DNA of 64,000 nt, taken from contig JAFMJH010000010.1 of NCBI GenBank assembly GCA_017853555.1, positions 1 through 64,000 of the forward strand, given 5' to 3'. The DNA is from Steroidobacteraceae bacterium. Its GTDB lineage: Bacteria; Pseudomonadota; Gammaproteobacteria; Steroidobacterales; Steroidobacteraceae. Within the stretch, counting starts at the first letter, position 1. Every line of letters begins with the position of its first letter. The position numbers were made by a program, and so were the translations under genes. This document shows, one piece after another, positions 1-64,000 of the stretch. The notes beneath the pieces are model-generated. The model saw only the letters and a program-made list of their open reading frames with translations, searched no databases and had not been told where the DNA came from.

Positions 1-43
1 GGCGCTTCACGATCACGCGGTCATGAAGCGGACGAATTTTCAT
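1..43 (-). CDS. groES: Co-chaperonin GroES, N-terminal fragment cut by the window edge
   Basis: Read on the minus strand from the ATG at 43, the first codons give MKIRPLHDRVIVKR, the standard start of the 10-kDa co-chaperonin that caps GroEL. A strong ribosome binding site (AAGGAG) lies 7 bases before the ATG. Only 14 codons are inside the window; the rest of groES and presumably groEL lie to the left. The upstream CIRCE operator and sigma70-like promoter at 95-148 fit a heat-shock groESL operon under HrcA control. Identification rests on the short but very typical N-terminus and this operator. Confidence 0.9.
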   Translation of the reverse strand, partial: MKIRPLHDRVIVKR

Positions 44-94
44 GTTTCGCTCCTTGCTGAAACGGTGGACAGTTGAGGTTGCACGGGTCGAGTG

Positions 95-121
95 TTAGCA
101 CTCTACCCGCATGGCTGCTAA
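95..121 (-). promoter_or_regulatory. CIRCE operator (HrcA binding site) of groES
   Basis: The plus strand reads TTAGCACTC, nine bases, then GGCTGCTAA. The CIRCE consensus is TTAGCACTC-N9-GAGTGCTAA, so the left arm is perfect and the right arm matches 7 of 9. It starts at the -10 box of the groES promoter and covers the expected transcription start, the usual place for HrcA repression. Confidence 0.88.
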
Positions 122-148
122 TGATAGCGACGGAATGTTCCATTTCAA
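121..148 (-). promoter_or_regulatory. groES promoter (-35/-10)
   Basis: On the minus strand TTGAAA (143-148) and TATCAT (121-126) are separated by 16 bases; each matches the sigma70 consensus at 5 of 6 positions. CTTGAAA also equals the sigma32 -35 consensus, but no good sigma32 -10 follows at the usual spacing. The CIRCE element begins at the -10. Confidence 0.7.
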
Positions 149-201
149 GGCACGCCCCCGGTATGCTGATCGTCTTTCCGGGCGTTTTCGGCCCTAAGTC
201 C

Positions 202-1992
202 ATGATCAGGCAGAGGTTCGCGGTGCGGAGACTTTTCGTTTTGTTGCTGGGAATGTGCGCTCTGTGGCTTGCAACGCCGCGCGCAGCGACGGCGCAAGCG
301 GTCAGCGGGGACTTTCTGCCGCCCACCGAGGCCTTCCGCGTCGAGGCCTACCCCGAGGGGCCGGATCGTCTGCGGGTCGAATTCCTCGTCACCTCGGGCT
401 ACTACCTCTACCGCTCGCGACTGAACTTCACGACCCCGCAAGCCGGCGTCACCTTCGGCCCGCCGCAGATGCGCGCGGGCGAGATCAAAGAAGACGAGTT
501 CTTCGGCAAGCAGGAGGTCTACCACGAGTCGTTCACCGTCACGCTGCCGGTGTCGCGTCCGCCGGGCGGGGATCTCGTACTGCCGCTCGTCGTGGGACTG
601 CAAGGCTGCGCGGACGCCGGCCTCTGCTACCCGCCCGAAAAACGTCGCATGAACGTCAACTTGCCGGCAGGCGGCGCGAGCGTCGCGACGGGCGCAGGCG
701 GCGGGTTCGTCTCGGAGCAGGACCGCCTCGCCACGCTGATCAAAAACGGCAGCTTGCCGCTCGTGCTAGCGACCTTCTTCGGACTCGGCTTGCTGCTCGC
801 CTTCACGCCCTGCGTGCTGCCGATGGTGCCGATCCTCTCTGGCATCATCGCCGGGCAAGGCGCCGAGGTCACCACGCGCCGCGCGTTCGGCTTGTCGCTC
901 ACCTACGTGCTCGGCATGGCCTTCATGAATACGTTGGCCGGCATCGCCGCCGCAGCGGCCGGCGCCCAAGTGCAGGCCGCCTTCCAGAAGCCCTGGATCA
1001 TCATCGCTTTCGCGGCGCTGTTCGTGATCCTCGCGATCTCGATGTTCGGCGCCTTCACCATCCAACTGCCCTCGTCGCTGCAGACCAAGCTGTCGGACGT
1101 GAGCAATCGCCAGCGCGCCGGCACCTACGGCGGCGTCGCGGTGATGGGCGCGTTGTCGGCGCTCATCGTGTCGGCCTGCGTCGCGCCGCCGCTGTTCGCG
1201 GCACTCGCGGTGATCGGTCAAACCGGCGACGTGATCCGCGGCGGCAGCGCGCTGTTCGCGATGTCCATCGGCATGGGCGTACCGCTGCTCGTCATCGGCA
1301 CTTCGGCCGGACGGCTCCTGCCGCGTGCCGGCGGCTGGATGGACGTCGTCAAAAAATTCTTCGGCGTGCTGATGCTGGGCGTCGCGGTGTGGATGCTCGC
1401 GCGCCTCGTCGGCGATCGGGTCGCACTCGCGCTGTGGGCGGTGCCGGCGGCGATCGCGGCGGTGTTGCTGTGGCGCGAACTGCGCCCCGCGGGCCTCAAA
1501 ATATTCGTGACGCGCGGCCTCGCCGTGCTCGCGGGACTCTGGGCGCTCGCGCTGCTCGCCGGTGCGGCGCTCGGCGGTCATGACCCGCTGCGACCGATCC
1601 CGCAGTGGAGCGGCGCCGAGCATGGCGTCACGTTCAGACGGATCAAAACCGTCGCCGAGCTTGATCGCGTGGTCGCCGAATCGGCCGCGGCCGGCAAGCC
1701 CGCGATGCTCGATTTCTATGCCGACTGGTGCATCAGCTGCAAAGAAATGGAGCGCGACACCTTCACCGATCCCGCGGTGCGCGCCGCGCTCGCCAACGTC
1801 ACGCTGCTGCAGGCGGACGTGACGGCGAATGACGCCGACGATCAGGCCCTGCTGCAACGCTTCGGAATTTTCGGCCCGCCGACGATCGCTTTCTACGGCC
1901 CTGACGGTACGGAACGCGCGCGCTATCGCGTGGTCGGATTCATGCCCGCCAAAGAATTTTCCAACGTCGTCGCGCAAGCGACCACTCGCTGA
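202..1992 (+). CDS. dsbD: Thiol:disulfide interchange protein DsbD
   Basis: DsbD passes electrons from cytoplasmic thioredoxin across the inner membrane to periplasmic disulfide isomerases and cytochrome c maturation proteins. The protein (596 aa from this start) has a signal peptide, a periplasmic N-terminal domain with a CADAGLC cysteine pair, a central block of about eight membrane segments beginning near residue 185 with the FTPCVLPM motif, and a C-terminal thioredoxin domain with WCISC at C510/C513. The frame is open from 73, but an ATG there would lie upstream of the groES CIRCE site. The ATG at 202 gives a normal signal peptide; 163 is an alternative, and neither has a clear Shine-Dalgarno site. 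The next gene also encodes a thioredoxin-fold protein, likely a partner. Confidence 0.95.
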   Translation: MIRQRFAVRRLFVLLLGMCALWLATPRAATAQAVSGDFLPPTEAFRVEAYPEGPDRLRVEFLVTSGYYLYRSRLNFTTPQAGVTFGPPQMRAGEIKEDEFFGKQEVYHESFTVTLPVSRPPGGDLVLPLVVGLQGCADAGLCYPPEKRRMNVNLPAGGASVATGAGGGFVSEQDRLATLIKNGSLPLVLATFFGLGLLLAFTPCVLPMVPILSGIIAGQGAEVTTRRAFGLSLTYVLGMAFMNTLAGIAAAAAGAQVQAAFQKPWIIIAFAALFVILAISMFGAFTIQLPSSLQTKLSDVSNRQRAGTYGGVAVMGALSALIVSACVAPPLFAALAVIGQTGDVIRGGSALFAMSIGMGVPLLVIGTSAGRLLPRAGGWMDVVKKFFGVLMLGVAVWMLARLVGDRVALALWAVPAAIAAVLLWRELRPAGLKIFVTRGLAVLAGLWALALLAGAALGGHDPLRPIPQWSGAEHGVTFRRIKTVAELDRVVAESAAAGKPAMLDFYADWCISCKEMERDTFTDPAVRAALANVTLLQADVTANDADDQALLQRFGIFGPPTIAFYGPDGTERARYRVVGFMPAKEFSNVVAQATTR

Positions 1993-2006
1993 CACAGGCA
2001 GACACG

Positions 2007-2672
2007 ATGTCGCAACTCAAACGCGCTTTGCTCGTCACGTTGATCGGTGCGGTCGCCGGCGCGCTGGTCGCGCTCTGGTACATCCGCCAACCCGCCTCGT
2101 CAGCCGGCGCCAAGTCGCAGACCTCCGCCACCACCGGCGCGGAAGCACCGCCGGGCAAAGCCAAAGTCATCCCGCAGGATCTGCCCGACTTCACCCTCGC
2201 CTCGCTCGAAGGGCCGCCCAAGGCGCTGTCGAGCTTCCGCCAGCCGATCCTGCTCGTGAACTTCTGGGCGACCTGGTGCGCCCCCTGCCGGCGTGAAATC
2301 CCGTTGCTGCGCCAATTGCGTGCCGAACGGGGCGCCCGCGGCGTCGAAGTGGTCGGCATTGCGGTCGATTTCCGCGAAGACGTCATCCAATACGCCGCCA
2401 AGATCGGCCTCGACTATCCGCTGCTGATCGGCGAAGAGGACGGCCTGGCCGCCGCGGACCGTTTCGGGGTCGAACCGGTGTTCCCGTTCACGGCCTTCGC
2501 GGATGCGAAGCGCCGCATCGTCGCCCTCAAAATCGGTGAACTTCACGCCGAAGAAGCGGCGTTCATCCTCGATCGTGTCGAGATGTTGAACGCGGGCAAG
2601 CTCACGATCGAGGCCGCCCGCAGTGAAATCGGCGTCGAACTGGCCCGGCTGGCAGCCCTGCGGCCCGAATAA
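2007..2672 (+). CDS. Membrane-anchored TlpA/ResA-like thioredoxin
   Basis: This 221-residue protein has one N-terminal membrane anchor (about residues 7-24), an Ala/Pro/Lys-rich linker, and a thioredoxin-like domain with FWATWCAPC, cysteines at 91 and 94. TlpA/ResA/DsbE proteins act in the periplasm as thiol reductants, often for cytochrome c maturation. It starts 14 bases after dsbD, so it is probably in the same transcript and reduced by DsbD. No cytochrome c biogenesis genes are nearby, so its substrate is open. The arrangement dsbD-tlpA-like is the main clue to its role. Confidence 0.85.
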   Translation: MSQLKRALLVTLIGAVAGALVALWYIRQPASSAGAKSQTSATTGAEAPPGKAKVIPQDLPDFTLASLEGPPKALSSFRQPILLVNFWATWCAPCRREIPLLRQLRAERGARGVEVVGIAVDFREDVIQYAAKIGLDYPLLIGEEDGLAAADRFGVEPVFPFTAFADAKRRIVALKIGELHAEEAAFILDRVEMLNAGKLTIEAARSEIGVELARLAALRPE

Positions 2673-2710
2673 CCCCGGAACGGGGTGGATTTCTGCCCCG
2701 ATCGAGGGGC
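2673..2710 (+). terminator. Tandem GC hairpins between the tlpA-like gene and accB
   Basis: CCCCG-GAA-CGGGG (2673-2685) starts directly after the stop codon and is followed by a second inverted repeat GCCCC-N6-GGGGC (2695-2710). Neither has a run of Ts, so termination would have to be Rho-assisted. A -10-like TACATT at 2719-2724, followed by TCGCGCCC, may start the accB transcript. Confidence 0.35.
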
Positions 2711-2762
2711 GAATGGGGTACATTTCGCGCCCTTCTTGCACGATCTGTCGTTCGGGGGTCGC

Positions 2763-3209
2763 ATGGACATACGCAAGGTCAAGAAACTGATCGAGCTGCT
2801 CGAAGAGTCGGGGATCGCCGAACTCGAGATCCGCGAAGGTGAAGAGGCCGTGCGCATCAGCCGCATGCCCACCGGCGCCGTCGCCGCCCAAGTGCAGGCC
2901 TACGTCGCGCCACCGGCGCCGCAGGCTGCACCGGCGCCCGCCGCCCCGGCACCGGCCGAGGCCGTCAAATCCAGCGACCACGTGGTGCAAGCCCCCATGG
3001 TGGGCACCTTCTACTCCGCACCCGCCCCGGGCGCGAAGCCCTTCGTGCAGATCGGCGACGAGGTGAAGGTCGGTCAGGTGCTGTGCATCATCGAAGCGAT
3101 GAAGATGATGAACCAGATCGAATCCGAACGTGCCGGGCGCATCACCTCGGTACTCGTGCAGAACGGCGACCCGGTCGAATTCGGCCAGCCGTTGTTCTCG
3201 ATCGGCTAG
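2763..3209 (+). CDS. accB: Acetyl-CoA carboxylase biotin carboxyl carrier protein
   Basis: AccB carries biotin between the carboxylase and transcarboxylase of acetyl-CoA carboxylase, the first step of fatty acid synthesis. The 148-residue protein has an N-terminal helix pair, an Ala/Pro-rich linker (about residues 40-75) and a C-terminal biotinyl domain with EAMKMMN; the biotinylated lysine is K114. The ATG at 2763 was chosen because [15 protein letters not shown] is the family N-terminus and a G-rich site precedes it, although the frame is open from 2685. accC follows after 4 bases. The aroQ gene often found upstream in gammaproteobacteria is absent here. Confidence 0.95.
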
Positions 3210-3213
3210 AGCC

Positions 3214-4557
3214 ATGCTCGACAAGGTCATCATCGCCAACCGTGGCGAGATCGCCCTGCGCGTACTGCGCGCCTGCCGCGAGCTCGGCATCAAAACCGTC
3301 GCCGTGCACTCCACCGCCGACGCGAACCTCAAACACGTGCTGCTCGCCGACGAGTCGGTGTGCATCGGACCGCCGCCGTCCTCCAAAAGTTATCTGAACA
3401 TGCCGGCGATCATCTCCGCGGCGGAACTCACCGATGCGGCGGCGATCCATCCCGGCTACGGCTTTCTCTCGGAAAACGCCGACTTCGCCGAGCGCGTCGA
3501 AAACAGCGGCTTCGTGTTCATCGGCCCGAAGGCCGAAACGATCCGCATGATGGGCGACAAAGTCTCGGCGATCCGCATCATGAAAGAAGCCGGCGTGCCC
3601 TGCGTGCCGGGCTCAGGCGCGCCGCTCGGTCTCGACAACGACGAGAACCTGCGCATCGCCAAAGAAATCGGCTATCCGGTGATCATCAAAGCCTCCGGCG
3701 GCGGCGGCGGACGCGGCATGCGCGTGGTGCACAACCCCGCAGCGCTGATCCATTCGATCAACGTGACGCGCTCCGAAGCGCTCGCCGCGTTCGGCAACGA
3801 CCAGGTCTACATGGAAAAATTCCTGGAGAAGCCGCGCCATATCGAATTCCAGGTGCTCGCGGATCACCACGGCAACGTGATCCATCTGGGTGAGCGCGAC
3901 TGCTCGATGCAGCGCCGTCACCAGAAGGTCATCGAAGAGGCGCCCGCACCCGGCATTACGCCCGCGCAGCGCGAGATGATGGGCGAACGCGTCGTCGCAG
4001 CCTGTCGCCGCGTCGGCTATCGCAGCGCCGGCACGCTCGAATTTTTGTATCAGGATGGCGAGTTCTATTTCATCGAAATGAACACGCGCATCCAGGTCGA
4101 GCACCCGGTCACCGAACTCATCACCGGCATCGATCTCGTCAAAGCGCAACTCATGATCGCCGCGGGCGAGAAATTGGCGTGGCAGCAAAGCGACGTCGTG
4201 CTGCGCGGCGCGGCGCTCGAATGCCGCATCAATGCCGAAGATGCCAAGACGTTCATGCCGTCGCCCGGTCCCGTGCGCTTGTGGCATGCGCCGGGTGGAC
4301 CCGGCATCCGCGTCGACAGCCACCTGTATGCCGGCTACAACGTGCCGCCGCACTACGACTCGCTGGTCGCCAAACTCATCTCCTACGGTGAAGACCGCGA
4401 CACCGCAATCGCCCGCATGCGCAACGCGCTCGCCGAGATGGTCGTCGAAGGCATCCGCACCAACGCCGCGCTGCACCAGGAAATTCTCGCGCATGCGGCC
4501 TTCCAGCGCGGCGGACTCGACATCCACTACCTCGAACGACGCCTCGGCCTGAAGTAA
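3214..4557 (+). CDS. accC: Acetyl-CoA carboxylase biotin carboxylase subunit
   Basis: AccC uses ATP and bicarbonate to carboxylate biotin on AccB. The 447-residue protein shows the full family: [16 protein letters not shown] at the start, the ATP-grasp glycine loop [11 protein letters not shown], the FQVLAD and [12 protein letters not shown] segments, and [14 protein letters not shown] near the active site. The ATG at 3214 is 4 bases after accB. Length is as expected (about 449). It is followed by prmA, a common gammaproteobacterial order. Confidence 0.97.
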
Positions 4558-4571
4558 GGGCGCGACAGCTC

Positions 4572-6029
4572 GTGCGCCAGATCGCGATCACGCTCGCCCT
4601 CGACGGACTCGATGCCGAGGCGGCCGAAGAGGCCTGCTTTGCAGCCGGCGCGCTCGCACTCAGCTATACCGACCGACGCGATGACGCGATCCTCGAGCCT
4701 GCACCGGGCGAATTCCGTCTCTGGCCGGCCACGCGGCTGCAGGCGCTGTTTCCCGCCGAAATCGTCGATGCCGCGTTTCTCGTCGCACTCGCCGCGGCGA
4801 TCGGATGCGAGGCGAGCCGGCTCGAAGTGACCGCCGTCGAAGAGCGCCCCTGGGAGCGCGAATGGTTGCGCGATTTCGTGCCGCTGCAATTCGGCCGAAA
4901 TCTTTGGATCTGCCCGTCGCACCACACGCTCGACCGTCCGGGCGCGACCGTCGTGCATCTCGACCCCGGCCTCGCCTTCGGCACCGGCACGCATCCGACC
5001 ACGCGTCTGTGCCTCGAATATCTCGACGCGCGCGCGAACGCCGCGCCGACCGCGAAACTTCAGGATGCGCTCGTGGTCGATTTCGGCTGCGGCTCCGGCG
5101 TGCTCGCGATCGCCGCGCTCGCGCTCGGTGCGCACGCCGCGCATGCCTACGACATCGATCCGCAGGCCCTGACCGCGAGTCGCGACAACGCGCAGCGCAA
5201 CGACGTCGCCTCGCGTCTCGAAACCTTCGAAACCGCCGACGCGCTGGCGCAGGCCAACGGCAACGGCGCCGATCTCGTGCTCGCCAACATCCTCTCGGGC
5301 CCGTTGTGCGAGCTCGCGCCGACGCTGGCAAAACTTTTGAAGCCCGGTGGCGAACTCGTGCTGTCGGGATTGCTCATCGAGCAGGAACGCGAAGTGATCG
5401 ACGCCTATCGGCCGTGGCTGAGTTTGCAACGCCACGGCGAACGCGAAGGCTGGGTGTGTCTGAGCGGACGCAAGCCGGCCGAGATCGACGTCAGCGAACT
5501 GCTGCCTGCACCTCCGCGGCCGCGTCCGCGGGCATTTTGGCCCGTCGTCATCGTTCTCGGGCTCGCGCTGCTGCTGCAAATCGCGCATCGGGAACGCGCG
5601 AGCCTCGCGCAGTTGCCCGGCATCGGCCCGCAGGTGGCTGCACTCTATGCGGCGCTCGGTCGCCCCATACAACCGACCTGGGACGTCGCCGCCTATGGTT
5701 TGCGACAACTCGGCGCCGCGACCGACGAGACCCCGGGGTTTTTCACCGTGCGCGCGAGTCTTCGCAATCGCGCCCCGCATGCCCAGCCGGCACCGTTGCT
5801 GCGCTTGCGACTGCTGGATATCGACGGCCGCACGGTCGCGCAGCGCGATCTGCTGCCGCGCGAATATGCGGCGACCGAACCCGCGCCGCTCGCGCCCGGC
5901 GCGCGTCTCGACGCCGAACTCTCTGCGGTCGACCCCGGCACGCGCGTCGTGGGGTTCGAAATCGACGCCTGCCTGCCGCGCGCGGACGTGGCGCCGGTGT
6001 GCGCCAACACCAAAGATTCTGCGCCATGA
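4572..6029 (+). CDS. prmA: PrmA ribosomal protein L11 methyltransferase fused to a DUF3426 membrane domain
   Basis: Residues 1-301 are a complete PrmA: the FGTGTHPTT motif (136-144), SAM motif I VVDFGCGSG (168-176) and LANIL (238-242). PrmA trimethylates ribosomal protein L11 in the cytoplasm. In the same frame a proline-rich linker (about 311-320), a membrane segment (about 322-338) and a DUF3426-type domain to residue 485 follow. In many relatives a separate zinc-ribbon DUF3426 gene sits between prmA and dusB; here the domain is joined to PrmA and the zinc ribbon is missing. No stop or start interrupts the joint. The GTG at 4572 lies 14 bases after accC, and the end overlaps dusB by 4 bases (ATGA). 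Confidence 0.9.
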   Translation: MRQIAITLALDGLDAEAAEEACFAAGALALSYTDRRDDAILEPAPGEFRLWPATRLQALFPAEIVDAAFLVALAAAIGCEASRLEVTAVEERPWEREWLRDFVPLQFGRNLWICPSHHTLDRPGATVVHLDPGLAFGTGTHPTTRLCLEYLDARANAAPTAKLQDALVVDFGCGSGVLAIAALALGAHAAHAYDIDPQALTASRDNAQRNDVASRLETFETADALAQANGNGADLVLANILSGPLCELAPTLAKLLKPGGELVLSGLLIEQEREVIDAYRPWLSLQRHGEREGWVCLSGRKPAEIDVSELLPAPPRPRPRAFWPVVIVLGLALLLQIAHRERASLAQLPGIGPQVAALYAALGRPIQPTWDVAAYGLRQLGAATDETPGFFTVRASLRNRAPHAQPAPLLRLRLLDIDGRTVAQRDLLPREYAATEPAPLAPGARLDAELSAVDPGTRVVGFEIDACLPRADVAPVCANTKDSAP

Positions 6030-7042
6030 GCGCGTTTCGCATCGGACGCTGGGAGATTCCCGCGCCGGCGGTGCTCGCGCCGATGGCGGGCGTCACCGAC
6101 CGACCGTTTCGCATCCTCGCCCGTCAACAAGGCGCAGCTCTCGCCGCGTCGGAGATGATCACTTCCGACACGCGGCTGTGGAATTCGCGCAAGTCGCGAC
6201 AGCGCATGAATCACGAGGGCGAACCCGAACCGCGCGTCGTGCAACTGGCGGGCGCGGAACCCGAAGCACTCGCCGAAGCCGCCCGCCGCAACGTCGATCT
6301 CGGCGCACAAGTGATCGACCTCAACATGGGTTGCCCGGCCAAGAAAGTCTGCAATCGACTCTGCGGGTCGGCACTTTTGCAGGATGAATCTTTGGTGGCA
6401 CGCATCCTCGAAGCGGTGGTGCGCGCCGTCGACGGCACCGACGTGCCGGTCACGCTCAAGACGCGCACCGGCTGGGATCGCGCGCATCGCAACGGCGTCA
6501 CCGTCGCGCGCATCGCCGAAGCGAGCGGCATCGCGGCACTCGCCATCCACGGTCGCACGCGCGCCGATTTTTACGAGGGCGAGGCCGAATACGACACGAT
6601 TCGCGAGATTCGCGAGGCCGTGCGCATACCCGTCGTGGCGAACGGCGACATCACCGACCCCGAGAAAGCGCGCCGGGTGCTCGCGCATACCGGTGCGGCG
6701 GGCGTGATGATCGGTCGCGCCGCCCACGGCGCGCCATGGATCTTCCGCGACATCAATGCGCTTTTGACGACGGGACAGAGACCCGCGCCGCTGCCGCGCG
6801 CAAGTCTGCGTGCTATAGTTCTCGGGCATCTGCAGGCCATCTACGCCTTTCACGGCGAAGAGTCCGGACTGCGGATCGCCCGCAAACATCTCGGCTGGTA
6901 TGGCAGATTGCTGACGCACGCGCCCGATGCGCGTGCGCAGTTCATGACGCCCGACTCGACGGCCGCGCAGTTCGCGGTGGCCGAATCGCTCTTCGACGCG
7001 TGGGTGGACGAAACCGATGTCGCACGACAAGCCGCCGGCTGA
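6026..7042 (+). CDS. dusB: tRNA-dihydrouridine synthase DusB
   Basis: This flavin enzyme reduces uridine to dihydrouridine in tRNA D-loops. The 338-residue protein has the family start with LAPMAGVTDRPFR, the DLNMGCPAKKVC motif holding the catalytic cysteine, the HGRTR segment and the FMN-binding VVANGDI and GVMIGRAA segments. The ATG overlaps the prmA stop (ATGA), and the end overlaps fis by 26 bases, the conserved dusB-fis pairing of gammaproteobacteria. Confidence 0.96.
   Translation: MSAFRIGRWEIPAPAVLAPMAGVTDRPFRILARQQGAALAASEMITSDTRLWNSRKSRQRMNHEGEPEPRVVQLAGAEPEALAEAARRNVDLGAQVIDLNMGCPAKKVCNRLCGSALLQDESLVARILEAVVRAVDGTDVPVTLKTRTGWDRAHRNGVTVARIAEASGIAALAIHGRTRADFYEGEAEYDTIREIREAVRIPVVANGDITDPEKARRVLAHTGAAGVMIGRAAHGAPWIFRDINALLTTGQRPAPLPRASLRAIVLGHLQAIYAFHGEESGLRIARKHLGWYGRLLTHAPDARAQFMTPDSTAAQFAVAESLFDAWVDETDVARQAAG
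6811..6819 (+). promoter_or_regulatory. Possible internal extended -10 promoter for fis, inside dusB
   Basis: TGCTATAGT is an extended -10 element (TG-N-TATAGT, 5 of 6 in the hexamer). It is followed by a GC-rich discriminator, lies about 200 bases before fis, and encodes a rare ATA codon in dusB. No good -35 is visible, so this is tentative. Confidence 0.28.
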
Positions 7043-7274
7043 TCTGCCGCTGCGCGAGCACACCGAGCGCGCGCTGCGGGACTATCTCGCGCACCTCGAC
7101 GGCCATCGCCCCGGCGATCTCTACGACCTCGTGCTGCGCGAGGTCGAAGAGCCGTTGTTTCGCGTCGTCCTCGCCCATGCCGCCGGCAACCAGACGCGCG
7201 CCGCCGAAATCCTCGGCATCAATCGCGCGACCCTGCGCCGCAAGTTGCGCGAGCTCGGGCTCGCCGGCACCTGA
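7017..7274 (+). CDS. fis: DNA-binding protein Fis
   Basis: Fis is a small nucleoid protein that bends DNA and activates rRNA and other growth genes. The 85-residue product carries the typical C-terminal helix-turn-helix: [21 protein letters not shown]. Its N-terminal part is shorter than the 98-residue E. coli protein. The start lies inside the last 26 bases of dusB in another frame, so expression is probably coupled to dusB unless the internal promoter at 6811 is used. Confidence 0.95.
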
Positions 7275-7315
7275 CCGCGCTGCACCCAGAATTCATTTGT
7301 CATCCGGAACCCACC

Positions 7316-8878
<1,563 letters not shown>

Positions 8879-8894
8879 CCGCGAGATCGCAACC

Positions 8895-10178
8895 ATGAAA
8901 GTTCTGATCGTCGGATCCGGCGGACGCGAGCACGCCCTCGCCTGGAAATGCGCGCAGTCCCCGCGCGTCAAAGAAGTGTTGGTCGCCCCGGGCAACGCCG
9001 GCACGGCCACCGAAGCGCGCTGTCGCAACGTCGCGGTGGCGGTCGACGATGTCGCCGGCCTGGTCGCGCTCGCGCAGCGCGAACACGTCGATCTGACCAT
9101 CATCGGCCCCGAGGCACCTCTCGTGATCGGCGTGGTCGATGCCTTCGAAGCGGCCGGCTTGCGTTGCTTCGGTCCGCACAAGGCGCCCGCCCAGCTCGAA
9201 GGGTCCAAAGCCTTCACCAAAGAATTCCTGCGCCGCCACGGCATTCCGACCGCCGGCTACGCGACCTTCACGCGCGCGAATTTCGATGCCGACTGGGTCC
9301 GTCGACAACGCACGCCCATCGTCGTCAAAGCGAGCGGGCTCGCCGCCGGCAAAGGCGTCGTGATCGCGCAGAGCGCCGACGAAGCCATCGCGACCGCGCA
9401 AGACATGTTCGCGGGCCGGTTCGGCAGCGCGGGTGACGAAGTCGTGATCGAAGAATTTTTGCCCGGCGAAGAAGCGAGCTTCATCGTGATCGCCGACGGC
9501 GTGCACGCCTTGCCGTTTGCGACCTCGCAGGATCACAAACGCGTCGGCGACGGCGACACCGGCCCGAACACCGGCGGCATGGGCGCCTATTCACCTGCGC
9601 CGGTGGTCACGCCCGAACTGCACGCGCGCATCATGCGCGAAGTGATCGAGCCCACCATTCGCGGACTCGCCGCAGACGGCATGCCCTACACGGGATTTTT
9701 GTACGCCGGCATCATGATCGCGCCGGACGGCACGCCGAACGTGCTCGAATACAACTGCCGCTTCGGCGACCCGGAAACACAGCCCATCATGGCGCGCTTG
9801 CGCTCCGATTTGCCCGCGCTTTGCGAAGCGGCGCTCGAGGGTCGCCTGAATGCAGTGACGATGGATTGGGATCCGCGGGCCGCAGTGGGCGTCGTGATCG
9901 CCGCCGGTGGCTATCCCGACTCGTACGAAAAAGGCCTGCCCATCGCGGGCCTCGCCGAGGCCGCAGAGCTGCCGGGCAAAATATTCCACGCCGGCACTTC
10001 GCTGCACGACGGCGAGGTCGTCACCAACGGCGGGCGTGTGCTCTGTGCCGTGGGGCTCGGCGACGACGTGTCGACGGCGCAACGCGCCGCCTATGCGCTC
10101 GTCGATCGACTCTGCTTCAAAGATATCCGCTATCGGCGCGACATCGGCCATCGCGCGATCGCTCGCGAACGCGGCTGA
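8895..10178 (+). CDS. purD: Phosphoribosylamine-glycine ligase
   Basis: PurD joins phosphoribosylamine and glycine using ATP, the second step of purine synthesis. The 427-residue protein has the family N-terminus MKVLIVGSGGREHALAWK, the ATP-grasp segments PIVVKASGLAAGKGV and EEFLPGEEASF, and the DHKRVGDGDTGPNTGGMGAY signature followed by LEYNCRFGDPETQ. It is the second gene of the purHD operon and ends at a strong hairpin facing rho. Confidence 0.97.
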   Translation: MKVLIVGSGGREHALAWKCAQSPRVKEVLVAPGNAGTATEARCRNVAVAVDDVAGLVALAQREHVDLTIIGPEAPLVIGVVDAFEAAGLRCFGPHKAPAQLEGSKAFTKEFLRRHGIPTAGYATFTRANFDADWVRRQRTPIVVKASGLAAGKGVVIAQSADEAIATAQDMFAGRFGSAGDEVVIEEFLPGEEASFIVIADGVHALPFATSQDHKRVGDGDTGPNTGGMGAYSPAPVVTPELHARIMREVIEPTIRGLAADGMPYTGFLYAGIMIAPDGTPNVLEYNCRFGDPETQPIMARLRSDLPALCEAALEGRLNAVTMDWDPRAAVGVVIAAGGYPDSYEKGLPIAGLAEAAELPGKIFHAGTSLHDGEVVTNGGRVLCAVGLGDDVSTAQRAAYALVDRLCFKDIRYRRDIGHRAIARERG

Positions 10179-10199
10179 ACGACCGCGATCAGAGTGGCG

Positions 10200-10223
10200 G
10201 GGCGCGGCGTTGCCGCCGCGCCC
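10200..10223. terminator. Hairpin between convergent purD and rho
   Basis: GGGCGCGGCG, a 4-base loop TTGC and CGCCGCGCCC form a perfect 10-bp stem in the 51-base gap between the two stop codons. It could act for both strands. There is no T run on either side, so it is either Rho-assisted or a 3' end stabiliser. Confidence 0.5.
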
Positions 10224-10229
10224 GCAGCC

Positions 10230-11690
10230 TCAACGCTTCATCGCTTCGAAGAAGTCCGAATTGGTCTTCGTATCCTTCATCTTGTCGAGCAGGAACTCGA
10301 TCGCGGCCAGCTCGTCCATCGGATGCAGGAGCTTGCGCAGGATCCACATCTTCGCGAGTTCACCCGGATCGGTGATCAGATCTTCCTTGCGGGTGCCCGA
10401 GCGGTTGATGTTGATCGCCGGGAAGACGCGCTTCTCGGCGATGCGACGATCCAGATGGATTTCGCTGTTGCCCGTGCCCTTGAACTCTTCGTAGATGACG
10501 TCGTCCATCTTCGAGCCGGTGTCGATCAGCGCCGTCGCGAGGATCGTCAGCGAACCGCCTTCCTCGATGTTGCGTGCCGCACCGAAGAAACGCTTCGGGC
10601 GCTGCAAGGCGTTCGCATCGACGCCACCCGTCAGCACCTTGCCGGAGCTCGGCACCACGGTGTTGTAGGCGCGCGCGAGACGCGTGATCGAGTCGAGCAG
10701 AATCACCACGTCCTTCTTGTGCTCGACGAGGCGCTTGGCCTTTTCGATCACCATTTCGGCGACCTGCACGTGCCGCGCGGCGGGCTCGTCGAAAGTCGAT
10801 GAGACCACTTCGCCTTTGACCGTGCGCTGCATCTCGGTGACTTCTTCCGGCCGCTCGTCGATGAGCAGCACGATCAGATACACCTCGGGATGATTCGCCG
10901 TGATCGCGGTGGCGATGTTCTGCAGCAGCATCGTCTTGCCGGCTTTCGGCGGCGAGACGATCAGACCACGCTGACCCTTGCCGATCGGCGCGCAAAGATC
11001 GATCGCGCGGGCGGTCAAATCTTCGGTCGAGCCGTTGCCACGCTCGAGCTTCAGACGCTTGGTCGGATGCAGCGGCGTGAGGTTCTCGAACAAAACTTTG
11101 CTGCGCGCGTTCTCCGGCGAATCGAAGTTGATCTCGCCAACCTTCAGCAAGGCGAAATAACGTTCGCCGTCCTTCGGGGGACGAATCAGTCCGGAGATGC
11201 TGTCGCCGGTGCGCAGATTGAAGCGACGGATCTGCGCAGGGCTGATGTAGATGTCGTCGGGACCTGCGAGATACGAGCCATCCGCCGAACGCAGGAAGCC
11301 GAAGCCGTCCTGCAGAATCTCGAGCACGCCGTCGCCGTAGATGTGCTCGCCCTGGCGGGCATGCGCCTTCAGCAAGCTGAAGATGATGTCCTGCTTGCGC
11401 GAGCGGGCCATGTTCTCGACGCCGTATTTGGCGGCGAGATCGACCAGCTTGTTGATCGGCATCGCCTTCAGCGTCGTCAGATTCATCGACTTGCGCGAGG
11501 CGGCGAGCTCCTCGGCGCTGATGATTTCGGCATCTTCACCGGTCTCGATGAAGGGCGCGTGGTCCATCGGACCCTCGTCCATCATCGGGCCGCCGACGTT
11601 GCCGTGTCGGCCACCGCCATTGCCGCCGCGATTCGGATCGCGGTTGCCGTGGCGCGGGCCTTTCTGCCGATTGCGGCCCGGATTACCCAA
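10230..11690 (-). CDS. rho: Transcription termination factor Rho with an Arg/Gly/Asn-rich N-terminal extension
   Basis: Rho is the hexameric RNA helicase that ends transcription. From [13 protein letters not shown] (ATG at 11486) to the stop the protein is collinear with E. coli Rho (418 versus 419 aa): RNA-binding [19 protein letters not shown], Walker [20 protein letters not shown] and Q-loop segments. The frame runs upstream with high GC3 codons and encodes an Arg/Gly/Asn-rich stretch plus an acidic segment, so an extension of about 68 residues is likely. The start used here is TTG 11690, with AGAGG 7 bases ahead. GTG 11705, overlapping the trxA stop, and ATGs at 11585, 11567 and 11486 are alternatives. 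It follows trxA directly. Confidence 0.93.
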
Positions 11691-11701
11691 GTAGCCGCCT
11701 C

Positions 11702-12031
11702 TCACAGGTTGGCATCCAGGAAGGCGGCGAGTTGGGAGCGCGATACCGCACCGACCTTCTGCGCTTCCACGGTCCCGTTCTTGAACAGGATCAGCGTCGG
11801 AATGCCGCGGATGCCGAATTTCGGTGGCGTGGCCGGATTGCTGTCGATGTCGAGCTTGGCGATCTTCAGTTTGTCGGCGTATTCGCCGGCAATCTGATCG
11901 AGGATCGGCGCGATCATCTTGCAGGGGCCGCACCATTCGGCCCAAAAGTCGAGCAGTACGGGTTTGTCGGATTTCAGGACGTCTTCTGCGAACGTCGCAT
12001 CGGTGGTGTGAATGATGTGAGGGTTGCTCAC
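11702..12031 (-). CDS. trxA: Thioredoxin 1
   Basis: Thioredoxin reduces disulfides of many cytoplasmic proteins, including ribonucleotide reductase, and supplies electrons to DsbD. The 109-residue protein has WCGPC at C34/C37 in the [12 protein letters not shown] motif and the cis-proline loop GIPT. The GTG at 12031 was chosen because GGAGG lies 9 bases upstream and the length is exact; the open frame to 12124 reads as non-coding. rho follows on the same strand, and rhlB is divergent, as in E. coli. Confidence 0.96.
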
Positions 12032-12348
12032 GCGGTTAAGCCTCCGGCTGGAGTGTTGAGAAAAACACGAAAGAAATGGATGGTTTTGGGTTTTCCGACC
12101 CGCGGCGGAACGCCGTGGTGTCATGGGGAGCCGTCAAACGGTTACACTAGACCGCTGGAAGTTTTGGTAATGCCTCTGGGCAGGCCGAAATTCGCTGACG
12201 AATTTGGTGGTTTCGACGGATGGGTGTGGATACTGGTCTTGGGACCGGGCGATGCACTTGGGCAGAACGCCCGTCTATGGAAGCTTTTTTATCCTGTCCG
12301 CAGGCCTTTTGCAAGCCCGGACCGCCGCAACGCTGACGATGGTAATAG
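12032..12348. other. Divergent trxA/rhlB intergenic region
   Basis: This is the only gene-free stretch over 300 bases in the window. It must hold the promoters of trxA-rho (minus) and rhlB (plus). A weak -10-like TACACT sits at 12143-12148 and a run of six Ts at 12285-12290, preceded by a small imperfect GC hairpin. No convincing -35/-10 pair, riboswitch or small gene was seen. The short open frame starting at 12170 has no ribosome binding site. Confidence 0.5.
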
Positions 12349-13659
12349 ATGTCTGACGCACACCTGTCCGATTTGACCTTCTCCGCCCTCGGGCTCACCG
12401 AACCCCTGATGCGCGGCATCGAGGAGGCGGGATTCACCCGCTGCACCCCGATCCAGGCGCAAACCCTGCCCCACGCCCTCGCCGGCCGTGACGTCGCCGG
12501 ACAGGCCCAGACGGGCACCGGCAAGACCGCGGCCTTCCTGGTGGCGATCTTCCAGAATTTGCTCGCACGACCCGCACCGCCCACCCGCGGCGCCACGGCC
12601 ATTCGCGCGCTCATCATCGCACCGACGCGCGAACTCGCCGTGCAGATCCATCACGATGCGATCCTGCTCGGCAGCAAAACCGGTCTGCGCATCGCCGTGG
12701 TGTACGGCGGCGTCGATTACGAAAAACAGCGCCGCGATCTCGAAGGTGGCGTCGACGTGCTGATCGGCACGCCCGGACGCATCATCGACTACTACAAGCA
12801 GCACGTATTCGAACTGCGCGAGGCGCAGGCGGTGGTGCTCGACGAAGCGGACCGCATGTTCGACCTCGGTTTCATCGCCGACATCCGCTACATGCTGCGC
12901 CGACTGCCGCCGCCCGATCGGCGCCAGTCGATGCTGTTCTCGGCCACGCTCTCGCAGCGCGTGCTCGAACTCGCCTACGAGCACATGAACGATCCGGTGC
13001 TGGTGCGCATCGAACCGGAAAAAATAACCGCCGATCGCGTGCGCCAGGTCATGTACTACCCGGCGATGGAAGAAAAGATTCCGTTGCTGGTCGGTCTCAT
13101 GCGTCGCATGGATCCGCATCGCTCCATGGTGTTCGTGAACACCAAGCGCATGGCCGAACGACTCGAAGACGTGCTGCGTGCCAACGGCATCGACGCGCAA
13201 GCGCTCTCGGGCGACGTCCCTCAAAAGAAACGGCTGCGCTTTCTGCAGGACTTCCACGACGGGAAACTCGCCGTGCTGATCGCCACCGACGTCGCCTCGC
13301 GCGGGCTGCACATCCCCGAAGTGAGTCACGTCTTCAATTTCGATTTGCCGGGCGACTGTGCCGACTACGTGCACCGCATCGGCCGCACGGCGCGCGCCGG
13401 CGCGGAAGGCGACGCGATCAGCTTCGCTTGCGAGGAATACGCCGTCGGGCTGCCCGACATCGAAAAATTCATCGGTCGCAAAATCCCCTACGAACCGATC
13501 GCCGTCGACATGCTGCCCGAGATCACCTGGCCCCCGCGACGACCGCAGGAATCGCGCGGCGGCCCGGGTCGGCGCGGCGGTGGCGAGCGACGCGGCGGCG
13601 GTAGCGGCGAGCGTCGCGGTGGCGAACGACGCGGCTCGGGCGGCGGCCGTCGGCGCTGA
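12349..13659 (+). CDS. rhlB: DEAD-box RNA helicase RhlB
   Basis: RhlB unwinds RNA for the degradosome. The 436-residue protein has all helicase motifs in order: Q motif ([14 protein letters not shown]), Walker [30 protein letters not shown], and [10 protein letters not shown]. The last 40 residues are an Arg/Gly repeat tail, a common RNA-binding addition. The gene is divergent from trxA-rho, the same order as in E. coli, which supports RhlB over other DEAD-box proteins. Confidence 0.93.
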
Positions 13660-13667
13660 TCCGCGCG

Positions 13668-14351
13668 TCAGAGCAAATCGATCACGCCGTCGATCGACAA
13701 AAATTCTTCGTGGGCGTGCGGCGCGCTCGAAGTGTCGGGCCGACGCACGCCGCGCACGTGCGCGATGCCGGCGGCGATCGCCGCATGCAGCACCGCGCGA
13801 CTGTCGTCGACGAACACGCTGCGCGCAGGATCGAAACCCGCCGCCTCCCGCGAAGCTTGCCAAAACTGCGGATGCTCCTTGGGGACACCGAACTGATGCG
13901 AGCTGTAGGCGGCATCCAGAAAATCCAGCACACCGGTTTGCGCGTGCTTGATCGCGAGGATGGTCGGATGCGAGTTCGTCATCAACACGAGACGCTTGCC
14001 GCGCTCGCGCAAAGTCTCGAGAAAGCGCCTCGCACCCGGCAACCATGCGGCGCGATGCGCTTCTTCGCGGTGCAGCGCGGCGATGTCGATGCGCAATTCG
14101 CGCGTCCAGAAATCGATGCAATACCACTCGAGCCGGCCCTGCCAGTGCCGAAACTTCGGCGCGAGTTCCGCCTGCGCTTCGGCGAGCGACAAGCCGTTGT
14201 TCTCGGCATAAATTTCCGGGACGCGCGCGAGCCACACGAAACTGTCGAAAGCCAGATCGAGCAAAGTGCCGTCGAGATCGAGCAGCACGGTATCGACACC
14301 ATCCCAATCGAGGGGGGATTCGACCTGCATCGGGCGCGTTGCAACGTTCAT
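13668..14351 (-). CDS. yrfG: HAD-family GMP/IMP nucleotidase (YrfG-like)
   Basis: The protein has the four HAD motifs: LLDLDGTLLDL (nucleophile Asp and acid Asp), LMTNSH, the lysine in GVPKEHP, and VFVDDS. The sequence and size (227 aa) fit YrfG, which dephosphorylates purine mononucleotides. The first ATG of the open frame (14363) lies inside a -10-like TATGAT; the ATG at 14351 is 7 bases after that box and has no Shine-Dalgarno site, so it is used here and suggests a leaderless transcript. The gene is convergent with rhlB (8-base gap) and divergent from the PHP gene. Confidence 0.82.
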   Translation of the reverse strand: MNVATRPMQVESPLDWDGVDTVLLDLDGTLLDLAFDSFVWLARVPEIYAENNGLSLAEAQAELAPKFRHWQGRLEWYCIDFWTRELRIDIAALHREEAHRAAWLPGARRFLETLRERGKRLVLMTNSHPTILAIKHAQTGVLDFLDAAYSSHQFGVPKEHPQFWQASREAAGFDPARSVFVDDSRAVLHAAIAAGIAHVRGVRRPDTSSAPHAHEEFLSIDGVIDLL

Positions 14352-14357
14352 GTTGGC

Positions 14358-14364
14358 TATCATA
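14358..14364. promoter_or_regulatory. Shared -10-like box between yrfG and the PHP gene
   Basis: TATCATA reads as TATCAT on the plus strand and TATGAT on the minus strand, each 5 of 6 to the -10 consensus. The plus ATG (14372) is 8 bases and the minus ATG (14351) 7 bases beyond the respective box, the geometry of leaderless mRNAs. No clear -35 is seen on either strand. Confidence 0.45.
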
Positions 14365-14371
14365 CCGTCCG

Positions 14372-15220
14372 ATGAGCGCGCCCGACCTCGCCGATCTGCA
14401 TATGCACAGTTGCCATTCGGACGGCGTGCTCACTCCCGCGGCGCTCATGGAACTCGTGGCGGCGCGCGGCGTGACGCTCGCCGCCCTCACCGATCACGAC
14501 ACCACGGCGGGACTCGACGATGCGGCCACTGCCGCTGCGACCCATGGCGTTCGATTTTTGCGCGGCGTCGAAGTGTCGGCAGGCTGGAACGGGCAGTCCA
14601 TCCACGTCATCGGTCTCGGCGTTCCACCCGCACTCGCTGCGAGCCACCCGTTCGAGACGCATTTGGCCGGCATTCGCGCGCGACGCGTCGCACGCTTGCG
14701 CGAAATCGGCGAGCGTCTGCAACGCAAAGCGCGGATTCCCGGCGTGACGCTGGCAGACGAGGTCTGCGCCGCGAGCGCCGTACCGACGCGCATGCATCTG
14801 GCGCGCGCTTTGGTCGCGGCGGGACATGCGCGCGACATCGGCGCCGCCTTCGACGATTTTTTGTCGCGGCGCGCACCCGGTCACGTACCGGAGTCCTGGG
14901 ACGATTTGGCGACGACGCTCGCCGTGCTGCGCGAGGCCGGCATCACCGCCGTGCTCGCGCATCCGCACCGCTACAAACTCTCCTCCGGCGCGTTGCGGCG
15001 TCTGCTCGGCGAATTTCGCGACGGCGGCGGCGCGGCCATCGAAGTCTGCATCGGCGGCATGGCGCGCCACGACCTCGATCGGCTCGCGACGCTCGCGCGA
15101 CACTTCGGTTTTGCCGCGTCCACGGGTTCGGATTTCCACGATCCGGCGACGCCGTGGAATCTGCCGGGCCGCTTCGATAAGCTACCGGCCGGTCTGGAGA
15201 CGGTCGCGGCGCGTTTCTGA
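14372..15220 (+). CDS. rnm: PHP-domain 3',5'-nucleotide phosphatase / RNase AM (YciV-like)
   Basis: The 282-residue protein opens with the PHP metal-binding motif DLHMHSCHSDG, then LTDHDTTAG, FLRGVEVS, and AHPHRY and GSDFHDP near the end, covering the conserved His/Asp/Glu ligands of the polymerase and histidinol phosphatase fold. This subfamily (YciV/RNase AM) removes nucleotides from RNA 5' ends and hydrolyses 3',5'-bisphosphate nucleotides. The frame is open from 14045, but homology begins at 14372. No ribosome binding site precedes it. The YdcH-like gene overlaps its stop (TGATG). Confidence 0.82.
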   Translation: MSAPDLADLHMHSCHSDGVLTPAALMELVAARGVTLAALTDHDTTAGLDDAATAAATHGVRFLRGVEVSAGWNGQSIHVIGLGVPPALAASHPFETHLAGIRARRVARLREIGERLQRKARIPGVTLADEVCAASAVPTRMHLARALVAAGHARDIGAAFDDFLSRRAPGHVPESWDDLATTLAVLREAGITAVLAHPHRYKLSSGALRRLLGEFRDGGGAAIEVCIGGMARHDLDRLATLARHFGFAASTGSDFHDPATPWNLPGRFDKLPAGLETVAARF

Positions 15221-15465
15221 TGTCTGAATCCAACGATGAACCGGGCGCCGATGCGGCCAACGTCGATCGCGAGTTGTTCCGCAAGCTCGAAAAGCTGCGG
15301 CAATTGCGCATCGAGCACCGTGACCTCGACGAAGTCATCGCGCGGCTGTCGCTCGACATCCACGTCGACGAAATCCAAATCAAACGACTGAAAAAGCGCA
15401 AACTGATGATCAAAGACCAGATCGAGCGCTGCGGCAGCGGTCTCATTCCCGACCTGAACGCCTGA
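15220..15465 (+). CDS. YdcH-like DUF465 protein
   Basis: This 81-residue acidic/basic helical protein has a predicted hairpin of two helices; the second holds DEIQIKRLKKRKLMIKDQIE, typical of the DUF465/YdcH family found widely in proteobacteria. The function of the family is unknown. Its ATG overlaps the stop of the PHP gene by one base, so it is likely co-translated. Confidence 0.78.
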   Translation: MSESNDEPGADAANVDRELFRKLEKLRQLRIEHRDLDEVIARLSLDIHVDEIQIKRLKKRKLMIKDQIERCGSGLIPDLNA

Positions 15466-15489
15466 CGCCGCACACCCCGAGGAATCGAC

Positions 15490-16848
15490 ATGAACGAGAC
15501 CCTGTCACTGTCGCAAGTCGTCGCGGAATTGACGAGTCGTGACGGCCTCAACGAATTGTTCGGCATCCTGCTCGCCACGCTGATCGCCGTGATCGCCGGG
15601 CGTTACGCCAGCGCCGCCTTCGGGCAACGCGCGGCGGCCACCCACACGCGCAATCGCAGCGGCTGGAGCGCGCACTTGCTCGCGCTCGCCGCGGTGATCA
15701 CGCCGTACCTGATCGCCCTGCTCGCCATCGGCCTCGTGTTCGGACTTGGCACGCGCATCGGCATCGCCACCACGCTGCTCGCGATCACGTTCCAGCTGGT
15801 GGTCCTGCTGGTCGCCGTACGGCTCGGCGTCTTCGCGCTGACGTTGCTGCTCGGCGGTACGGGGTGGGTCAGCCGCTGGCAGACGCGACTGACCATCGCG
15901 CTGTGGCTCGCGCTCGGCTTCGAGTTGCTCGGCTGGTTCGGTTACGTCGAAGCGACGCTGGATGCGATCGACCTCGTCCCCGGCAAGGCGACCTTCAGTC
16001 TCTGGGCACTTTTGAAGAGCGTGGTCGTGGTCACCGGCTTCGTGATCGTCACCAGCCTCATCGCGCGCACCGTCGAACGACGCATCATGTCGCTCGAAGA
16101 CCTCGCGCCCTCGACGCGGATCGGCATCTCGAAAGTCAGCTACTTTTTGCTGGTCGGTCTCGGCATCCTGCTCGGCATCAACGCCGCAGGCGTGGATCTG
16201 ACCGCGCTCACGGTACTCACGGGCGCCATCGGCATCGGCCTCGGTTTCGGCCTGCAAGCCATTGCCAGCAATTTCGTCAGCGGCTTCGTGCTGCTGCTCG
16301 ACCGCTCGATCAAGCCGGGCGACGTCATCAGCTTCACGCAACACACCGGCACCAGCACCGAAAATTTCGGCTGGGTGCAGGAACTGCGCGGTCGCTATGT
16401 CGTGGTCCGCGATCGCGACGGCGTCGAGACCCTGGTGCCGAACCAGAATCTCATCACCAACAGCGTGATCAACTGGAGTTATTCGGACCAGCGTGTGCGT
16501 TTGCGACTGCCGGTGATGATCAGCTACGACGACGATCCGGAACGCGCGCTCGAGTTGCTGGCCGAAGCGACCAGCGACCATCCGCGCATCCTCAAAGACC
16601 CGCCGCCCGCGCCGCGTTTGATGTCGTTCGAGGATTACGGGATGCGCCTCGAGGTGCGCTTCTGGATCCGCGATCCGATGAACGGCGTAAACAACGTCCG
16701 CTCGGACATCAATCGTCGCATCTTCAAACTGTTCCGCGAACACGGCATCAAGATTCCCGTGGCGCAACGCGAGTTGCGCATCCTGGATTCCGGCGCCACG
16801 CTCACGGTCGCGCGTTCGAGCGACGACGATGCCGATCTTCGTCGGTGA
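15490..16848 (+). CDS. MscS-family mechanosensitive channel
   Basis: The 452-residue membrane protein has four to five N-terminal membrane segments, then the pore-lining helix rich in Gly/Ala (TGAIGIGLGFGLQAIASNF, near residue 250) and the beta domain with the LLLDRSIKPGDVI segment typical of MscS channels. MscS channels open under membrane tension to release solutes during hypoosmotic shock. It begins 24 bases after the YdcH-like gene and overlaps arfB by 20 bases. Confidence 0.92.
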   Translation: MNETLSLSQVVAELTSRDGLNELFGILLATLIAVIAGRYASAAFGQRAAATHTRNRSGWSAHLLALAAVITPYLIALLAIGLVFGLGTRIGIATTLLAITFQLVVLLVAVRLGVFALTLLLGGTGWVSRWQTRLTIALWLALGFELLGWFGYVEATLDAIDLVPGKATFSLWALLKSVVVVTGFVIVTSLIARTVERRIMSLEDLAPSTRIGISKVSYFLLVGLGILLGINAAGVDLTALTVLTGAIGIGLGFGLQAIASNFVSGFVLLLDRSIKPGDVISFTQHTGTSTENFGWVQELRGRYVVVRDRDGVETLVPNQNLITNSVINWSYSDQRVRLRLPVMISYDDDPERALELLAEATSDHPRILKDPPPAPRLMSFEDYGMRLEVRFWIRDPMNGVNNVRSDINRRIFKLFREHGIKIPVAQRELRILDSGATLTVARSSDDDADLRR

Positions 16849-17248
16849 CGTCGTCATTCCCGACGCGGATCTGTCGGTCGCGTTCATGCGCTCCGGCGGA
16901 CCGGGCGGACAAAACGTCAACAAGGTTTCCTCGGCCGTACAGTTGCGCTTCGACCTGATCGGCAGCGAAGCCTTGCGCCCGGCGGTGAAAGCGCGTTTGC
17001 GTACGCTCGTGGGTCACAGACTCACCGACGAAGGCGCGATCCTCATCGTCGCGCGCACCCATCGCAGTCAGGAACAGAATCGGCGCGAAGCCGAAGAACG
17101 CTTGGCCGACTTCGTGCGCCGTGCGCTGGTCGAACCGCGCATCCGGCGTGCGACCAAACCGACGCGGGCATCGAAATTGCGGCGCCTCGAGAGCAAAACG
17201 CGTCGCGCCGGAATCAAACGCGGTCGCGGCACCGTCCGCGACGACTGA
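16829..17248 (+). CDS. arfB: Alternative ribosome-rescue factor ArfB (YaeJ)
   Basis: ArfB is a codon-independent peptidyl-tRNA hydrolase that frees ribosomes stalled on mRNAs without a stop codon. The 139-residue protein has the catalytic GGQ loop in SGGPGGQNVNKVSSAV and a C-terminal tail rich in Lys/Arg that enters the mRNA channel. Its length is close to the 140 residues of E. coli YaeJ, much shorter than RF1/RF2. The start lies inside the end of the MscS gene (20-base overlap), and the gene is convergent with plsB. Confidence 0.93.
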   Translation: MPIFVGDVVIPDADLSVAFMRSGGPGGQNVNKVSSAVQLRFDLIGSEALRPAVKARLRTLVGHRLTDEGAILIVARTHRSQEQNRREAEERLADFVRRALVEPRIRRATKPTRASKLRRLESKTRRAGIKRGRGTVRDD

Positions 17249-17273
17249 CTCACCGCGGTCGGACGCACGACGG

Positions 17274-19718
17274 TCAGACGTGCGTGACCTGCAGAATGCT
17301 GTGCCGGATCTGCTCGGACAACACGAACTCGGCATCCGCCGCCACGCGCTCCAGAACTTCGTCGTAGACGAGATTGCCATGCTCGTCGGCACCGACGACC
17401 TTGCGCCGCAGCAGTAGCGCGATGAAATTGTCGAACATCGCCCGATCCGAGAATTCCGGCGAATTGAAGCCGTACAACATAGTGATGCGCTGCGCCATCA
17501 ACTGGCAGCGCTCGGCGAGAGCGCGTGCGCTGAGCACGCCCTTGCCCGCGTGCATCAGAATTGAAATCGCGAGGTAATAACGCTCGATGGTCTGCACCGT
17601 CGCCTGCGCGAGCAGCGACAACTGCTGCGCCTTGGGCGAACTCGACGAAGGCCGACGCCAAGCCTGCGCACCCTCAACGGGTTCGATGACGCCGAGACGA
17701 CCGAGCGCCTCGAGGTTGGCCGTGACCGCGGCGGCAAGCTCGTCCTCGGTCCACTTCAAAAACAGTTCGGCGGCGATGTAGGGATACACGCGCCACGCCA
17801 GGCGCTGGATGTCGACCGTCGGCACCACGGCGTTGCTGATGAACGCGCAGGCGATCAACGACGGCAACGCGAAGAGGTGCAGCACGTTGTTGCGGTAGTA
17901 GGTCATGAGCACGGCATCGGCATCACTGATGCGCACGAGGTCGCCGAGCTTGTGCGCCTGGCGCTGCAGGACGTTCATCGACTCGCCGTATGCGATCACT
18001 TCTTCGCCGTTGCCCGCCGTGATCGTGACCCGTGCGCCATAAGGCGCTTCGCGCAGCAGGGCGAGATAGAGATCGACCTGTCGCGCCAGATCGTTCGCCG
18101 GCATCGCCTGTCGCGGCATCGCAAGCAAGGTGATCGCCAGCAGGTTGATGGGCGTGACGGCCGCGGCGGCATTGGTGCGCCGCATGATCTCCTGCGCGAG
18201 GTCGCCCACGATGGGCGCGAGCCAGCCGCCGCGCGCCTCGTCGTCCGTGCCGCGCGCGCGCCAATCGGGCGCATGCCGATTCAACAGCGCCTCGAGCTCG
18301 ATCGGCTCGCCGAGATTGACGTGCACGCGCCCGAACTTTTGTCGCAGCATGCGAATCGCGCGCAGCAGATCACCGAGGCTCTCCTTGCGCTTCGCGGAGC
18401 CCGACAATTCACCCACGTAGGTGTTGCCTTCGACGATGCGCTCGTAGCCGAAATACACGGGCAGAAACACCACGGGTCGCCGCGGGTCACGCAGATGGCT
18501 GCGTACGGTCATGGCCAGCATGCCGGTCTTCGGTTGCAACAGGCGCCCGGTGCGCGAGCGCCCGCCCTCGATGAAATACTCGATCGAATGGCCGCGACTC
18601 ATGATCGCACCGAGGTATTTCATCAGCACGACGGTGTACAGCGCGTTGCCCGCGAAGCTGCGGCGGATGAAAAACGCCCCGCCCTTGCGCAGCAAACGTC
18701 CCACCAGGGGCATGTCGAGATTGATGCCGGCCGCGATGTGCGGGATCGCGTACCCCTGCGTGTAGATCGCATACGACAGCAGCAGATAATCCATGTGGCT
18801 GCGATGGCAGGGCACGAACACGATTTCGTGTTGCTGCGACACCTCGCGCAGCGTTTCGACGTGATTGAAGCTCACGCCGTCGTAGAGGCGGTTCCAGAGC
18901 CGGCGCAGGAACCCTTCCATGAAGGTCACGAATACGTGCGAATAATTGGCGGCGATTTCCTCGCCGTAACGCCGTGCGGTGAGCAAGGCCTTGCGGCGCG
19001 AGAGTTTGCGATCGCGCATCACCGTGGCGACGGCGGCACGCACGGCACGCGTGCGCAGCACGTCCATCAAAATCGTGCGCCGATGCGACAGATCGGGACC
19101 GATGCGCGCAGCGCGCTGGCGACGGAAGGTCGCCCGTTGCAGGCGCACGATCCGCGCCGCGAGCACGTTGGCCGGCAGGCTGGAAGTGCCGACGAGATCG
19201 AGCAGACCGCGCAGACTCGTCGGCTCGCCGACCTCGATCATCACGAAGCGACCGTTGAGCAGCACCTGCAAGAATTTGCGCAACCGTCCGCCCAAGCGCC
19301 AATTCTCGGCAAACAACAGACGCAGCCAAGAGGCTTCTTTTTGCGGCGCCCGACCCCAATAGACCGCGACCGGGACGAGGCGCACGTCGAAGCTCGCATC
19401 GAGCTGCACGGTCGTGATCAAGCGCAGCAACTCCGGCGGCGCGCGCCGATCGATGCGCGGGTCGAACGGTCCGCGGGTCTGCAACAAGGGCAAGGCGGCG
19501 CGAACCGCGGCACCGGATCGTCCGACCAAAAGACCATGCGGACTCGGCACGCCGTGGCGGGCGCATTCGTTGGCGAGGACGGCGACATCGGTCGCGCTGC
19601 GACGTTCGAGCACGTAGCACACGGGCGCCGCCCGCTGCGCGCCGATGCCGGCGAACGCCGATTCCGGTCGGATCTCGGCGCGCACCCAGCGCGAGAGCAA
19701 GGCATCGAGCAATTTCAT
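17274..19718 (-). CDS. plsB: Glycerol-3-phosphate 1-O-acyltransferase PlsB
   Basis: PlsB acylates position 1 of glycerol-3-phosphate, the first step of phospholipid synthesis, at the inner membrane. The 814-residue protein has the acyltransferase motifs HRSHMDYLLLS (HX4D), GAFFIRRSF, and FIEGGRSRTGR, plus the long N-terminal part typical of bacterial PlsB. The ATG at 19718 overlaps the stop of the upstream hydrolase (ATGA). It is the last gene of a minus-strand run beginning at 25454. Confidence 0.95.
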   Translation of the reverse strand: MKLLDALLSRWVRAEIRPESAFAGIGAQRAAPVCYVLERRSATDVAVLANECARHGVPSPHGLLVGRSGAAVRAALPLLQTRGPFDPRIDRRAPPELLRLITTVQLDASFDVRLVPVAVYWGRAPQKEASWLRLLFAENWRLGGRLRKFLQVLLNGRFVMIEVGEPTSLRGLLDLVGTSSLPANVLAARIVRLQRATFRRQRAARIGPDLSHRRTILMDVLRTRAVRAAVATVMRDRKLSRRKALLTARRYGEEIAANYSHVFVTFMEGFLRRLWNRLYDGVSFNHVETLREVSQQHEIVFVPCHRSHMDYLLLSYAIYTQGYAIPHIAAGINLDMPLVGRLLRKGGAFFIRRSFAGNALYTVVLMKYLGAIMSRGHSIEYFIEGGRSRTGRLLQPKTGMLAMTVRSHLRDPRRPVVFLPVYFGYERIVEGNTYVGELSGSAKRKESLGDLLRAIRMLRQKFGRVHVNLGEPIELEALLNRHAPDWRARGTDDEARGGWLAPIVGDLAQEIMRRTNAAAAVTPINLLAITLLAMPRQAMPANDLARQVDLYLALLREAPYGARVTITAGNGEEVIAYGESMNVLQRQAHKLGDLVRISDADAVLMTYYRNNVLHLFALPSLIACAFISNAVVPTVDIQRLAWRVYPYIAAELFLKWTEDELAAAVTANLEALGRLGVIEPVEGAQAWRRPSSSSPKAQQLSLLAQATVQTIERYYLAISILMHAGKGVLSARALAERCQLMAQRITMLYGFNSPEFSDRAMFDNFIALLLRRKVVGADEHGNLVYDEVLERVAADAEFVLSEQIRHSILQVTHV

Positions 19719-20230
19719 CGCGCAGCCAAAGTCCGCAGCAGATCGCCGAGCCACACCTGCAACCGCGGCGTGCTGGCATGCAGACGATGATCATCGTCCA
19801 CCATGTGCAACGTCGCGCCTCGTTCGCGCGCGAAGCGCAGAGCATTTTCGCAGGGCACGATGTCGTCGCGCCAACCGTGGACGATCTCGGTCGGACAACG
19901 ATCGATGGCGGGCAACTCCGGCAGCGGCGGCAACAGCGCATCGAGATGCACGGCCGGCGCCATCAGGAACAAGGCGCTTGCATCCAGCGGTTTTGCGGCG
20001 GCGAGCGACAACCACGCACCGAGACTCGAGCCGACGAGCACCGGTCGCACGCCGTCACGCGGCACGCTCGCCAACAATTTTTGCAGTCGCGCTTCGACGT
20101 CGTCGATGCCGCGATAGTCGATCGAATCGACCGTGCAACCGTGACCGCGCGCCGTCTCGGCGAGCGCGAGAATCTTGTGGCCCCACGGCTCCGAATCCTT
20201 GCCGTGCGAGAACACCACGCGCAGCGTCAC
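19715..20230 (-). CDS. Small alpha/beta hydrolase
   Basis: The 171-residue protein is a compact alpha/beta hydrolase with the nucleophile elbow GSSLGAW (Ser), an aspartate in HGWRDDIVP and a histidine in DDDHRLH, forming a likely catalytic triad. It resembles the YqiA/YcfP-type short esterases; the substrate is unknown. The GTG start overlaps the L,D-transpeptidase stop (GTGA) and its own stop overlaps plsB (ATGA), so the three are translationally coupled. Confidence 0.8.
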   Translation of the reverse strand: MTLRVVFSHGKDSEPWGHKILALAETARGHGCTVDSIDYRGIDDVEARLQKLLASVPRDGVRPVLVGSSLGAWLSLAAAKPLDASALFLMAPAVHLDALLPPLPELPAIDRCPTEIVHGWRDDIVPCENALRFARERGATLHMVDDDHRLHASTPRLQVWLGDLLRTLAAR

Positions 20231-21363
20231 GGTTTCGCCTCGGCGACCGCCGCGTCGCTGCCGCTCCAGTTCGAGCCGCGCGGCAAGGCGTTGCGCACGC
20301 GCGGCGCCGCGGCGAGCACGGTGTCGAGCGTCGCCGCGATGCCCGCAATCGGCACCGGCACGCCGTGCGGGTCATGCGCCAATCGTTGCACCGCTTCCCA
20401 ATCGACCTGTTCGCGACGCTCGCGCAAACGTCGCTCGATTTTGTCGGCCAGGTTGCGCGACAACAGACGCTTGGTCGCATTGCGCCAATCGCGCGGATCG
20501 TCTTCCAAAACGTCGAACGCCTGCAGATGCAGCACATCGCCCTGCCAACCGAACACGAACGGCTGGTTCACCACCGTCACCTTCTCGCCCGGCTTCACCA
20601 ATTCATAGAGCAGCTCGACGTCTTCGGGGAACAAGCGTATGCAGCCATGACTCGATCGCAGACCGACGCCGGCGGGCTTGTTGGTGCCGTGGATGAGATA
20701 GCTCGGCCAACCGAGATACATTGCCCGCGTGCCGAGCGGATTGTCGGGACCTGCCGGTACGACCGCCGGCAAAATTTCACCGTTCTCGCGATGCTCGGCC
20801 CGCACACCCGCACCGGGCCGCCAGATCGGATTTTTGGCCTTGCGCACGATCTTGGTCGTGCCCTCGGGCGTCTTCCAGCCGACGCGACCAATGCCGATCG
20901 GAAAGGTGTAGATCGTTTGCGGTTCGCCCGCCTGCGGCTTCGGAAAATAGAAGAGACGCATCGCGGCGACGTTGATGATCACGCCCTCGCGCGGCGCGTT
21001 CGGCAAGATGAACGCCGTGGGCAGCACGATGCGTCGACCCTCACCGGGCAACCACGGATCGACACCCGGATTGGCGCGCACCAGCTCTTCGTAGCCGACG
21101 TTGAAGCGTCGCGCGAGATCGACGAAGGTGTCGGCGTGCACGGCGGTGGTTACTTGCACGCGACCGATCAGATCCCCTTGCGCAGGGTCGTAGACGTGAC
21201 GATGCACGCTCGTGGCGAGCGGCTCCTCGGGCGCCGGGGGCGGTGGCGGCGGCGGCGCGACTTCGACCGTACGCACGGTGCTGCAGGCCGCCAGCATCGC
21301 GATCGCCAACAGGGTTGCCAAGCGTGCGCAGGCCACAGGCACGGACGGAACGGTCGGGCTCAT
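20227..21363 (-). CDS. L,D-transpeptidase lipoprotein (ErfK/YbiS family)
   Basis: These enzymes form 3-3 peptidoglycan cross-links or attach outer-membrane lipoproteins. The 378-residue protein has a lipoprotein signal ending in LAAC (Cys 27), a proline-rich spacer, a LysM-like segment (about residues 70-115) for peptidoglycan binding, and the YkuD catalytic motif SHGCIRL with the active cysteine. A C-terminal region of about 100 residues follows the catalytic domain. It starts 9 bases after the TPM gene stop, in the same minus-strand run. Confidence 0.92.
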   Translation of the reverse strand: MSPTVPSVPVACARLATLLAIAMLAACSTVRTVEVAPPPPPPPAPEEPLATSVHRHVYDPAQGDLIGRVQVTTAVHADTFVDLARRFNVGYEELVRANPGVDPWLPGEGRRIVLPTAFILPNAPREGVIINVAAMRLFYFPKPQAGEPQTIYTFPIGIGRVGWKTPEGTTKIVRKAKNPIWRPGAGVRAEHRENGEILPAVVPAGPDNPLGTRAMYLGWPSYLIHGTNKPAGVGLRSSHGCIRLFPEDVELLYELVKPGEKVTVVNQPFVFGWQGDVLHLQAFDVLEDDPRDWRNATKRLLSRNLADKIERRLRERREQVDWEAVQRLAHDPHGVPVPIAGIAATLDTVLAAAPRVRNALPRGSNWSGSDAAVAEAKP

Positions 21364-21372
21364 GGCCCAAGA

Positions 21373-21864
21373 TTACAGCAGGATCGGGCGGTCGGGCTGC
21401 TCGTTGCGATCGCCCGCGGCGGCCGGGAAATGACGCGCCAACAATTCACCCACGCCAGTCACGGCGGCGATCGACCCCTCGCGAAACCGCCCGGCGCGAT
21501 ACTCCGACTCGACGCGTCGGCACACCGCATCCCACTCGGACTGTTCAACACGCGCGGCGATGCCGCGATCCGCGATGATTTCGACCCGCTGCTCGGCGAG
21601 CAACACGTAGATCAGCACGCCGTTGTTGCCTTCGGTGTCCCATACGCCCTGCAAACCGAACTGCTCGAGAGCGCGTGCTCGCGCCGTGCATCCTGCTCGC
21701 AGCTGCGCGAAGTCGAGAGCATTTTCGACCACGAAGCGCAGCTCGCCGGCGTGCGCGCGCTCGAGCGTCGCGATCGCCGCCTCGATGTCGGCCAGCACGC
21801 GCGCATCGAAGCGCAAACGCGCCACGAACGGCAAGGCGAACAAGTTCTGCAACCAGCGTTTCAT
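21373..21864 (-). CDS. TPM-domain protein, short form
   Basis: The 163-residue protein lacks a signal peptide and contains a TPM (TLP18.3/Psb32/MOLO-1) domain: ELRFVVENA, GVLIYVLLAEQRVEIIADRGI and the closing RFREGSIAAVTGVGELL. The function of such short TPM proteins is unknown; they usually sit beside LemA and a longer TPM protein, as here. The open frame extends upstream, but the ATG at 21864 overlaps the upstream stop (TGATG) and matches the family start. Confidence 0.85.
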   Translation of the reverse strand: MKRWLQNLFALPFVARLRFDARVLADIEAAIATLERAHAGELRFVVENALDFAQLRAGCTARARALEQFGLQGVWDTEGNNGVLIYVLLAEQRVEIIADRGIAARVEQSEWDAVCRRVESEYRAGRFREGSIAAVTGVGELLARHFPAAAGDRNEQPDRPILL

Positions 21865-22766
21865 CACCAACGTCCCGAGGCGCCGCCGCCTCCGAAGCCG
21901 CCACCACCGCCGCCGAAGCCCCCGCCGCCGAGGCCGCCACCGAAACCGCCACCGCCCAGACCACCGCCGTAACCGCCATAGCGGCCGCGCCCGATGCCGC
22001 TCGCCAGCGCGCCGCTGCCGGCGACCAAAGAAATGACGAAGGCCGCGAAACTCGCGAATACCGCGAGCCCGAGCGCGCCGACGACCCACCAGGTGATGAC
22101 ACCGGCGACGGTGCCCGTCGCCACCGCGCCGAGCGTTCGCCCGAAGATGGCGCGCAACGCAGCCGACACCACGATCACCAACACGAACAAAAACGGCAGC
22201 AGTCGCTCGAAGGTGTTTTCTTTGCTCTTGTTCCATTTGCGCTCGGGCGGCGGCAACGGTTCGCCGGATGCGACCTGCACGATCCGCGCAACACCGGCAC
22301 CGATGCCGCCGGCGATGTCACCTTGGCGAAATCGCGGCGTGATGTCCTCGTCGATGATGCGATGCGAGACGAGATCGGTGAGCGCGCCTTCGAGCCCGCG
22401 CCCGACCTCGATGCGCAGCGTGCGATCCTGGAGCGCCACGATCAGCAACGCACCGTCGTCGACGCCCTTGCGCCCGAGCTTCCAGGCATCGACCACGCGG
22501 ATGGAATATTGGGCGATGTCTTCGGGCTGCGTCGTCGGCACGACGAGCACGGCGATCTGCACCCCTTTGTCGCGCTCGAAGCCGCCAAGCTGCGACTCGA
22601 GTGCGGCGCGCTCGCCATCCGACAACGTGCCGGTGAGATCCGTGACGCGCGCCGTCAACTGCGGCACGGGCTGCAGCGGCGCACTCGCCGTCTGCGCCTC
22701 GGCCACTGACATCGCCAGCGCACACCACGCCAGCGCGACGCATCGCCGCACCGTACTCATGCGCAT
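21864..22766 (-). CDS. TPM-domain membrane protein with Gly-rich tail
   Basis: The 300-residue protein has a signal peptide, a periplasmic TPM domain (residues about 35-165, with DLTGTLSDGERAAL and GVDDGALLIVALQDRTLRIEVGRG), two to three membrane segments (about 190-250) and a tail of repeated Gly-Gly-Gly-Phe units ending SGRW. This is the usual partner of LemA in bacteria (YgcG type). LemA lies 13 bases upstream. Its biochemical role is not established. The start could also be the ATG at 22760. Confidence 0.88.
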   Translation of the reverse strand: MRMSTVRRCVALAWCALAMSVAEAQTASAPLQPVPQLTARVTDLTGTLSDGERAALESQLGGFERDKGVQIAVLVVPTTQPEDIAQYSIRVVDAWKLGRKGVDDGALLIVALQDRTLRIEVGRGLEGALTDLVSHRIIDEDITPRFRQGDIAGGIGAGVARIVQVASGEPLPPPERKWNKSKENTFERLLPFLFVLVIVVSAALRAIFGRTLGAVATGTVAGVITWWVVGALGLAVFASFAAFVISLVAGSGALASGIGRGRYGGYGGGLGGGGFGGGLGGGGFGGGGGGFGGGGASGRW

Positions 22767-22779
22767 GCCGCGCCCGATC

Positions 22780-23385
22780 TCAGCGGGCCGGCGCAGGCTG
22801 ATCGAAATTCACTGCCGGAGGCTTCGCGATCTCGGCCGCATTGTCGACCGCGAAATTGGCCTTCACCGGATATTTGAAGACCATCGCAGTCAGATTGGTC
22901 GGGAAGCGCCGCACGGTGATGTTGTAGTCGGCCACCGCCGCGATGTAGCGATTGCGCGCCACGGTGATGCGATTCTCGGTGCCTTCGAGTTGCGCCTGCA
23001 AATCGCGGAAGTTTTGGTCCGACTTCAACTGCGGATAATTTTCGGACACCGCAAGCAGACTCTTGAGCGCAGTCGTGAGTTGCCCCTGCGCCGCCTGGAA
23101 GCGTTGCAGCGCCGCCGGATCGTTCAGCACCTCCGGCGTCACCTGGATCGACGTCGCGCGCGCACGCGCCTCGGTCACGCCGACCAGGACTTTTTCTTCC
23201 TGGGCTGCGTAGCCGCGCACGGTCTGCACGAGATTGGGGATCAAGTCCGCACGCCGCTGGTATTGGTTGACCACCTCGGACCAGGAGGCTTTGACGCCCT
23301 CGTCCTGCTCCTGGATGGTGTTGTAGCCGCAACCGCCGAGCAGCAAGGTGGCGCTCAGCAGCAAGCCGGTGATTATTTTGCGCAT
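22780..23385 (-). CDS. lemA: LemA family lipoprotein
   Basis: The 201-residue protein has a lipoprotein signal (LLLGGC), then the LemA helical bundle with YNTIQEQDEGVKASWSEV, QYQRRADLIPNLV and ENYPQLKSDQNF. LemA proteins are envelope proteins of unclear biochemical role, nearly always beside TPM proteins. GGAGG 8 bases before the ATG supports the start. The M13 peptidase gene ends 35 bases upstream. Confidence 0.93.
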   Translation of the reverse strand: MRKIITGLLLSATLLLGGCGYNTIQEQDEGVKASWSEVVNQYQRRADLIPNLVQTVRGYAAQEEKVLVGVTEARARATSIQVTPEVLNDPAALQRFQAAQGQLTTALKSLLAVSENYPQLKSDQNFRDLQAQLEGTENRITVARNRYIAAVADYNITVRRFPTNLTAMVFKYPVKANFAVDNAAEIAKPPAVNFDQPAPAR

Positions 23386-23420
23386 CTAAATTCCTCCGCG
23401 GGGTGGATGATCGACCCGCA

Positions 23421-25454
23421 TCACCAGATTTTTACCCGTTCCGAGGGCGGCAGATACAGGCGGTCCCCCTCTTTGACCCCGAACGCTTCATAAAATTCCG
23501 TCATGTTGGTCACGACACCATTGCAACGGTATTCGCTCGGGCTGTGCGGATCGGTGACCAGCCGCAGCCGCAATTCGTCGTCGCGGTACTTGCGCCGCCA
23601 GATCTGCGCCCAGCCGAGGAAAAAGCGCTGCGGACCCGTGAAGCCGTCGATCACCGGGGCGGGCTTCCCGCCGAGCGAAATCTGGTAGGCACGATAGGCC
23701 ACCGCGAGCCCCGACAGATCGCCGATGTTCTCGCCCATGGTGAGCTGGCCGTTGATGCTCTTGCCGTCGATGGGCTTGAAGCCGCCGTACTGTGCCGCGA
23801 GCTTCACCGTGCGCTCGCGGAAACGCACGTTGTCGTCGAAGGTCCACCAGTCGCGCAAGTTGCCGGCACCGTCGTACTGGCGACCCTGATCATCGAAGCC
23901 ATGGCTGATCTCGTGACCGATCACGCCGCCGATGCCGCCGTAGTTCACCGCGTCGTCCGCATTCGGATCGAAGAACGGTTTGCGCAAGATCGCCGCCGGG
24001 AACACGATCTCGTTCATCGGCGGGTTGTAGTACGCGTTCACCGTTTGCGGCGTCATCATCCACTCGGTGCGATCGATCGGCTTGCCGAGTTTGCCGAGCG
24101 CACGATCGTGCTCGAACTGCGCGACGCGCAGCAGATTGCCGACGAGATCGTCGCGCGCGATCGACAACTTGCCGTAGTCGCGCCACTTCTCCGGATATCC
24201 GACCTTGACCGTGAAACTCGCGAGCTTGCGCTTCGCTTCGGCTTTGGTGGCCGGACTCATCCACTCGAGCGCGTCGATCGAGACGTCGAAGGCCTGCCGC
24301 AGATTCGCCACGAGCTCGGTGATGCGCGTACGCGCTTGCGGCGTGAAATTTCGCTCTACGTACAGGCGCCCGGCGATCTCGCCGATGGTCTGGTCGACGA
24401 GATCGACACCACGCCGCCAGCGCGGTTGCTGCTCTTTGACGCCGCGCAGTTCGCGCTGCCGGAAGTCGAAATGCGCGCTCTCGAACGGCGGCGACAAATA
24501 CTCCGCATAGGCGTCGATCAGGCGGAAGCTGAAGTACGCGCGCCAATCTTCGATGGGCGCATCTTTGACGATCAGCGCGAGCTCGCGCAGGTACGTCGGC
24601 TGCCGCACGTTGAGGTCGGTGATCGCCGCCATCTGCGGGCCGTCACCGCCCAAAAACGCGACGAAGTCGAACCCCGGCACGAGCTCGTTTGCGGCTTTCA
24701 CGGCGACCTTGTTGTAGGTCTTGATCGGGTTGCGATTCTCGACGCGCGTCCAATGCTGCTGCGCGATGCGCTTCTCGAGCGCGACGATGCGCTGCGCGGC
24801 GGCCGCGGCATCTTTCTGCCCGGCGAGCGTCAGCAAGCGCTCGGCATAGGCGAGCAGCGCAGCGCGCGTTTTGAGATTGCGCTCGTCGTCGACGAGATAA
24901 TAGTCGCGATCGGGCATCGACAAACCCGACTGCTGCATCGCCACCAGATAGCGGGTCGCATCGCGACCGTCCTGTCCCACGAAGGCACGCACCGGCGCAC
25001 CGATTCCGAGGCGTTGCGCGCGGCCCATGTACGCGTAGACGTCGCGCGTGTCGCGCAGCGCGGCGATCGCGGCGAGTTCGACGGCCAAGGGCTGCACGCC
25101 CTCGGCGGCAATGCGCTTCATGTCCATGAACGAGGCGTACAGATCACCCAACTTTTGGGTGTCCGAACCCGCGGGCGAGTTGCGCGCGGCCGCTGCGGCC
25201 TCGGCCAGTTCGCGCAACGAGTTTTTGGCATCGTCCTCGAGTTTCGAGAACGTGCCGTAGTTCGAGCGATCAGCCGGGATTTCGGTACGGGCGAGCCAGG
25301 TGCCGCCGGCGAAGCGGTACAAATCGTCCTGCGGTCGCACGCTGCGATCGAAGCCTTCGAGATCGAGACCCGACACGAGCGCCGGCGGGGCGGCTTGCGC
25401 GCTCGCGAGCGCAGTGGTGGCGGCTAACAGGAGCGACAGAACGATGGGACGCAT
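23421..25454 (-). CDS. M13 family zinc endopeptidase (neprilysin/PepO-like)
   Basis: The 677-residue protein has a signal peptide ending at ASAQA, the M13 N-terminal domain and the C-terminal zinc site VIGHEISHGFDDQG (HExxH) with GENIGDLSG supplying the third ligand and Asp. Such enzymes cleave peptides in the periplasm. The ATG at 25454 is chosen over the ATG at 25481 because it gives a clean signal peptide. It heads the seven-gene minus-strand run and is divergent from greB. Confidence 0.93.
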   Translation of the reverse strand: MRPIVLSLLLAATTALASAQAAPPALVSGLDLEGFDRSVRPQDDLYRFAGGTWLARTEIPADRSNYGTFSKLEDDAKNSLRELAEAAAAARNSPAGSDTQKLGDLYASFMDMKRIAAEGVQPLAVELAAIAALRDTRDVYAYMGRAQRLGIGAPVRAFVGQDGRDATRYLVAMQQSGLSMPDRDYYLVDDERNLKTRAALLAYAERLLTLAGQKDAAAAAQRIVALEKRIAQQHWTRVENRNPIKTYNKVAVKAANELVPGFDFVAFLGGDGPQMAAITDLNVRQPTYLRELALIVKDAPIEDWRAYFSFRLIDAYAEYLSPPFESAHFDFRQRELRGVKEQQPRWRRGVDLVDQTIGEIAGRLYVERNFTPQARTRITELVANLRQAFDVSIDALEWMSPATKAEAKRKLASFTVKVGYPEKWRDYGKLSIARDDLVGNLLRVAQFEHDRALGKLGKPIDRTEWMMTPQTVNAYYNPPMNEIVFPAAILRKPFFDPNADDAVNYGGIGGVIGHEISHGFDDQGRQYDGAGNLRDWWTFDDNVRFRERTVKLAAQYGGFKPIDGKSINGQLTMGENIGDLSGLAVAYRAYQISLGGKPAPVIDGFTGPQRFFLGWAQIWRRKYRDDELRLRLVTDPHSPSEYRCNGVVTNMTEFYEAFGVKEGDRLYLPPSERVKIW

Positions 25455-25558
25455 GATGACTCCGCTGACGAAAAGGATCACGCCGAGCGCACGAATCGTC
25501 GGCGAACCAAGAAGCGAAGGTTACCCGTAAACGGCCGCCCTGCGTATGCTTCGCAACC

Positions 25559-26059
25559 ATGTCGCGTTACCGACCGCCCACCACCCCGGGATCGAAGTTC
25601 ATCACCCCCGCCGGGCATGCACGCCTCAGTGCCGAACTCGACGAACTTTGGCGCGTCGAGCGGCCGCGTGTCACGCAGGCGGTGAGCGAGGCGGCGGCCC
25701 AGGGCGACCGCTCCGAAAACGCCGAGTACACCTACGGCAAGCGACGCTTGCGCGAGATCGACTCGCGGGTACGGTTTCTGCGCAAACGTCTGGACGGCAT
25801 GACGGTGGTCGCGCAACCGCCTTCGGACCGGCAGCGCGTGTTCTTCGGCGCCTGGGTCACGCTCGAAGACGAGACCGGCGCGCTCGCGCGCCATCGCATC
25901 GTCGGTCCCGACGAATTCGATCGCGCGCCCGATTACGTGAGCATGGACGCGCCGCTCGCCCGCAGCTTGCTCGGCAAACGTCTCGACGACGAGGTCACGA
26001 TCCGCACGCCCAGCGGCGAGCGCAGCGTGACCCTCGTCGCGATCGATTACGAGTCGTGA
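25559..26059 (+). CDS. greB: Transcription elongation factor GreB
   Basis: GreB stimulates RNA cleavage by backtracked RNA polymerase. The 166-residue protein has the N-terminal coiled coil with the acidic tip (QGDRSENAEYTYGK) and the C-terminal FKBP-like domain. RIVGPDEFD and LARSLLGK are typical of GreB, as are the basic residues RLREIDSRVRFL. There is no Shine-Dalgarno site; a -10-like TATGCT lies 8 bases before the ATG. Confidence 0.93.
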   Translation: MSRYRPPTTPGSKFITPAGHARLSAELDELWRVERPRVTQAVSEAAAQGDRSENAEYTYGKRRLREIDSRVRFLRKRLDGMTVVAQPPSDRQRVFFGAWVTLEDETGALARHRIVGPDEFDRAPDYVSMDAPLARSLLGKRLDDEVTIRTPSGERSVTLVAIDYES

Positions 26060-26072
26060 ACGCCCCGCGCGC

Positions 26073-27494
26073 TCAGCGCACGCGCACGTTCTTGAATTGC
26101 CAAGGATCGGAGTGATCGACGTCTTCTTTGAAGAGCGTCTCGCGACCCGTGAGCGGGTTCCAATCCGTGTACTCGCCGACCACCGGCCCGAGATACGGCA
26201 TGCACACTTCGAGATTGCGGCGATAGTCCATCTCGTCGGGTTCGACGATGCCGCGATCGGGATTCTCCATCGCCCACACCATGCCCGACAGACACGCGAC
26301 GGTGACCTGCAAGCTGGTGGCATTGTTGTAGGGCACGAGTTTGCGCGCTTCGTCGATGCTCAACTGCGAACCGTACCAGTACGCATTTTTGGCATGCCCG
26401 GCGAGCAACACGCCGAGCTCGTCGATGCCGCCCGATGAAATCTCGTCGAGCATGATGCGCTTGTGATCTTGCAACACGTGGTTCTTGCCGACGAACTCGT
26501 GCATCGAGAGCACCGCGTCGTCGCAAGGGTGGTAGGCATAGTGCACCGTCGGGCGGTAACTCACCTTGCCGCCCTCGCGCACGGTCAGATAGTCGGCGAT
26601 CGAAATCGCCTCGCCGTGCGTGATCGCGAAACCGTGGATGTGGCCGGCCTTCGGCGTCCAGGTGCGCACGCGCGTCGCGGCGCCGGGATGCGTGAGATAG
26701 ATCGAAGCCTGCGAACCGTAGTCGTAACCGTGGCCGTCCGGCGGCAGTTCTTTTTCGTGCGAGCCCCAACCGAGTTCGCAGGGCTGCGAGCCTTCGCTCA
26801 CGAAGCCGTCGACCGACCAGGTGTTGACGAATTCATTGATCTGCTTGCGCACCGGCGACACTTGCGTGTCGCGTTCGGCGACGTGGATCGCGCGCACATC
26901 CAGTTTTTTGGCGAGCTGCGCCCAGCCGTCGCGCGTCGTCGGCTCGGCGATGCCGAGACCGAGGTCTGCAGCGATGTTGAGCATCGCCTGCTTGACGAAG
27001 TGCGACACCAAACCCGGATTGGCACCGTGCGTGAGCACCGCGGTCGGCCCGGCTTCGCGACCCTTGCGCATGCCGAGCGCCGTCTCGCGCAACGCGTAAT
27101 TGGTGCGACGATCCGGCGTCAGCGTCGCATCGGTGTAGCCGCCGGCCCAGGGCTCGATGCAGGTGTCGAGATAGAGCGCGCCGCGCTGCTGACACATTTC
27201 GATGAGGGCGATCGACGACACGTCGACCGAGACGTTGAGCAAAAAATCGCCTTTGCCGACGAGCGGCTCGAGCACACGCCGATAGTTGTCACGCGTGATC
27301 GCCTCGTGCACGAATCGCACACCGAATTGCGCCGCCTCGGCGCTGCCGCGATCTTCGGCCGTCACGATGGTGATGCGATCGGGGCTGGTACCGATATGAC
27401 GCAGCACGAGCGGCAAGACGCCCTGCCCGATGCTGCCGAAACCGACGAATACGATCCTTCCTGGAAATTCCACGTGAACCTTGTGTGCGCTCAT
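26073..27494 (-). CDS. hss: Homospermidine synthase
   Basis: This NAD-dependent enzyme of the saccharopine dehydrogenase-like group makes sym-homospermidine from putrescine (or spermidine plus putrescine). The 473-residue protein has the Rossmann start IVFVGFGSIGQGVLPLVLRH, then LNVSVDVSSIALIEMC, YLDTCIEPW, THGANPGLVSHFVKQA and the C-terminal MVWAMENPDRGIVEPDEMD, all typical of bacterial homospermidine synthases. The ATG at 27494 fits the family start; 27509 is possible. A glutathione transferase gene precedes it by 25 bases, and arginine decarboxylase, which feeds putrescine synthesis, lies 1.6 kb away on the other strand. Confidence 0.93.
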   Translation of the reverse strand: MSAHKVHVEFPGRIVFVGFGSIGQGVLPLVLRHIGTSPDRITIVTAEDRGSAEAAQFGVRFVHEAITRDNYRRVLEPLVGKGDFLLNVSVDVSSIALIEMCQQRGALYLDTCIEPWAGGYTDATLTPDRRTNYALRETALGMRKGREAGPTAVLTHGANPGLVSHFVKQAMLNIAADLGLGIAEPTTRDGWAQLAKKLDVRAIHVAERDTQVSPVRKQINEFVNTWSVDGFVSEGSQPCELGWGSHEKELPPDGHGYDYGSQASIYLTHPGAATRVRTWTPKAGHIHGFAITHGEAISIADYLTVREGGKVSYRPTVHYAYHPCDDAVLSMHEFVGKNHVLQDHKRIMLDEISSGGIDELGVLLAGHAKNAYWYGSQLSIDEARKLVPYNNATSLQVTVACLSGMVWAMENPDRGIVEPDEMDYRRNLEVCMPYLGPVVGEYTDWNPLTGRETLFKEDVDHSDPWQFKNVRVR

Positions 27495-27519
27495 GATGCT
27501 CCTTGGCAACTCCCTGGCC

Positions 27520-28185
27520 TCAAGTACCGCGCCAATGCGGCGGAAAAGTGCGATCGTAACCCGGCAGGGCCTCGATGCGCGCGAGCCAACGCCCGAGCGC
27601 CGGATAATTCACCTCGAGCGGCAGGAAACGCCGCGCCAGATCGGCCGCCTCCGGTCGACCCAACGCCCGGCGCAACAACTGGATCGCCGGGAAAATCACC
27701 ATGTCGATGGCGCTGTAGTGGTCACCGACGATCCAGTCACCTTTGGCGAGCCGCATCTCGATGGTGCGGGCCTCGCGCGCCACGACCAGCATCGCGTCGG
27801 TGAGCGCTTCGCGCCCGAGCTTGGGCTCGCCACCCCACAAAGTACGCACGATCCCCATGAGATGTTCTTCGGTGTAGGCCTGGAATTCTTCGATCACCCG
27901 CACGATGACGGCGGCTTCCTCGGGCGAACGACCGAAGATCGGCGGCGCGGGATATTTGCGATCGAGGTAGTGCAACACCGCCACCGACTCGAACACCACG
28001 TAGTCGCCGTCCTTGAGCACCGGCACCCGACCGCGCGGATTCATCGCCATCATCTGCGGCGACTTTTGTTCCTGCCGGGAGAACTGCAATTCGTGACTCA
28101 CGTAGGGCAGTCGCTTGTGTTCGAGCGCGAGCATCACGCGCCAGGAATACGCGCTGCCGCTCGCCCAATAGAGATCGATTGCCAT
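27520..28185 (-). CDS. Glutathione S-transferase family protein
   Basis: The 221-residue protein has a thioredoxin-like N-terminal domain (SGSAYSWRVMLALEHK; NPRGRVPVLKDGDYVVFESVAVLHYLDRKY with the glutathione-binding Glu-Ser) and an all-helical C-terminal domain (IVGDHYSAIDMVIFP). Substrate unknown. The ATG at 28185 follows a TACAAT box by 6 bases without a Shine-Dalgarno site. It is followed by hss on the same strand, divergent from the sulfurtransferase gene. Confidence 0.9.
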   Translation of the reverse strand: MAIDLYWASGSAYSWRVMLALEHKRLPYVSHELQFSRQEQKSPQMMAMNPRGRVPVLKDGDYVVFESVAVLHYLDRKYPAPPIFGRSPEEAAVIVRVIEEFQAYTEEHLMGIVRTLWGGEPKLGREALTDAMLVVAREARTIEMRLAKGDWIVGDHYSAIDMVIFPAIQLLRRALGRPEAADLARRFLPLEVNYPALGRWLARIEALPGYDRTFPPHWRGT

Positions 28186-28191
28186 GCGGGG

Positions 28192-28197
28192 ATTGTA
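28192..28197 (-). promoter_or_regulatory. -10 box of a probable leaderless transcript (GST gene)
   Basis: On the minus strand TACAAT (5 of 6 to consensus) is followed by CCCCGC and the ATG of the glutathione transferase gene. Transcription would start at or next to the ATG. A weak TTCTCG lies 18 bases upstream as a possible -35. Confidence 0.5.
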
Positions 28198-28246
28198 ACG
28201 GCTGGACCTACGCCCGAGAATTCGCTCTGGATACCGTGGAGCAGAC

Positions 28247-29104
28247 ATGTACCGCACGCTCGTCGATGTCGGCACCCTCGCCGCCCGCTTGCACGATCCG
28301 ACCTGGATCGTGCTCGATTGCCGCTTCGATCTCGGCAAACCGAGCTGGGGCGAGACCGCCTACGCCACCGGCCACATCGAAAACGCACGCTATTTGCACC
28401 TCGAGCGTGATCTGTCGTCGCCGGCGACGGCCAGCACCGGCCGCCATCCCCTCCCGGACCCGGACACGTTCGCCGCGCGCGCGGGTGCCCTCGGGGTCGG
28501 GCCAGACACGCAGGTCGTGGTCTACGACCAGGGCAACGGCATGTACGCCTCGCGCGCATGGTGGGTCTTGCGCTGGCTGGGCCACGCCGACGTGGCGGTG
28601 TTGTCCGGCGGCCTCGCCGCGTGGACGGCCGCAGGCCACGCACTCACCGCCGCCACCCCGGCGATCATGCCGCGTGTCTTCCATGCCGCGCCCGATGCCG
28701 CGCAGTGGGTCGACGTCACGCAATTGCAGCGGGAACTCGCGCGCGGCGACACGCGCCTCTTCGACGCGCGCGGTGCCGATCGTTATGCCGGCCAGAACGA
28801 ATCGATCGATCCGGTCGCGGGCCACGTGCCCGGCGCCATCAACCACCCCTTCACCAAAAATCTGGATGCGTCCGGGCAACTGCTGCCGGTGGCCACGCTG
28901 CGCGAGCAATTCGCCGCGACGTTGGCGGGTCACGCGCCCGCGCGCAGCATCGCGATGTGCGGCTCGGGCGTGAGCGCCTGCCTCAATCTGCTCGCGCTAG
29001 AACATGCGGGTCTGCCGGGCGCACGCCTTTATCCCGGCTCCTGGAGCGAGTGGATCCGCGATCCGTCGCGGCCGATCGAAACGGGCCCGGGGCCGGCGAC
29101 ATGA
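28247..29104 (+). CDS. sseA: Thiosulfate/3-mercaptopyruvate sulfurtransferase
   Basis: The 285-residue protein consists of two rhodanese domains. The second carries the active-site loop CGSGVSAC, whose CGSGV form is typical of mercaptopyruvate sulfurtransferases; the first (IVLDCRFDLGKPSWGETAY) is inactive as usual. It transfers sulfur to acceptors such as cyanide or thioredoxin. A GGAG site precedes the ATG. speA overlaps the stop (ATGA). Confidence 0.9.
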   Translation: MYRTLVDVGTLAARLHDPTWIVLDCRFDLGKPSWGETAYATGHIENARYLHLERDLSSPATASTGRHPLPDPDTFAARAGALGVGPDTQVVVYDQGNGMYASRAWWVLRWLGHADVAVLSGGLAAWTAAGHALTAATPAIMPRVFHAAPDAAQWVDVTQLQRELARGDTRLFDARGADRYAGQNESIDPVAGHVPGAINHPFTKNLDASGQLLPVATLREQFAATLAGHAPARSIAMCGSGVSACLNLLALEHAGLPGARLYPGSWSEWIRDPSRPIETGPGPAT

Positions 29105-31035
29105 CGAACGCGGCACGGCGCGATCCGCCCTGGAGCGTCGCGCAATCTTTGGAGCTCTATCACGTCAATGCCTGGGGTCAGGGTTATTTCGACGTCAATG
29201 CCGCAGGCCACGTCGTCGTTCGCCCGGAGCAACGCGCCGGTCACGAAATCGATCTGCTCGAAGTCGTCGAAGGACTCAAGGCGCGCGAACTGACGGCGCC
29301 CGTCGTACTGCGCTTCTCCGGCATCCTGGCGCACCGGCTGAAACAGCTGAACGACGCGTTCGCGCGGGCGATCGCGGAAAACGACTACCGCAATCGTTAT
29401 GCCGCCGTGTTCCCCATCAAAGTCAACCAGCAAAGATTGGTGGTCGAAGAAGTGTTCCGCTACGGCGCGCCTTACGGCTTCGGCCTCGAAGCCGGCAGCA
29501 AGCCCGAGCTGTTGGCGGTCATGGCGATGACCGAGAACGCGCCGGATCGGTTGATCGTGTGCAACGGCTTCAAAGACGACTCGTACATCGAAACCGCGAT
29601 GCTCGCGACCAAACTCGGTCGCACCATCATCCCGGTCGTCGAGAATTTTTCGGAACTCGGCCTGATCATCACGCACGCGCAGCGCCTCGGCATCAGACCC
29701 CGCATCGGCGTACGCGTGAAACTCGCGAGCGAAGGGTCCGGACGCTGGCGCGACTCGGCCGGCGAGAAATCGAAGTTCGGCTTGTTCATCACCGAAATCC
29801 TCGAAGCCGTCGAAGTTCTGCGACGCCACGACATGCTCGATTGCCTGAAACTCGTGCACTGTCACCCGGGCAGTCAGTTGCAGGACATCCGGCGCGTCAA
29901 AGACGCGATCAACGAACTCGCGCACGTGTATGCGGAACTGAAGTTGCTCGGCGCCGGGCTCGAATACATCGATGTCGGCGGCGGCCTCGGCGTCGACTAC
30001 GACGGGTCCGGGACCAACTACGCCTCGTCGATGAACTACAACATCGAGGAATACGCCAACGACGTGGTCTACCGCGTCGGCAGCGTCTGCAATTCACGCG
30101 GCATCGCGCACCCCGTCATCGTCAGCGAATCGGGCCGCGCGATCGCCGCGCATCACAGCGTGCTGGTGTTCAACACGCTCGGCCGCTCGGCGCTCGACAA
30201 GTTCGAAGTCACGGGCAACGAGGACCGCGACTTCGGCGGCGCGCAATGGCCGCAACCGGTGCGCGATCTGCTCGATGCCTATCGCGAGGTGAGCGAGCGG
30301 CGCATCGTCGAGTGCTGGCACGACGCCCTCACCGCACGCGAGCAATGCCTGCAGATGTTCAACCTCGGCTTGCTGTCGCTGGAGCTGCGCGGCCTCGCCG
30401 AACGTCTCTACTGGGCGACCTGCGCGCGCATTCGCGATCTGTGCCGCCGACTCGACGACGTTCCGGAAGAGCTCGAGGGCATCGAGACGATTCTCTCGGA
30501 CATCTACTTTTGCAACATGTCGGTGTTCCAGTCGCTGCCGGACTCCTGGGCGATCGATCAGCTGTTTCCCATCATGCCGATCCACCGGCTCGACGAATGT
30601 CCCACGCGGCGTGCGGTGCTCGCCGACATCACCTGCGACTCCGATGGCAAAATCGACCACTTCGTCAGCCATCGCGAAATCAAGCGCACGCTCGAGCTGC
30701 ACGAACTCGACGCCGGCGAGGAGTACTACCTCGCCGCGTTTCTCGTCGGCGCCTACCAGGAAACGCTCGGCGATCTGCACAACCTGTTCGGCGACACGCA
30801 CGTCGTGCACATCAGTCTGGACGAGAGCGGCGCCTGGTTCATCGAAGAAGTGGTCGCCGGCGACACGGCCAACAAAGTACTTGAATACATGGAGTACGAT
30901 GTGGCCGAACTCGCCCCGGCACTCGCCCGCGATTGCGAGCGCGCCATACGCGAGGGCCGGATGACGATCGCCGAGAGCCAGTCCTTGAAGCGATTTTACG
31001 AAGGCGAACTCGACGGCTACGCTTACCTCGAATGA
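29101..31035 (+). CDS. speA: Biosynthetic arginine decarboxylase
   Basis: SpeA converts arginine to agmatine with pyridoxal phosphate, opening the agmatine route to putrescine. The 644-residue protein has the PLP-lysine segment AVFPIKVNQQRLVVEEV, the VKLASEGSGRW and VHCHPGSQLQDI segments of the barrel, GGGLGVDYDGS and the C-terminal QEILGDLHNLFGDTH-like segment (here QETLGDLHNLFGDTHVVH). Its ATG overlaps the sulfurtransferase stop, and a methyltransferase follows after 16 bases. Confidence 0.96.
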   Translation: MTNAARRDPPWSVAQSLELYHVNAWGQGYFDVNAAGHVVVRPEQRAGHEIDLLEVVEGLKARELTAPVVLRFSGILAHRLKQLNDAFARAIAENDYRNRYAAVFPIKVNQQRLVVEEVFRYGAPYGFGLEAGSKPELLAVMAMTENAPDRLIVCNGFKDDSYIETAMLATKLGRTIIPVVENFSELGLIITHAQRLGIRPRIGVRVKLASEGSGRWRDSAGEKSKFGLFITEILEAVEVLRRHDMLDCLKLVHCHPGSQLQDIRRVKDAINELAHVYAELKLLGAGLEYIDVGGGLGVDYDGSGTNYASSMNYNIEEYANDVVYRVGSVCNSRGIAHPVIVSESGRAIAAHHSVLVFNTLGRSALDKFEVTGNEDRDFGGAQWPQPVRDLLDAYREVSERRIVECWHDALTAREQCLQMFNLGLLSLELRGLAERLYWATCARIRDLCRRLDDVPEELEGIETILSDIYFCNMSVFQSLPDSWAIDQLFPIMPIHRLDECPTRRAVLADITCDSDGKIDHFVSHREIKRTLELHELDAGEEYYLAAFLVGAYQETLGDLHNLFGDTHVVHISLDESGAWFIEEVVAGDTANKVLEYMEYDVAELAPALARDCERAIREGRMTIAESQSLKRFYEGELDGYAYLE

Positions 31036-31051
31036 GTTTCGGAGAAAGGTC

Positions 31052-32176
31052 ATGAATGCGGTTCCCCGTGCACTCGACACCCCGACGACGACGCCTCTCG
31101 TGGTCCACGAGAGTCGCGACTTTCGCAGCTATCACGCGTTTCTGCGCGCCGCGCGCAACTTCATGGAAGGCCCGCTCGTCGGCGCCATGCACGACGCCTA
31201 CGAGCGCCGCATCCATGATCAAGGCGGCGCTGCACCGGCGGACTGGCGTGCGGCCGAGCGCGTGCTCGACGACACGCTCGAGTTCCAGTTTTATTGTTGG
31301 GCGTATCGCAACCTGCAACGCTTCAAATATCACCGTCCGACGCTCGGCATTTTCGCCACGCTCGAGGCGCAGCGCGCCGCCCTCGAAGCCCAACTCGACG
31401 CCACGGCCCGCGAAACGCCGCCCGAGTGCCTGCGCCTCGACCCGCAACTGAAACTACCCGAGTACTTCGAGTTCGTCCCCTTCCACCAGCACACCGGCGG
31501 CGTCGCCAAAGATGCGCTCGACGGCCTCGCCTATGAAATCGGTCGCCGTACGACCGTGCCCTCGCACGGTGACCCCAACGGCATCTACCGCATCCTGTTC
31601 GAAGCGCTGCCGCAGGGACGTTATGCACGCGTGCTCGATTGGGGTACCGGCCACGGCGCGGCGCTGGTCACCTGGCAGCGCCTGCATCCGCAATCCGAGT
31701 GCCACGGCGTCGATCTGTCGGCACCCTGCCTCAAAGTGGCCAATCAGCGCGCTCGCGAGAACGGCATGCGGCTGCTGCTCTCGCAACAGGATCTCGAGCA
31801 TCTCGACTATCCCGACGCGCACTTCGATCTGATCTTCTTCAATTTCATGTTGCACGAACTACCGCGTTCGCACACCCAGGCGCTGCTCGCCGAAGCCTGC
31901 CGCGTACTCAAACCGGGCGGGTTGTTCGCCGGTCACGAGTTCCATCTGCGACCGGGCGACCCGTTTCAAAACGTGCTGCAACGCAGCCACGCCTACACCA
32001 ACAACGAAACCTATTCGATACCGTGGTACGACACGCCCATCGAGGCGCTCGGTCGAGCCGCCGGTTTTTCGTCGGTCACGATCGAGCCCTTCGCGCGACT
32101 CAACCGCTCGGTGCAACGCCCGGGGCGGGCCCCGATCAACGCCAACCACTGGAACCTCTACCAATTTCGCAAATGA
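31052..32176 (+). CDS. Two-domain SAM-dependent methyltransferase, module copy A
   Basis: The 374-residue protein has an N-terminal helical region (about 20-150) that I do not recognise, containing YRNLQRFKYH and LRLDPQLKLPEY (127-138), followed by a class I methyltransferase fold: motif I VLDWGTGHG (194-202), acidic motif ECHGVDLS, FDLIFFNFMLHEL and LKPGGLFAGHEF. Its paralogue at 52160-53395 shares the LDPQL-x-[LI]-P-x-Y motif, the RN-x3-[FY] segment and the same domain order. AAAGG precedes the ATG. A small helical protein gene overlaps its stop (ATGA). It lies 16 bases after speA, so polyamine-related methylation is possible but unproven. Confidence 0.8.
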   Translation: MNAVPRALDTPTTTPLVVHESRDFRSYHAFLRAARNFMEGPLVGAMHDAYERRIHDQGGAAPADWRAAERVLDDTLEFQFYCWAYRNLQRFKYHRPTLGIFATLEAQRAALEAQLDATARETPPECLRLDPQLKLPEYFEFVPFHQHTGGVAKDALDGLAYEIGRRTTVPSHGDPNGIYRILFEALPQGRYARVLDWGTGHGAALVTWQRLHPQSECHGVDLSAPCLKVANQRARENGMRLLLSQQDLEHLDYPDAHFDLIFFNFMLHELPRSHTQALLAEACRVLKPGGLFAGHEFHLRPGDPFQNVLQRSHAYTNNETYSIPWYDTPIEALGRAAGFSSVTIEPFARLNRSVQRPGRAPINANHWNLYQFRK

Positions 32177-32517
32177 ACGCACCCCACTTCAAAGCTGCAC
32201 TGCAAGGTCCGGTCACCGACCGCGAACCGGATTTTTTGCGCGACCTGCCGCCCGACAATCTGGTCGGCGCCATCGTCGCGCTCACCGCCGAGGTGTATCT
32301 GCTGCGCGAACGGCTGCAAACGCTTGAAGCGGAGCTCGCGGCGCACCGCGTCTTGCCGGCCGATGCGGTCGAACGGCACGTGGACGACCCCGAACGCGCG
32401 GCTGCCAAAGCCGCCGATCTGGCCGCTTATACCGAGCGCGTGATGACCGAGCTGGTGCGCGATCGCGTCCCCGTGTCCACGATCGATCCGCGCGTCACCA
32501 AATATTTGGGTGACTGA
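32173..32517 (+). CDS. Small helical partner protein of methyltransferase A
   Basis: This 114-residue protein matches no family I know. Residues 28-94 are predicted helical, with a heptad-like stretch at 36-56 (VALTAEVYLLRERLQTLEAEL) suggesting a coiled coil. The same block aligns without gaps to residues 33-99 of the small protein at 51862-52188, with about 20 of 67 positions identical including LTAE, RL, AA and RV. Both follow a methyltransferase with overlapping reading frames. The ATG shares bases with the methyltransferase stop. It may be a binding partner or activator of the methyltransferase. Confidence 0.75.
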   Translation: MNAPHFKAALQGPVTDREPDFLRDLPPDNLVGAIVALTAEVYLLRERLQTLEAELAAHRVLPADAVERHVDDPERAAAKAADLAAYTERVMTELVRDRVPVSTIDPRVTKYLGD

Positions 32518-32538
32518 CGAACACTGCTGCCTCCGGCG

Positions 32539-32567
32539 TTGGGCCGCAGTCGTCATACGTGTATGAT
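32539..32567 (+). promoter_or_regulatory. Putative promoter of the DUF1838 gene
   Basis: TTGGGC (32539-32544) and TATGAT (32562-32567, 5 of 6) are 17 bases apart, and the gene starts 36 bases after the -10. The -35 match is weak. Confidence 0.4.
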
Positions 32568-32603
32568 GATGCGATCTCGTTGCTCGGTTCTCAGGAGGTC
32601 GAC

Positions 32604-33506
32604 ATGTCCCGTTATCGGAATTCGGTGGCGTTGATAGCCACGCTGCTCTGCGCGCTCGCCCTGCCGGCGCAGGCCGCCAAACCCAAGCGTATCGATCTTT
32701 CCACACCCGAAGGCGCGAACCTCGCAGCGCGCAAAATCCAGTGCTCGGCGCAGGACAACGTGCCGACGGTCTACTGGTTCCACGGCGAGGGTTACAGCCG
32801 CGTGCCCGGCGAGCGCGACCGCAAACTCTTCAACGTCGAAGGCATGAACATCCGCCAATGCGTCACCGTCACCGATCCGGTGCGCGGCGCCGGCTGGCGA
32901 CTGATCTCGCGCGAATTGCTGCTGTATGTCGATCCGGCGACAGGCGAACTGCTGCGCGACTGGAAGAATCCGTGGACCGGGCAGACGGTCAAAGTTTTGC
33001 AGACCGCGAACGATCCGGTGAACCAGCGTCCGGTGTTCCCGATCGGCGCCGACGGCAAACCGGCCACCTGGACCGCCACGATGAGCGGCAACCAGTGGTG
33101 GAACACGCTGACCGTGCCGCTCTTCTACTCGAACCCGCTTGCCGGTGATTACCAGAAGCAGATCGGCGGCTTCTACCACGCCACCGAGATGTTCAATTTC
33201 TTCGGCAACATCGACGAACTCACCGACCCGAAGAATCTGAACCCGGCGATTCGCGTCGGCTGGGTGCGCATCGCCGATTGGCTGCCCTGGATGGAGATGA
33301 GCGGCCGCGCCGGCGAAATCTACATCCATGCCGCGGGTCGCAAGCTCGACAACTTCGAACAGTTGCCGCCCGTGGTCCTCAAGGAAATCGCGGCGACCTA
33401 CCCCGAGTGGCGCTCGCCGCCGCCGGCGGATGACGCACGCGAAAACGAAACCAGCTGGACGTACTACAAGAAGAAGTTCCCGCCGGCCAGCGGCGCCAGG
33501 AAATAA
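32604..33506 (+). CDS. DUF1838 family exported protein
   Basis: The 300-residue protein has a signal peptide (cleavage near LPAQAA, residue 22) and matches the DUF1838 family in its overall pattern: ARKIQCSAQDN, WFHGEGYSRVPGE, RDWKNPWTGQTV and YHATEMFNFF. The function is unknown; the size and Trp/Tyr-rich composition suggest a beta-rich periplasmic protein. AGGAGG stands 7 bases before the ATG, giving a firm start. It follows the methyltransferase/small-protein pair but appears to have its own promoter, and ends at a strong hairpin. Confidence 0.82.
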   Translation: MSRYRNSVALIATLLCALALPAQAAKPKRIDLSTPEGANLAARKIQCSAQDNVPTVYWFHGEGYSRVPGERDRKLFNVEGMNIRQCVTVTDPVRGAGWRLISRELLLYVDPATGELLRDWKNPWTGQTVKVLQTANDPVNQRPVFPIGADGKPATWTATMSGNQWWNTLTVPLFYSNPLAGDYQKQIGGFYHATEMFNFFGNIDELTDPKNLNPAIRVGWVRIADWLPWMEMSGRAGEIYIHAAGRKLDNFEQLPPVVLKEIAATYPEWRSPPPADDARENETSWTYYKKKFPPASGARK

Positions 33507-33529
33507 CCGGAACCGCGCTCCGATTCGGC

Positions 33530-33553
33530 GAGGGGGTCGTACTCGACCCCCTC
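33530..33553 (+). terminator. Terminator hairpin after the DUF1838 gene
   Basis: GAGGGGGTCG, loop TACT and CGACCCCCTC form a perfect 10-bp stem 23 bases after the stop codon, followed by CCGTTTAC, a weak T stretch. Confidence 0.55.
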
Positions 33554-33630
33554 CCGTTTACTTGCCGTCGGGGGCTTCGGTACGATCAAGCCGTCCCATC
33601 CCTCCGACTGCTTGCAAGAGAGACGGCTGA

Positions 33631-33906
33631 ATGACGACGATCTACGTGGGCAACTTGCCCTTCTCCGCGAACGAGGCCGACGTGCGCGTGCTCTTCGAAC
33701 GCCACGGCAAAGTCGACTCGGTCAAACTCATCAACGATCGCGAAACCGGCCGGCCCCGCGGCTTCGGTTTCGTCGAAATGCCGTCCGCCGACGCCCAAAC
33801 GGCGATCGCGGCGCTCAACGGCTACGAGATGAGCGGTCGCGCGCTGCGCATCAACGAAGCGCAGGAACGCGCACCACGTCCGCCCGGGGGCGGTTTCAGA
33901 CGCTGA
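33631..33906 (+). CDS. RRM-type RNA-binding protein
   Basis: This 91-residue protein is a single RNA recognition motif: RNP2 IYVGNLPF near the start, RNP1 RGFGFVEM at residues 47-54, and a short Arg/Pro/Gly tail. Bacterial single-RRM proteins bind RNA and are often cold-induced; the targets are unknown. It stands alone between two hairpins. A possible promoter (TTTACT-N18-TACGAT) lies at 33557-33586. Confidence 0.93.
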   Translation: MTTIYVGNLPFSANEADVRVLFERHGKVDSVKLINDRETGRPRGFGFVEMPSADAQTAIAALNGYEMSGRALRINEAQERAPRPPGGGFRR

Positions 33907-33942
33907 GCGGTTCGCCGCGACGCGCCGATTTTCGACGGGCTC

Positions 33943-33964
33943 TGCGGATCCCGCAGGATCCGCA
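33943..33964 (+). terminator. Hairpin between the RRM gene and the M24 peptidase gene
   Basis: TGCGGATCC, loop CGCA and GGATCCGCA form a perfect 9-bp stem. It lies 36 bases after the RRM stop and abuts the AAGGG ribosome binding site of the next gene, so it could end the RRM transcript or influence translation of the peptidase. There is no T run. Confidence 0.4.
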
Positions 33965-33973
33965 AGGGTAGTC

Positions 33974-35245
33974 ATGTCACTCAAAGAAATCGACCGCGAT
34001 TCGCTCGTGAACGAAGCGCGCGCCGCCGCGCTGCTCGCCGAAGTCGGCGCGGACGCTTTCGTCGCCTCGCGTCCGGTCGAGGTGTACTACTTCACCCGCT
34101 TCTGGACGATCCTCGCCAAGATGGGCTTCGAGCAGGCCTCGCTCGCGCTCTGGACACCGCAGGCCGCGCATCGCACCTTGGTGGTGTCGGCGGCGCAGAT
34201 CTGGCGACTTGCGCTCGAAGAAGCCGATTACCCGGCACGCATCATCGCCTACACGGCGCCGACGAACTGGCAGGATTGGCTGCAAAGCGGCGGCAAAACG
34301 CCGCTGCGCGCCGCCCCGTCGACCGCCTGGCCCGTCAGCCCCGACGCCGATCTCGCCGCGATCGAACGCGCCTGGATTGCCGCAACGCGCCGCACCGAAG
34401 GCCACGAAGCGCCCACCGCCCATGCGGGCCTCGCGCGTGCGATCACCGAGGCGGGCCTCGCGCGCGGACGCATCGTCACCGACGACGTCACCGTGGAACC
34501 CGCGCTGCGACGCGCGGGGCTCGATCAAATCGACGTGCGCTGCGATCCGAATCTGTTTCGTCGCTTGCGCGTCGTGAAATCGCAGACCGAGATCGCGCTC
34601 ATGCAACGGGCGGCACGCATGAATGCGGCCGCCTGTCTGGCGGCGGTGCGCGACATCACGGTCGGCACCACCATGGAAGAGATCGAACGACGCTTCGGTG
34701 TCGAGGCCGCGCAACGTGGCGGCGAATCGGTGTTCATCGCGGCCGGTGGCACGGGCTTGCTGCCCAAAGGACACGTGGTGCGAGGCGAACCGTTTCTGAT
34801 CGACGCCGTGTCGCACTACGGCCACTATCACGGCGATTTCGGACGCACCGTGATCCTCGGTGAACCCGACGCCGAAGCCCGGCGGCGTGTCGCCGCATTG
34901 CGCATAGGCTGGGAAGCGTCGTTCGCCGCCCTGCGTCCGGGGCGCCGTTATTCCGAGGTGCGCAGCGCCGGGCTCGAGGCGATGCGCAAAGCCGGTTATG
35001 GCGACGTATTGACCGTTGCCGTGCCGCACAGCGTCGGCTTGCAGCATACCGACGAGCCGTTTCGCGACGGCTTGCCGTTCGCGGTCAAAGACGACCTCGT
35101 GCTCGAAGAAAACATGACTCTTACCGTCGACTTTCCGCACATCGAAGTCGGTTTCGGCGCCTGTCATCTCGAAGATCTCGTTCGAGTGACCCGCGACGGC
35201 GCAGAACCGCTCGCCGCCATGGACGATCCTCTGATCGTCCTCTGA
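33974..35245 (+). CDS. M24 family aminopeptidase (Xaa-Pro type)
   Basis: The 423-residue protein has a creatinase-like N-terminal domain and a C-terminal pita-bread fold. Its likely metal ligands are Asp in FLIDAVSHYGHYHGDFGRT (two Asp), His in HSVGLQHTDEP, and Glu in VLEENMTLTVD and ACHLEDLV. It probably removes N-terminal residues before proline or a related substrate. It begins an apparent operon with the AhpD-like gene (14-base gap) and the SDR gene. Confidence 0.87.
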   Translation: MSLKEIDRDSLVNEARAAALLAEVGADAFVASRPVEVYYFTRFWTILAKMGFEQASLALWTPQAAHRTLVVSAAQIWRLALEEADYPARIIAYTAPTNWQDWLQSGGKTPLRAAPSTAWPVSPDADLAAIERAWIAATRRTEGHEAPTAHAGLARAITEAGLARGRIVTDDVTVEPALRRAGLDQIDVRCDPNLFRRLRVVKSQTEIALMQRAARMNAAACLAAVRDITVGTTMEEIERRFGVEAAQRGGESVFIAAGGTGLLPKGHVVRGEPFLIDAVSHYGHYHGDFGRTVILGEPDAEARRRVAALRIGWEASFAALRPGRRYSEVRSAGLEAMRKAGYGDVLTVAVPHSVGLQHTDEPFRDGLPFAVKDDLVLEENMTLTVDFPHIEVGFGACHLEDLVRVTRDGAEPLAAMDDPLIVL

Positions 35246-35259
35246 AGCAAGGACTCAGC

Positions 35260-35856
35260 ATGAAAAAAATCCGTTACCGCGCGCAGCCCGCCGCCACCGT
35301 CGCGTTGCGCCTGCCGAAACCGAATCGTCGGTCGATGCCCGACGATCTGCGCAAATATTTTGGTGCCTGCGAAGCGGCGATCGGCTTCCTGCCGAACGTG
35401 CTCGAGGTGTACAGCTTCGATGCGACGAAGTTGCGCGCCTTCATCGACATGTACAACGACCTGATGCTCGGCGACTCGAAACTCTCCAAACTCGAGCGCG
35501 AAATGATCGCCGTGGTCGTGTCCGCGGCGAACGAGTGTTACTACTGCCTCACCGCACACGGTCAGGCGGTGCGCGAAATGTCGGGCGATCCGTCGCTCGG
35601 CGAAATTCTGGTGATGAACTATCGCGTCGCGCGTATCACGCGCAAACAGCGCGCCATGCTCGATTTCGCCTACAAACTCACCGTGACGCCCGCCGAGACC
35701 GGCGATGCGGATCGGCAAAGATTGCGCCGCGCGGGCTTTGCCGATCGCGACATCTGGGACATCGTCGCGGTCACGGCCTTCTTCAACATGACCAATCGCA
35801 TCGCCACGGCGACCGATATGATGCCGAACCAGGAATATCTGGCGAGGTCACGCTGA
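35260..35856 (+). CDS. AhpD-like peroxidase-related protein (carboxymuconolactone decarboxylase family)
   Basis: The 198-residue protein has the CMD-family redox motif ECYYCLTAHG with Cys 93, Cys 96 and His 100, and belongs to the peroxidase-related subgroup (SKLEREMIAVVVSAAN before the motif). Such proteins can reduce peroxides in the manner of AhpD. AAGGA precedes the ATG. The SDR gene overlaps its stop (TGATG). The physiological substrate is unknown. Confidence 0.88.
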   Translation: MKKIRYRAQPAATVALRLPKPNRRSMPDDLRKYFGACEAAIGFLPNVLEVYSFDATKLRAFIDMYNDLMLGDSKLSKLEREMIAVVVSAANECYYCLTAHGQAVREMSGDPSLGEILVMNYRVARITRKQRAMLDFAYKLTVTPAETGDADRQRLRRAGFADRDIWDIVAVTAFFNMTNRIATATDMMPNQEYLARSR

Positions 35857-36587
35857 TGCGCTTTGCAGGGAAAACAGTGGTCGTCACCGGCGCAGGGCGT
35901 GGCATCGGTCGCGTCTGCGCCGAGCGATTTGCCGCCGAAGGCGCGGACGTCGTGCTGGTGGCACGCAGTGCCGACGAACTGCACAGCCTCGCCGCAAGCA
36001 TCGGCCCGAAGGCGCGGGCCATCCCCTGCGACGTCACCGACGACGCCGCCGTCGCGCGCCTCTTCGATGCCCTGCCGCACTGCGACGTGCTGTTCAACAA
36101 TGCCGGCAGCAACACGCCGCAACCCTTCGTCGAGGTAGATCTGGCGACACTCGACCGTTTGCTTACGCTCAACGTGCGCTCGGCCTTCGTCGTCGCGCAA
36201 GCGGCCGCGCGCGCCATGCTGCGCGCGGGACGTGGCGGCAGCATCGTCAACATGAGCTCGCAGATGGGACATGTGGGCGCCGCGAATCGCACCGTCTATT
36301 GCACCAGCAAGCACGCCATCGAAGGTCTCACCAAAGCGATGGCGGTGGAGCTCGGGCCGCAACGCATCCGCGTGAATGCCGTTGCACCCACCTACATCGA
36401 AACGCCGCTCACCGCGCCGTTCTTCGCCGATCCGCAATTCAAAGCCGACACGCTGCGACGCATTCCGCTCGCCCGCATCGGCACGGTGGACGAAGTGGCC
36501 GCGGCAGTCGCCTTCCTCGCCTCGGACGAAGCGAGCTTGGTCACCGGCACGAGTCTTTTGGTCGACGGGGGCTATACGGCGCAGTGA
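35856..36587 (+). CDS. Short-chain dehydrogenase/reductase
   Basis: The 243-residue protein is a classical SDR: TGAGRGIG cofactor loop, CDVTD, NNAGSN, catalytic Ser-Tyr-Lys in NMSSQMG and VYCTSKHA, and LLVDGGYTAQ at the end. An Arg after the first strand (VARSADEL) suggests NADP preference. The substrate cannot be read from sequence. It is coupled to the AhpD-like gene and convergent with the HAD gene. Confidence 0.9.
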   Translation: MRFAGKTVVVTGAGRGIGRVCAERFAAEGADVVLVARSADELHSLAASIGPKARAIPCDVTDDAAVARLFDALPHCDVLFNNAGSNTPQPFVEVDLATLDRLLTLNVRSAFVVAQAAARAMLRAGRGGSIVNMSSQMGHVGAANRTVYCTSKHAIEGLTKAMAVELGPQRIRVNAVAPTYIETPLTAPFFADPQFKADTLRRIPLARIGTVDEVAAAVAFLASDEASLVTGTSLLVDGGYTAQ

Positions 36588-36597
36588 GGCGTCGCGT

Positions 36598-36627
36598 CGA
36601 TCGGGCGCGATCGATCAGCCCCGATCG
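36598..36627. terminator. Inverted repeat between convergent SDR and HAD genes
   Basis: CGATCGGG (36598-36605) and CCCGATCG (36620-36627) form an 8-bp stem with a 14-base loop across the short gap between the two stop codons, reaching into the end of the HAD gene. There is no T run. Confidence 0.3.
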
Positions 36628-37313
36628 CTCAACTGCGCGACCAGCTCGACGAGATCGCTGACCACGAAATCCGCACGGCACTCGAGTTCGGCAGGCCAGG
36701 CGCGCGCCGCACGATTGAGCCACGCGGCGCGACAGCCGGCCGCACGCGCACCTTCGACATCAAGCAGCGGGTCATCACCGACGTACAGCAATTCGTGCGC
36801 TTCGACACCGAGTTCGTGCGCCACGTGGTGAAAGGCTGCGGCCTGCGGCTTCGGCGCACCGATGCGCTCGGCATTGGTACACAGTGAAAAATGCGCGCCG
36901 AGACCGATGCGATGCACGTCCGCGTTGCCATTCGACAGCGTCGCCAGGCGATAGCGGGCACCGAGCGCGCGCAACGCCGGCAGCACGTCGGGATACAGTT
37001 CGACTTCGTTGCGTGCGGCAATGAAGACCTCGAAGGCATGATCGGCGATCTTCGGGTCATGCCCCTGCGCGACGATCCAGCGCCGCAGCGCTTCGGTGCG
37101 CAGCCAGGTCATGTCGTGGGCCCGTGCCGGCACCTCGGCGGCGAGCGCACGGCGCCACTCGAACAAGGCGTCCGACGAGTACCCCCGCGCCAATTCCGGG
37201 TGACGGCCCTGCAAAAAATCGCTCATGCGCTGCTCGGCGCGCACGAGGACCGGACGCACCGCCCAAAACGTATCGTCGAGGTCGAAACAGAGGGCGCGCA
37301 CTTCGGCGGGCAT
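36615..37313 (-). CDS. HAD-IA family hydrolase
   Basis: The 232-residue protein shows FDLDDTFW (motif I), LSNGN (motif II), the lysine in GAPKPQ (motif III) and VGDDPLLD (motif IV), with a helical cap between motifs I and II. The pattern is close to YigB-type FMN/nucleotide phosphatases, but substrate choice is open. The frame is open from 37403; the ATG at 37313 fits the family start MPAEVRALCFDLDDT. It is divergent from the S9 peptidase gene. Confidence 0.85.
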   Translation of the reverse strand: MPAEVRALCFDLDDTFWAVRPVLVRAEQRMSDFLQGRHPELARGYSSDALFEWRRALAAEVPARAHDMTWLRTEALRRWIVAQGHDPKIADHAFEVFIAARNEVELYPDVLPALRALGARYRLATLSNGNADVHRIGLGAHFSLCTNAERIGAPKPQAAAFHHVAHELGVEAHELLYVGDDPLLDVEGARAAGCRAAWLNRAARAWPAELECRADFVVSDLVELVAQLSDRG

Positions 37314-37325
37314 GGGCAACTCGTC

Positions 37326-37331
37326 TACAAT
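37326..37331 (+). promoter_or_regulatory. -10-like box upstream of the S9 peptidase gene
   Basis: TACAAT (5 of 6), followed by a GC-rich CGGGGCC stretch, stands about 41 bases before the ATG at 37373. No clear -35 is seen. Confidence 0.35.
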
Positions 37332-37372
37332 CGGGGCCTCGCTTTTACCGGCATCCCGCTCCGAGCACAACC

Positions 37373-39469
37373 ATGCAACAACGCAACACCACGTTTTTCG
37401 CACTCATCATCGGCACGCTCGCGCTGCTTGCCGCGCCCGCGACGCTGCAGGCCGCCGACGCCGGCGCAACGCGCAAGGCCTTCACGCCCGATGATCTCGT
37501 GCGTCTCAACCGACTCTCGGATCCCGAAGTGTCGCCCGACGGTCGATACGTCGCGTACACGCTGCGCGAAACGGATATCGACGCCAATCGCGGCCGCACC
37601 GACATCTGGTTGCTCGATCTGAACGATGCGACCAAAACCGCGCGGCGCGTCACGCAGCACGCGGCCAACGATTCGACCCCGCGCTGGGCGGCCGATGGAC
37701 GCGGGTTTTTCTTCCTCTCGACGCGCAGCGGTTCGTCGCAGATCTGGTACATCGCCCTGGCGGGCGGCGAGGCGCAGCAAGTCACCGATCTGCCGCTCGA
37801 CGTGGGATCGTTCAAAGTGTCGCCGCAAGGCGATCGTCTCGCGCTCACGCTCGAAGTGTTCCCCGATTGCGCCGACCTGAAATGCAGCGTCGAGCGGATC
37901 GCCGCACGCGCCAAAGAAAAAGCGAGCGGCAAAACCTATGACCAATTGTTCGTCCGCCACTGGGACACCTGGGTCGACGGCACGATCTCGACCTTGTTCA
38001 GCGTCGCGCTCAAGCAGACGGACGCTCGCGGCCTGCGCGCCGAAACACCGGTCAACGTGTCGGGCAAGATCGTCGGCCACGTGCCCTCGAAGCCTTCCGG
38101 TGGCGACGAGGACTACACCTTCAGCCCCGACGGCAGTCGCCTCGTCTGGAGCGCTCGACTCGCCGATCGCAGCGAGCCGTGGTCGACCAATTTCGATCTC
38201 TATGAAGCCGCCGCCGACGGCTCTGGCACGCCGCGCAACCTCACCGAAGCGAACAAAGCCTGGGATGCCCAGCCCGTGTTCCTCGCCAACGGCGATCTGG
38301 CCTGGCTCGCGATGTCGCGCCCGGGATTCGAGGCCGATCGTTTCGCGCTGATGGTGCGCGAGGCGGCAAGCGGCAAGGTGCGCGCACTCGCGGCCGATTG
38401 GGACCGCTCCATCGGCCATCTGGCCACCACCTTCGATCGCAAGCGCCTGCTGGTGACGACCGATGACGTCGGGCAAGTCGCCTTGTTCGAGGTCGACCCC
38501 GCGTCCGATCAAAGAAAACGCCTCGTGGGTCGCGGGCAAGTCGCCGAATTCGCCCCCGCGCGCAGCGGCATCGTCGTGGCCTGGGCCTCGCTCGCGGCTC
38601 CGGCGGATTTGTTCCTCGCGACTTCGGAGGCGCGCGAGCCGCAGCGTCTCACCGACGTGAACCGCAAGATCCTCGGCGAACGCGCGATGAGCGAGTTTGA
38701 GCAGTTCTCGTTCGCCGGCGCGGAGGGCGCGACGGTGTACGGCTACGTCATGAAGCCCTACGGTTACGTCCCGGGCAAAAAATTCCCCATTGCCTTCGTG
38801 GTCCACGGCGGCCCGCAGGTGAGCTTCCAGAATCAGTGGTCATGGCGCTGGAACTCGCAGACCTTCGCAGGCGCGGGTTACGGCGTGGTGTTCATCGACT
38901 TCCATGGCTCACCCGGTTACGGCCAGAAGTTCACCGACTCGATCAGCGGCGACTGGGGCGGCAAACCCTTCGTCGATCTGCAAAAAGGACTCGAAGCCGC
39001 CGTCGCCAAATACGATTTCCTGGACGGTACGCGCGCCTGCTCGCTCGGTGCGTCGTACGGCGGATTCATGCAGACCTGGATCGCCGGCCAATGGCCCGAC
39101 CGCTTCAAGTGCATCGTGAATCACGCCGGCATTTTCGATCAGCGCACGATGTACTACACCACCGAAGAATTGTGGTTCACCGAGTGGGAGAACGGCGGCC
39201 CGTACTACGCCGTGCCCGCGAACCACGAGAAGTTCAACCCGGCCGATCACGTCACGAAGTGGAAGACGCCGATGCTCGTGACGCACGGCGCACTCGACTT
39301 CCGCGTGCCCTACACGCAAGGCCTCGGCACGTTCACGGCCCTGCAGCGGCGCGGCATCGAAAGTCGTTTGGTCGTTTTCCCGGACGAGAACCACTGGATA
39401 CTGAAGCCCGCGAACAGCCTGCAGTGGCATCGCGAAGTGCTGCAATGGCTCGACAAGCACCTGCGCTGA
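37373..39469 (+). CDS. S9 family serine peptidase (dipeptidyl/acylaminoacyl peptidase type)
   Basis: The 698-residue protein has a signal peptide (cleavage near TLQAAD), a beta-propeller domain with repeated strands (SPDGRYVAYT, WAADGRGFFFLS) and a C-terminal alpha/beta hydrolase domain with the nucleophile in GASYGGFMQTW, Asp in HGALDFRVP and His in DENHWI. Such enzymes cut dipeptides or acylated residues from peptides in the periplasm. Confidence 0.93.
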   Translation: MQQRNTTFFALIIGTLALLAAPATLQAADAGATRKAFTPDDLVRLNRLSDPEVSPDGRYVAYTLRETDIDANRGRTDIWLLDLNDATKTARRVTQHAANDSTPRWAADGRGFFFLSTRSGSSQIWYIALAGGEAQQVTDLPLDVGSFKVSPQGDRLALTLEVFPDCADLKCSVERIAARAKEKASGKTYDQLFVRHWDTWVDGTISTLFSVALKQTDARGLRAETPVNVSGKIVGHVPSKPSGGDEDYTFSPDGSRLVWSARLADRSEPWSTNFDLYEAAADGSGTPRNLTEANKAWDAQPVFLANGDLAWLAMSRPGFEADRFALMVREAASGKVRALAADWDRSIGHLATTFDRKRLLVTTDDVGQVALFEVDPASDQRKRLVGRGQVAEFAPARSGIVVAWASLAAPADLFLATSEAREPQRLTDVNRKILGERAMSEFEQFSFAGAEGATVYGYVMKPYGYVPGKKFPIAFVVHGGPQVSFQNQWSWRWNSQTFAGAGYGVVFIDFHGSPGYGQKFTDSISGDWGGKPFVDLQKGLEAAVAKYDFLDGTRACSLGASYGGFMQTWIAGQWPDRFKCIVNHAGIFDQRTMYYTTEELWFTEWENGGPYYAVPANHEKFNPADHVTKWKTPMLVTHGALDFRVPYTQGLGTFTALQRRGIESRLVVFPDENHWILKPANSLQWHREVLQWLDKHLR

Positions 39470-39476
39470 GCGACGC

Positions 39477-40502
39477 TCAGCCGCGCCACTCGGCGCGGTA
39501 GGCGAGCCCGAGCTTGACGAGGCGCATCAGCAAGGCCGCGTAGTCGAGGCCGACGGCTGCGGCCGATTGCGCGAAATCTTCGGGCGAGGCGAGACACGGA
39601 TTCGCGTTCGCCTCGAGCACGAACACTCGGCCGTCGGGGCGCACGCGAAAATCCATGCGTGCGTAACCCGACAAGCCGAGCGCGCGATAGATCCGGCGCG
39701 CCATGCGATCCAGCGTCGCTTCGAGTCCGGCCGGCAGATCCGTCGCCGCATGCCGGGAAATGCCGTACTTCGTCTGGTAGCGACGATCCCACTTGACCTT
39801 GCGCGTGGCGATCGCCGACTGCGTCTCCGCCATGGTGCCGAACGACAACTCCCATACCGGCAGCCGCGTGAGGCGTTCATTGCCGAGGACGCCGACGTAG
39901 AGCTCGCGACCCGGCACGTATTCTTCGACCAAGGCGTCCGAGCCGACCTGCGCGTGCACGAACTCGACTCGCTCGCGCAAACGGTCGGCATCCTCCACGA
40001 TCGAGGCCTGCGCAATGCCGAGCGAGGCATCGTCGGAGACCGACTTCACGAACAGCGGATAGCGCAACTTCCGCGGGATGCGAAACTTCAGGCCGCGTTG
40101 CAAGAGCGCGAAGCGCGGCGTGTCGATCCGGTGATAGGCGAGCAACTGTTTGCTCAGCGACTTGTCGCGCGAGAGCAGCAGACCGCGCGGATTGCAGCCG
40201 GTGTAGGGTTGCCGCATGAGCTCGAGAAAGGCGACGACGTGCTGATCGTATTTGACGATGCCGTTGAATTCTTCGAGCAGATTGAACACGACGTCCGGGC
40301 GCCATTCGGTGATCGCGGCGCGCAGCTCGCTCAAGGAATCGAGCACCCCGAGCGCACGCACGTCGTGACCGAGCCCGCGCAGCGTGTGGATGACGTCGTA
40401 CTCGGTACGGAATTCGTCGATTTGCTGCGCCGTGTACCCGTCGAGCGAATCCGGCGGCAACAACTGCGGATGCGCGATCACCAATATTTTGAGCGGCTTC
40501 AT
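39477..40502 (-). CDS. ATP-grasp ligase, D-Ala-D-Ala ligase-like
   Basis: The 341-residue protein has an N-terminal pre-ATP-grasp domain (MKPLKILVIAHPQLL start) and the D-Ala-D-Ala ligase-like ATP-grasp: FVKSVSDDASLGI, LVEEYVPGRELYVG and the metal-binding DFRVRPDGRVFVLEANANP. Ddl signatures elsewhere are missing, and there is no cell wall gene next to it, so a role in joining some other amino acid or peptide is more likely. Its ATG overlaps the stop of the zinc peptidase gene (ATGA), pointing to a joint task. Confidence 0.82.
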   Translation of the reverse strand: MKPLKILVIAHPQLLPPDSLDGYTAQQIDEFRTEYDVIHTLRGLGHDVRALGVLDSLSELRAAITEWRPDVVFNLLEEFNGIVKYDQHVVAFLELMRQPYTGCNPRGLLLSRDKSLSKQLLAYHRIDTPRFALLQRGLKFRIPRKLRYPLFVKSVSDDASLGIAQASIVEDADRLRERVEFVHAQVGSDALVEEYVPGRELYVGVLGNERLTRLPVWELSFGTMAETQSAIATRKVKWDRRYQTKYGISRHAATDLPAGLEATLDRMARRIYRALGLSGYARMDFRVRPDGRVFVLEANANPCLASPEDFAQSAAAVGLDYAALLMRLVKLGLAYRAEWRG

Positions 40503-41536
40503 AGCGGAAATCGCAATTTACCACCGCGGGCGGCCGCGCGGCCAATGCGCAGCACGAAGCGATCCGCGTGGGCGGCGGCAATGCGCGTCGTGCCGCACAG
40601 TTGCAGATCATGCTCGCGACACCACTCGACGGCGACGTCGAGCAACTGCCGCGCCGAATAAACGCTCAACGCGACCTGTCGATCGAGAAGACGCAGCAAA
40701 CGCCGACGATGCGTCGACAAAAATGCCGCCGCAGGCCGCGCCGACCGGCCCCGCGCTTCGGCCTCGGCCACCGTCACGAACGCGGCACCCAGACGCTCGG
40801 AGACGAGCGAATAATTGCGCCGTGCGCGACGCCGACGCATCTCGGCATAGTGCGAATCCAGCGTCCGGCGACTGCGTGCGAGCGAGTCGATCCGGCGCGT
40901 CGTATGCAGCGCCGGCTTGCGGCCGCGGATCGACGCCATCAGTTGTTCCATCACCTCGAGTTTGCGCAGCGCAGGCCAGCCTCGATAGCTGCTGCGCCAA
41001 CGACTGCCCGGCACCAGCCACACGGCAAAGGTTTCGGCGAAATCTTCGGCAGGATGCGACTGCGCGTACCAGTCGTCCAGATGCTGCACGAAGTCGCGAC
41101 TGCGCGGCAGGGCGGTATAACTCGACGGATAGTGTCGACCGGGTGCGCCGAAAGTTTTGCGCCACAGCGCGCGACGGCGCAGTCGATAGGCGGTATCGAC
41201 GGCGTGTCCGGCTTCGTGACGCAGAATGCGCATCAAACTCTCGACGTCGCCACCCTCGGCAAAACCGCTCATGCGACGCTCGAGACGCTCGAGATTCGCA
41301 TGCGCGAGATAGAACGGAATCGCGATTCCGGGTACGCCGTCGGGTGAGAACCATTCGTTCGAAAACCAGAAGTGTGGCGACAGCCGGATGTCGCGGGCAC
41401 GCAGTTCACGATTCAGTTGTGCGATCGCGCGTGTCAGTTTGGCGCGCCGCGGTCGCGCGAGGCCGAGCGCATCGAAACGCCGGCGCAGCAAGGCGTCTGC
41501 GGAGGTGCGCGAGCTGAGGGACGATCTCGACCGCAT
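40499..41536 (-). CDS. Putative zinc-binding metallopeptidase
   Basis: The 345-residue protein has a zinc site MRILRHEAGHAVDTAYRL (HExxH) and a probable downstream acidic ligand in PAEDFAETFAVWL, the pattern of gluzincin-like peptidases. It has no signal peptide, so it should work in the cytoplasm. The C-terminal third is very Arg-rich. The ATG at 41536 lies 10 bases after the upstream gene. The coupled ATP-grasp ligase gene suggests a ligate-and-trim pair acting on a peptide or protein; this is inference. Confidence 0.75.
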   Translation of the reverse strand: MRSRSSLSSRTSADALLRRRFDALGLARPRRAKLTRAIAQLNRELRARDIRLSPHFWFSNEWFSPDGVPGIAIPFYLAHANLERLERRMSGFAEGGDVESLMRILRHEAGHAVDTAYRLRRRALWRKTFGAPGRHYPSSYTALPRSRDFVQHLDDWYAQSHPAEDFAETFAVWLVPGSRWRSSYRGWPALRKLEVMEQLMASIRGRKPALHTTRRIDSLARSRRTLDSHYAEMRRRRARRNYSLVSERLGAAFVTVAEAEARGRSARPAAAFLSTHRRRLLRLLDRQVALSVYSARQLLDVAVEWCREHDLQLCGTTRIAAAHADRFVLRIGRAAARGGKLRFPL

Positions 41537-41546
41537 GCGGCCGAGC

Positions 41547-42407
41547 TTACGCGAGGCCGGCGAGCTCCACCAAGGCGTCAGCGAGCAAGCCGTCGCTGCG
41601 CTCGCGCAGCAGAGTGGCGTGCGCCACGCTTTCCCGCCACGCCAGCGGTATGGCCTCCACCCCGTAACGTGCGCCAGCCAACGCACCGACCAGTGCCGGG
41701 ATGCCCTGCGCTTCGCCACCGAGATTCGCGGCGGCAAGTGCCGCGTCTTTCCATGTCGACTCGCCGAACAATATTTGTCGCACGATCAGGCGCGGCTCCG
41801 TCACGACCTGCGCCTCACCGAGATCGTCCCAGATCGATCGCCACGCGCGCTCGTCGCCGTGCAAGGCGGCACGCAACGCCGCCACGACGATTCGGACTCG
41901 CGCGCTCGTCACCGGCTCGCGCGACGTCAGCGCCGCCGAGGTGGCGAGCGCCTGCTCGCGCGCCGCCGAATCGGCGAAATGGAACAAGGCGATCGGAATG
42001 GCGCGTACGCAGGCATCGAGACCATCGTCGATGTCGATCGACGGCGCGCCGTTCACCAATGCGTGCGCCACGCCGGCCGTGATGCCGACGCATTCACCGG
42101 TGGCCGAGTGCGCGCCCTCGCGCTGCCAGGCCCGCAATTCGGCGAGTTCGGCATCCCGCTCGTAACGGCCCCGGGCCGAAAGACTCGCGGCGGTGCACAA
42201 CGCCATCGCGGTATCGGCGCGCCAGGCGCCGCGCGGCAAATCGTGCGGCCCGCCGCCGATGAGATCGCGTATGGGCGGCGCGCTGCCGGGCCTGCTCCAC
42301 TGCGCAGGTGTCGCGAGCGCATCGGCGACCGCAAGCCCCAGCATCGCACCGTGAAACCGAGCCCGCAAACGCGCGACGGGCGCGAGTCCCGCATCGTCGT
42401 CAGTCAC
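41547..42407 (-). CDS. ADP-ribosylglycohydrolase homologue with altered metal motifs
   Basis: The 286-residue protein has the overall DraG/ADP-ribosylglycohydrolase pattern: [20 protein letters not shown], a GAW-x4-TAMAL segment and [22 protein letters not shown] near the end. Active members bind two metal ions through a TDDT motif and a DxDT motif. Here the first reads RADT and the second EAQG, so most ligands are absent. The GTG at 42407 overlaps the end of ttcA by 8 bases. It may be a non-catalytic ADP-ribose binder, or an enzyme with changed chemistry. Confidence 0.78.
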
Positions 42408-43185
42408 GTCGCAGGCCCGCAAAGTCGAACAAGGCGGGATCTGCGAGGTGCGAGGCTTCGACGCTGCGCAACGCGGAGAAAATCGATTCCGTACGCCCCG
42501 GATGCTCGCGCTCCCACTCGGCAAGCATGCGTTTGATCGTGCGCCGCTGCGCGTTTTCCTGCGAACCGCAGAGATTGCAGGGGATGATCGGGAACTCGCG
42601 TGCGCGCGCATAGCGTTCGATGTCGCGTTCGGCCACGTAAGCGAGCGGTCGGATCACGATGTGCCGTCCGTCTTCCGAGCGCAACTTCGGCGGCATCGCC
42701 TTCATTTTTCCGCCGAAGAAAATATTCAGGAACAAGGTTTCGACGATGTCGTCCCGATGATGACCGAGCGCGATTTTGGTCACGCCGTTTTCGCCCGCCC
42801 ATCGATAGAGCGCGCCGCGACGCATGCGCGAACACAGGCCGCACATGGTTTTGCCTTCGGGAATGACGCGTTTGACGACCGAGTACGTGTCTTGCTCGAT
42901 GATGTGATGCGGGACGCCGAGCGCCGTCAGATAGTTCGGCAGCACGTCTTCGGGAAAATCCGGCTGCTTCTGATCGAGGTTCACCGCGACGAGCTCGAAG
43001 GACACCGGCGCGCTGCGCTGCAGAGACAGCAGGATGTCGAGCATCGTGTACGAATCTTTGCCGCCCGAGAGGCACACCATCACCTTGTCGCCCGCTTCGA
43101 TCATGGCGAAATCTTCGATGGCTTTACCCACCGAACCGCGCAGCTGCGCCTGCAACTTGCGGAACGTGCTCGACGTGGCGGTCAT
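42400..43185 (-). CDS. ttcA: tRNA 2-thiocytidine synthetase TtcA
   Basis: TtcA is an Fe-S enzyme that thiolates cytidine 32 in tRNA. The 261-residue protein has the PP-loop [12 protein letters not shown], the [11 protein letters not shown] cysteine pair, [11 protein letters not shown] and [12 protein letters not shown] carrying further cysteines. The ATG at 43185 overlaps the M32 peptidase stop (ATGA). The length is slightly shorter than the E. coli protein (311). Confidence 0.95.
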
Positions 43186-44717
43186 GCCGTCGCCCCCGCC
43201 GCATCCGCAAGGGGCGCACTCTCGCGATCCAGATATTTGCGCTCGAGATGGCGCAACGCCGCCGCGGCCGACAGCGGTCGACCGGTCGCATCGCGCACCA
43301 GATCCTGCAGCGGCAACCGCGCGCCCTGCCCGTGCACGCCGGAGCGCAGCCAACCGATCAATCCCTGGAAGTTGCCGCGTTCGATTTCGGCATCGAGATC
43401 CGGCACGTCGCGACGCAAACCTTCGTGCAACTGCGCGGCGATCGCTGCGCCCACCATGTACAGCGGAAAATAACCGAACGCCGCACCGGCCCAATGGGCA
43501 TCCTGCAGCACGCCCTGCGCATCATCGGTCGGTTCGACGCCGAGGCGCTGACGCAGATCGGCATTCCAGGCATCGCGCAGATGCCGCACGGCCAGACGAC
43601 CGTCGAGCAAGCGCCGCTCGAGATCGGTGCGCAAGATCACGTGCAAAGGGTATGTCAGTTCGTCGGCATCGACGCGCACCGGCCCGCGCGCAACCCGCGT
43701 CAACACGCGGTACAAGTTGTCGTCACTCCAGGCGGCTCCGGCGACCCCGAAATGCTTTTCGAGCAACGGCCGCAGATAACGGACGAACGGTCGCGAACGA
43801 CCGATCAGCATTTCGATCAGCAGCGACTGACTTTCTTCGAGCGCCATGCCGCGCGCCTGACCGACCGGCTGATCGAGCCAATGGGCAGGCAAGCCGAGGT
43901 CGTACAAGGCATGGCCGGCTTCATGCAAGGCGCCGAGCAAGCCGACGAACGGATCGCGCGCATCGATGCGCATCGTGATGCGAATGTCGCCCGAAAATCC
44001 TTCGGTGAAGGCATGCGAGGCTTCGTCGAGTCGCCCGCGATCAAAGGGGAAGCCGATGGCGCGCAGGACGTCAGTGACCAAAGCGCGCTGTCGGCCCGGC
44101 GTGAACTTGCCCTCGAGCGGCAAAACGGGCGCCGCCGCTTGCACGTCGATCGCCTCACGCACCAAAGACGGCAGGCGTCGCGCATAAGCTTTGGTCAACG
44201 TGTCGATCAAGACGGTGGTCACGCCCGGACTCCACTCGTCGATCAACGCATCGTACGAATCGAGCGCGAGTGCCTGCCCGAGCAAGGCGGCTTTGTCGCG
44301 CACCAGCACCAGGACTTCTTCAAGGTTGGGTGCGAAGAGCTCGAAGCGATTTTGACGGCGAGCTTCGTGCCAAACCGACTCTGCTTGGGCCGTCGCGCGC
44401 GCGAGTCGCGAGATCAGGGATACGGGGACCGCGAAGGCGTGATCACGCTGCCGTCGCATTTCACGCAGATTCGCGAGTTCCCATTCGTCGAGACCGCCCT
44501 GGCCGGCCGCCGCGCGCTCGAGCAGCCGACTGACTTTGGGCGAAGTGAGTACCGCGTGGCATTCGGTCTCTAGCGCCGCCAGTTGCTCGCCGCGCCCGGC
44601 CGCGCTGCCGCGCGGCATCATCACCGCCGCGTCCCAGCGCAGCAGCGACAACGCGCCACGCAAGGCGTGCAGGCGCTTCCATTCGAGTTCCAGTTGCTTG
44701 TAGGGGGCGAGCGACAC
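43182..44717 (-). CDS. M32 family metallocarboxypeptidase
   Basis: The 511-residue, mostly helical protein has the zinc motif [10 protein letters not shown] (HExxH) with a following glutamate in [17 protein letters not shown], and the family patterns [25 protein letters not shown] and [12 protein letters not shown]. These cytoplasmic enzymes remove C-terminal amino acids. Start is GTG at 44717. Length equals the family norm of about 500. Confidence 0.95.
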
Positions 44718-44736
44718 GGTGCGTTGCGGCGACGAA

Positions 44737-45120
44737 TCAGAGAGCGGCGCGCGCTCCCATCACGATCAGACAAACGCAGCTGCCGTAAGCGACGAGCCAG
44801 GTGATCGAGCGCAACGTGGCCTGATCGGCGAGATAACAGGCGAGATAGGCGATGCGCGCGACGAGGAACACGATCGCCAGTTGACCGATCACCTCGGGCG
44901 ACACCGTCCCGAGCGAGGCAGCGACCAGCGCGGCCACGTAGACCGCCAGGGCTTCCCAGGAATTCTGCTGCGCGGCAAAGGCGCGTGCGCGATAGCCCTG
45001 CTGACGTCCGAGCCAGGCGCGCGGCTCGCGGTTGTCGTAACGCGCACCCACTTTCGAGATGCCGGCGCACACGATGGGCATGAGAACGGCCACGAGCAAA
45101 GTCCATATAGCGATGTTCAT
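44737..45120 (-). CDS. MAPEG family membrane protein
   Basis: The 127-residue protein has four predicted membrane segments and the MAPEG pattern YDNREPRAWLGRQQGYRARAFAAQQNSWEALAVY, here given in part (NREPR and AQQNSWEAL). MAPEG proteins include membrane glutathione transferases, but short bacterial members lack a proven function. Its ATG overlaps the RND transporter stop (ATGA), so it is made with the efflux system. Confidence 0.88.
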   Translation of the reverse strand: MNIAIWTLLVAVLMPIVCAGISKVGARYDNREPRAWLGRQQGYRARAFAAQQNSWEALAVYVAALVAASLGTVSPEVIGQLAIVFLVARIAYLACYLADQATLRSITWLVAYGSCVCLIVMGARAAL

Positions 45121-48100
45121 GATGCACTCCCGCTGTTGGGTGAAGATTCGGCAGAGGTCGGCCGCACGCCGGCACTCAGACGCTCGATCAAGTCGCTGAC
45201 GTGATGCGGCGACGTCGTGTTCTTCGCCAGCAACGCATACAACGCCGGCACGACGAACAAGGTCAGCGCCAACGAAAACAGCGTCCCGAAGAACACGGCT
45301 GCGCCGATGGACTGACGACTCTCCGCGCCCGCACCCGCCGCGATCATCAGCGGCACCGCACCGAAGGCGGTGCAGAGACTCGTCATGAGCACTGGTCGCA
45401 GACGCACCACGGCCGACTCGATCACCGCCTCGACGTATTCGACCCCGCGATCGCGCAATTGGTTCGCGAATTCGACGATGAGAATCCCGTTTTTGCAGGC
45501 GATGCCGATCAGCATGATGCCGCCGATCTGGCTGAACACGTTGATCGACGAGGCGAACAGCCACAGACCGACGAGCGCCCCCGAAATGGCCAGCGGCACG
45601 GTCGCGAGGATGATGAGCGGGTGGATGAAGCTCTCGAACTGTGCCGCGAGCACGAGGTAGACGATCAGCAATGCAAACGCGAACGTCAGCCACAAACGAC
45701 TGCCTTGCTGCTTGAGCTCGCGCGATTCGCCGTCGTAACCGACCTGCACGCCTTGCGGGACTTCTTCGCGGATCACGCCTTCGACATAGCCGAGCGCATC
45801 GCCGAGCGCATAGCCCGGAACGAGGTTCGCGCTCAAAGTAATCGACCGCAGCCGATCGAACCGACGCAGCGACGACGCACCGGCCACCTCTTCGATGTTC
45901 ACCAACGCCGACAAAGGCACCATGCCGCCGTTGCGATCGGAGCGCACGTAGAGATTGCCGAGATCGTCCACCGTCGCGCGATCTTCGCCACGTGCCTGCA
46001 GCACCACGTTGTATTCCTCGCCGCCTTTCATGAACGTCGTCACGATGCGCGAGCCGAGCATCGTTTCGAGCGTACGACCGATCGTCTGCAGCGACACGCC
46101 GAGATCGGCGGCGCGGTTGCGATCGATGCGCACCTGCAGCTGCGGCTTGCGCTCCTGGTAATCGGATTCCAGATTCAGAATGCGCGGATTCTCACGCTGG
46201 ATGCGCTCGATGACTTTGTCACGCCACTTGGCCAATTCGCCGTAATCGGCACCTCCGAGAACCACTTGCATCGGCTTGCCGAGTCCGCGCACCGCGAGTG
46301 ACGGCGGCGTGATCACGATGATGCGGACGCCGGTGATGTTGGCGGTGCGCATGCGCACGCGTTGCGCCACTTGTTGCGCGGATTCGCGGCGCTCGTCCCA
46401 CAGCGTCATGGGCATGTACACCGAGCCCGTATTCACTTCGCCTGCGCCGCCGAACCCGCCTGAACGCACGATCACGCGACGCCCGTTGCCGGCTTTGACT
46501 TCGTCGAGCACTACCTGCTCGACCTGCGATAGATATTTGTCGAGATTGGCGAGGCTCGCGCCCTCGGGCGCGCTCACCATCACCGGCATCATCGCGCGGT
46601 CTTCGGTGGGCGCGAACTCCTGCTGCAACTTGAGCCAGGGCAGCGGCTTGCCGAACACCAGCAAGGACACCACGAGCACCGTGAACGCCGCAGCGCCGAG
46701 CGTGATCGCGAGCGGCCTGCGACCCTGCATCGCGGTGCGCAGCATCGTTTCATAGTTCGAGGTCATGACGCGAAATTGCGCATCGATGCGCAGTGCAAGC
46801 GGCCTGCGACGGATGCCGCCGACGAACAGCTTCGAACACATCATCGGCGTCAAGGTGAGCGCCACCAACGCCGAAAACCCGACTGCGGCTGCCACCGTCA
46901 CGCCGAACTCGCCGAACAAGCGGCCCAAAGTCCCTTCCATGTATGAAATCGGCACGAATACCGCCATCAACACGAGCGTCGTGGCGATCACCGCAAAACC
47001 GATCTCGCGCGAACCGTTCATGGATGCGAGCAAGGCGGGCTCTCCCGACTCGATGCGGCGCGCGATGTTTTCGAGCACCACGATCGCATCGTCGACGACG
47101 AGGCCGATCGCGAGCACCGCACCGAGCAGCGTCAGCGTGTTGATCGAGTACCCGAGCATCACCATGACGATCGCGGCGGCGAACAAGGACACCGGGATGG
47201 TGACCGCCGGAATCAGCGTGGCGCGCGTCGTGCCCAGGAACAGGATGATGATCACGAGCACGATCAACAAAGTCTCGGTCAGCACCGTGAGCACTTTTTT
47301 CATCGACTCGGCGACGAACACCGTGAAGTCGAGACTGATTTCGCCGGTGATGTCTTTGGGCAAGGTGCGTTTGATTTCGGCGAGCTCCGCGCGCACCGCC
47401 TCCGAGACCTCGAGCACGTTCGCTTTGGAGGTCGGCACCACGCCGATGCTGAGCCCCGGGAGTCCGTTGGAGCGGGCGAGATTGCGCTGATCTTCGGCTG
47501 CAAGACGCACTTCGGCGACGTCACCGAGCCGCACCAGATAGCCATCGCTCGTGCGACCGACCACCAAGACGCGGAAGTCTTCTTCGGTTTCCAGCGAGGT
47601 GCGCGTGCGCAAGGTGAACTCGCGCTCCTTCGACTCGATGCGACCCGCGGGCAACTCGACGTTTTCGCGTCGCAACGCATTCTCGATGTCGCTGACCGTC
47701 AGCTGTCTTGCCGCGAGCGCTTCGCGATTGAGCCAGACGCGCATCGCATACCGGCTCTCGCCGCCGACACGCAACGATGCGACCCCGGGCAGCGAACCGA
47801 AACGATCGACGACGTAATGGTTCAGGTATTCCGTCAACTCGAGCGCATTGCGCGCGGTGCTGACGAAGTTCGCATAGATGATGGGCTCGGCCGAATCGTC
47901 CACCTTCGCGATTTGCGGCGCATCGGCTTCTTCGGGCAAACGCCCGGCGACGCGCGCGATGCGTTCCCGCACGTCGTTGGCGGCGGCGTCGAGATCGCGG
48001 TTGATCGAAAACTCGACGTTGATGCGCGCGAATTCGTCACGACTCGACGAGGTGAGTTTTTCGACGCCCTCGATGCCGGCGATCTCGTCTTCGAGCACCT

Positions 48101-48293
48101 GCGTGACGCGCGTTTCGATGACGGCAGCATTGGCGCCGCGATAGAACACCGACACGCCCACCACCGGACGATTGACATCGGGATATTCGCGGATCGACAA
48201 ACGCAGCGCGGCCATCAAGCCGACGATGACCAGCAACAGGGACAACACCGTCGCGAAGACGGGTCGTCGGATGGCGAGATCGGAAATCGTCAT
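45117..48293 (-). CDS. RND efflux transporter permease (AcrB/MexF-like)
   Basis: The 1058-residue protein has the RND layout of twelve membrane segments and two large periplasmic loops. Typical segments are AIRRPVFATVLSLLLVIVGL at the start, GLVVDDAIVVLENI in TM4 with the proton-relay aspartates, and GIACKNGILIVEFANQLRDRG. It belongs to the HAE1 drug-proton antiporters. The adaptor gene lies just upstream with a 4-base overlap. No outer membrane channel gene is present in the operon. Confidence 0.95.
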   Translation of the reverse strand: MTISDLAIRRPVFATVLSLLLVIVGLMAALRLSIREYPDVNRPVVGVSVFYRGANAAVIETRVTQVLEDEIAGIEGVEKLTSSSRDEFARINVEFSINRDLDAAANDVRERIARVAGRLPEEADAPQIAKVDDSAEPIIYANFVSTARNALELTEYLNHYVVDRFGSLPGVASLRVGGESRYAMRVWLNREALAARQLTVSDIENALRRENVELPAGRIESKEREFTLRTRTSLETEEDFRVLVVGRTSDGYLVRLGDVAEVRLAAEDQRNLARSNGLPGLSIGVVPTSKANVLEVSEAVRAELAEIKRTLPKDITGEISLDFTVFVAESMKKVLTVLTETLLIVLVIIILFLGTTRATLIPAVTIPVSLFAAAIVMVMLGYSINTLTLLGAVLAIGLVVDDAIVVLENIARRIESGEPALLASMNGSREIGFAVIATTLVLMAVFVPISYMEGTLGRLFGEFGVTVAAAVGFSALVALTLTPMMCSKLFVGGIRRRPLALRIDAQFRVMTSNYETMLRTAMQGRRPLAITLGAAAFTVLVVSLLVFGKPLPWLKLQQEFAPTEDRAMMPVMVSAPEGASLANLDKYLSQVEQVVLDEVKAGNGRRVIVRSGGFGGAGEVNTGSVYMPMTLWDERRESAQQVAQRVRMRTANITGVRIIVITPPSLAVRGLGKPMQVVLGGADYGELAKWRDKVIERIQRENPRILNLESDYQERKPQLQVRIDRNRAADLGVSLQTIGRTLETMLGSRIVTTFMKGGEEYNVVLQARGEDRATVDDLGNLYVRSDRNGGMVPLSALVNIEEVAGASSLRRFDRLRSITLSANLVPGYALGDALGYVEGVIREEVPQGVQVGYDGESRELKQQGSRLWLTFAFALLIVYLVLAAQFESFIHPLIILATVPLAISGALVGLWLFASSINVFSQIGGIMLIGIACKNGILIVEFANQLRDRGVEYVEAVIESAVVRLRPVLMTSLCTAFGAVPLMIAAGAGAESRQSIGAAVFFGTLFSLALTLFVVPALYALLAKNTTSPHHVSDLIERLSAGVRPTSAESSPNSGSAS

Positions 48294-49444
48294 GGGCGCG
48301 CCAAATCCCGTACCGGTCCGCCGTCGCGTACCTTCACGGTACCCTCGACGATCACGCGTTCACCGACGCGCAAGCCGTCGAGAATTTCCACGCTGCCCGG
48401 ACGGCGAGCGCCGATGTGCACCTCGCGTCTGACCGCCTTGCCGCCTTCGACCACGAACACGTACTGACGACTCTGATCGGGCACCAGCGACTCTTCGGGG
48501 ACGACGATGGCGGAGCGTTGATCGCGCAACAGCTCGACGTTCAAAAACATGCCGGGCTTCAAAAGTCCGTCGCCGTTCGGCACTTCGGCCCGCACCATCA
48601 CCGCGCGACTGACCGGATCGACGCGCGAATCGACGCTCGCGATGCGCCCGTCGAAGCGGCGACCGGGGTACGCGGTCGAATCGATTTTGATCGACAAGCC
48701 CGCCCGCAAGGACGTAAGCAACCGTTCGGGCACGGCGAAGTCGATTTTCATGACGTTCGTGTCGTCGAGCGTGGTGATCACCGTGCCCGGACCGACGAGA
48801 CTGCCGACGCTGACGCGCCGCAAACCGACCCGACCCGCAAATGGCGCGCGGATCACCGTATCTTCGAGACGCGCCCGTGCGGCGTCGAGCCGCGCGGCAT
48901 TGGCGTTGCGCGTCGATTCGATTTGGTCGAACTGCGACTTCGACAACGCCTGCGTCGGCAACAACTCGCGAGCACGGCGGTATTGGCTTTCGCTCTCGGT
49001 CAGCGCTGCGCTGGCGACCGCAAGGTCGGCACGCGCCTGCGCACTGTCGAGTTCGACCAGCACCGCGCCGCGCGCCGCGCGCTCGCCATCGCGAAAGCGC
49101 ACTGCCGTGACGAGGTTCGAACTTTTGGCCGTGATTTCGACGGCTTCGTTCGCGCGCGCAGTACCGATCGCCTTGAGTTCGCGCGCGACCGCCTGTTCCG
49201 CAGCCGCTTGCGAGACGACCGGAACCGGCATGCCGCCGCCCGGCGCACCGCCGGGCCCGCCGGTGGGTCGACCCCCGGCACCGGCCGCAGCACCACCGGC
49301 AGCGCCGGCCCCGCGCCCGGGCGGACCCATGCCGGCGGCGGCGTCACGACCGGCGTGACGCGTGGCATAGACGGCCCAACCCGCGCACAGCACGGCGACG
49401 ACGATGGCGATGAGGGTGATGCGACTTTGAGGGACGGAATTCAT
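48290..49444 (-). CDS. RND efflux periplasmic adaptor (membrane fusion protein)
   Basis: The 384-residue adaptor has an N-terminal membrane anchor, a low-complexity Gly/Ala/Pro linker (about residues 37-72), a lipoyl-like domain split by a helical hairpin (SESQYRRARELLP), and the beta-barrel segment VIRAPFAGRVGLRRVSVGSLV. It joins the RND pump to an outer membrane channel. The ATG at 49444 follows GATAAT by 6 bases with no Shine-Dalgarno site, so it may head a leaderless transcript. The stop overlaps the transporter start. Confidence 0.93.
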   Translation of the reverse strand: MNSVPQSRITLIAIVVAVLCAGWAVYATRHAGRDAAAGMGPPGRGAGAAGGAAAGAGGRPTGGPGGAPGGGMPVPVVSQAAAEQAVARELKAIGTARANEAVEITAKSSNLVTAVRFRDGERAARGAVLVELDSAQARADLAVASAALTESESQYRRARELLPTQALSKSQFDQIESTRNANAARLDAARARLEDTVIRAPFAGRVGLRRVSVGSLVGPGTVITTLDDTNVMKIDFAVPERLLTSLRAGLSIKIDSTAYPGRRFDGRIASVDSRVDPVSRAVMVRAEVPNGDGLLKPGMFLNVELLRDQRSAIVVPEESLVPDQSRQYVFVVEGGKAVRREVHIGARRPGSVEILDGLRVGERVIVEGTVKVRDGGPVRDLARP

Positions 49445-49450
49445 GTGCGG

Positions 49451-49456
49451 ATTATC
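49451..49456 (-). promoter_or_regulatory. -10 box of a probable leaderless transcript (efflux operon)
   Basis: On the minus strand GATAAT (5 of 6) is followed by CCGCAC and the ATG of the adaptor gene. This is the same 6-base spacing as at 28192 and 56824. Confidence 0.5.
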
Positions 49457-49496
49457 GCATGTGCGTCGCCGTCCCCCCGGCCGCACACCGACCGTC

Positions 49497-50336
49497 TCAC
49501 GGAGGCGGTGCCAAAGATTCCCAAACGAGCATCGCTCGTTTGCGATCCACCCCCCAGTGAAAGCCCCCGAGCCCGCCGTCGCGACGCAACACGTGATGGC
49601 AAGGCACGATCCAGCCGAGACGATTGGCACCGACCGCGCTACCGATCGCGCGCGCAGCCGAGGCATGCCCGGCCGCCGCCGCGAGCTCCGAATAGCCGAG
49701 CGACTCGAGGCCGCTGACGGCCAGCAAGGCGCGCCACACGCGACGTTGGAACTCGCTGCCGATCATGTGCAACTCGATCTGCGCCCGGCGCCGTGCGGCG
49801 AACAGGGCGCGCAAAACCACGGCGGCCTCGCGATCGTCGCGCTGCAGTACGCCCGGCTTCCAAGGGTCGATACGCTGCTGGAATTCGCGCAGGTCACGCG
49901 CGAGGCGATCGACGAACGACAGATGCACGAGCCCGCGTTCGCTCGATGCGATCAAACACATGCCGAACGGCGACGGCGCAACGCCCCAGGACAAGCGCGC
50001 GACCGGACTGCGCGGCGCGGCCTCGGTGACGGCGGTGACGCGCGAGGCCAGACGATTCGCGCCGCGCAGACGCAATTCGAACGCCGCCGCCTGCAAAGAG
50101 TCGCAGTCGAGACGGGCCGCGACCAACGCGGCAAACGGCACGCCGGCCCAAGCCTCGAACAATCGCGCGAACGGCGCCGAACCCATCCCGGTCGCGTCGA
50201 TCGCGACGCGCTGCAAAGCCCGCGCCGTGATCTCTTTCTTTGGTACATCGAGGCGCCGCAACGCCCGTTCGATGGCGGAAAACTGCGGCGCATCGAGATG
50301 CTCCGCATGCCCCAGGGTTTTGAGCGATCTGATCAA
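49497..50336 (-). CDS. Methylated-DNA-protein cysteine methyltransferase (Ogt/Ada-C type)
   Basis: The C-terminal part (about 165 residues) is an O6-alkylguanine-DNA alkyltransferase: EFQRRVWRAL, LGYSELA, AVGANRLGWIVPCHHV with the acceptor cysteine. The active-site box is PCHHV rather than the usual PCHRV. The N-terminal part contains FARLFEAWAGVPFAAL, which resembles the end of an AraC-type helix-turn-helix as in Ada, but is degenerate. The upstream open frame to 50429 overlaps a better small gene, so a TTG at 50336, overlapping that gene's stop, is taken as start with low certainty. Confidence 0.85.
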   Translation of the reverse strand: MIRSLKTLGHAEHLDAPQFSAIERALRRLDVPKKEITARALQRVAIDATGMGSAPFARLFEAWAGVPFAALVAARLDCDSLQAAAFELRLRGANRLASRVTAVTEAAPRSPVARLSWGVAPSPFGMCLIASSERGLVHLSFVDRLARDLREFQQRIDPWKPGVLQRDDREAAVVLRALFAARRRAQIELHMIGSEFQRRVWRALLAVSGLESLGYSELAAAAGHASAARAIGSAVGANRLGWIVPCHHVLRRDGGLGGFHWGVDRKRAMLVWESLAPPP

Positions 50337-50455
50337 AGAATTTGATCCCGGAGTTGCGGAAAATTCGCCGCCAACCAACCTAGCGCGATCGACCCCAGAA
50401 CCAGCAAGCCGATCAGGGTCACAAGCCACAGACGCAACAACGCGCGACGAGTCAT
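50333..50455 (-). CDS. 40-residue single-span membrane peptide
   Basis: An ATG at 50455, 13 bases after the upstream lipoprotein stop, opens a 40-codon frame: MTRRALLRLW, a hydrophobic stretch of about 20 residues rich in Leu/Ile/Gly, and a polar end NFPQLRDQIL. A positively charged N-terminus, one membrane helix and a short tail are what a real small membrane protein would show. No clear ribosome binding site is seen. Its stop overlaps a possible TTG start of the alkyltransferase gene. It matches no family I can name. Confidence 0.5.
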   Translation of the reverse strand: MTRRALLRLWLVTLIGLLVLGSIALGWLAANFPQLRDQIL

Positions 50456-50468
50456 GGACGTCGTCGCG

Positions 50469-50939
50469 TCATCGCAAACGCAGACTGCCCTTCTGATCGA
50501 AAGGCACCGTCCGCAGCAGACTTTTGTCGAGCTTCACCTCGCCGCGCAATCGATAGCTGAGCTCCGTCGGCGGCGAGCCGCCCGCCTTGCGCGTGCGCTC
50601 GACGATTTTTAGCAAAGTGCCGGCGAGATTCGCCGTCACCAGCATGTCGAATTCGGCTTCGCCGCTCGGCGGCACCACGAAACTGCTGCCGGAGAGCCCG
50701 CGGCCGAGCTCCTGACCTTCGAGTTCGATGGTGTAGGTGATGCCGCGCACCGAAAGCCCGACGGGATTCGGATTCTGCACGCGCATGCGCGCCTTCAGAC
50801 GCTGTTCGAACAAATCGCCTTTGACGATCTGCACCTCGAGGATCGAAAGATCCGGCGCACGCAATTTCGGGCCGAGCACCGCACAACCGGTGACCCCCAG
50901 CAGACTCAGCGCGACGAGGATACGCGTCAGACCTTGCAT
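50469..50939 (-). CDS. LEA type 2 family lipoprotein
   Basis: The protein (156 aa from this start) has a lipoprotein signal MQGLTRILVALSLLGVTGC and a beta-rich domain with VQNPNPVGLSVRGITYTIELEG, the hallmark of LEA-14/WHy domain proteins. In bacteria these are envelope proteins of unknown role. The open frame continues to 51029, but the ATG at 50939 gives an ideal signal; 50993 is possible. It heads the minus-strand run and is divergent from the PadR gene. Confidence 0.82.
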   Translation of the reverse strand: MQGLTRILVALSLLGVTGCAVLGPKLRAPDLSILEVQIVKGDLFEQRLKARMRVQNPNPVGLSVRGITYTIELEGQELGRGLSGSSFVVPPSGEAEFDMLVTANLAGTLLKIVERTRKAGGSPPTELSYRLRGEVKLDKSLLRTVPFDQKGSLRLR

Positions 50940-51013
50940 CGAGACCGAGTCTATCAAGGCCACCAGACGGCGGGGTTGCTTCGCACGGGGCATGGTCGTT
51001 AGTGCTTGATTAA

Positions 51014-51038
51014 TAATAGTATCTATCAAATACTATTA
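51014..51038. promoter_or_regulatory. Inverted repeat, likely PadR operator
   Basis: TAATAGTAT, seven bases, then ATACTATTA form perfect 9-bp arms. The repeat lies 4 bases before the padR-like ATG, within an AT-rich patch that stands out from the GC-rich surroundings. Its second arm contains a -10-like TACTAT placed 6 bases from the ATG. Autoregulation by the PadR protein is the simplest reading. Confidence 0.6.
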
Positions 51039-51042
51039 ATAG

Positions 51043-51390
51043 ATGAACACTACCAGCCCAAACAAATTCCAAAAAGACCTGAATGCGGGACTTTTGGGGC
51101 TGGCCGTCCTCGGCGCCGTAGCCGCGAGCGAGGCCGACGTCTACGGGTACGAGCTCGCCAGGCGCCTGCGGCTCGACGGCGACACCTCGCCCTTCAAGTC
51201 GGGCTCGATCTATCCCGTGCTGCGAAATCTGTGCGCCGCGGGTTGGCTGGCCAGCCGCGTCGTCCCCTCGTACGCGGGGCCGGCGCGCCGCTACTATCGA
51301 ATCACGGACGAAGGGCGCGCCACGCTCTCAAACTGGCGCCACACGTGGCAACGCACGCGTGACGTCGTCGATCGATTGCTGGAGGGCTAG
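51043..51390 (+). CDS. PadR family transcriptional regulator
   Basis: The 115-residue protein is a short PadR winged-helix regulator: DLNAGLLGLAVLGAV, YGYELARRLR, KSGSIYPVLRNLCAAGWLASR, and RRYYRITDEGRA. PadR repressors respond to small molecules and often control efflux or detoxification genes. It lacks a Shine-Dalgarno site. The divergent lipoprotein-to-efflux run and the downstream DUF192 gene (5-base gap) are candidates for its regulon. Confidence 0.92.
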   Translation: MNTTSPNKFQKDLNAGLLGLAVLGAVAASEADVYGYELARRLRLDGDTSPFKSGSIYPVLRNLCAAGWLASRVVPSYAGPARRYYRITDEGRATLSNWRHTWQRTRDVVDRLLEG

Positions 51391-51394
51391 AGCC

Positions 51395-51880
51395 ATGCTG
51401 ACCATGATGATGTCGTCGCTGCGCGGGGTCGCGCTCGCGCTGCTGATGTCGATGTTGCCGCTCGCGGTCGCGCAGTCCGAACAGATTCTGGATCTCGCCT
51501 CTTTTCCGCGCGGCACGCTGCGCGTCGAGAGCGCGCGCGGCCCGCATCAATTCGAGGTGTGGATTGCCGACGACGAAAATCGGCAGCGACAGGGACTCAT
51601 GTACGTGCGCGATCTGCCTGCGAATCAGGGCATGCTGTTCATCAACCCGGAGCCGCGACCTTCGTCGTTCTGGATGAAGAACACCTACATCGCGCTCGAC
51701 ATGTTGTTCATCGACGCGCGCGGTCGCATCGTGGCGATCTATCCCGAACGCAAACCGCTATCTTTGACGCCGGTCGGCCCCGACACGCCGGTGCTCGGCA
51801 TCCTCGAATTGCGCGGTGGCGAAGCGGCCGCACGCGGCATCCGCCGCGGCGATCGCGTCGTTCATCCCGCCTTTCGCTGA
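51395..51880 (+). CDS. DUF192 exported protein
   Basis: The 161-residue protein has a signal peptide (cleavage near AVAQS) and a DUF192 domain with RQRQGLMYVRDLPANQGMLF, FWMKNTYIALDMLFID and VLGILELRGGEAA. The biochemical role of the family is unknown. GGAGGG, inside the end of the padR gene, supports the ATG at 51395, so it is co-transcribed with padR. Its last 19 bases overlap the convergent small-protein gene. Confidence 0.9.
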   Translation: MLTMMMSSLRGVALALLMSMLPLAVAQSEQILDLASFPRGTLRVESARGPHQFEVWIADDENRQRQGLMYVRDLPANQGMLFINPEPRPSSFWMKNTYIALDMLFIDARGRIVAIYPERKPLSLTPVGPDTPVLGILELRGGEAAARGIRRGDRVVHPAFR

Positions 51881-52188
51881 CCCTCGGCCGTCAACGCTCG
51901 AAACACCCGATCGAGATATTCGCGCTGCAGGCGCGCCCGCTCGGCCGCCTCGTGCGGCTCGGGCTTGAATTCATCGACCGTCGCCCGCGACACGTCGTCG
52001 CCGCGACCGAGCATGCGCTCGACGGCATCGAGGCGCAGCCGCGTGATCGCGAGCTCCGCCGTCAACACGAGTGCCACCGAATACAAGCGATCCAGCATCG
52101 GATCATCGGTGAACTCCGGGCGGCGCCCTCTGGCCGCTAGTGACGCGAGCCGGGTGGGATCAGCTTCGATCGGCAGGAGTGTGTCCAT
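51862..52188 (-). CDS. Small helical partner protein of methyltransferase B
   Basis: This 108-residue protein is the counterpart of that at 32173-32517. Residues 33-99 align with it without gaps, with about 30 percent identity, including LTAE (42-45), the AA pair and RV near residue 94. A helical, possibly coiled-coil structure is likely; no known family is recognised. The ATG at 52188 lies inside the end of the methyltransferase gene (29-base overlap). The same gene order and overlap at both loci suggest a protein that works with the methyltransferase. Confidence 0.75.
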   Translation of the reverse strand: MDTLLPIEADPTRLASLAARGRRPEFTDDPMLDRLYSVALVLTAELAITRLRLDAVERMLGRGDDVSRATVDEFKPEPHEAAERARLQREYLDRVFRALTAEGQRKAG

Positions 52189-53395
52189 GTCCGTACTCTC
52201 CTTTGACGACGTTTCCGTGTGCCGTCTGCCACGCGCCAATCGCGTACCAGGAGGGCGCACGCCCGAAATCTTCCACGACCGCACCCTCGGCTTGCGTGCG
52301 TTCGCGCACGAGCGGGGCGCTGCAGCGCGTCTCGAACACGTTCGCGGCCTCGAAACCCGTTGATCGCAACAGCGACGGCACATCGGTTTCGTGCAAGGCG
52401 CTCCAGAACGGCTCGTTGTTGTACCGACCGTCCCAGTCGCGCATGAACTGCTCGTAGGCGTCGAATTGGCGATACGGCGGTTGTTCTAGATGGATGGTGA
52501 GGCCGCCCGGCGCGAGCAGGCGCTTCGCTTCGCTCAAAATTTTGCGCAACGCGTCGTGCGAGGTCTCGTGCAGCACCATGGTGGTGAACACGAGATCGCA
52601 GCTGCCGCTCGGCAGCGAGGTGTGCGTGGCGTCTTCCTGTCTGAATTCGAGATCGTCGATGCCGAGCGACCGCGCGCGCGCATGCCCGTAGCGCAAGAAC
52701 GGCGCCGCGACGTCGATCGCGACGACTCGCGCCGACGGAAACGCACAGCGCAGCGGCAAGGTGTTGTGCCCGAGGCCGCAGCCGAGATCGACGATCGTGC
52801 GCGGCGAAAAATCCGGCGCGTGCCGCGCGAGCCACGCCACGAGCGCACGACCGGCCGCATCGTTCCACGGGCCGCCTGCACCACCCAAGGTCGCGAACAA
52901 TCCGGAGTCGTAACTGGCCGCGTTGCAGACGTCGCCATCGACGACTTCGCACGCATAGCCGCCAGGCATCAAATGCGTATCGACGCTCGCGACGTACTTC
53001 GGGATGTCGAGTTGCGGATCGAGATGCAGCGTGTCTGCGCCGTCATTGAACTCGCGCGCGCGATCGCGCAACTTCCGCATCTGGCGCAGCGCCAACGCAC
53101 GACCGGTGTGCTGCCGGTATTCCATGGTGTTGCGACGCACCAGACTCCAGGCGCGATACGCCGGTTGATGCGCCAAAGCCTCGGCGACTTCCTTGCGATT
53201 GGCCGGAGCGCGCCCGTGCTTCGCCTCCCACGCCGGTGCCGCAACCTGCTCGTAGGTGGCACGCACGGCAGGGGCGAGTCGATCGGCGAGCAAAGTATTG
53301 AGCTGCGCGATGACGTCGAAGCGCGCGACGTCGTCGTGCCCTGCCTCGGGCAACAACGCGTGCCGACCAACCTGATACCACGATGCCGGAGTCAT
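52160..53395 (-). CDS. Two-domain SAM-dependent methyltransferase, module copy B
   Basis: The 411-residue protein repeats the layout of copy A: a helical N-terminal region with RRNTMEYRQH and LHLDPQLDIPKY (123-134), then a class I methyltransferase fold with VDLGCGLGHN (202-211), VVAIDVAAPFL, CDLVFTTMVLHE and LLAPGGLTIHLEQP. The SAM-binding glycines are intact. The N-terminal region is not a family I know. ATG 53395 is used; GTG 53422 is possible, and neither has a clear ribosome binding site. It is divergent from the nhaR-like gene, whose operator-like repeat lies between them. Confidence 0.8.
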   Translation of the reverse strand: MTPASWYQVGRHALLPEAGHDDVARFDVIAQLNTLLADRLAPAVRATYEQVAAPAWEAKHGRAPANRKEVAEALAHQPAYRAWSLVRRNTMEYRQHTGRALALRQMRKLRDRAREFNDGADTLHLDPQLDIPKYVASVDTHLMPGGYACEVVDGDVCNAASYDSGLFATLGGAGGPWNDAAGRALVAWLARHAPDFSPRTIVDLGCGLGHNTLPLRCAFPSARVVAIDVAAPFLRYGHARARSLGIDDLEFRQEDATHTSLPSGSCDLVFTTMVLHETSHDALRKILSEAKRLLAPGGLTIHLEQPPYRQFDAYEQFMRDWDGRYNNEPFWSALHETDVPSLLRSTGFEAANVFETRCSAPLVRERTQAEGAVVEDFGRAPSWYAIGAWQTAHGNVVKGEYGHGHTPADRS

Positions 53396-53453
53396 GGGCC
53401 GGGATGCTAGCGTCGGCTGCACCGATCGAAAAATCGATTATTCTGTGCATACT

Positions 53454-53470
53454 GTTCGGTATTCCCGAAC
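53454..53470. promoter_or_regulatory. Inverted repeat, possible LysR-type operator
   Basis: GTTCGG, five bases, CCGAAC is a perfect 6-bp inverted repeat centred between the methyltransferase B module and the nhaR-like gene, 16 bases before the regulator start. LysR-type proteins usually bind such dyads in the shared divergent region. Confidence 0.45.
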
Positions 53471-53486
53471 TTTCGGAGCGCGAACC

Positions 53487-54389
53487 GTGCGGCACCTGAA
53501 CTACAACCACCTGCTCTATTTCTGGACCGTCGTGCGCGAAGGCGGCATCGGTCCCGCCGCCGCCGCGCTGCACCTGACGCCACAGACGGTGAGCGGGCAG
53601 ATCAAATTGCTCGAAGACCAGCTGCAAGGCGCCCTGTTCGAAAAGCAGGGGCGACGGCTCGTGCCGACAGAACTCGGCCGACTCGCCTATGACTACGCCC
53701 AGGAGATCTTCCCGCGCGGACTCGAACTGGCGAGTCTGCTGCGCGGCGCCCGCAGCCACGGGCGTCGCTCGGTCACCATCGGGGTGTCGGATGCCGTGCC
53801 CAAACTCGTCACCTGGCGCATGCTCGCGCCGCTCGTGGCCGGCGACAGCGCGTTCAAGCTCGTCTGTCACGAAGGCGCGCTCGCAGATCTGCTCACCGAC
53901 CTCGCCGCACACAAGCTCGACCTCGTGCTCTCGACCAGCGCGCTGCCTGCCGACTCGGGGATCAAGGCCTTCAGTCATTTGCTCGGCGAGTCGACGCTCG
54001 GATTCTTCGCTGCGCCGACGCTCGCCAAAAAATTGCGACGCAATTTCCCGCACAGCCTGCAGGGCGCGCCGCTGCTCGCCCCCACGGACCGCAGTGCCGG
54101 CCGGCGCGTACTAGACGCCTGGCTGGAGGCGCGCGGGGTGAGCCCGTCCATCGTCGGCGAATTCGACGACAGCGCGCTGATCAAAACTTTTGCCCAGCAA
54201 GGGCTCGGCGCGTGCGTCGCACCGCTCGCGATCGCGAAGGAGATCGAGCATCAGTACGGCATCGCGCCGATCGGCACGGCCACCGATCTGGTCGCACGTT
54301 TCTACGCGATCTCGACCGAGCGCAAAATTCGCCACCCGGCGGTGGCGGCGATCACTATGGGCGCGCGCTCCGCCCTTTTTGCGCGCTGA
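53487..54389 (+). CDS. nhaR: NhaR-like LysR family regulator
   Basis: The 300-residue protein aligns from end to end with E. coli NhaR (301 aa): LNYNHLLYFWTVVREGG, LTPQTVSGQIKLLEDQLQG, GRRLVPTELGRLAYDYA in the helix-turn-helix region, and LGEFDDSALIKTF and AISTERKIRHPAV in the effector domain. NhaR activates the sodium-proton antiporter gene nhaA and other genes in enterics. No nhaA is in the window, so the target here is unknown; the divergent methyltransferase module is a candidate. Start is GTG with GGAG upstream. Confidence 0.88.
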   Translation: MRHLNYNHLLYFWTVVREGGIGPAAAALHLTPQTVSGQIKLLEDQLQGALFEKQGRRLVPTELGRLAYDYAQEIFPRGLELASLLRGARSHGRRSVTIGVSDAVPKLVTWRMLAPLVAGDSAFKLVCHEGALADLLTDLAAHKLDLVLSTSALPADSGIKAFSHLLGESTLGFFAAPTLAKKLRRNFPHSLQGAPLLAPTDRSAGRRVLDAWLEARGVSPSIVGEFDDSALIKTFAQQGLGACVAPLAIAKEIEHQYGIAPIGTATDLVARFYAISTERKIRHPAVAAITMGARSALFAR

Positions 54390-55560
54390 CGCCGGAGGCC
54401 GCAGTTCGCGCCAGGAACGCATCGGCACGCGCGACCGCATTCAGGCGGATGTTGGCGTAGAACAGATCGAAATCATTGAAGTGCAACATGCCGCCGGGCA
54501 GAGGAACGATGGCGTAGCCTTCCTTCGGCGGCGAATCGACCCGCAACACGCCGTCTTCGCAGCTTGCCCCGAGTCGACCGGCCTCGAGCGCCGGCAACTG
54601 CGTGCCCGCTGCGAGCGCGGCGGCGAGACCGACGCCGCGACGCGCCGGCAGCGCACCGAAATTCGAGGTGGCCGCCGCTTGCGGATGGCGCACATCGAAA
54701 TCGAGCGGGTTCACGCATACGATCGCCGCACCGTCCGTTTTGCCGAATCTTTGGGTGTAGCGCGCCTGCGATTGCTTGATGTATCCCGACGGGTCTCCGG
54801 CGCGATCGAAGGTGTTCCAACTGACCAGGCAATTCGTCGCGGTCGGCGTCTCGCAGACGCTGATGCCGCCGCCGAGCGTCGCGAGCTGCCCGACGCTGAA
54901 CGTCACGCCGATCGGATAGGCGGCCACCAGCAACTTTCGATAGCGCGGCTGCGTGCCGAATTCGTTGAGCCAGCGCTCCACGTGCGCGGCACCCTGACTG
55001 TGACCGACGATGATGTACGGCCGACCGTGATTCCAATGTTTCATGTAGTGGAGGAACGCGGCGCGCACGTCGCCCCAGGCGAATTCGTAGGCGGCGAGCG
55101 GTTTTTTGTCGGGGGAGGCATAGACCGCCGCGGCCGTGGCCTGACGATAACGCGGGGCATAGACGCGACAGCAGGCGTTGAAGACCGACGCCTGCCGCGC
55201 GATCACGGACTCGTCGGTCCAATCATTGGTCGCCGTCTCGGACAACGGCTGGTTCCAGTACGCCACGTCGCGATAGGTCGTCGGGTGAATGTAGAACACG
55301 TCGACTTTGGCGATGGCCTGACGATCGCCGAGCGGATCATTCTCCGGCGCGACGTCCGCCGCATCGAGTCGATCCGGCAATGCGGCCCAGGACTCGGGCC
55401 GCGCGTAATCCGGCGCAGGAGGGTGCGGCAATTCGCCGAACGGTTTTTCGGGGATGCGCACCGGCAAGCCCTGCGCGTGGCCGGCCGGCACGAACGAGAC
55501 CGCCAAGAGCGCGAGCGAGGCGAACATCGAAACGCGGCGAAATCTTTGATCGAACGTCAT
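54355..55560 (-). CDS. DUF3089 alpha/beta hydrolase, exported
   Basis: The 401-residue protein has a signal peptide (ends near GHAQ), a DUF3089 domain with DVFYIHPTTYRDVAYWN and the nucleophile elbow IIVGHSQGAAHVERWL. The substrate is unknown. AAGGAG 7 bases before the ATG supports the start. The serine hydrolase gene lies 33 bases upstream on the same strand. Its 3' end overlaps nhaR by 35 bases on the opposite strand. Confidence 0.88.
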   Translation of the reverse strand: MTFDQRFRRVSMFASLALLAVSFVPAGHAQGLPVRIPEKPFGELPHPPAPDYARPESWAALPDRLDAADVAPENDPLGDRQAIAKVDVFYIHPTTYRDVAYWNQPLSETATNDWTDESVIARQASVFNACCRVYAPRYRQATAAAVYASPDKKPLAAYEFAWGDVRAAFLHYMKHWNHGRPYIIVGHSQGAAHVERWLNEFGTQPRYRKLLVAAYPIGVTFSVGQLATLGGGISVCETPTATNCLVSWNTFDRAGDPSGYIKQSQARYTQRFGKTDGAAIVCVNPLDFDVRHPQAAATSNFGALPARRGVGLAAALAAGTQLPALEAGRLGASCEDGVLRVDSPPKEGYAIVPLPGGMLHFNDFDLFYANIRLNAVARADAFLARTAASGVSAQKGRSARP

Positions 55561-55593
55561 CGGGTCGCTCCTTGGAACTCGACGTGGTGGAAT

Positions 55594-56817
55594 TCAACGT
55601 GATGCCGACAGTGCGGCAATGAACGGATTGAGAAACTTGCCGTCGTCGAAGTCGTTGCGGATGCGGCCGATGCGCACCACGACCGCGCGCTCGTTGGGCA
55701 GCACGTAGACGCGCTGCCCGCCACGCCCGCCGGCGTACACGACGCCGCGGCTCGCAAACGCGGTCGGCGTCGGCAAGGGACGATCGCCCGCCACCGATCG
55801 CGGCACGAGGGCGGTCGGTTGCAAAAACCAGTTCATGCCCACGCCCGCATTGAGCGGCGCGGGCGCGAGCAAGCGCTCGATGCTCGACTCGCGCAACACC
55901 CGCCGGCCCTGCGGTGCGCCGCGCGTACGGACCAATTCGCCGACTTTTGCCCAATCGCGCGCGTCGGCTTGCAGACAGCAAAACGTGCGCGTGTTGCCAC
56001 CCTCGCGATCGAGCCTCACCCAGGCATCGTCGGCGCCGAGCGGCCGCCACAGACGACGCGACAAAAACTTCGCGTAGGACTCGCGCGTCGCGTGCTCGAG
56101 CACGAGCCCGAGCAATTGGGAATCGAGCGCGTTGCCGCGAAAAACCTTGCCGGGCGCAGCGACCGGTCGCTGTGCAAGCGCTAGCGCGCGCAGATCGCCG
56201 CCGATGAAGAGCTGCATGCCCGGCGAGTCGGCGCGAAATTCATAGGGTGGATCGGCGAGACCGGATTGGCCATGCAACAGGTCGCTCAGGGTGATGCGAC
56301 CGCGGGCATCGCCGGCCGCGCGCCATTCCGGAAAGAAATCCGCCAATGGCTGCTCCAGAGATCGGATTTTGCCGTCCTCGAGCGCAGCAAGCACGGCGAG
56401 CGCGAGTACGCCGCGGTGCATGGACTGCGTATCGAAGCGCGTTTTGGCATCGATGCCGGGTGCGTAGTATTCGAGCGCGATTCGACCGTCGATCATCACG
56501 ACGACGGCCAAAGAATCGTAGCTGCGGGCCACCTCGAGCGCGCTCGCGAACGTCGCAGCCGGCGCGGGTTCGTGACGCGACGCCGGCGCACCGGCCACGC
56601 GCATGCGCGGTCGGTACCATTCGGCGGTGGCGACCACCTCGTCCTGCGGCGGCATGTCGCGAAATCGTTGGGCGACGAGTTGCGCGGCATCGTAGGGCGG
56701 CGCAGAGGCGCAGCCGGCGATCAGCGAGACGCCCGCGAGCAGCATGCTCGCCACCGACGCCCGTGATCGCAGCGGAATCCGCGGTGCACGGCGATCACGA
56801 TGAGGCAGAGGCTGCAT
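55594..56817 (-). CDS. Beta-lactamase-fold serine hydrolase lipoprotein
   Basis: The 407-residue protein has a lipoprotein signal (SLIAGC, Cys 36) and the penicillin-binding/class C beta-lactamase fold: a Ser 132 in TQSMHRG, LSDLLHGQSGL, and a C-terminal region with YAGGRGGQRVYVLP. The usual SxxK lysine is Arg 135, and the YxN motif reads RGN in FRGNALDSQLLG. It may be inactive or use other residues. An ATG with TACAAT 6 bases ahead suggests a leaderless transcript. The DUF3089 gene follows. Confidence 0.82.
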   Translation of the reverse strand: MQPLPHRDRRAPRIPLRSRASVASMLLAGVSLIAGCASAPPYDAAQLVAQRFRDMPPQDEVVATAEWYRPRMRVAGAPASRHEPAPAATFASALEVARSYDSLAVVVMIDGRIALEYYAPGIDAKTRFDTQSMHRGVLALAVLAALEDGKIRSLEQPLADFFPEWRAAGDARGRITLSDLLHGQSGLADPPYEFRADSPGMQLFIGGDLRALALAQRPVAAPGKVFRGNALDSQLLGLVLEHATRESYAKFLSRRLWRPLGADDAWVRLDREGGNTRTFCCLQADARDWAKVGELVRTRGAPQGRRVLRESSIERLLAPAPLNAGVGMNWFLQPTALVPRSVAGDRPLPTPTAFASRGVVYAGGRGGQRVYVLPNERAVVVRIGRIRNDFDDGKFLNPFIAALSASR

Positions 56818-56823
56818 GCGGTC

Positions 56824-56829
56824 ATTGTA
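56824..56829 (-). promoter_or_regulatory. -10 box of a probable leaderless transcript (serine hydrolase)
   Basis: On the minus strand TACAAT is followed by GACCGC and the ATG at 56817. No clear -35 is seen 16-18 bases upstream. Confidence 0.45.
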
Positions 56830-56856
56830 GCGGTTGCCGCCCGCGCCCCGCCCGCT

Positions 56857-56862
56857 CACAAT
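56857..56862 (+). promoter_or_regulatory. -10-like box directly upstream of HMG-CoA reductase
   Basis: CACAAT (4 of 6) is followed by TGCCGC and the ATG at 56869, the same 6-base spacing as on the divergent strand. There is no Shine-Dalgarno site. The hexamer match is weaker than at the other sites. Confidence 0.3.
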
Positions 56863-56868
56863 TGCCGC

Positions 56869-58083
56869 ATGTCCGATGACGCCCGTTCGACCGCCGCGCC
56901 CCGACGCCTGCCTGCCACCACCGACGCCTCGCGCGAGGCGCGGGATGCGCGACGTGCACGGCTCGCCGAAGACGGGCACGAAATCGCCGCCCTCACCGGC
57001 GCTGCAGAGCCCCTGGATCCCGAGCGTCTCGCCGGCAGCATCGAGGGCTTCATCGGTTACGCGCAGGTTCCGCTGGGCGTCGCCGGACCGGTGCGCGTGC
57101 ACGGTCGCCATGCCGAGGGCGATTTCATCATCCCGCTCGCCACCACCGAGGGCACGCTGGTCGCCTCCTTCCAGCACGCCTTCAACGTCATCAATCGCTG
57201 TGGCGGCGCGCACGCGGCCTGCACGCGCCAATTGGTCGGACGTGCGCCGTGCTTCGCCTTCGCGGACGTCGCCACCGCCGTGCGCATCGCCGACTGGTTG
57301 CCGACGCAACTCGAAGCGATGCGCACGACCACGCTCGGCACCTCGCGTTATTGCCGCCTGCAGAGCGCGAAGACTTCGGTGGTCGGCAACACCGTCTACA
57401 TGATGCTCGAGTTCTCGACCGGCGATGCCGCCGGTCAAAACATGGTCACGCTCGCCACGCAGGCGATCTGCCTCGAACTTTTGCCGCGCATGGAATCGCA
57501 GCCGACGAGCTGGCTGGTCGAGTCGGTGCTCTCGGGTGACAAGCGCGCCTCCGCGCAGGCGTTTTTGGGTGCCCGTGGTCGCAACGCATCCGCTGAAGTC
57601 GTACTGCCGAATCGCAACATCGCGCGCTATTGGCGCGCCGATGCCGCGGCGATGGCGCGTTGCTGGAATCAAGCGACGGTTGGCGCCGCGCAAACCGGTG
57701 CCGTCGGCTTGCAAGGCAACGTCGCCAACGCACTCGCCGCTTTGTTCATCGCTTGCGGTCAGGACGTCGCCTGCGTGTCCGAAGCGACGACGTCGATCTC
57801 GCGCTTCGAGGTGACGGCGACGGGCGATCTTTACGTGTCGGTCACGCTGCCGAATCTGATCGTCGGCACGGTGGGCGGCGGCACCTTCCTGCCCACGGCG
57901 CGCGAGTGCCTCGCCATGCTCGGCTGCACGGGCACCGGCACCGCCGCCAAGTTCGCCGAACTCTGTGCCGTGGTGGCGCTCGCCGGCGAGCTCGCCGTCG
58001 TCGGTGCGATGGCCAGCGGCGCTTTCGCCGATGCACACGCGAGCGGCGGTCGCAAAGGCCGGGGCACGGGAAGCGCCGAGTGA
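56869..58083 (+). CDS. Hydroxymethylglutaryl-CoA reductase, class I type
   Basis: The enzyme reduces HMG-CoA to mevalonate, the committed step of the mevalonate route to isoprenoids. The 404-residue protein has EGFIGYAQVPLGVAGPV, the catalytic Glu 94 in LATTEGTLVAS, Lys 225 in SGDKRAS, Asp 299 in FIACGQDV and His 390 in FADAH, plus the cofactor loop TGDAAGQNM and GTVGGGTFLPT. These residues and segments follow the class I (eukaryotic/archaeal and some bacterial) form, not the class II MvaA form. It lacks a membrane domain. Most gammaproteobacteria use the MEP route instead. An acyltransferase gene overlaps its stop (GTGA). Confidence 0.93.
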   Translation: MSDDARSTAAPRRLPATTDASREARDARRARLAEDGHEIAALTGAAEPLDPERLAGSIEGFIGYAQVPLGVAGPVRVHGRHAEGDFIIPLATTEGTLVASFQHAFNVINRCGGAHAACTRQLVGRAPCFAFADVATAVRIADWLPTQLEAMRTTTLGTSRYCRLQSAKTSVVGNTVYMMLEFSTGDAAGQNMVTLATQAICLELLPRMESQPTSWLVESVLSGDKRASAQAFLGARGRNASAEVVLPNRNIARYWRADAAAMARCWNQATVGAAQTGAVGLQGNVANALAALFIACGQDVACVSEATTSISRFEVTATGDLYVSVTLPNLIVGTVGGGTFLPTARECLAMLGCTGTGTAAKFAELCAVVALAGELAVVGAMASGAFADAHASGGRKGRGTGSAE

Positions 58084-58805
58084 GCGACCCCGCGACGCGC
58101 AAACCGGTACGCCGGTTCGTGCTGCACAAAGTATTGCCGCCGATCGGCTGGCGCGTGTATCGCGCCCTCGGTCGCAGCTGGACGTACCGCGAACGCGACG
58201 TCGAAATCCTGCACGATCTCGTGGCCGCCAAACGCCCGGTGGTCGGCGCGTTCATGCACGCGCGGACGTTTTCTTTGTTGCACTATTTCAGCCTGCCCGC
58301 GCAGGGCCGCTGGATTCTGATGTGCTCGCAGAGTCGCGACGGCGAAGCGATGGCGCGCATCGAAGAGGGCCTCGGCTTCCGGGTGGCGCGCGGCTCCTCG
58401 GGCAAAGGCGGCGCAAGGGCGCTGGTGGAGATGATCAAAGCCCAACGTGAAGATCGCGGACTGAATTCCTGTCTGGCGATCGACGGCTCGCGCGGTCCGC
58501 GCGGCATCGCGCAACTCGGCACCATCACCCTCGCCCAAAAAACCGGAAGTTTGTTGCTGCCCGTCGCCGCCTCGACCGATCACTGCTGGGTGTGGCGCAA
58601 GTCCTGGGATCGCACCGTGATCCCGAAGCCCGGCGCCACGGTGACGGTACAGATCGGCACGCCGATCGAAGTGCCCCCAAAACTCGACGAGACGCAACTC
58701 GAAGCACTGCGCTTGCGTCTCGAGACCGCCATCGTCGGCATGCATCGGGAACTCGATCGAACCACCGGTTACCACGACGCGGAGCCCCTGCAACGACCGG
58801 CGTGA
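58080..58805 (+). CDS. DUF374 lysophospholipid acyltransferase-like protein
   Basis: The 241-residue protein has the DUF374/acyltransferase pattern: GAFMHARTFSLLHYF in place of the HX4D site region, LGFRVARGSSGKGG, and AIDGSRGPRGIAQ, which stands for the DG-RGP motif of the family. Such proteins are related to lipid A and phospholipid acyltransferases. The GTG start overlaps the HMG-CoA reductase stop, so the two are translationally linked, though their biochemical link is not obvious. It may act on an isoprenoid- or lipid-derived product. Confidence 0.84.
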   Translation: MSDPATRKPVRRFVLHKVLPPIGWRVYRALGRSWTYRERDVEILHDLVAAKRPVVGAFMHARTFSLLHYFSLPAQGRWILMCSQSRDGEAMARIEEGLGFRVARGSSGKGGARALVEMIKAQREDRGLNSCLAIDGSRGPRGIAQLGTITLAQKTGSLLLPVAASTDHCWVWRKSWDRTVIPKPGATVTVQIGTPIEVPPKLDETQLEALRLRLETAIVGMHRELDRTTGYHDAEPLQRPA

Positions 58806-58845
58806 TTGCTGATATCCTGCGCGCCCCGCTTTTTTTGGTGTCGCC

Positions 58846-60981
58846 ATGCGCAAGGTATTGTTCGCCATCATGACCAGCACGCTGCTCTCCACTTCAGTCG
58901 CCGTGGCCGCGCCGGCCACGCCCACCGACCCGCTGCTCGCACCGTGGAGCGGGCCGTACGGCGGAGTGCCGCCGTTCGACAAGGTCGAAACCAAAAATCT
59001 GGGCAAGGCCATCGAATCGGCCATCGCCTTGCATCTTGCCGAGCTCGACGCGATCGCGAACGATCCTGCCGCACCCACCTTCGCCAACACGCTGGCCGCC
59101 ATGGAGCGCTCGGGTCGCGCACTCGACCGCGTCTCCACGATCTACGGCATCTACTCGGCGACGATGAGCGATGCCACCGTGCAGAAAATCGAACTCGACG
59201 TCGAACCGAAGCTCGCCGCCTACCGCGACAAAGTGACTCAAAACGGAAAGCTCTTCGCGCGCATCGCCAAGGTCTACGACGCACGCGAGCGTTCGGGTCT
59301 GAGCGCCGAACAGCAACGCGTGACCTGGTTGACGTACAACTATTTCGTGCGCTCGGGCGCGAAACTCGACGCCGACTCCAAGAGCAAGCTCGCCGCCATC
59401 AACCAGCAACTGGCGGGACTCTTCACGCGCTTCAACCAGAATCTGCTGGCCGACGAAGGCGAACGTCACACCCTGCTCGAAACCGACGCCGACCTCGCGG
59501 GACTGCCCGAATCGGTGCGCGCCGGTGCGGCGGCGGATGCCGAAACCCGCGGCTTCAAAGGCAAGTGGCTGATCGCGAACACGCGCTCTTCGGTCGAACC
59601 CTTCCTAACCTATTCGACGCGTCGCGATCTGCGGGAAAAAGTGTGGCGCACCTTCGTCAATCGCGGCGACAACGGCGACGCGCGCGACAACAACGCCATC
59701 ATCGGTGAAATCCTGCAATTGCGCAGTCGCCGTGCGCAGCTGCTCGGCTTCCCGACGCACGCCCATTGGCGTTTGCAGGAGTCCATGGCGCGCACGCCCG
59801 AGCGTGCGATGCAATTGATGGAAGCGGTCTGGAAGCCGGCCGTCGGTCGCGTGCACGAAGAAGTCGCCGACATGCAGGCGATCGCCGATCGCGAGGGCGC
59901 CGGCATCCGCATCGAACCCTGGGACTACCGTCACTACGCCGAAAAAGTGCGGGTGGCGAAGTACGCGCTCGACAACAACGAACTGAAGCCCTACCTGCAA
60001 CTCGAAAAACTGCGCGAAGGCATGTTCTACGTGGCCGGCGAGTTGTTCGGCTTCCGCTTCGAAGCGCTGCCCGCGGGCGCGGTACCGGTCTATCACCCGG
60101 ACGTGCGCGTCTGGAAGGTCACCGACACCACCGGAAAACTGGTCGGCCTCTGGTACTTCGACCCCTACGCACGCGTCGGCAAGCAATCGGGCGCCTGGAT
60201 GAACGCCTATCGCAACCAGGAGCGTTTCGACGGCGAGGTGACCACCATCGTTTCGAACAATGCGAACTTCGTCAAAGGCAAACCGGGCGAGCCCCTGCTC
60301 ATCAGCTGGGACGATGCCGTGACGCTGTTCCATGAATTCGGGCATGCGTTGCACGGCCTGTCTTCGAACGTGTCCTACCCGAGCGTGTCCGGCACCAACG
60401 TCGCGCGCGATTACGTCGAGTTTCCGTCGCAGTTGCTCGAACACTGGCTGCCGACCGCCGAGGTGCTCGACCGGTTCGCGGTGCACTACCGCACCGGCGC
60501 GCCCATCCCCAAAGAACTCGTCGCCAAAGTCGAACGCGCCAAAACCTTCAACCAGGGTTTTGCCACCGTCGAGTATCTCGCCGCCGCGCTGGTCGACATG
60601 AAGCTGCATTTGGCCGCACGTGCCGACAGCCGCATCGACGCCGACAAATTCGAGCGCGAGACGCTCGAGCAGCTCGGCATGCCCAGAGAGATCGTGATGC
60701 GACACCGCACGCCGCAGTTCGGACACATCTTCTCGGGCGACGGTTATTCGGCCGGCTATTACAGTTATCTGTGGGCCGACACCCTCACCGCCGATGCATG
60801 GGAAGCCTTCACCGGTGCCAAAGGTCCGTGGGATCGCGAGGTGGCACGTCGTCTGAAAGACAACGTGTTCTCGATCGGCAACACGCGTGATCCGGCGGAT
60901 GCCTACAGAAGTTTCAGAGGACGCGATCCGGAGATCGACGCGTTGATGCGCAAACGAGGATTCAGTGCGACGTCACGCTGA
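58846..60981 (+). CDS. M3 family oligopeptidase, exported
   Basis: The 711-residue protein has a signal peptide (cleavage near VAVAAP) and the thimet-oligopeptidase fold with the zinc site TLFHEFGHALHG (HExxH) followed by RDYVEFPSQLLEHW (third ligand Glu) and DGYSAGYYSYLWAD. It probably degrades short peptides in the periplasm, unlike the cytoplasmic PrlC. The gene stands alone, 40 bases after the acyltransferase. Confidence 0.94.
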   Translation: MRKVLFAIMTSTLLSTSVAVAAPATPTDPLLAPWSGPYGGVPPFDKVETKNLGKAIESAIALHLAELDAIANDPAAPTFANTLAAMERSGRALDRVSTIYGIYSATMSDATVQKIELDVEPKLAAYRDKVTQNGKLFARIAKVYDARERSGLSAEQQRVTWLTYNYFVRSGAKLDADSKSKLAAINQQLAGLFTRFNQNLLADEGERHTLLETDADLAGLPESVRAGAAADAETRGFKGKWLIANTRSSVEPFLTYSTRRDLREKVWRTFVNRGDNGDARDNNAIIGEILQLRSRRAQLLGFPTHAHWRLQESMARTPERAMQLMEAVWKPAVGRVHEEVADMQAIADREGAGIRIEPWDYRHYAEKVRVAKYALDNNELKPYLQLEKLREGMFYVAGELFGFRFEALPAGAVPVYHPDVRVWKVTDTTGKLVGLWYFDPYARVGKQSGAWMNAYRNQERFDGEVTTIVSNNANFVKGKPGEPLLISWDDAVTLFHEFGHALHGLSSNVSYPSVSGTNVARDYVEFPSQLLEHWLPTAEVLDRFAVHYRTGAPIPKELVAKVERAKTFNQGFATVEYLAAALVDMKLHLAARADSRIDADKFERETLEQLGMPREIVMRHRTPQFGHIFSGDGYSAGYYSYLWADTLTADAWEAFTGAKGPWDREVARRLKDNVFSIGNTRDPADAYRSFRGRDPEIDALMRKRGFSATSR

Positions 60982-61083
60982 AGGGAACAAAAAAATGGTG
61001 CATAAAGTCACGGTTTCGACACGAAATGACTTTCGCAAGCGTTTATTGCAAAGATTTTAGAACACAAAACTCCAAATTGTGGC

Positions 61084-61089
61084 TACAAT
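61084..61089 (+). promoter_or_regulatory. -10 box upstream of the SANT-like gene
   Basis: TACAAT (5 of 6), followed by CCGCGCCC, lies 44 bases before the ATG at 61134, in a locally AT-rich patch (about 61000-61130). AACACA 17 bases upstream is a weak -35. Confidence 0.45.
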
Positions 61090-61133
61090 CCGCGCCCTCT
61101 ACGAATCCTCAGCAATCAAAACAGGATCTTTCC

Positions 61134-61394
61134 ATGGCCAAGAAAACGAAGTCGAAGTCCAAGGCGGCGGCGCCGCGCAAGGCACGCAAGTCTGCAGGTC
61201 GCAATTTCAGCACCTGGAGCGCCGCGGACGAAGCCAAGCTGCGCAAGCTCGCCGGCAAAACGCCGACGGCGCAGATCGCCAAGATGTTGAATCGCTCGGT
61301 TGCCGCGATCACCTTCAAGGCGTTCACGCTGCGCTTGTCGCTGCGCCTCGCCTCGTCGCGCCGTGGCCGTCGCTTGAAGGTCAGCCGCCGCTGA
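61134..61394 (+). CDS. Small basic SANT/Myb-like DNA-binding protein
   Basis: The 86-residue protein starts with a Lys/Arg/Ala-rich tail and continues with a helical domain reading WSAADEAKLRKLAGKTPTAQIAKM, then LNRSVAAITFKA, which matches the tryptophan-spaced SANT/Myb pattern and ends in a basic RRGRRLKVSRR. Such proteins occur in many proteobacteria and probably bind DNA; a nucleoid role is plausible. The frame is open from 61026, but the ATG at 61134 is used because it directly precedes the typical MAKKTKSKSK start. Confidence 0.8.
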   Translation: MAKKTKSKSKAAAPRKARKSAGRNFSTWSAADEAKLRKLAGKTPTAQIAKMLNRSVAAITFKAFTLRLSLRLASSRRGRRLKVSRR

Positions 61395-61689
61395 TTCTTC
61401 GCTGCGCAAGCCTCTTGCGCACTTGAAAGACTGCCACGGCCGTGACGACGAGAAATCCCGTCGTCACGGCCGTGGCAGCGAGCAGGCGGTGCTCTTCCCA
61501 AAACGCAATGATCACCGTGGCCGCGAGCAACAGCATCGCGAGCGTGCCGAACACGAACGCCACGAACGTCCAGACGACGACCAGCGCCACGCGGCGCACT
61601 TCAGCCTGAACATCGCGCGCGAGTGTCTGCAGGCGCTCTTCGACCAGCGCGATCAGCAGCTCGACCAATCTCGCGATCAAGCCGACCAT
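61381..61689 (-). CDS. YqjE-like membrane protein (holin superfamily III-like)
   Basis: The 102-residue protein has a helical, charged N-terminus (VEERLQTLARDVQAEVRR) and two membrane segments, the pattern of YqjE/PF07332 proteins. E. coli yqjD-yqjE are neighbours, as here. Its role is unknown. The 3' end overlaps the SANT-like gene by 14 bases. A perfect 20-bp inverted repeat lies inside it at 61430-61477. Confidence 0.8.
   Translation of the reverse strand: MVGLIARLVELLIALVEERLQTLARDVQAEVRRVALVVVWTFVAFVFGTLAMLLLAATVIIAFWEEHRLLAATAVTTGFLVVTAVAVFQVRKRLAQRRISGG
61430..61477. repeat. Perfect 20-bp inverted repeat inside the yqjE-like gene
   Basis: CTGCCACGGCCGTGACGACG (61430-61449) and its exact reverse complement (61458-61477) are separated by 8 bases. 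It lies 36 bases after the SANT-like stop codon on the plus strand and encodes part of the second membrane segment on the minus strand. It could end the SANT-like transcript, although no T run follows. Confidence 0.75.
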
Positions 61690-61698
61690 TCGCGACGC

Positions 61699-61923
61699 TC
61701 AGCGCCGCGATCGGCCGAGCAACACGCCCACCAGCACGCCGATCGCGGCGGCGATGCCCACGGCTTGCCAGGGGTTGTCGTGCACGTAGCGTTCGGTGCG
61801 ATGACGCGCTTCACCGACGGCGTCGCCGGCTTTGTCGGCCGTGTTCTTCAATAGATCCTCGGCATCGGCGAGGACGCGCTTGAGCTCCGCCACGATGCGT
61901 TCGGTTTCGCTGGATTCGAACAT
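61699..61923 (-). CDS. YqjD/ElaB-like DUF883 protein
   Basis: The 74-residue protein has a helical N-terminus (ETERIVAELKRVLADAEDLL), a charged middle and a C-terminal membrane segment ending in GVLLGRSRR, the pattern of the YqjD/ElaB family of inner-membrane proteins that bind ribosomes in stationary phase in E. coli. GGAGG 7 bases before the ATG at 61923 makes this start better than the ATG at 61929. The yqjE-like gene follows after 9 bases. Confidence 0.88.
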   Translation of the reverse strand: MFESSETERIVAELKRVLADAEDLLKNTADKAGDAVGEARHRTERYVHDNPWQAVGIAAAIGVLVGVLLGRSRR

Positions 61924-61956
61924 GTTCATGCCTCCATCGTGGGCGCCTAGCACCCT

Positions 61957-63171
61957 TCAAGACATCCGCAGATATACGGATACGGCGGCGGTCGAGTCAC
62001 GCCAGGCCCGCTCGTCCGCCGCGGCGGCGACCTCGAGATCCCCCGGCGCGGCCATGCGGTCATCGACCCATTCGCGCAGCAAGGGGCTGCCGTTGATGAG
62101 ATCGATGGCCAGACGCTCGCGCTCGTACTCGTAGGGGAAATCCCGCCACAACGGATAGTCCGGCCAAAGATTCCGGATCGCTTTGAAGGCGAGCGCCTGC
62201 AGGCGCCAGGGCCGAAACCGCGCGTGATCGTAGTGGGGATCGTCGGTGTGCACTTGCACGCCGTGGCACAGGCGACCGACGTGCTTGTGGAACGTGGGCT
62301 CGAACCAGCATTCGCGCAACCGGCAGCCGAGCAGCCACTGCGGTGCGAGGCGCTGCATTTCTTTGAGCACTTTTGCAGCATCGATGTCGGGCGCACCCCA
62401 GACCTCGAGCGGTCGCGTGGTGCCGCGACCTTCGGAGAGCGTCGTGCCCTCGAGCATCACCGTGCCGGGATAAGCGCGCGCCATGTAGACGTTCGGCGCA
62501 TTGGGGCTCGGGTTCACCCAGGATCGCGCCGCAAGCGGCCAGCCGTAGCCCGGTGCGGCCTCGGGCTGCCATTCGTCCATGCCGATGACGCGCAAATCGA
62601 CGTCGAGGCGCAGTTCGCGAACGAACCAGCGCGCCATCTCGCCCATCGTGAGCCCGTGGCGCATCGGCATCGCGCCCGCGCCGACGAAACTCTCCCAACC
62701 GGTGCGCAATGACCATCCTTCGACCGGGCGTCCGATCGGATTCGGACGATCGAGCACCCACACGGACTGCGCGCGCTCGGCCGCACATTCGAGCACATAG
62801 CGCAGCGTGGTGATGAACGTATAGATGCGGCAACCGAGATCCTGCAGATCCACCAGCAACACGTCGTAATGCTCGAGCATCGCAGCCGTCGGACGACGCA
62901 CTTCGCCGTAGAGACTGAACACCGGGATGCCATGGACCGGATCGACGAAATCGGGCGACTCGATCATGTTGTCCTGTTTGTCGCCGCGCAAACCGTGTTG
63001 CGGCCCGAAGGCCGCCGTCAGGCGCAAATCCGGCAAGGATGCGAGCGCATCGAGACTGTGACGCCAATCGAGCGTCATCGACGCCGGATGCGCGAGCAAG
63101 GCGACGCGACGCGACGCAAGCGGCGCGCGCAGCGCCGGCTCCTGCAACAAGCGATCGATCCCGAAACGCAT
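61957..63171 (-). CDS. DUF1343 (NamZ-like) exo-beta-N-acetylmuramidase family protein
   Basis: The 404-residue protein has the DUF1343 pattern: VALLAHPASMT, AAFGPQHGLRGDKQDNM, VFSLYGEVRRPTAAML, LLVDLQDLGCRIYTF, VLDRPNPIGRPVEG and GTTLSEGRGTTRPLE. Characterised members (NamZ) remove N-acetylmuramic acid from peptidoglycan fragments. No signal peptide is seen, so it may act in the cytoplasm during cell wall recycling. The ATG overlaps the upstream stop (TGATG). Confidence 0.9.
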   Translation of the reverse strand: MRFGIDRLLQEPALRAPLASRRVALLAHPASMTLDWRHSLDALASLPDLRLTAAFGPQHGLRGDKQDNMIESPDFVDPVHGIPVFSLYGEVRRPTAAMLEHYDVLLVDLQDLGCRIYTFITTLRYVLECAAERAQSVWVLDRPNPIGRPVEGWSLRTGWESFVGAGAMPMRHGLTMGEMARWFVRELRLDVDLRVIGMDEWQPEAAPGYGWPLAARSWVNPSPNAPNVYMARAYPGTVMLEGTTLSEGRGTTRPLEVWGAPDIDAAKVLKEMQRLAPQWLLGCRLRECWFEPTFHKHVGRLCHGVQVHTDDPHYDHARFRPWRLQALAFKAIRNLWPDYPLWRDFPYEYERERLAIDLINGSPLLREWVDDRMAAPGDLEVAAAADERAWRDSTAAVSVYLRMS

Positions 63172-63737
63172 CAAGGCACCTCGAGCGTGGCGACGAAGCC
63201 GTCGCGCGCATGAAAATCCGGCGCAGGACGCGGATGATGCAGGGCCCAGAATGTCGACCCCACGCCGCGCCACGCGAGTACTGCAGTATAGGCCGCGCGC
63301 AACGGGCCTCGTTCGGCCACGCGTTCGAGGGCTGCACGCGGCAACGTCACGAGCAAACGCCGTATCGGCGCATCCCCTGCCATCGATCGCACGACGGGAT
63401 CCGGCCCCCGCCATGCATGATCGACGCGTCCTGTGCGCTCGGCCGCGAAATCATAGGCGGCCCAATCGCCCGTCGGCGAAAAATTGAACTCGAGATAGCC
63501 CGGGTCGTCGGCATAGGCGACGAACGCTTCGCAACACGTGTGACGCCACAGTTCGTCACGGCGCATCGGCGCGACGTTCGGCGCCGGATCGTCCAGCCAC
63601 GCATCGGGGCCGCAAAGAATTTCGTATTCGAGCACCAAAGATTCGCTCGACCAACGGCCCGCGACCGACAGCGCGCAACCCGCAGGCGCAGGCCGACTCG
63701 GATGCGCGACGAGTGCGTGACGAAACGTCGCGTTCAC
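63171..63737 (-). CDS. DOMON-like domain protein
   Basis: The 188-residue protein is beta-rich with HTCCEAFVAYADDPGYLEFNF, SPTGDWAAYDFAAERTGR and STFWALHHPRPAPDFHARDGF, matching the DOMON-like group found in bacteria beside DUF1343 genes. The function is unknown; related DOMON domains bind haem or sugars. Start is GTG at 63737, overlapping the stop of the upstream methyltransferase gene (GTGA), and the end overlaps the DUF1343 gene. Confidence 0.75.
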   Translation of the reverse strand: MNATFRHALVAHPSRPAPAGCALSVAGRWSSESLVLEYEILCGPDAWLDDPAPNVAPMRRDELWRHTCCEAFVAYADDPGYLEFNFSPTGDWAAYDFAAERTGRVDHAWRGPDPVVRSMAGDAPIRRLLVTLPRAALERVAERGPLRAAYTAVLAWRGVGSTFWALHHPRPAPDFHARDGFVATLEVP

Positions 63738-64000
63738 GCCGGGCGACGCCCTGCGAGCACCGGCAGTTGCCACACGCCGTACGCCGCAGGGTCGGCAATG
63801 GTCTCGAGTATCGCGTCGAACATCGCCCGCACGTCCGTCGGCGCGAGGCCCGAAGCCGCCGCGAGCCCCTCGACGTAGCCATCGCGCCAAGCCGTGAAAA
63901 TACCGGCGAGCGTCGCGCGCGGCACGGTTTCGGTGTCGAGCGTGAGATAGCGGACGTTCACATGCTCGAGACCGATCGCACGCAGCATGGGCAGGGTTCG
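63734..64000 (-). CDS. SAM-dependent methyltransferase, C-terminal fragment cut by the window edge
   Basis: The visible 88 codons read into the right edge without a start that fits. They end in a pattern typical of the last part of class I methyltransferases: AWRDGYVEGLAAASGL, then LETIADPAAYGVWQLPVLAGRRPA. The SAM-binding part would lie beyond 64000. The product is unlike the two-domain methyltransferases elsewhere in the window. Its stop overlaps the DOMON-like gene. Confidence 0.65.
   Translation of the reverse strand, partial: RTLPMLRAIGLEHVNVRYLTLDTETVPRATLAGIFTAWRDGYVEGLAAASGLAPTDVRAMFDAILETIADPAAYGVWQLPVLAGRRPA

Follow-up and report, generated by a model that had tools for sequence, protein, structure and literature searches.

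Class I SAM-dependent methyltransferases that act on small molecules, matched by Methyltransf_25/11 and represented by RebM (3bus), are among the closest described systems to the large protein studied here, designated MT, which likewise has the motif-bearing Rossmann fold for SAM, including a conserved histidine. The same class includes phosphoethanolamine N-methyltransferases (5wp5) and the C-methyltransferases SgMT (9gdj) and SeMT (9icz). Unlike those enzymes, MT carries a helical N-terminal region of approximately 130 residues, which had no Pfam match at E ≤ 1, displays LDPxLxxP and DxH motifs together with a conserved NNEP motif, and is accompanied by a partner gene for a small helical protein, designated SM.

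An N-terminal extension preceding the SAM domain, as in MT, is found in Rv2258c (5f8e), DsyB (7wdq), RedM (8tjj) and DnrK (1tw2), which gave some of the best Foldseek E-values for the MT of copy A (MT-A); full-length superposition of MT-A on these four proteins was poor (rmsd 15-19, TM 0.40-0.47), and likeness of the N-terminal parts is not implied. COMT-type O-methyltransferases, which have an N-terminal dimerisation domain, were also aligned to MT-A by Foldseek, at high rmsd. The Trm112-activated methyltransferases provide an analogy in the way they work, in that a catalytic class I methyltransferase is paired with a small partner, and the catalytic chains 4qtu and 6f5z were among the fold matches of MT-A. 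Trm112 is a small zinc-binding partner with cysteines; unlike it, SM-A and SM-B contain no cysteine and SM-A was modelled as helical throughout, and SM was on these grounds rejected as a Trm112-type activator. A preliminary description of this DNA knew of no account of the pair, and in agreement with that, no description of an MT-SM pair was found in searches of open-access PubMed Central texts, including passages of PMC10653915 and PMC4609964.

Two diverged gene pairs in one window

The window, that is the whole stretch of 64,000 nucleotides from a Steroidobacteraceae genome that was analysed, contains two MT-SM pairs, copies A and B (Table 1). Each had been read as a methyltransferase with a helical N-terminal region beside a protein of 108-114 residues, encoded in overlapping frames, and the open reading frames, motifs and overlaps were all confirmed; the MT-A stop and SM-A start overlap by four bases (ATGA), and the SM-B start lies inside the MT-B end with an overlap of 29 bases. 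An in-frame GTG start would make MT-B 420 aa. Two motifs recur in MT-A and MT-B (LDPQLKLPEY and LDPQLDIPKY; RNLQRF and RNTMEY, respectively), and the two proteins are identical in 84 of 305 columns (28%, E 5e-25). The small proteins align without gaps at about the identity given previously (24 of 79 positions, 30%, E 1e-05).

At 28% identity between MT-A and MT-B, and with the copies in different parts of the MT tree (the position of copy A being uncertain, on a long branch), recent duplication of one module inside the window was ruled out. The earlier notion of a module present twice was upheld insofar as both pairs are real; judged from their sequences, the two copies are paralogues that have diverged strongly, not one module present twice, in a genome with 17 MTs and 13 SMs. 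The neighbours of copy B are the LysR regulator, DUF192 and DUF3089, and beyond it (window 56800-58083) is what we take, by eye, to be an HMG-CoA-reductase-like protein.

Table 1. Features of copies A and B and their immediate context (window positions)
Feature	Position	Strand	Basis
speA-like gene preceding copy A (context; name from the preliminary description)	29101..31035	+	gene call
MT-A, class I SAM-dependent methyltransferase (by domain) with helical N-terminal region	31052..32176	+	ORF, 374 aa
MT-A N-terminal helical region, residues 22-121, five helices	31115..31414	+	predicted structure
SM-A, small helical protein	32173..32517	+	ORF, 114 aa; SM profile match
DUF1838 protein following copy A (context)	32604..33506	+	PF08894 E 2.5e-69
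SM-B, small helical protein	51862..52188	-	ORF, 108 aa; SM profile match
MT-B, large protein	52160..53395	-	ORF, 411 aa with this start
LysR-family regulator, divergent from copy B (context)	53394..54389	+	PF00126, PF03466

Domain structure and conservation of MT

Pfam Methyltransf_25 matched residues 194-290 of MT-A (E 8.3e-22) and also matched MT-B (E 3.4e-20), and all of the Pfam matches listed for MT-A start at residue 179 or later. The AlphaFold2 model of MT-A (mean pLDDT 90.1, pTM 0.90) placed the five N-terminal helices (22-121) before the SAM fold. Alignment of 93 MTs revealed that residues P136, H145, G149, D221, D259, H268, E269, G290, E319 and G338 are invariant and that G198 and G202 are kept in at least 90% of the proteins. 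The MT profile retrieved RebM from the PDB (3bus, E 6.8e-21), and H268 aligns with a histidine of RebM in the profile alignment. By domain, with a SAM-binding Rossmann fold, a glycine motif and an acidic ribose-binding residue, MT is thus predicted to be a class I SAM-dependent methyltransferase.

The fold matches of MT-A were to class I small-molecule methyltransferases, many of them tied near Z 17-19; the tied top matches included 9gdj_B (SgMT; VIA Z 18.6, 203 residues, rmsd 3.1), in a comparison that barely tests the N-terminal part of MT-A. Among the NCBIfam equivalog matches listed (25 of 46 for MT-A and 25 of 50 for MT-B), none was over its cut-off, and the best by E-value scored 54.1 bits for MT-A and 56 bits for MT-B, against a cut-off of 180 (CpaM).

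The small protein

SM-A was modelled as a helical hairpin (helices 27-57 and 73-96, mean pLDDT 82.8). Searching the PDB with this fold returned two matches, at E 4.0 and 8.9, which are meaningless, and the SM profile reached a best E of 0.16 against PDB sequences. A likeness to the nitrile hydratase alpha subunit (E 0.21) was considered and dropped.

When 70 SMs were compared with Pfam, no common family emerged: the most shared was PspB (4 of 70, best E 0.033), the lowest E-value listed was 3.3e-05 (Peptidase_S41_N, 3 of 70), and SM-A itself matched DUF7310 at E 0.0021, scoring 19 bits where the cut-off is 40. Comparison of the same 70 proteins with NCBIfam gave weak matches only, including pspB in 11 (best E 0.0007), and these Pfam and NCBIfam matches are taken as helix-composition matches. 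No Pfam or NCBIfam model assigned both MT and SM to one known pathway, which agrees with the earlier reading of the module as new. Conservation along the long helix of SM was not one-sided (moment p 0.88), and that of the second helix was slightly so (p 0.08); the even conservation of the long helix is compatible with burial between partners, a fit and not a proof.

Family size within the genome

A search with MT-A matched 18 places in the genome (2.48 Mb, 74 contigs, 93.8% complete), and profiles iterated over the fetched loci and the window found 19 MT-type open frames and 13 SMs. We counted as MTs the 17 frames that retain all or some of the N-terminal region, a number of which lie at contig ends; L020 has the SAM domain only and L022 is an N-terminal fragment at a contig end. 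Just two of the 17 MTs lie in the window. A 2.5 Mb genome spends 17 genes on one methyltransferase family and 13 on a partner family that is unrecognised by Pfam and NCBIfam. Ten of the 17 MTs have a same-strand SM within 400 bp; the other seven have none within that distance, so MT does not always require an adjoining SM.

Other arrangements were also seen. At L007 (7573-9532) a single MT has an SM gene on each side, and glyoxalase-like, isochorismatase and CoA-transferase III genes adjoin; at L011 an SM lies 1.1 kb from an MT; and at L019 (7355-7660) a lone SM adjoins a threonine dehydratase gene on the same strand, in a 15 kb stretch that gave no match to MT. The MT genes at L009, L015, L016 and L022 end at contig edges; the assembly may break at the MT family, and the true MT number could differ.

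Co-occurrence and phyletic distribution

It was found that 37 of the 41 SMs in six related genomes had a same-strand MT within 300 bp, where random placement would give approximately 0.3. SM was downstream of MT in 29 of these 37 cases and upstream in eight. Conversely, 35 of the 48 MTs in these genomes (52 matches minus four weaker ones with E > 1e-50) had an SM, and four of the 41 SMs were without a near MT. The proposal that the pair represents a conserved functional unit is strongly supported by the 37 of 41 SMs, and the possibility of SMs occurring mostly without an MT, raised at the same time, gave way to the opposite.

Phylum-wide, SM was retrieved in four of 398 sampled genomes and MT in the same four, this genome included, in a screen that scored at most 12 SM and four MT candidates per genome, such that matches may be missed. 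All four SMs listed for the other three genomes adjoin a same-strand MT. Within a set of 30 genomes (this one and relatives), MT was matched in 27 and SM in 23 at thresholds set beforehand; judged by the best E-values per genome, limits of E ≤ 1e-50 for MT and E ≤ 1e-6 for SM, which were chosen afterwards, single out the same 22 genomes. An SM was found within 400 bp of 87 of 132 distinct MTs (window, L007-L022 and L024-L131; L001-L006, L023 and short matches omitted), and contig or locus ends truncate some of the other 45.

Named records, limited to the top 80 among 225 stretches and covering 79 loci, placed the family in Steroidobacteraceae, other gammaproteobacteria, Erythrobacter, Altererythrobacter, Kordiimonas and Rhodospirillaceae, with record titles that are partly doubtful (for instance, Klebsiella pneumoniae MAGs), and SM adjoins MT in most of the 79 loci. 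The pair was found in both alpha- and gammaproteobacteria, and also on plasmids, namely those of Sphingomonas sp. JE1, Sphingobium sp. TomTYG65 and Novosphingobium. Phage records gave a single weak match, to the SAM part only.

Gene spacing, phylogeny and co-divergence

Among 73 distinct pairs in which SM follows MT, 31 overlap, 21 of them by exactly four bases, another 25 are spaced by 0-30 bases and 17 more widely; genes of unannotated loci came from a simple caller, whose starts may be wrong and affect these spacings.

Near-copies were removed ahead of alignment, which took 117 MTs down to 97 and 91 SMs down to 74; a further four rows per alignment were excluded later. The resulting tree of 93 MTs comprised 63 with SM, 29 without and one undecidable, with 10 label changes against 24.9 in shuffles; SM pairing is spread over the MT tree, and some sub-clades are without it. 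MT and SM distances correlated over 87 pairs (r 0.78), and only at r 0.38 among the divergent pairs. The ten pairs found in the present genome showed no correlation (r 0.08, p 0.35), nor was there co-divergence in an earlier run with eight of its pairs (r 0.11). No clear set of MT residues specific to SM-paired members was found, and no MT-SM fusion proteins were present among the loci scanned.

Gene neighbourhoods

A total of 641 genes lying within four genes of the module at 96 loci were clustered, with close relatives counted separately, which inflates the figures, and the clusters were named by Pfam runs on one or few members each. The largest neighbour families were TonB receptors (17 of the 96 loci), FAD monooxygenases (16), SDR (14) and CoA-transferase III (13), followed by alpha/beta hydrolase, MmgE/PrpD and a 222-residue protein without a Pfam match, each in 12 loci. 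Aldehyde dehydrogenase, named by eye, was likewise near the module in 12 of the 96 loci, and smaller families included OYE (9), isochorismatase (8) and LysR (8). A HapK gene (REDY-like, PF11639) was near the module in 10 of the 96 loci, such as at L065:6558-6869.

FAD_binding_3 is the sole neighbour family with a genome-wide background. Across seven genomes, six of 36 FAD_binding_3 genes lay within 2 kb of an MT, where approximately one was expected (Poisson p 0.0005), and seven of 36 lay within 5 kb, with 1.9 expected (p 0.004); these p-values are too small, because two of the hits (G001 and G006) are probably orthologous and two others flank one MT.

In the present genome, the genes near MTs include those for UbiD, PhyH, a Rieske oxygenase, an OYE-type reductase and enzymes of the FAD monooxygenase and FAD_binding_2 types, together with CoA-transferase III, isochorismatase, alpha/beta hydrolases, MFS transporters and an arylmalonate-decarboxylase-like protein. 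Neighbours of a different character are also found, namely an ABC exporter, MotB, a threonine dehydratase, an FGE-sulfatase-type protein and an O-acetylhomoserine-sulfhydrylase-like enzyme. Around copies A and B themselves, no catabolic island is evident.

A conserved Rhodospirillaceae-type cluster (L094, L098, L099, L101, L104 and L105) contains four or five MT paralogues along with as many as three SMs, and five or six MTs are clustered at L086. Genes of the Rhodospirillaceae clusters encode HMGL-like, CoA-transferase III, isochorismatase, MmgE/PrpD, alpha/beta hydrolase and methylisocitrate-lyase-like proteins, as well as an FAD monooxygenase to which tropone 2-monooxygenase is nearest among solved structures. 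Two SMs in a row occur in these clusters.

Proposed function of the pair

The reading that we put forward, and consider about as likely as not, is that MT and SM are two subunits of one SAM-dependent small-molecule methyltransferase, largely located in catabolic islands. From the co-occurrence and adjacency of the genes, their tight or overlapping spacing, their phyletic spread, the SAM motifs, the predicted folds and the recurrent catabolic neighbours, we infer a physical MT-SM complex that would transfer methyl groups, and the role of SM and the nature of the substrates may be sketched as follows. The class I fold of MT would hold SAM and bear the catalytic residues, whilst the SM hairpin probably packs on the helical N-terminal region of MT, completing or stabilising it. 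The enzyme would serve gene islands for the uptake and degradation of organic compounds, probably ring compounds. The family has diversified into many paralogues, each presumably for another substrate or pathway step, with some MT lineages having putatively lost, or never had, an adjoining SM. Doubt attaches chiefly to four points: some MTs have no SM, the surroundings of copies A and B are not evidently catabolic, this genome's own pairs show no co-divergence, and the texts searched gave no biochemical precedent.

More tentatively, the pair could represent an undescribed, widely scattered class of SAM-dependent enzymes built from two subunits, the small helical one belonging to a new family. 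Such a class would have diversified among proteobacteria of lakes and the sea, serving them as a toolkit for the degradation of cyclic compounds and possibly extending to chemistry beyond simple methylation; we consider this wider claim somewhat less likely than not. If the pair is one enzyme, the annotations 'class I SAM-dependent methyltransferase' and 'hypothetical protein', as on pJE1, would acquire a joint meaning. It would also suggest that uncultured bacteria of lake and marine habitats, as judged by record titles, have catabolic routes in which methyl groups are transferred or related reactions take place, and isolates of Erythrobacter, Novosphingobium and Sphingobium would offer a test case for why a small-molecule methyltransferase needs a helical subunit.

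The strongest competitor, which we nonetheless consider unlikely, is that MT and SM share a pathway and form no complex, with SM being a separate factor, for instance a substrate carrier, chaperone or regulator, made from the same transcript. A separate factor of this kind would account for the lone SM beside threonine dehydratase at L019, for the four of 41 SMs without a near MT in the six genomes, for the SMs on both sides of the L007 MT and for the consecutive SMs of the Rhodospirillaceae clusters. However, the two genes are adjacent almost without exception in alpha- and gammaproteobacteria alike and often overlap by four bases, as is typical of subunits, and no family was recognised as common to most of the 70 SMs.

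The subunit reading takes the chemistry to be methyl transfer. It is improbable, more so than the separate factor, that in ring degradation the MT fold, together with SM, has instead been reused for another reaction, be it decarboxylation, hydroxylation, isomerisation or C-C cleavage, in which SAM or SAH would be a structural cofactor: across 93 MTs, D221 and the candidate catalytic H268 never vary, at least 90% keep the motif glycines, and ordinary methyltransferases match the fold equally well or better. What such chemistry would explain is the presence of four or five MTs in one Rhodospirillaceae catabolic cluster, which exceeds the methylation steps expected of a degradation route, and it would suit the fold matches to SpnF and to chimeras with RdmB/TamK regions. 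SpnF and RdmB/TamK are methyltransferase-fold proteins with other chemistry.

Genomic context of copy A

Orthologues of the copy A MT, at 73-81% identity, were identified in 12 of 18 other genomes of the same genus. SM is present in all 12 orthologous loci, the DUF1838 gene lies downstream in 11, and speA is upstream in 10, directly beside MT in nine of these and approximately 1.1 kb off at L132; the locus at L141 is cut at the MT start. At L139 the MT-SM pair is kept, with neither speA nor DUF1838 within the fetched stretch. On this distribution, speA is regarded as a local neighbour and MT-SM as the unit.

Amine- or polyamine-linked substrates had been suggested for copy A in view of speA, and the arrangement invites it: the order is speA-MT-SM, with a gap of 16 bases from the speA stop to the MT-A start, and further points in its favour are the 73-81% identity of the MT orthologues and the 10 of 12 loci with speA. 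A tie to polyamine or amine metabolism is nevertheless very unlikely and the suggestion is left unsupported, given that the other family members of this genome adjoin other genes, that orthologues were found in just 12 of the 18 genomes and that the fetched stretch of L139 shows the pair without speA or DUF1838. A defence role, with MT as a DNA or anti-phage methyltransferase, is scarcely credible: PADLOC mad2 did match the SAM domain (E 4.3e-16 and 2.7e-20), but only at positions 275-393 and 276-401 of 492, the SAM part, and with approximately 120 positions covered MADS membership was rejected, neither SM-A nor SM-B has a PADLOC match, and the Pfam names of the neighbours run do not suggest defence.

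A scan of copy A gave no promoter-like sites (0.2 in shuffles) and two terminator-like sites (1.5 in shuffles). Upstream of speA, window positions 26073-27509 presumably encode a homospermidine-synthase-like protein, as assigned by eye. The order MT-SM-DUF1838 recurs at L008 (PF08894 E 3.3e-44).
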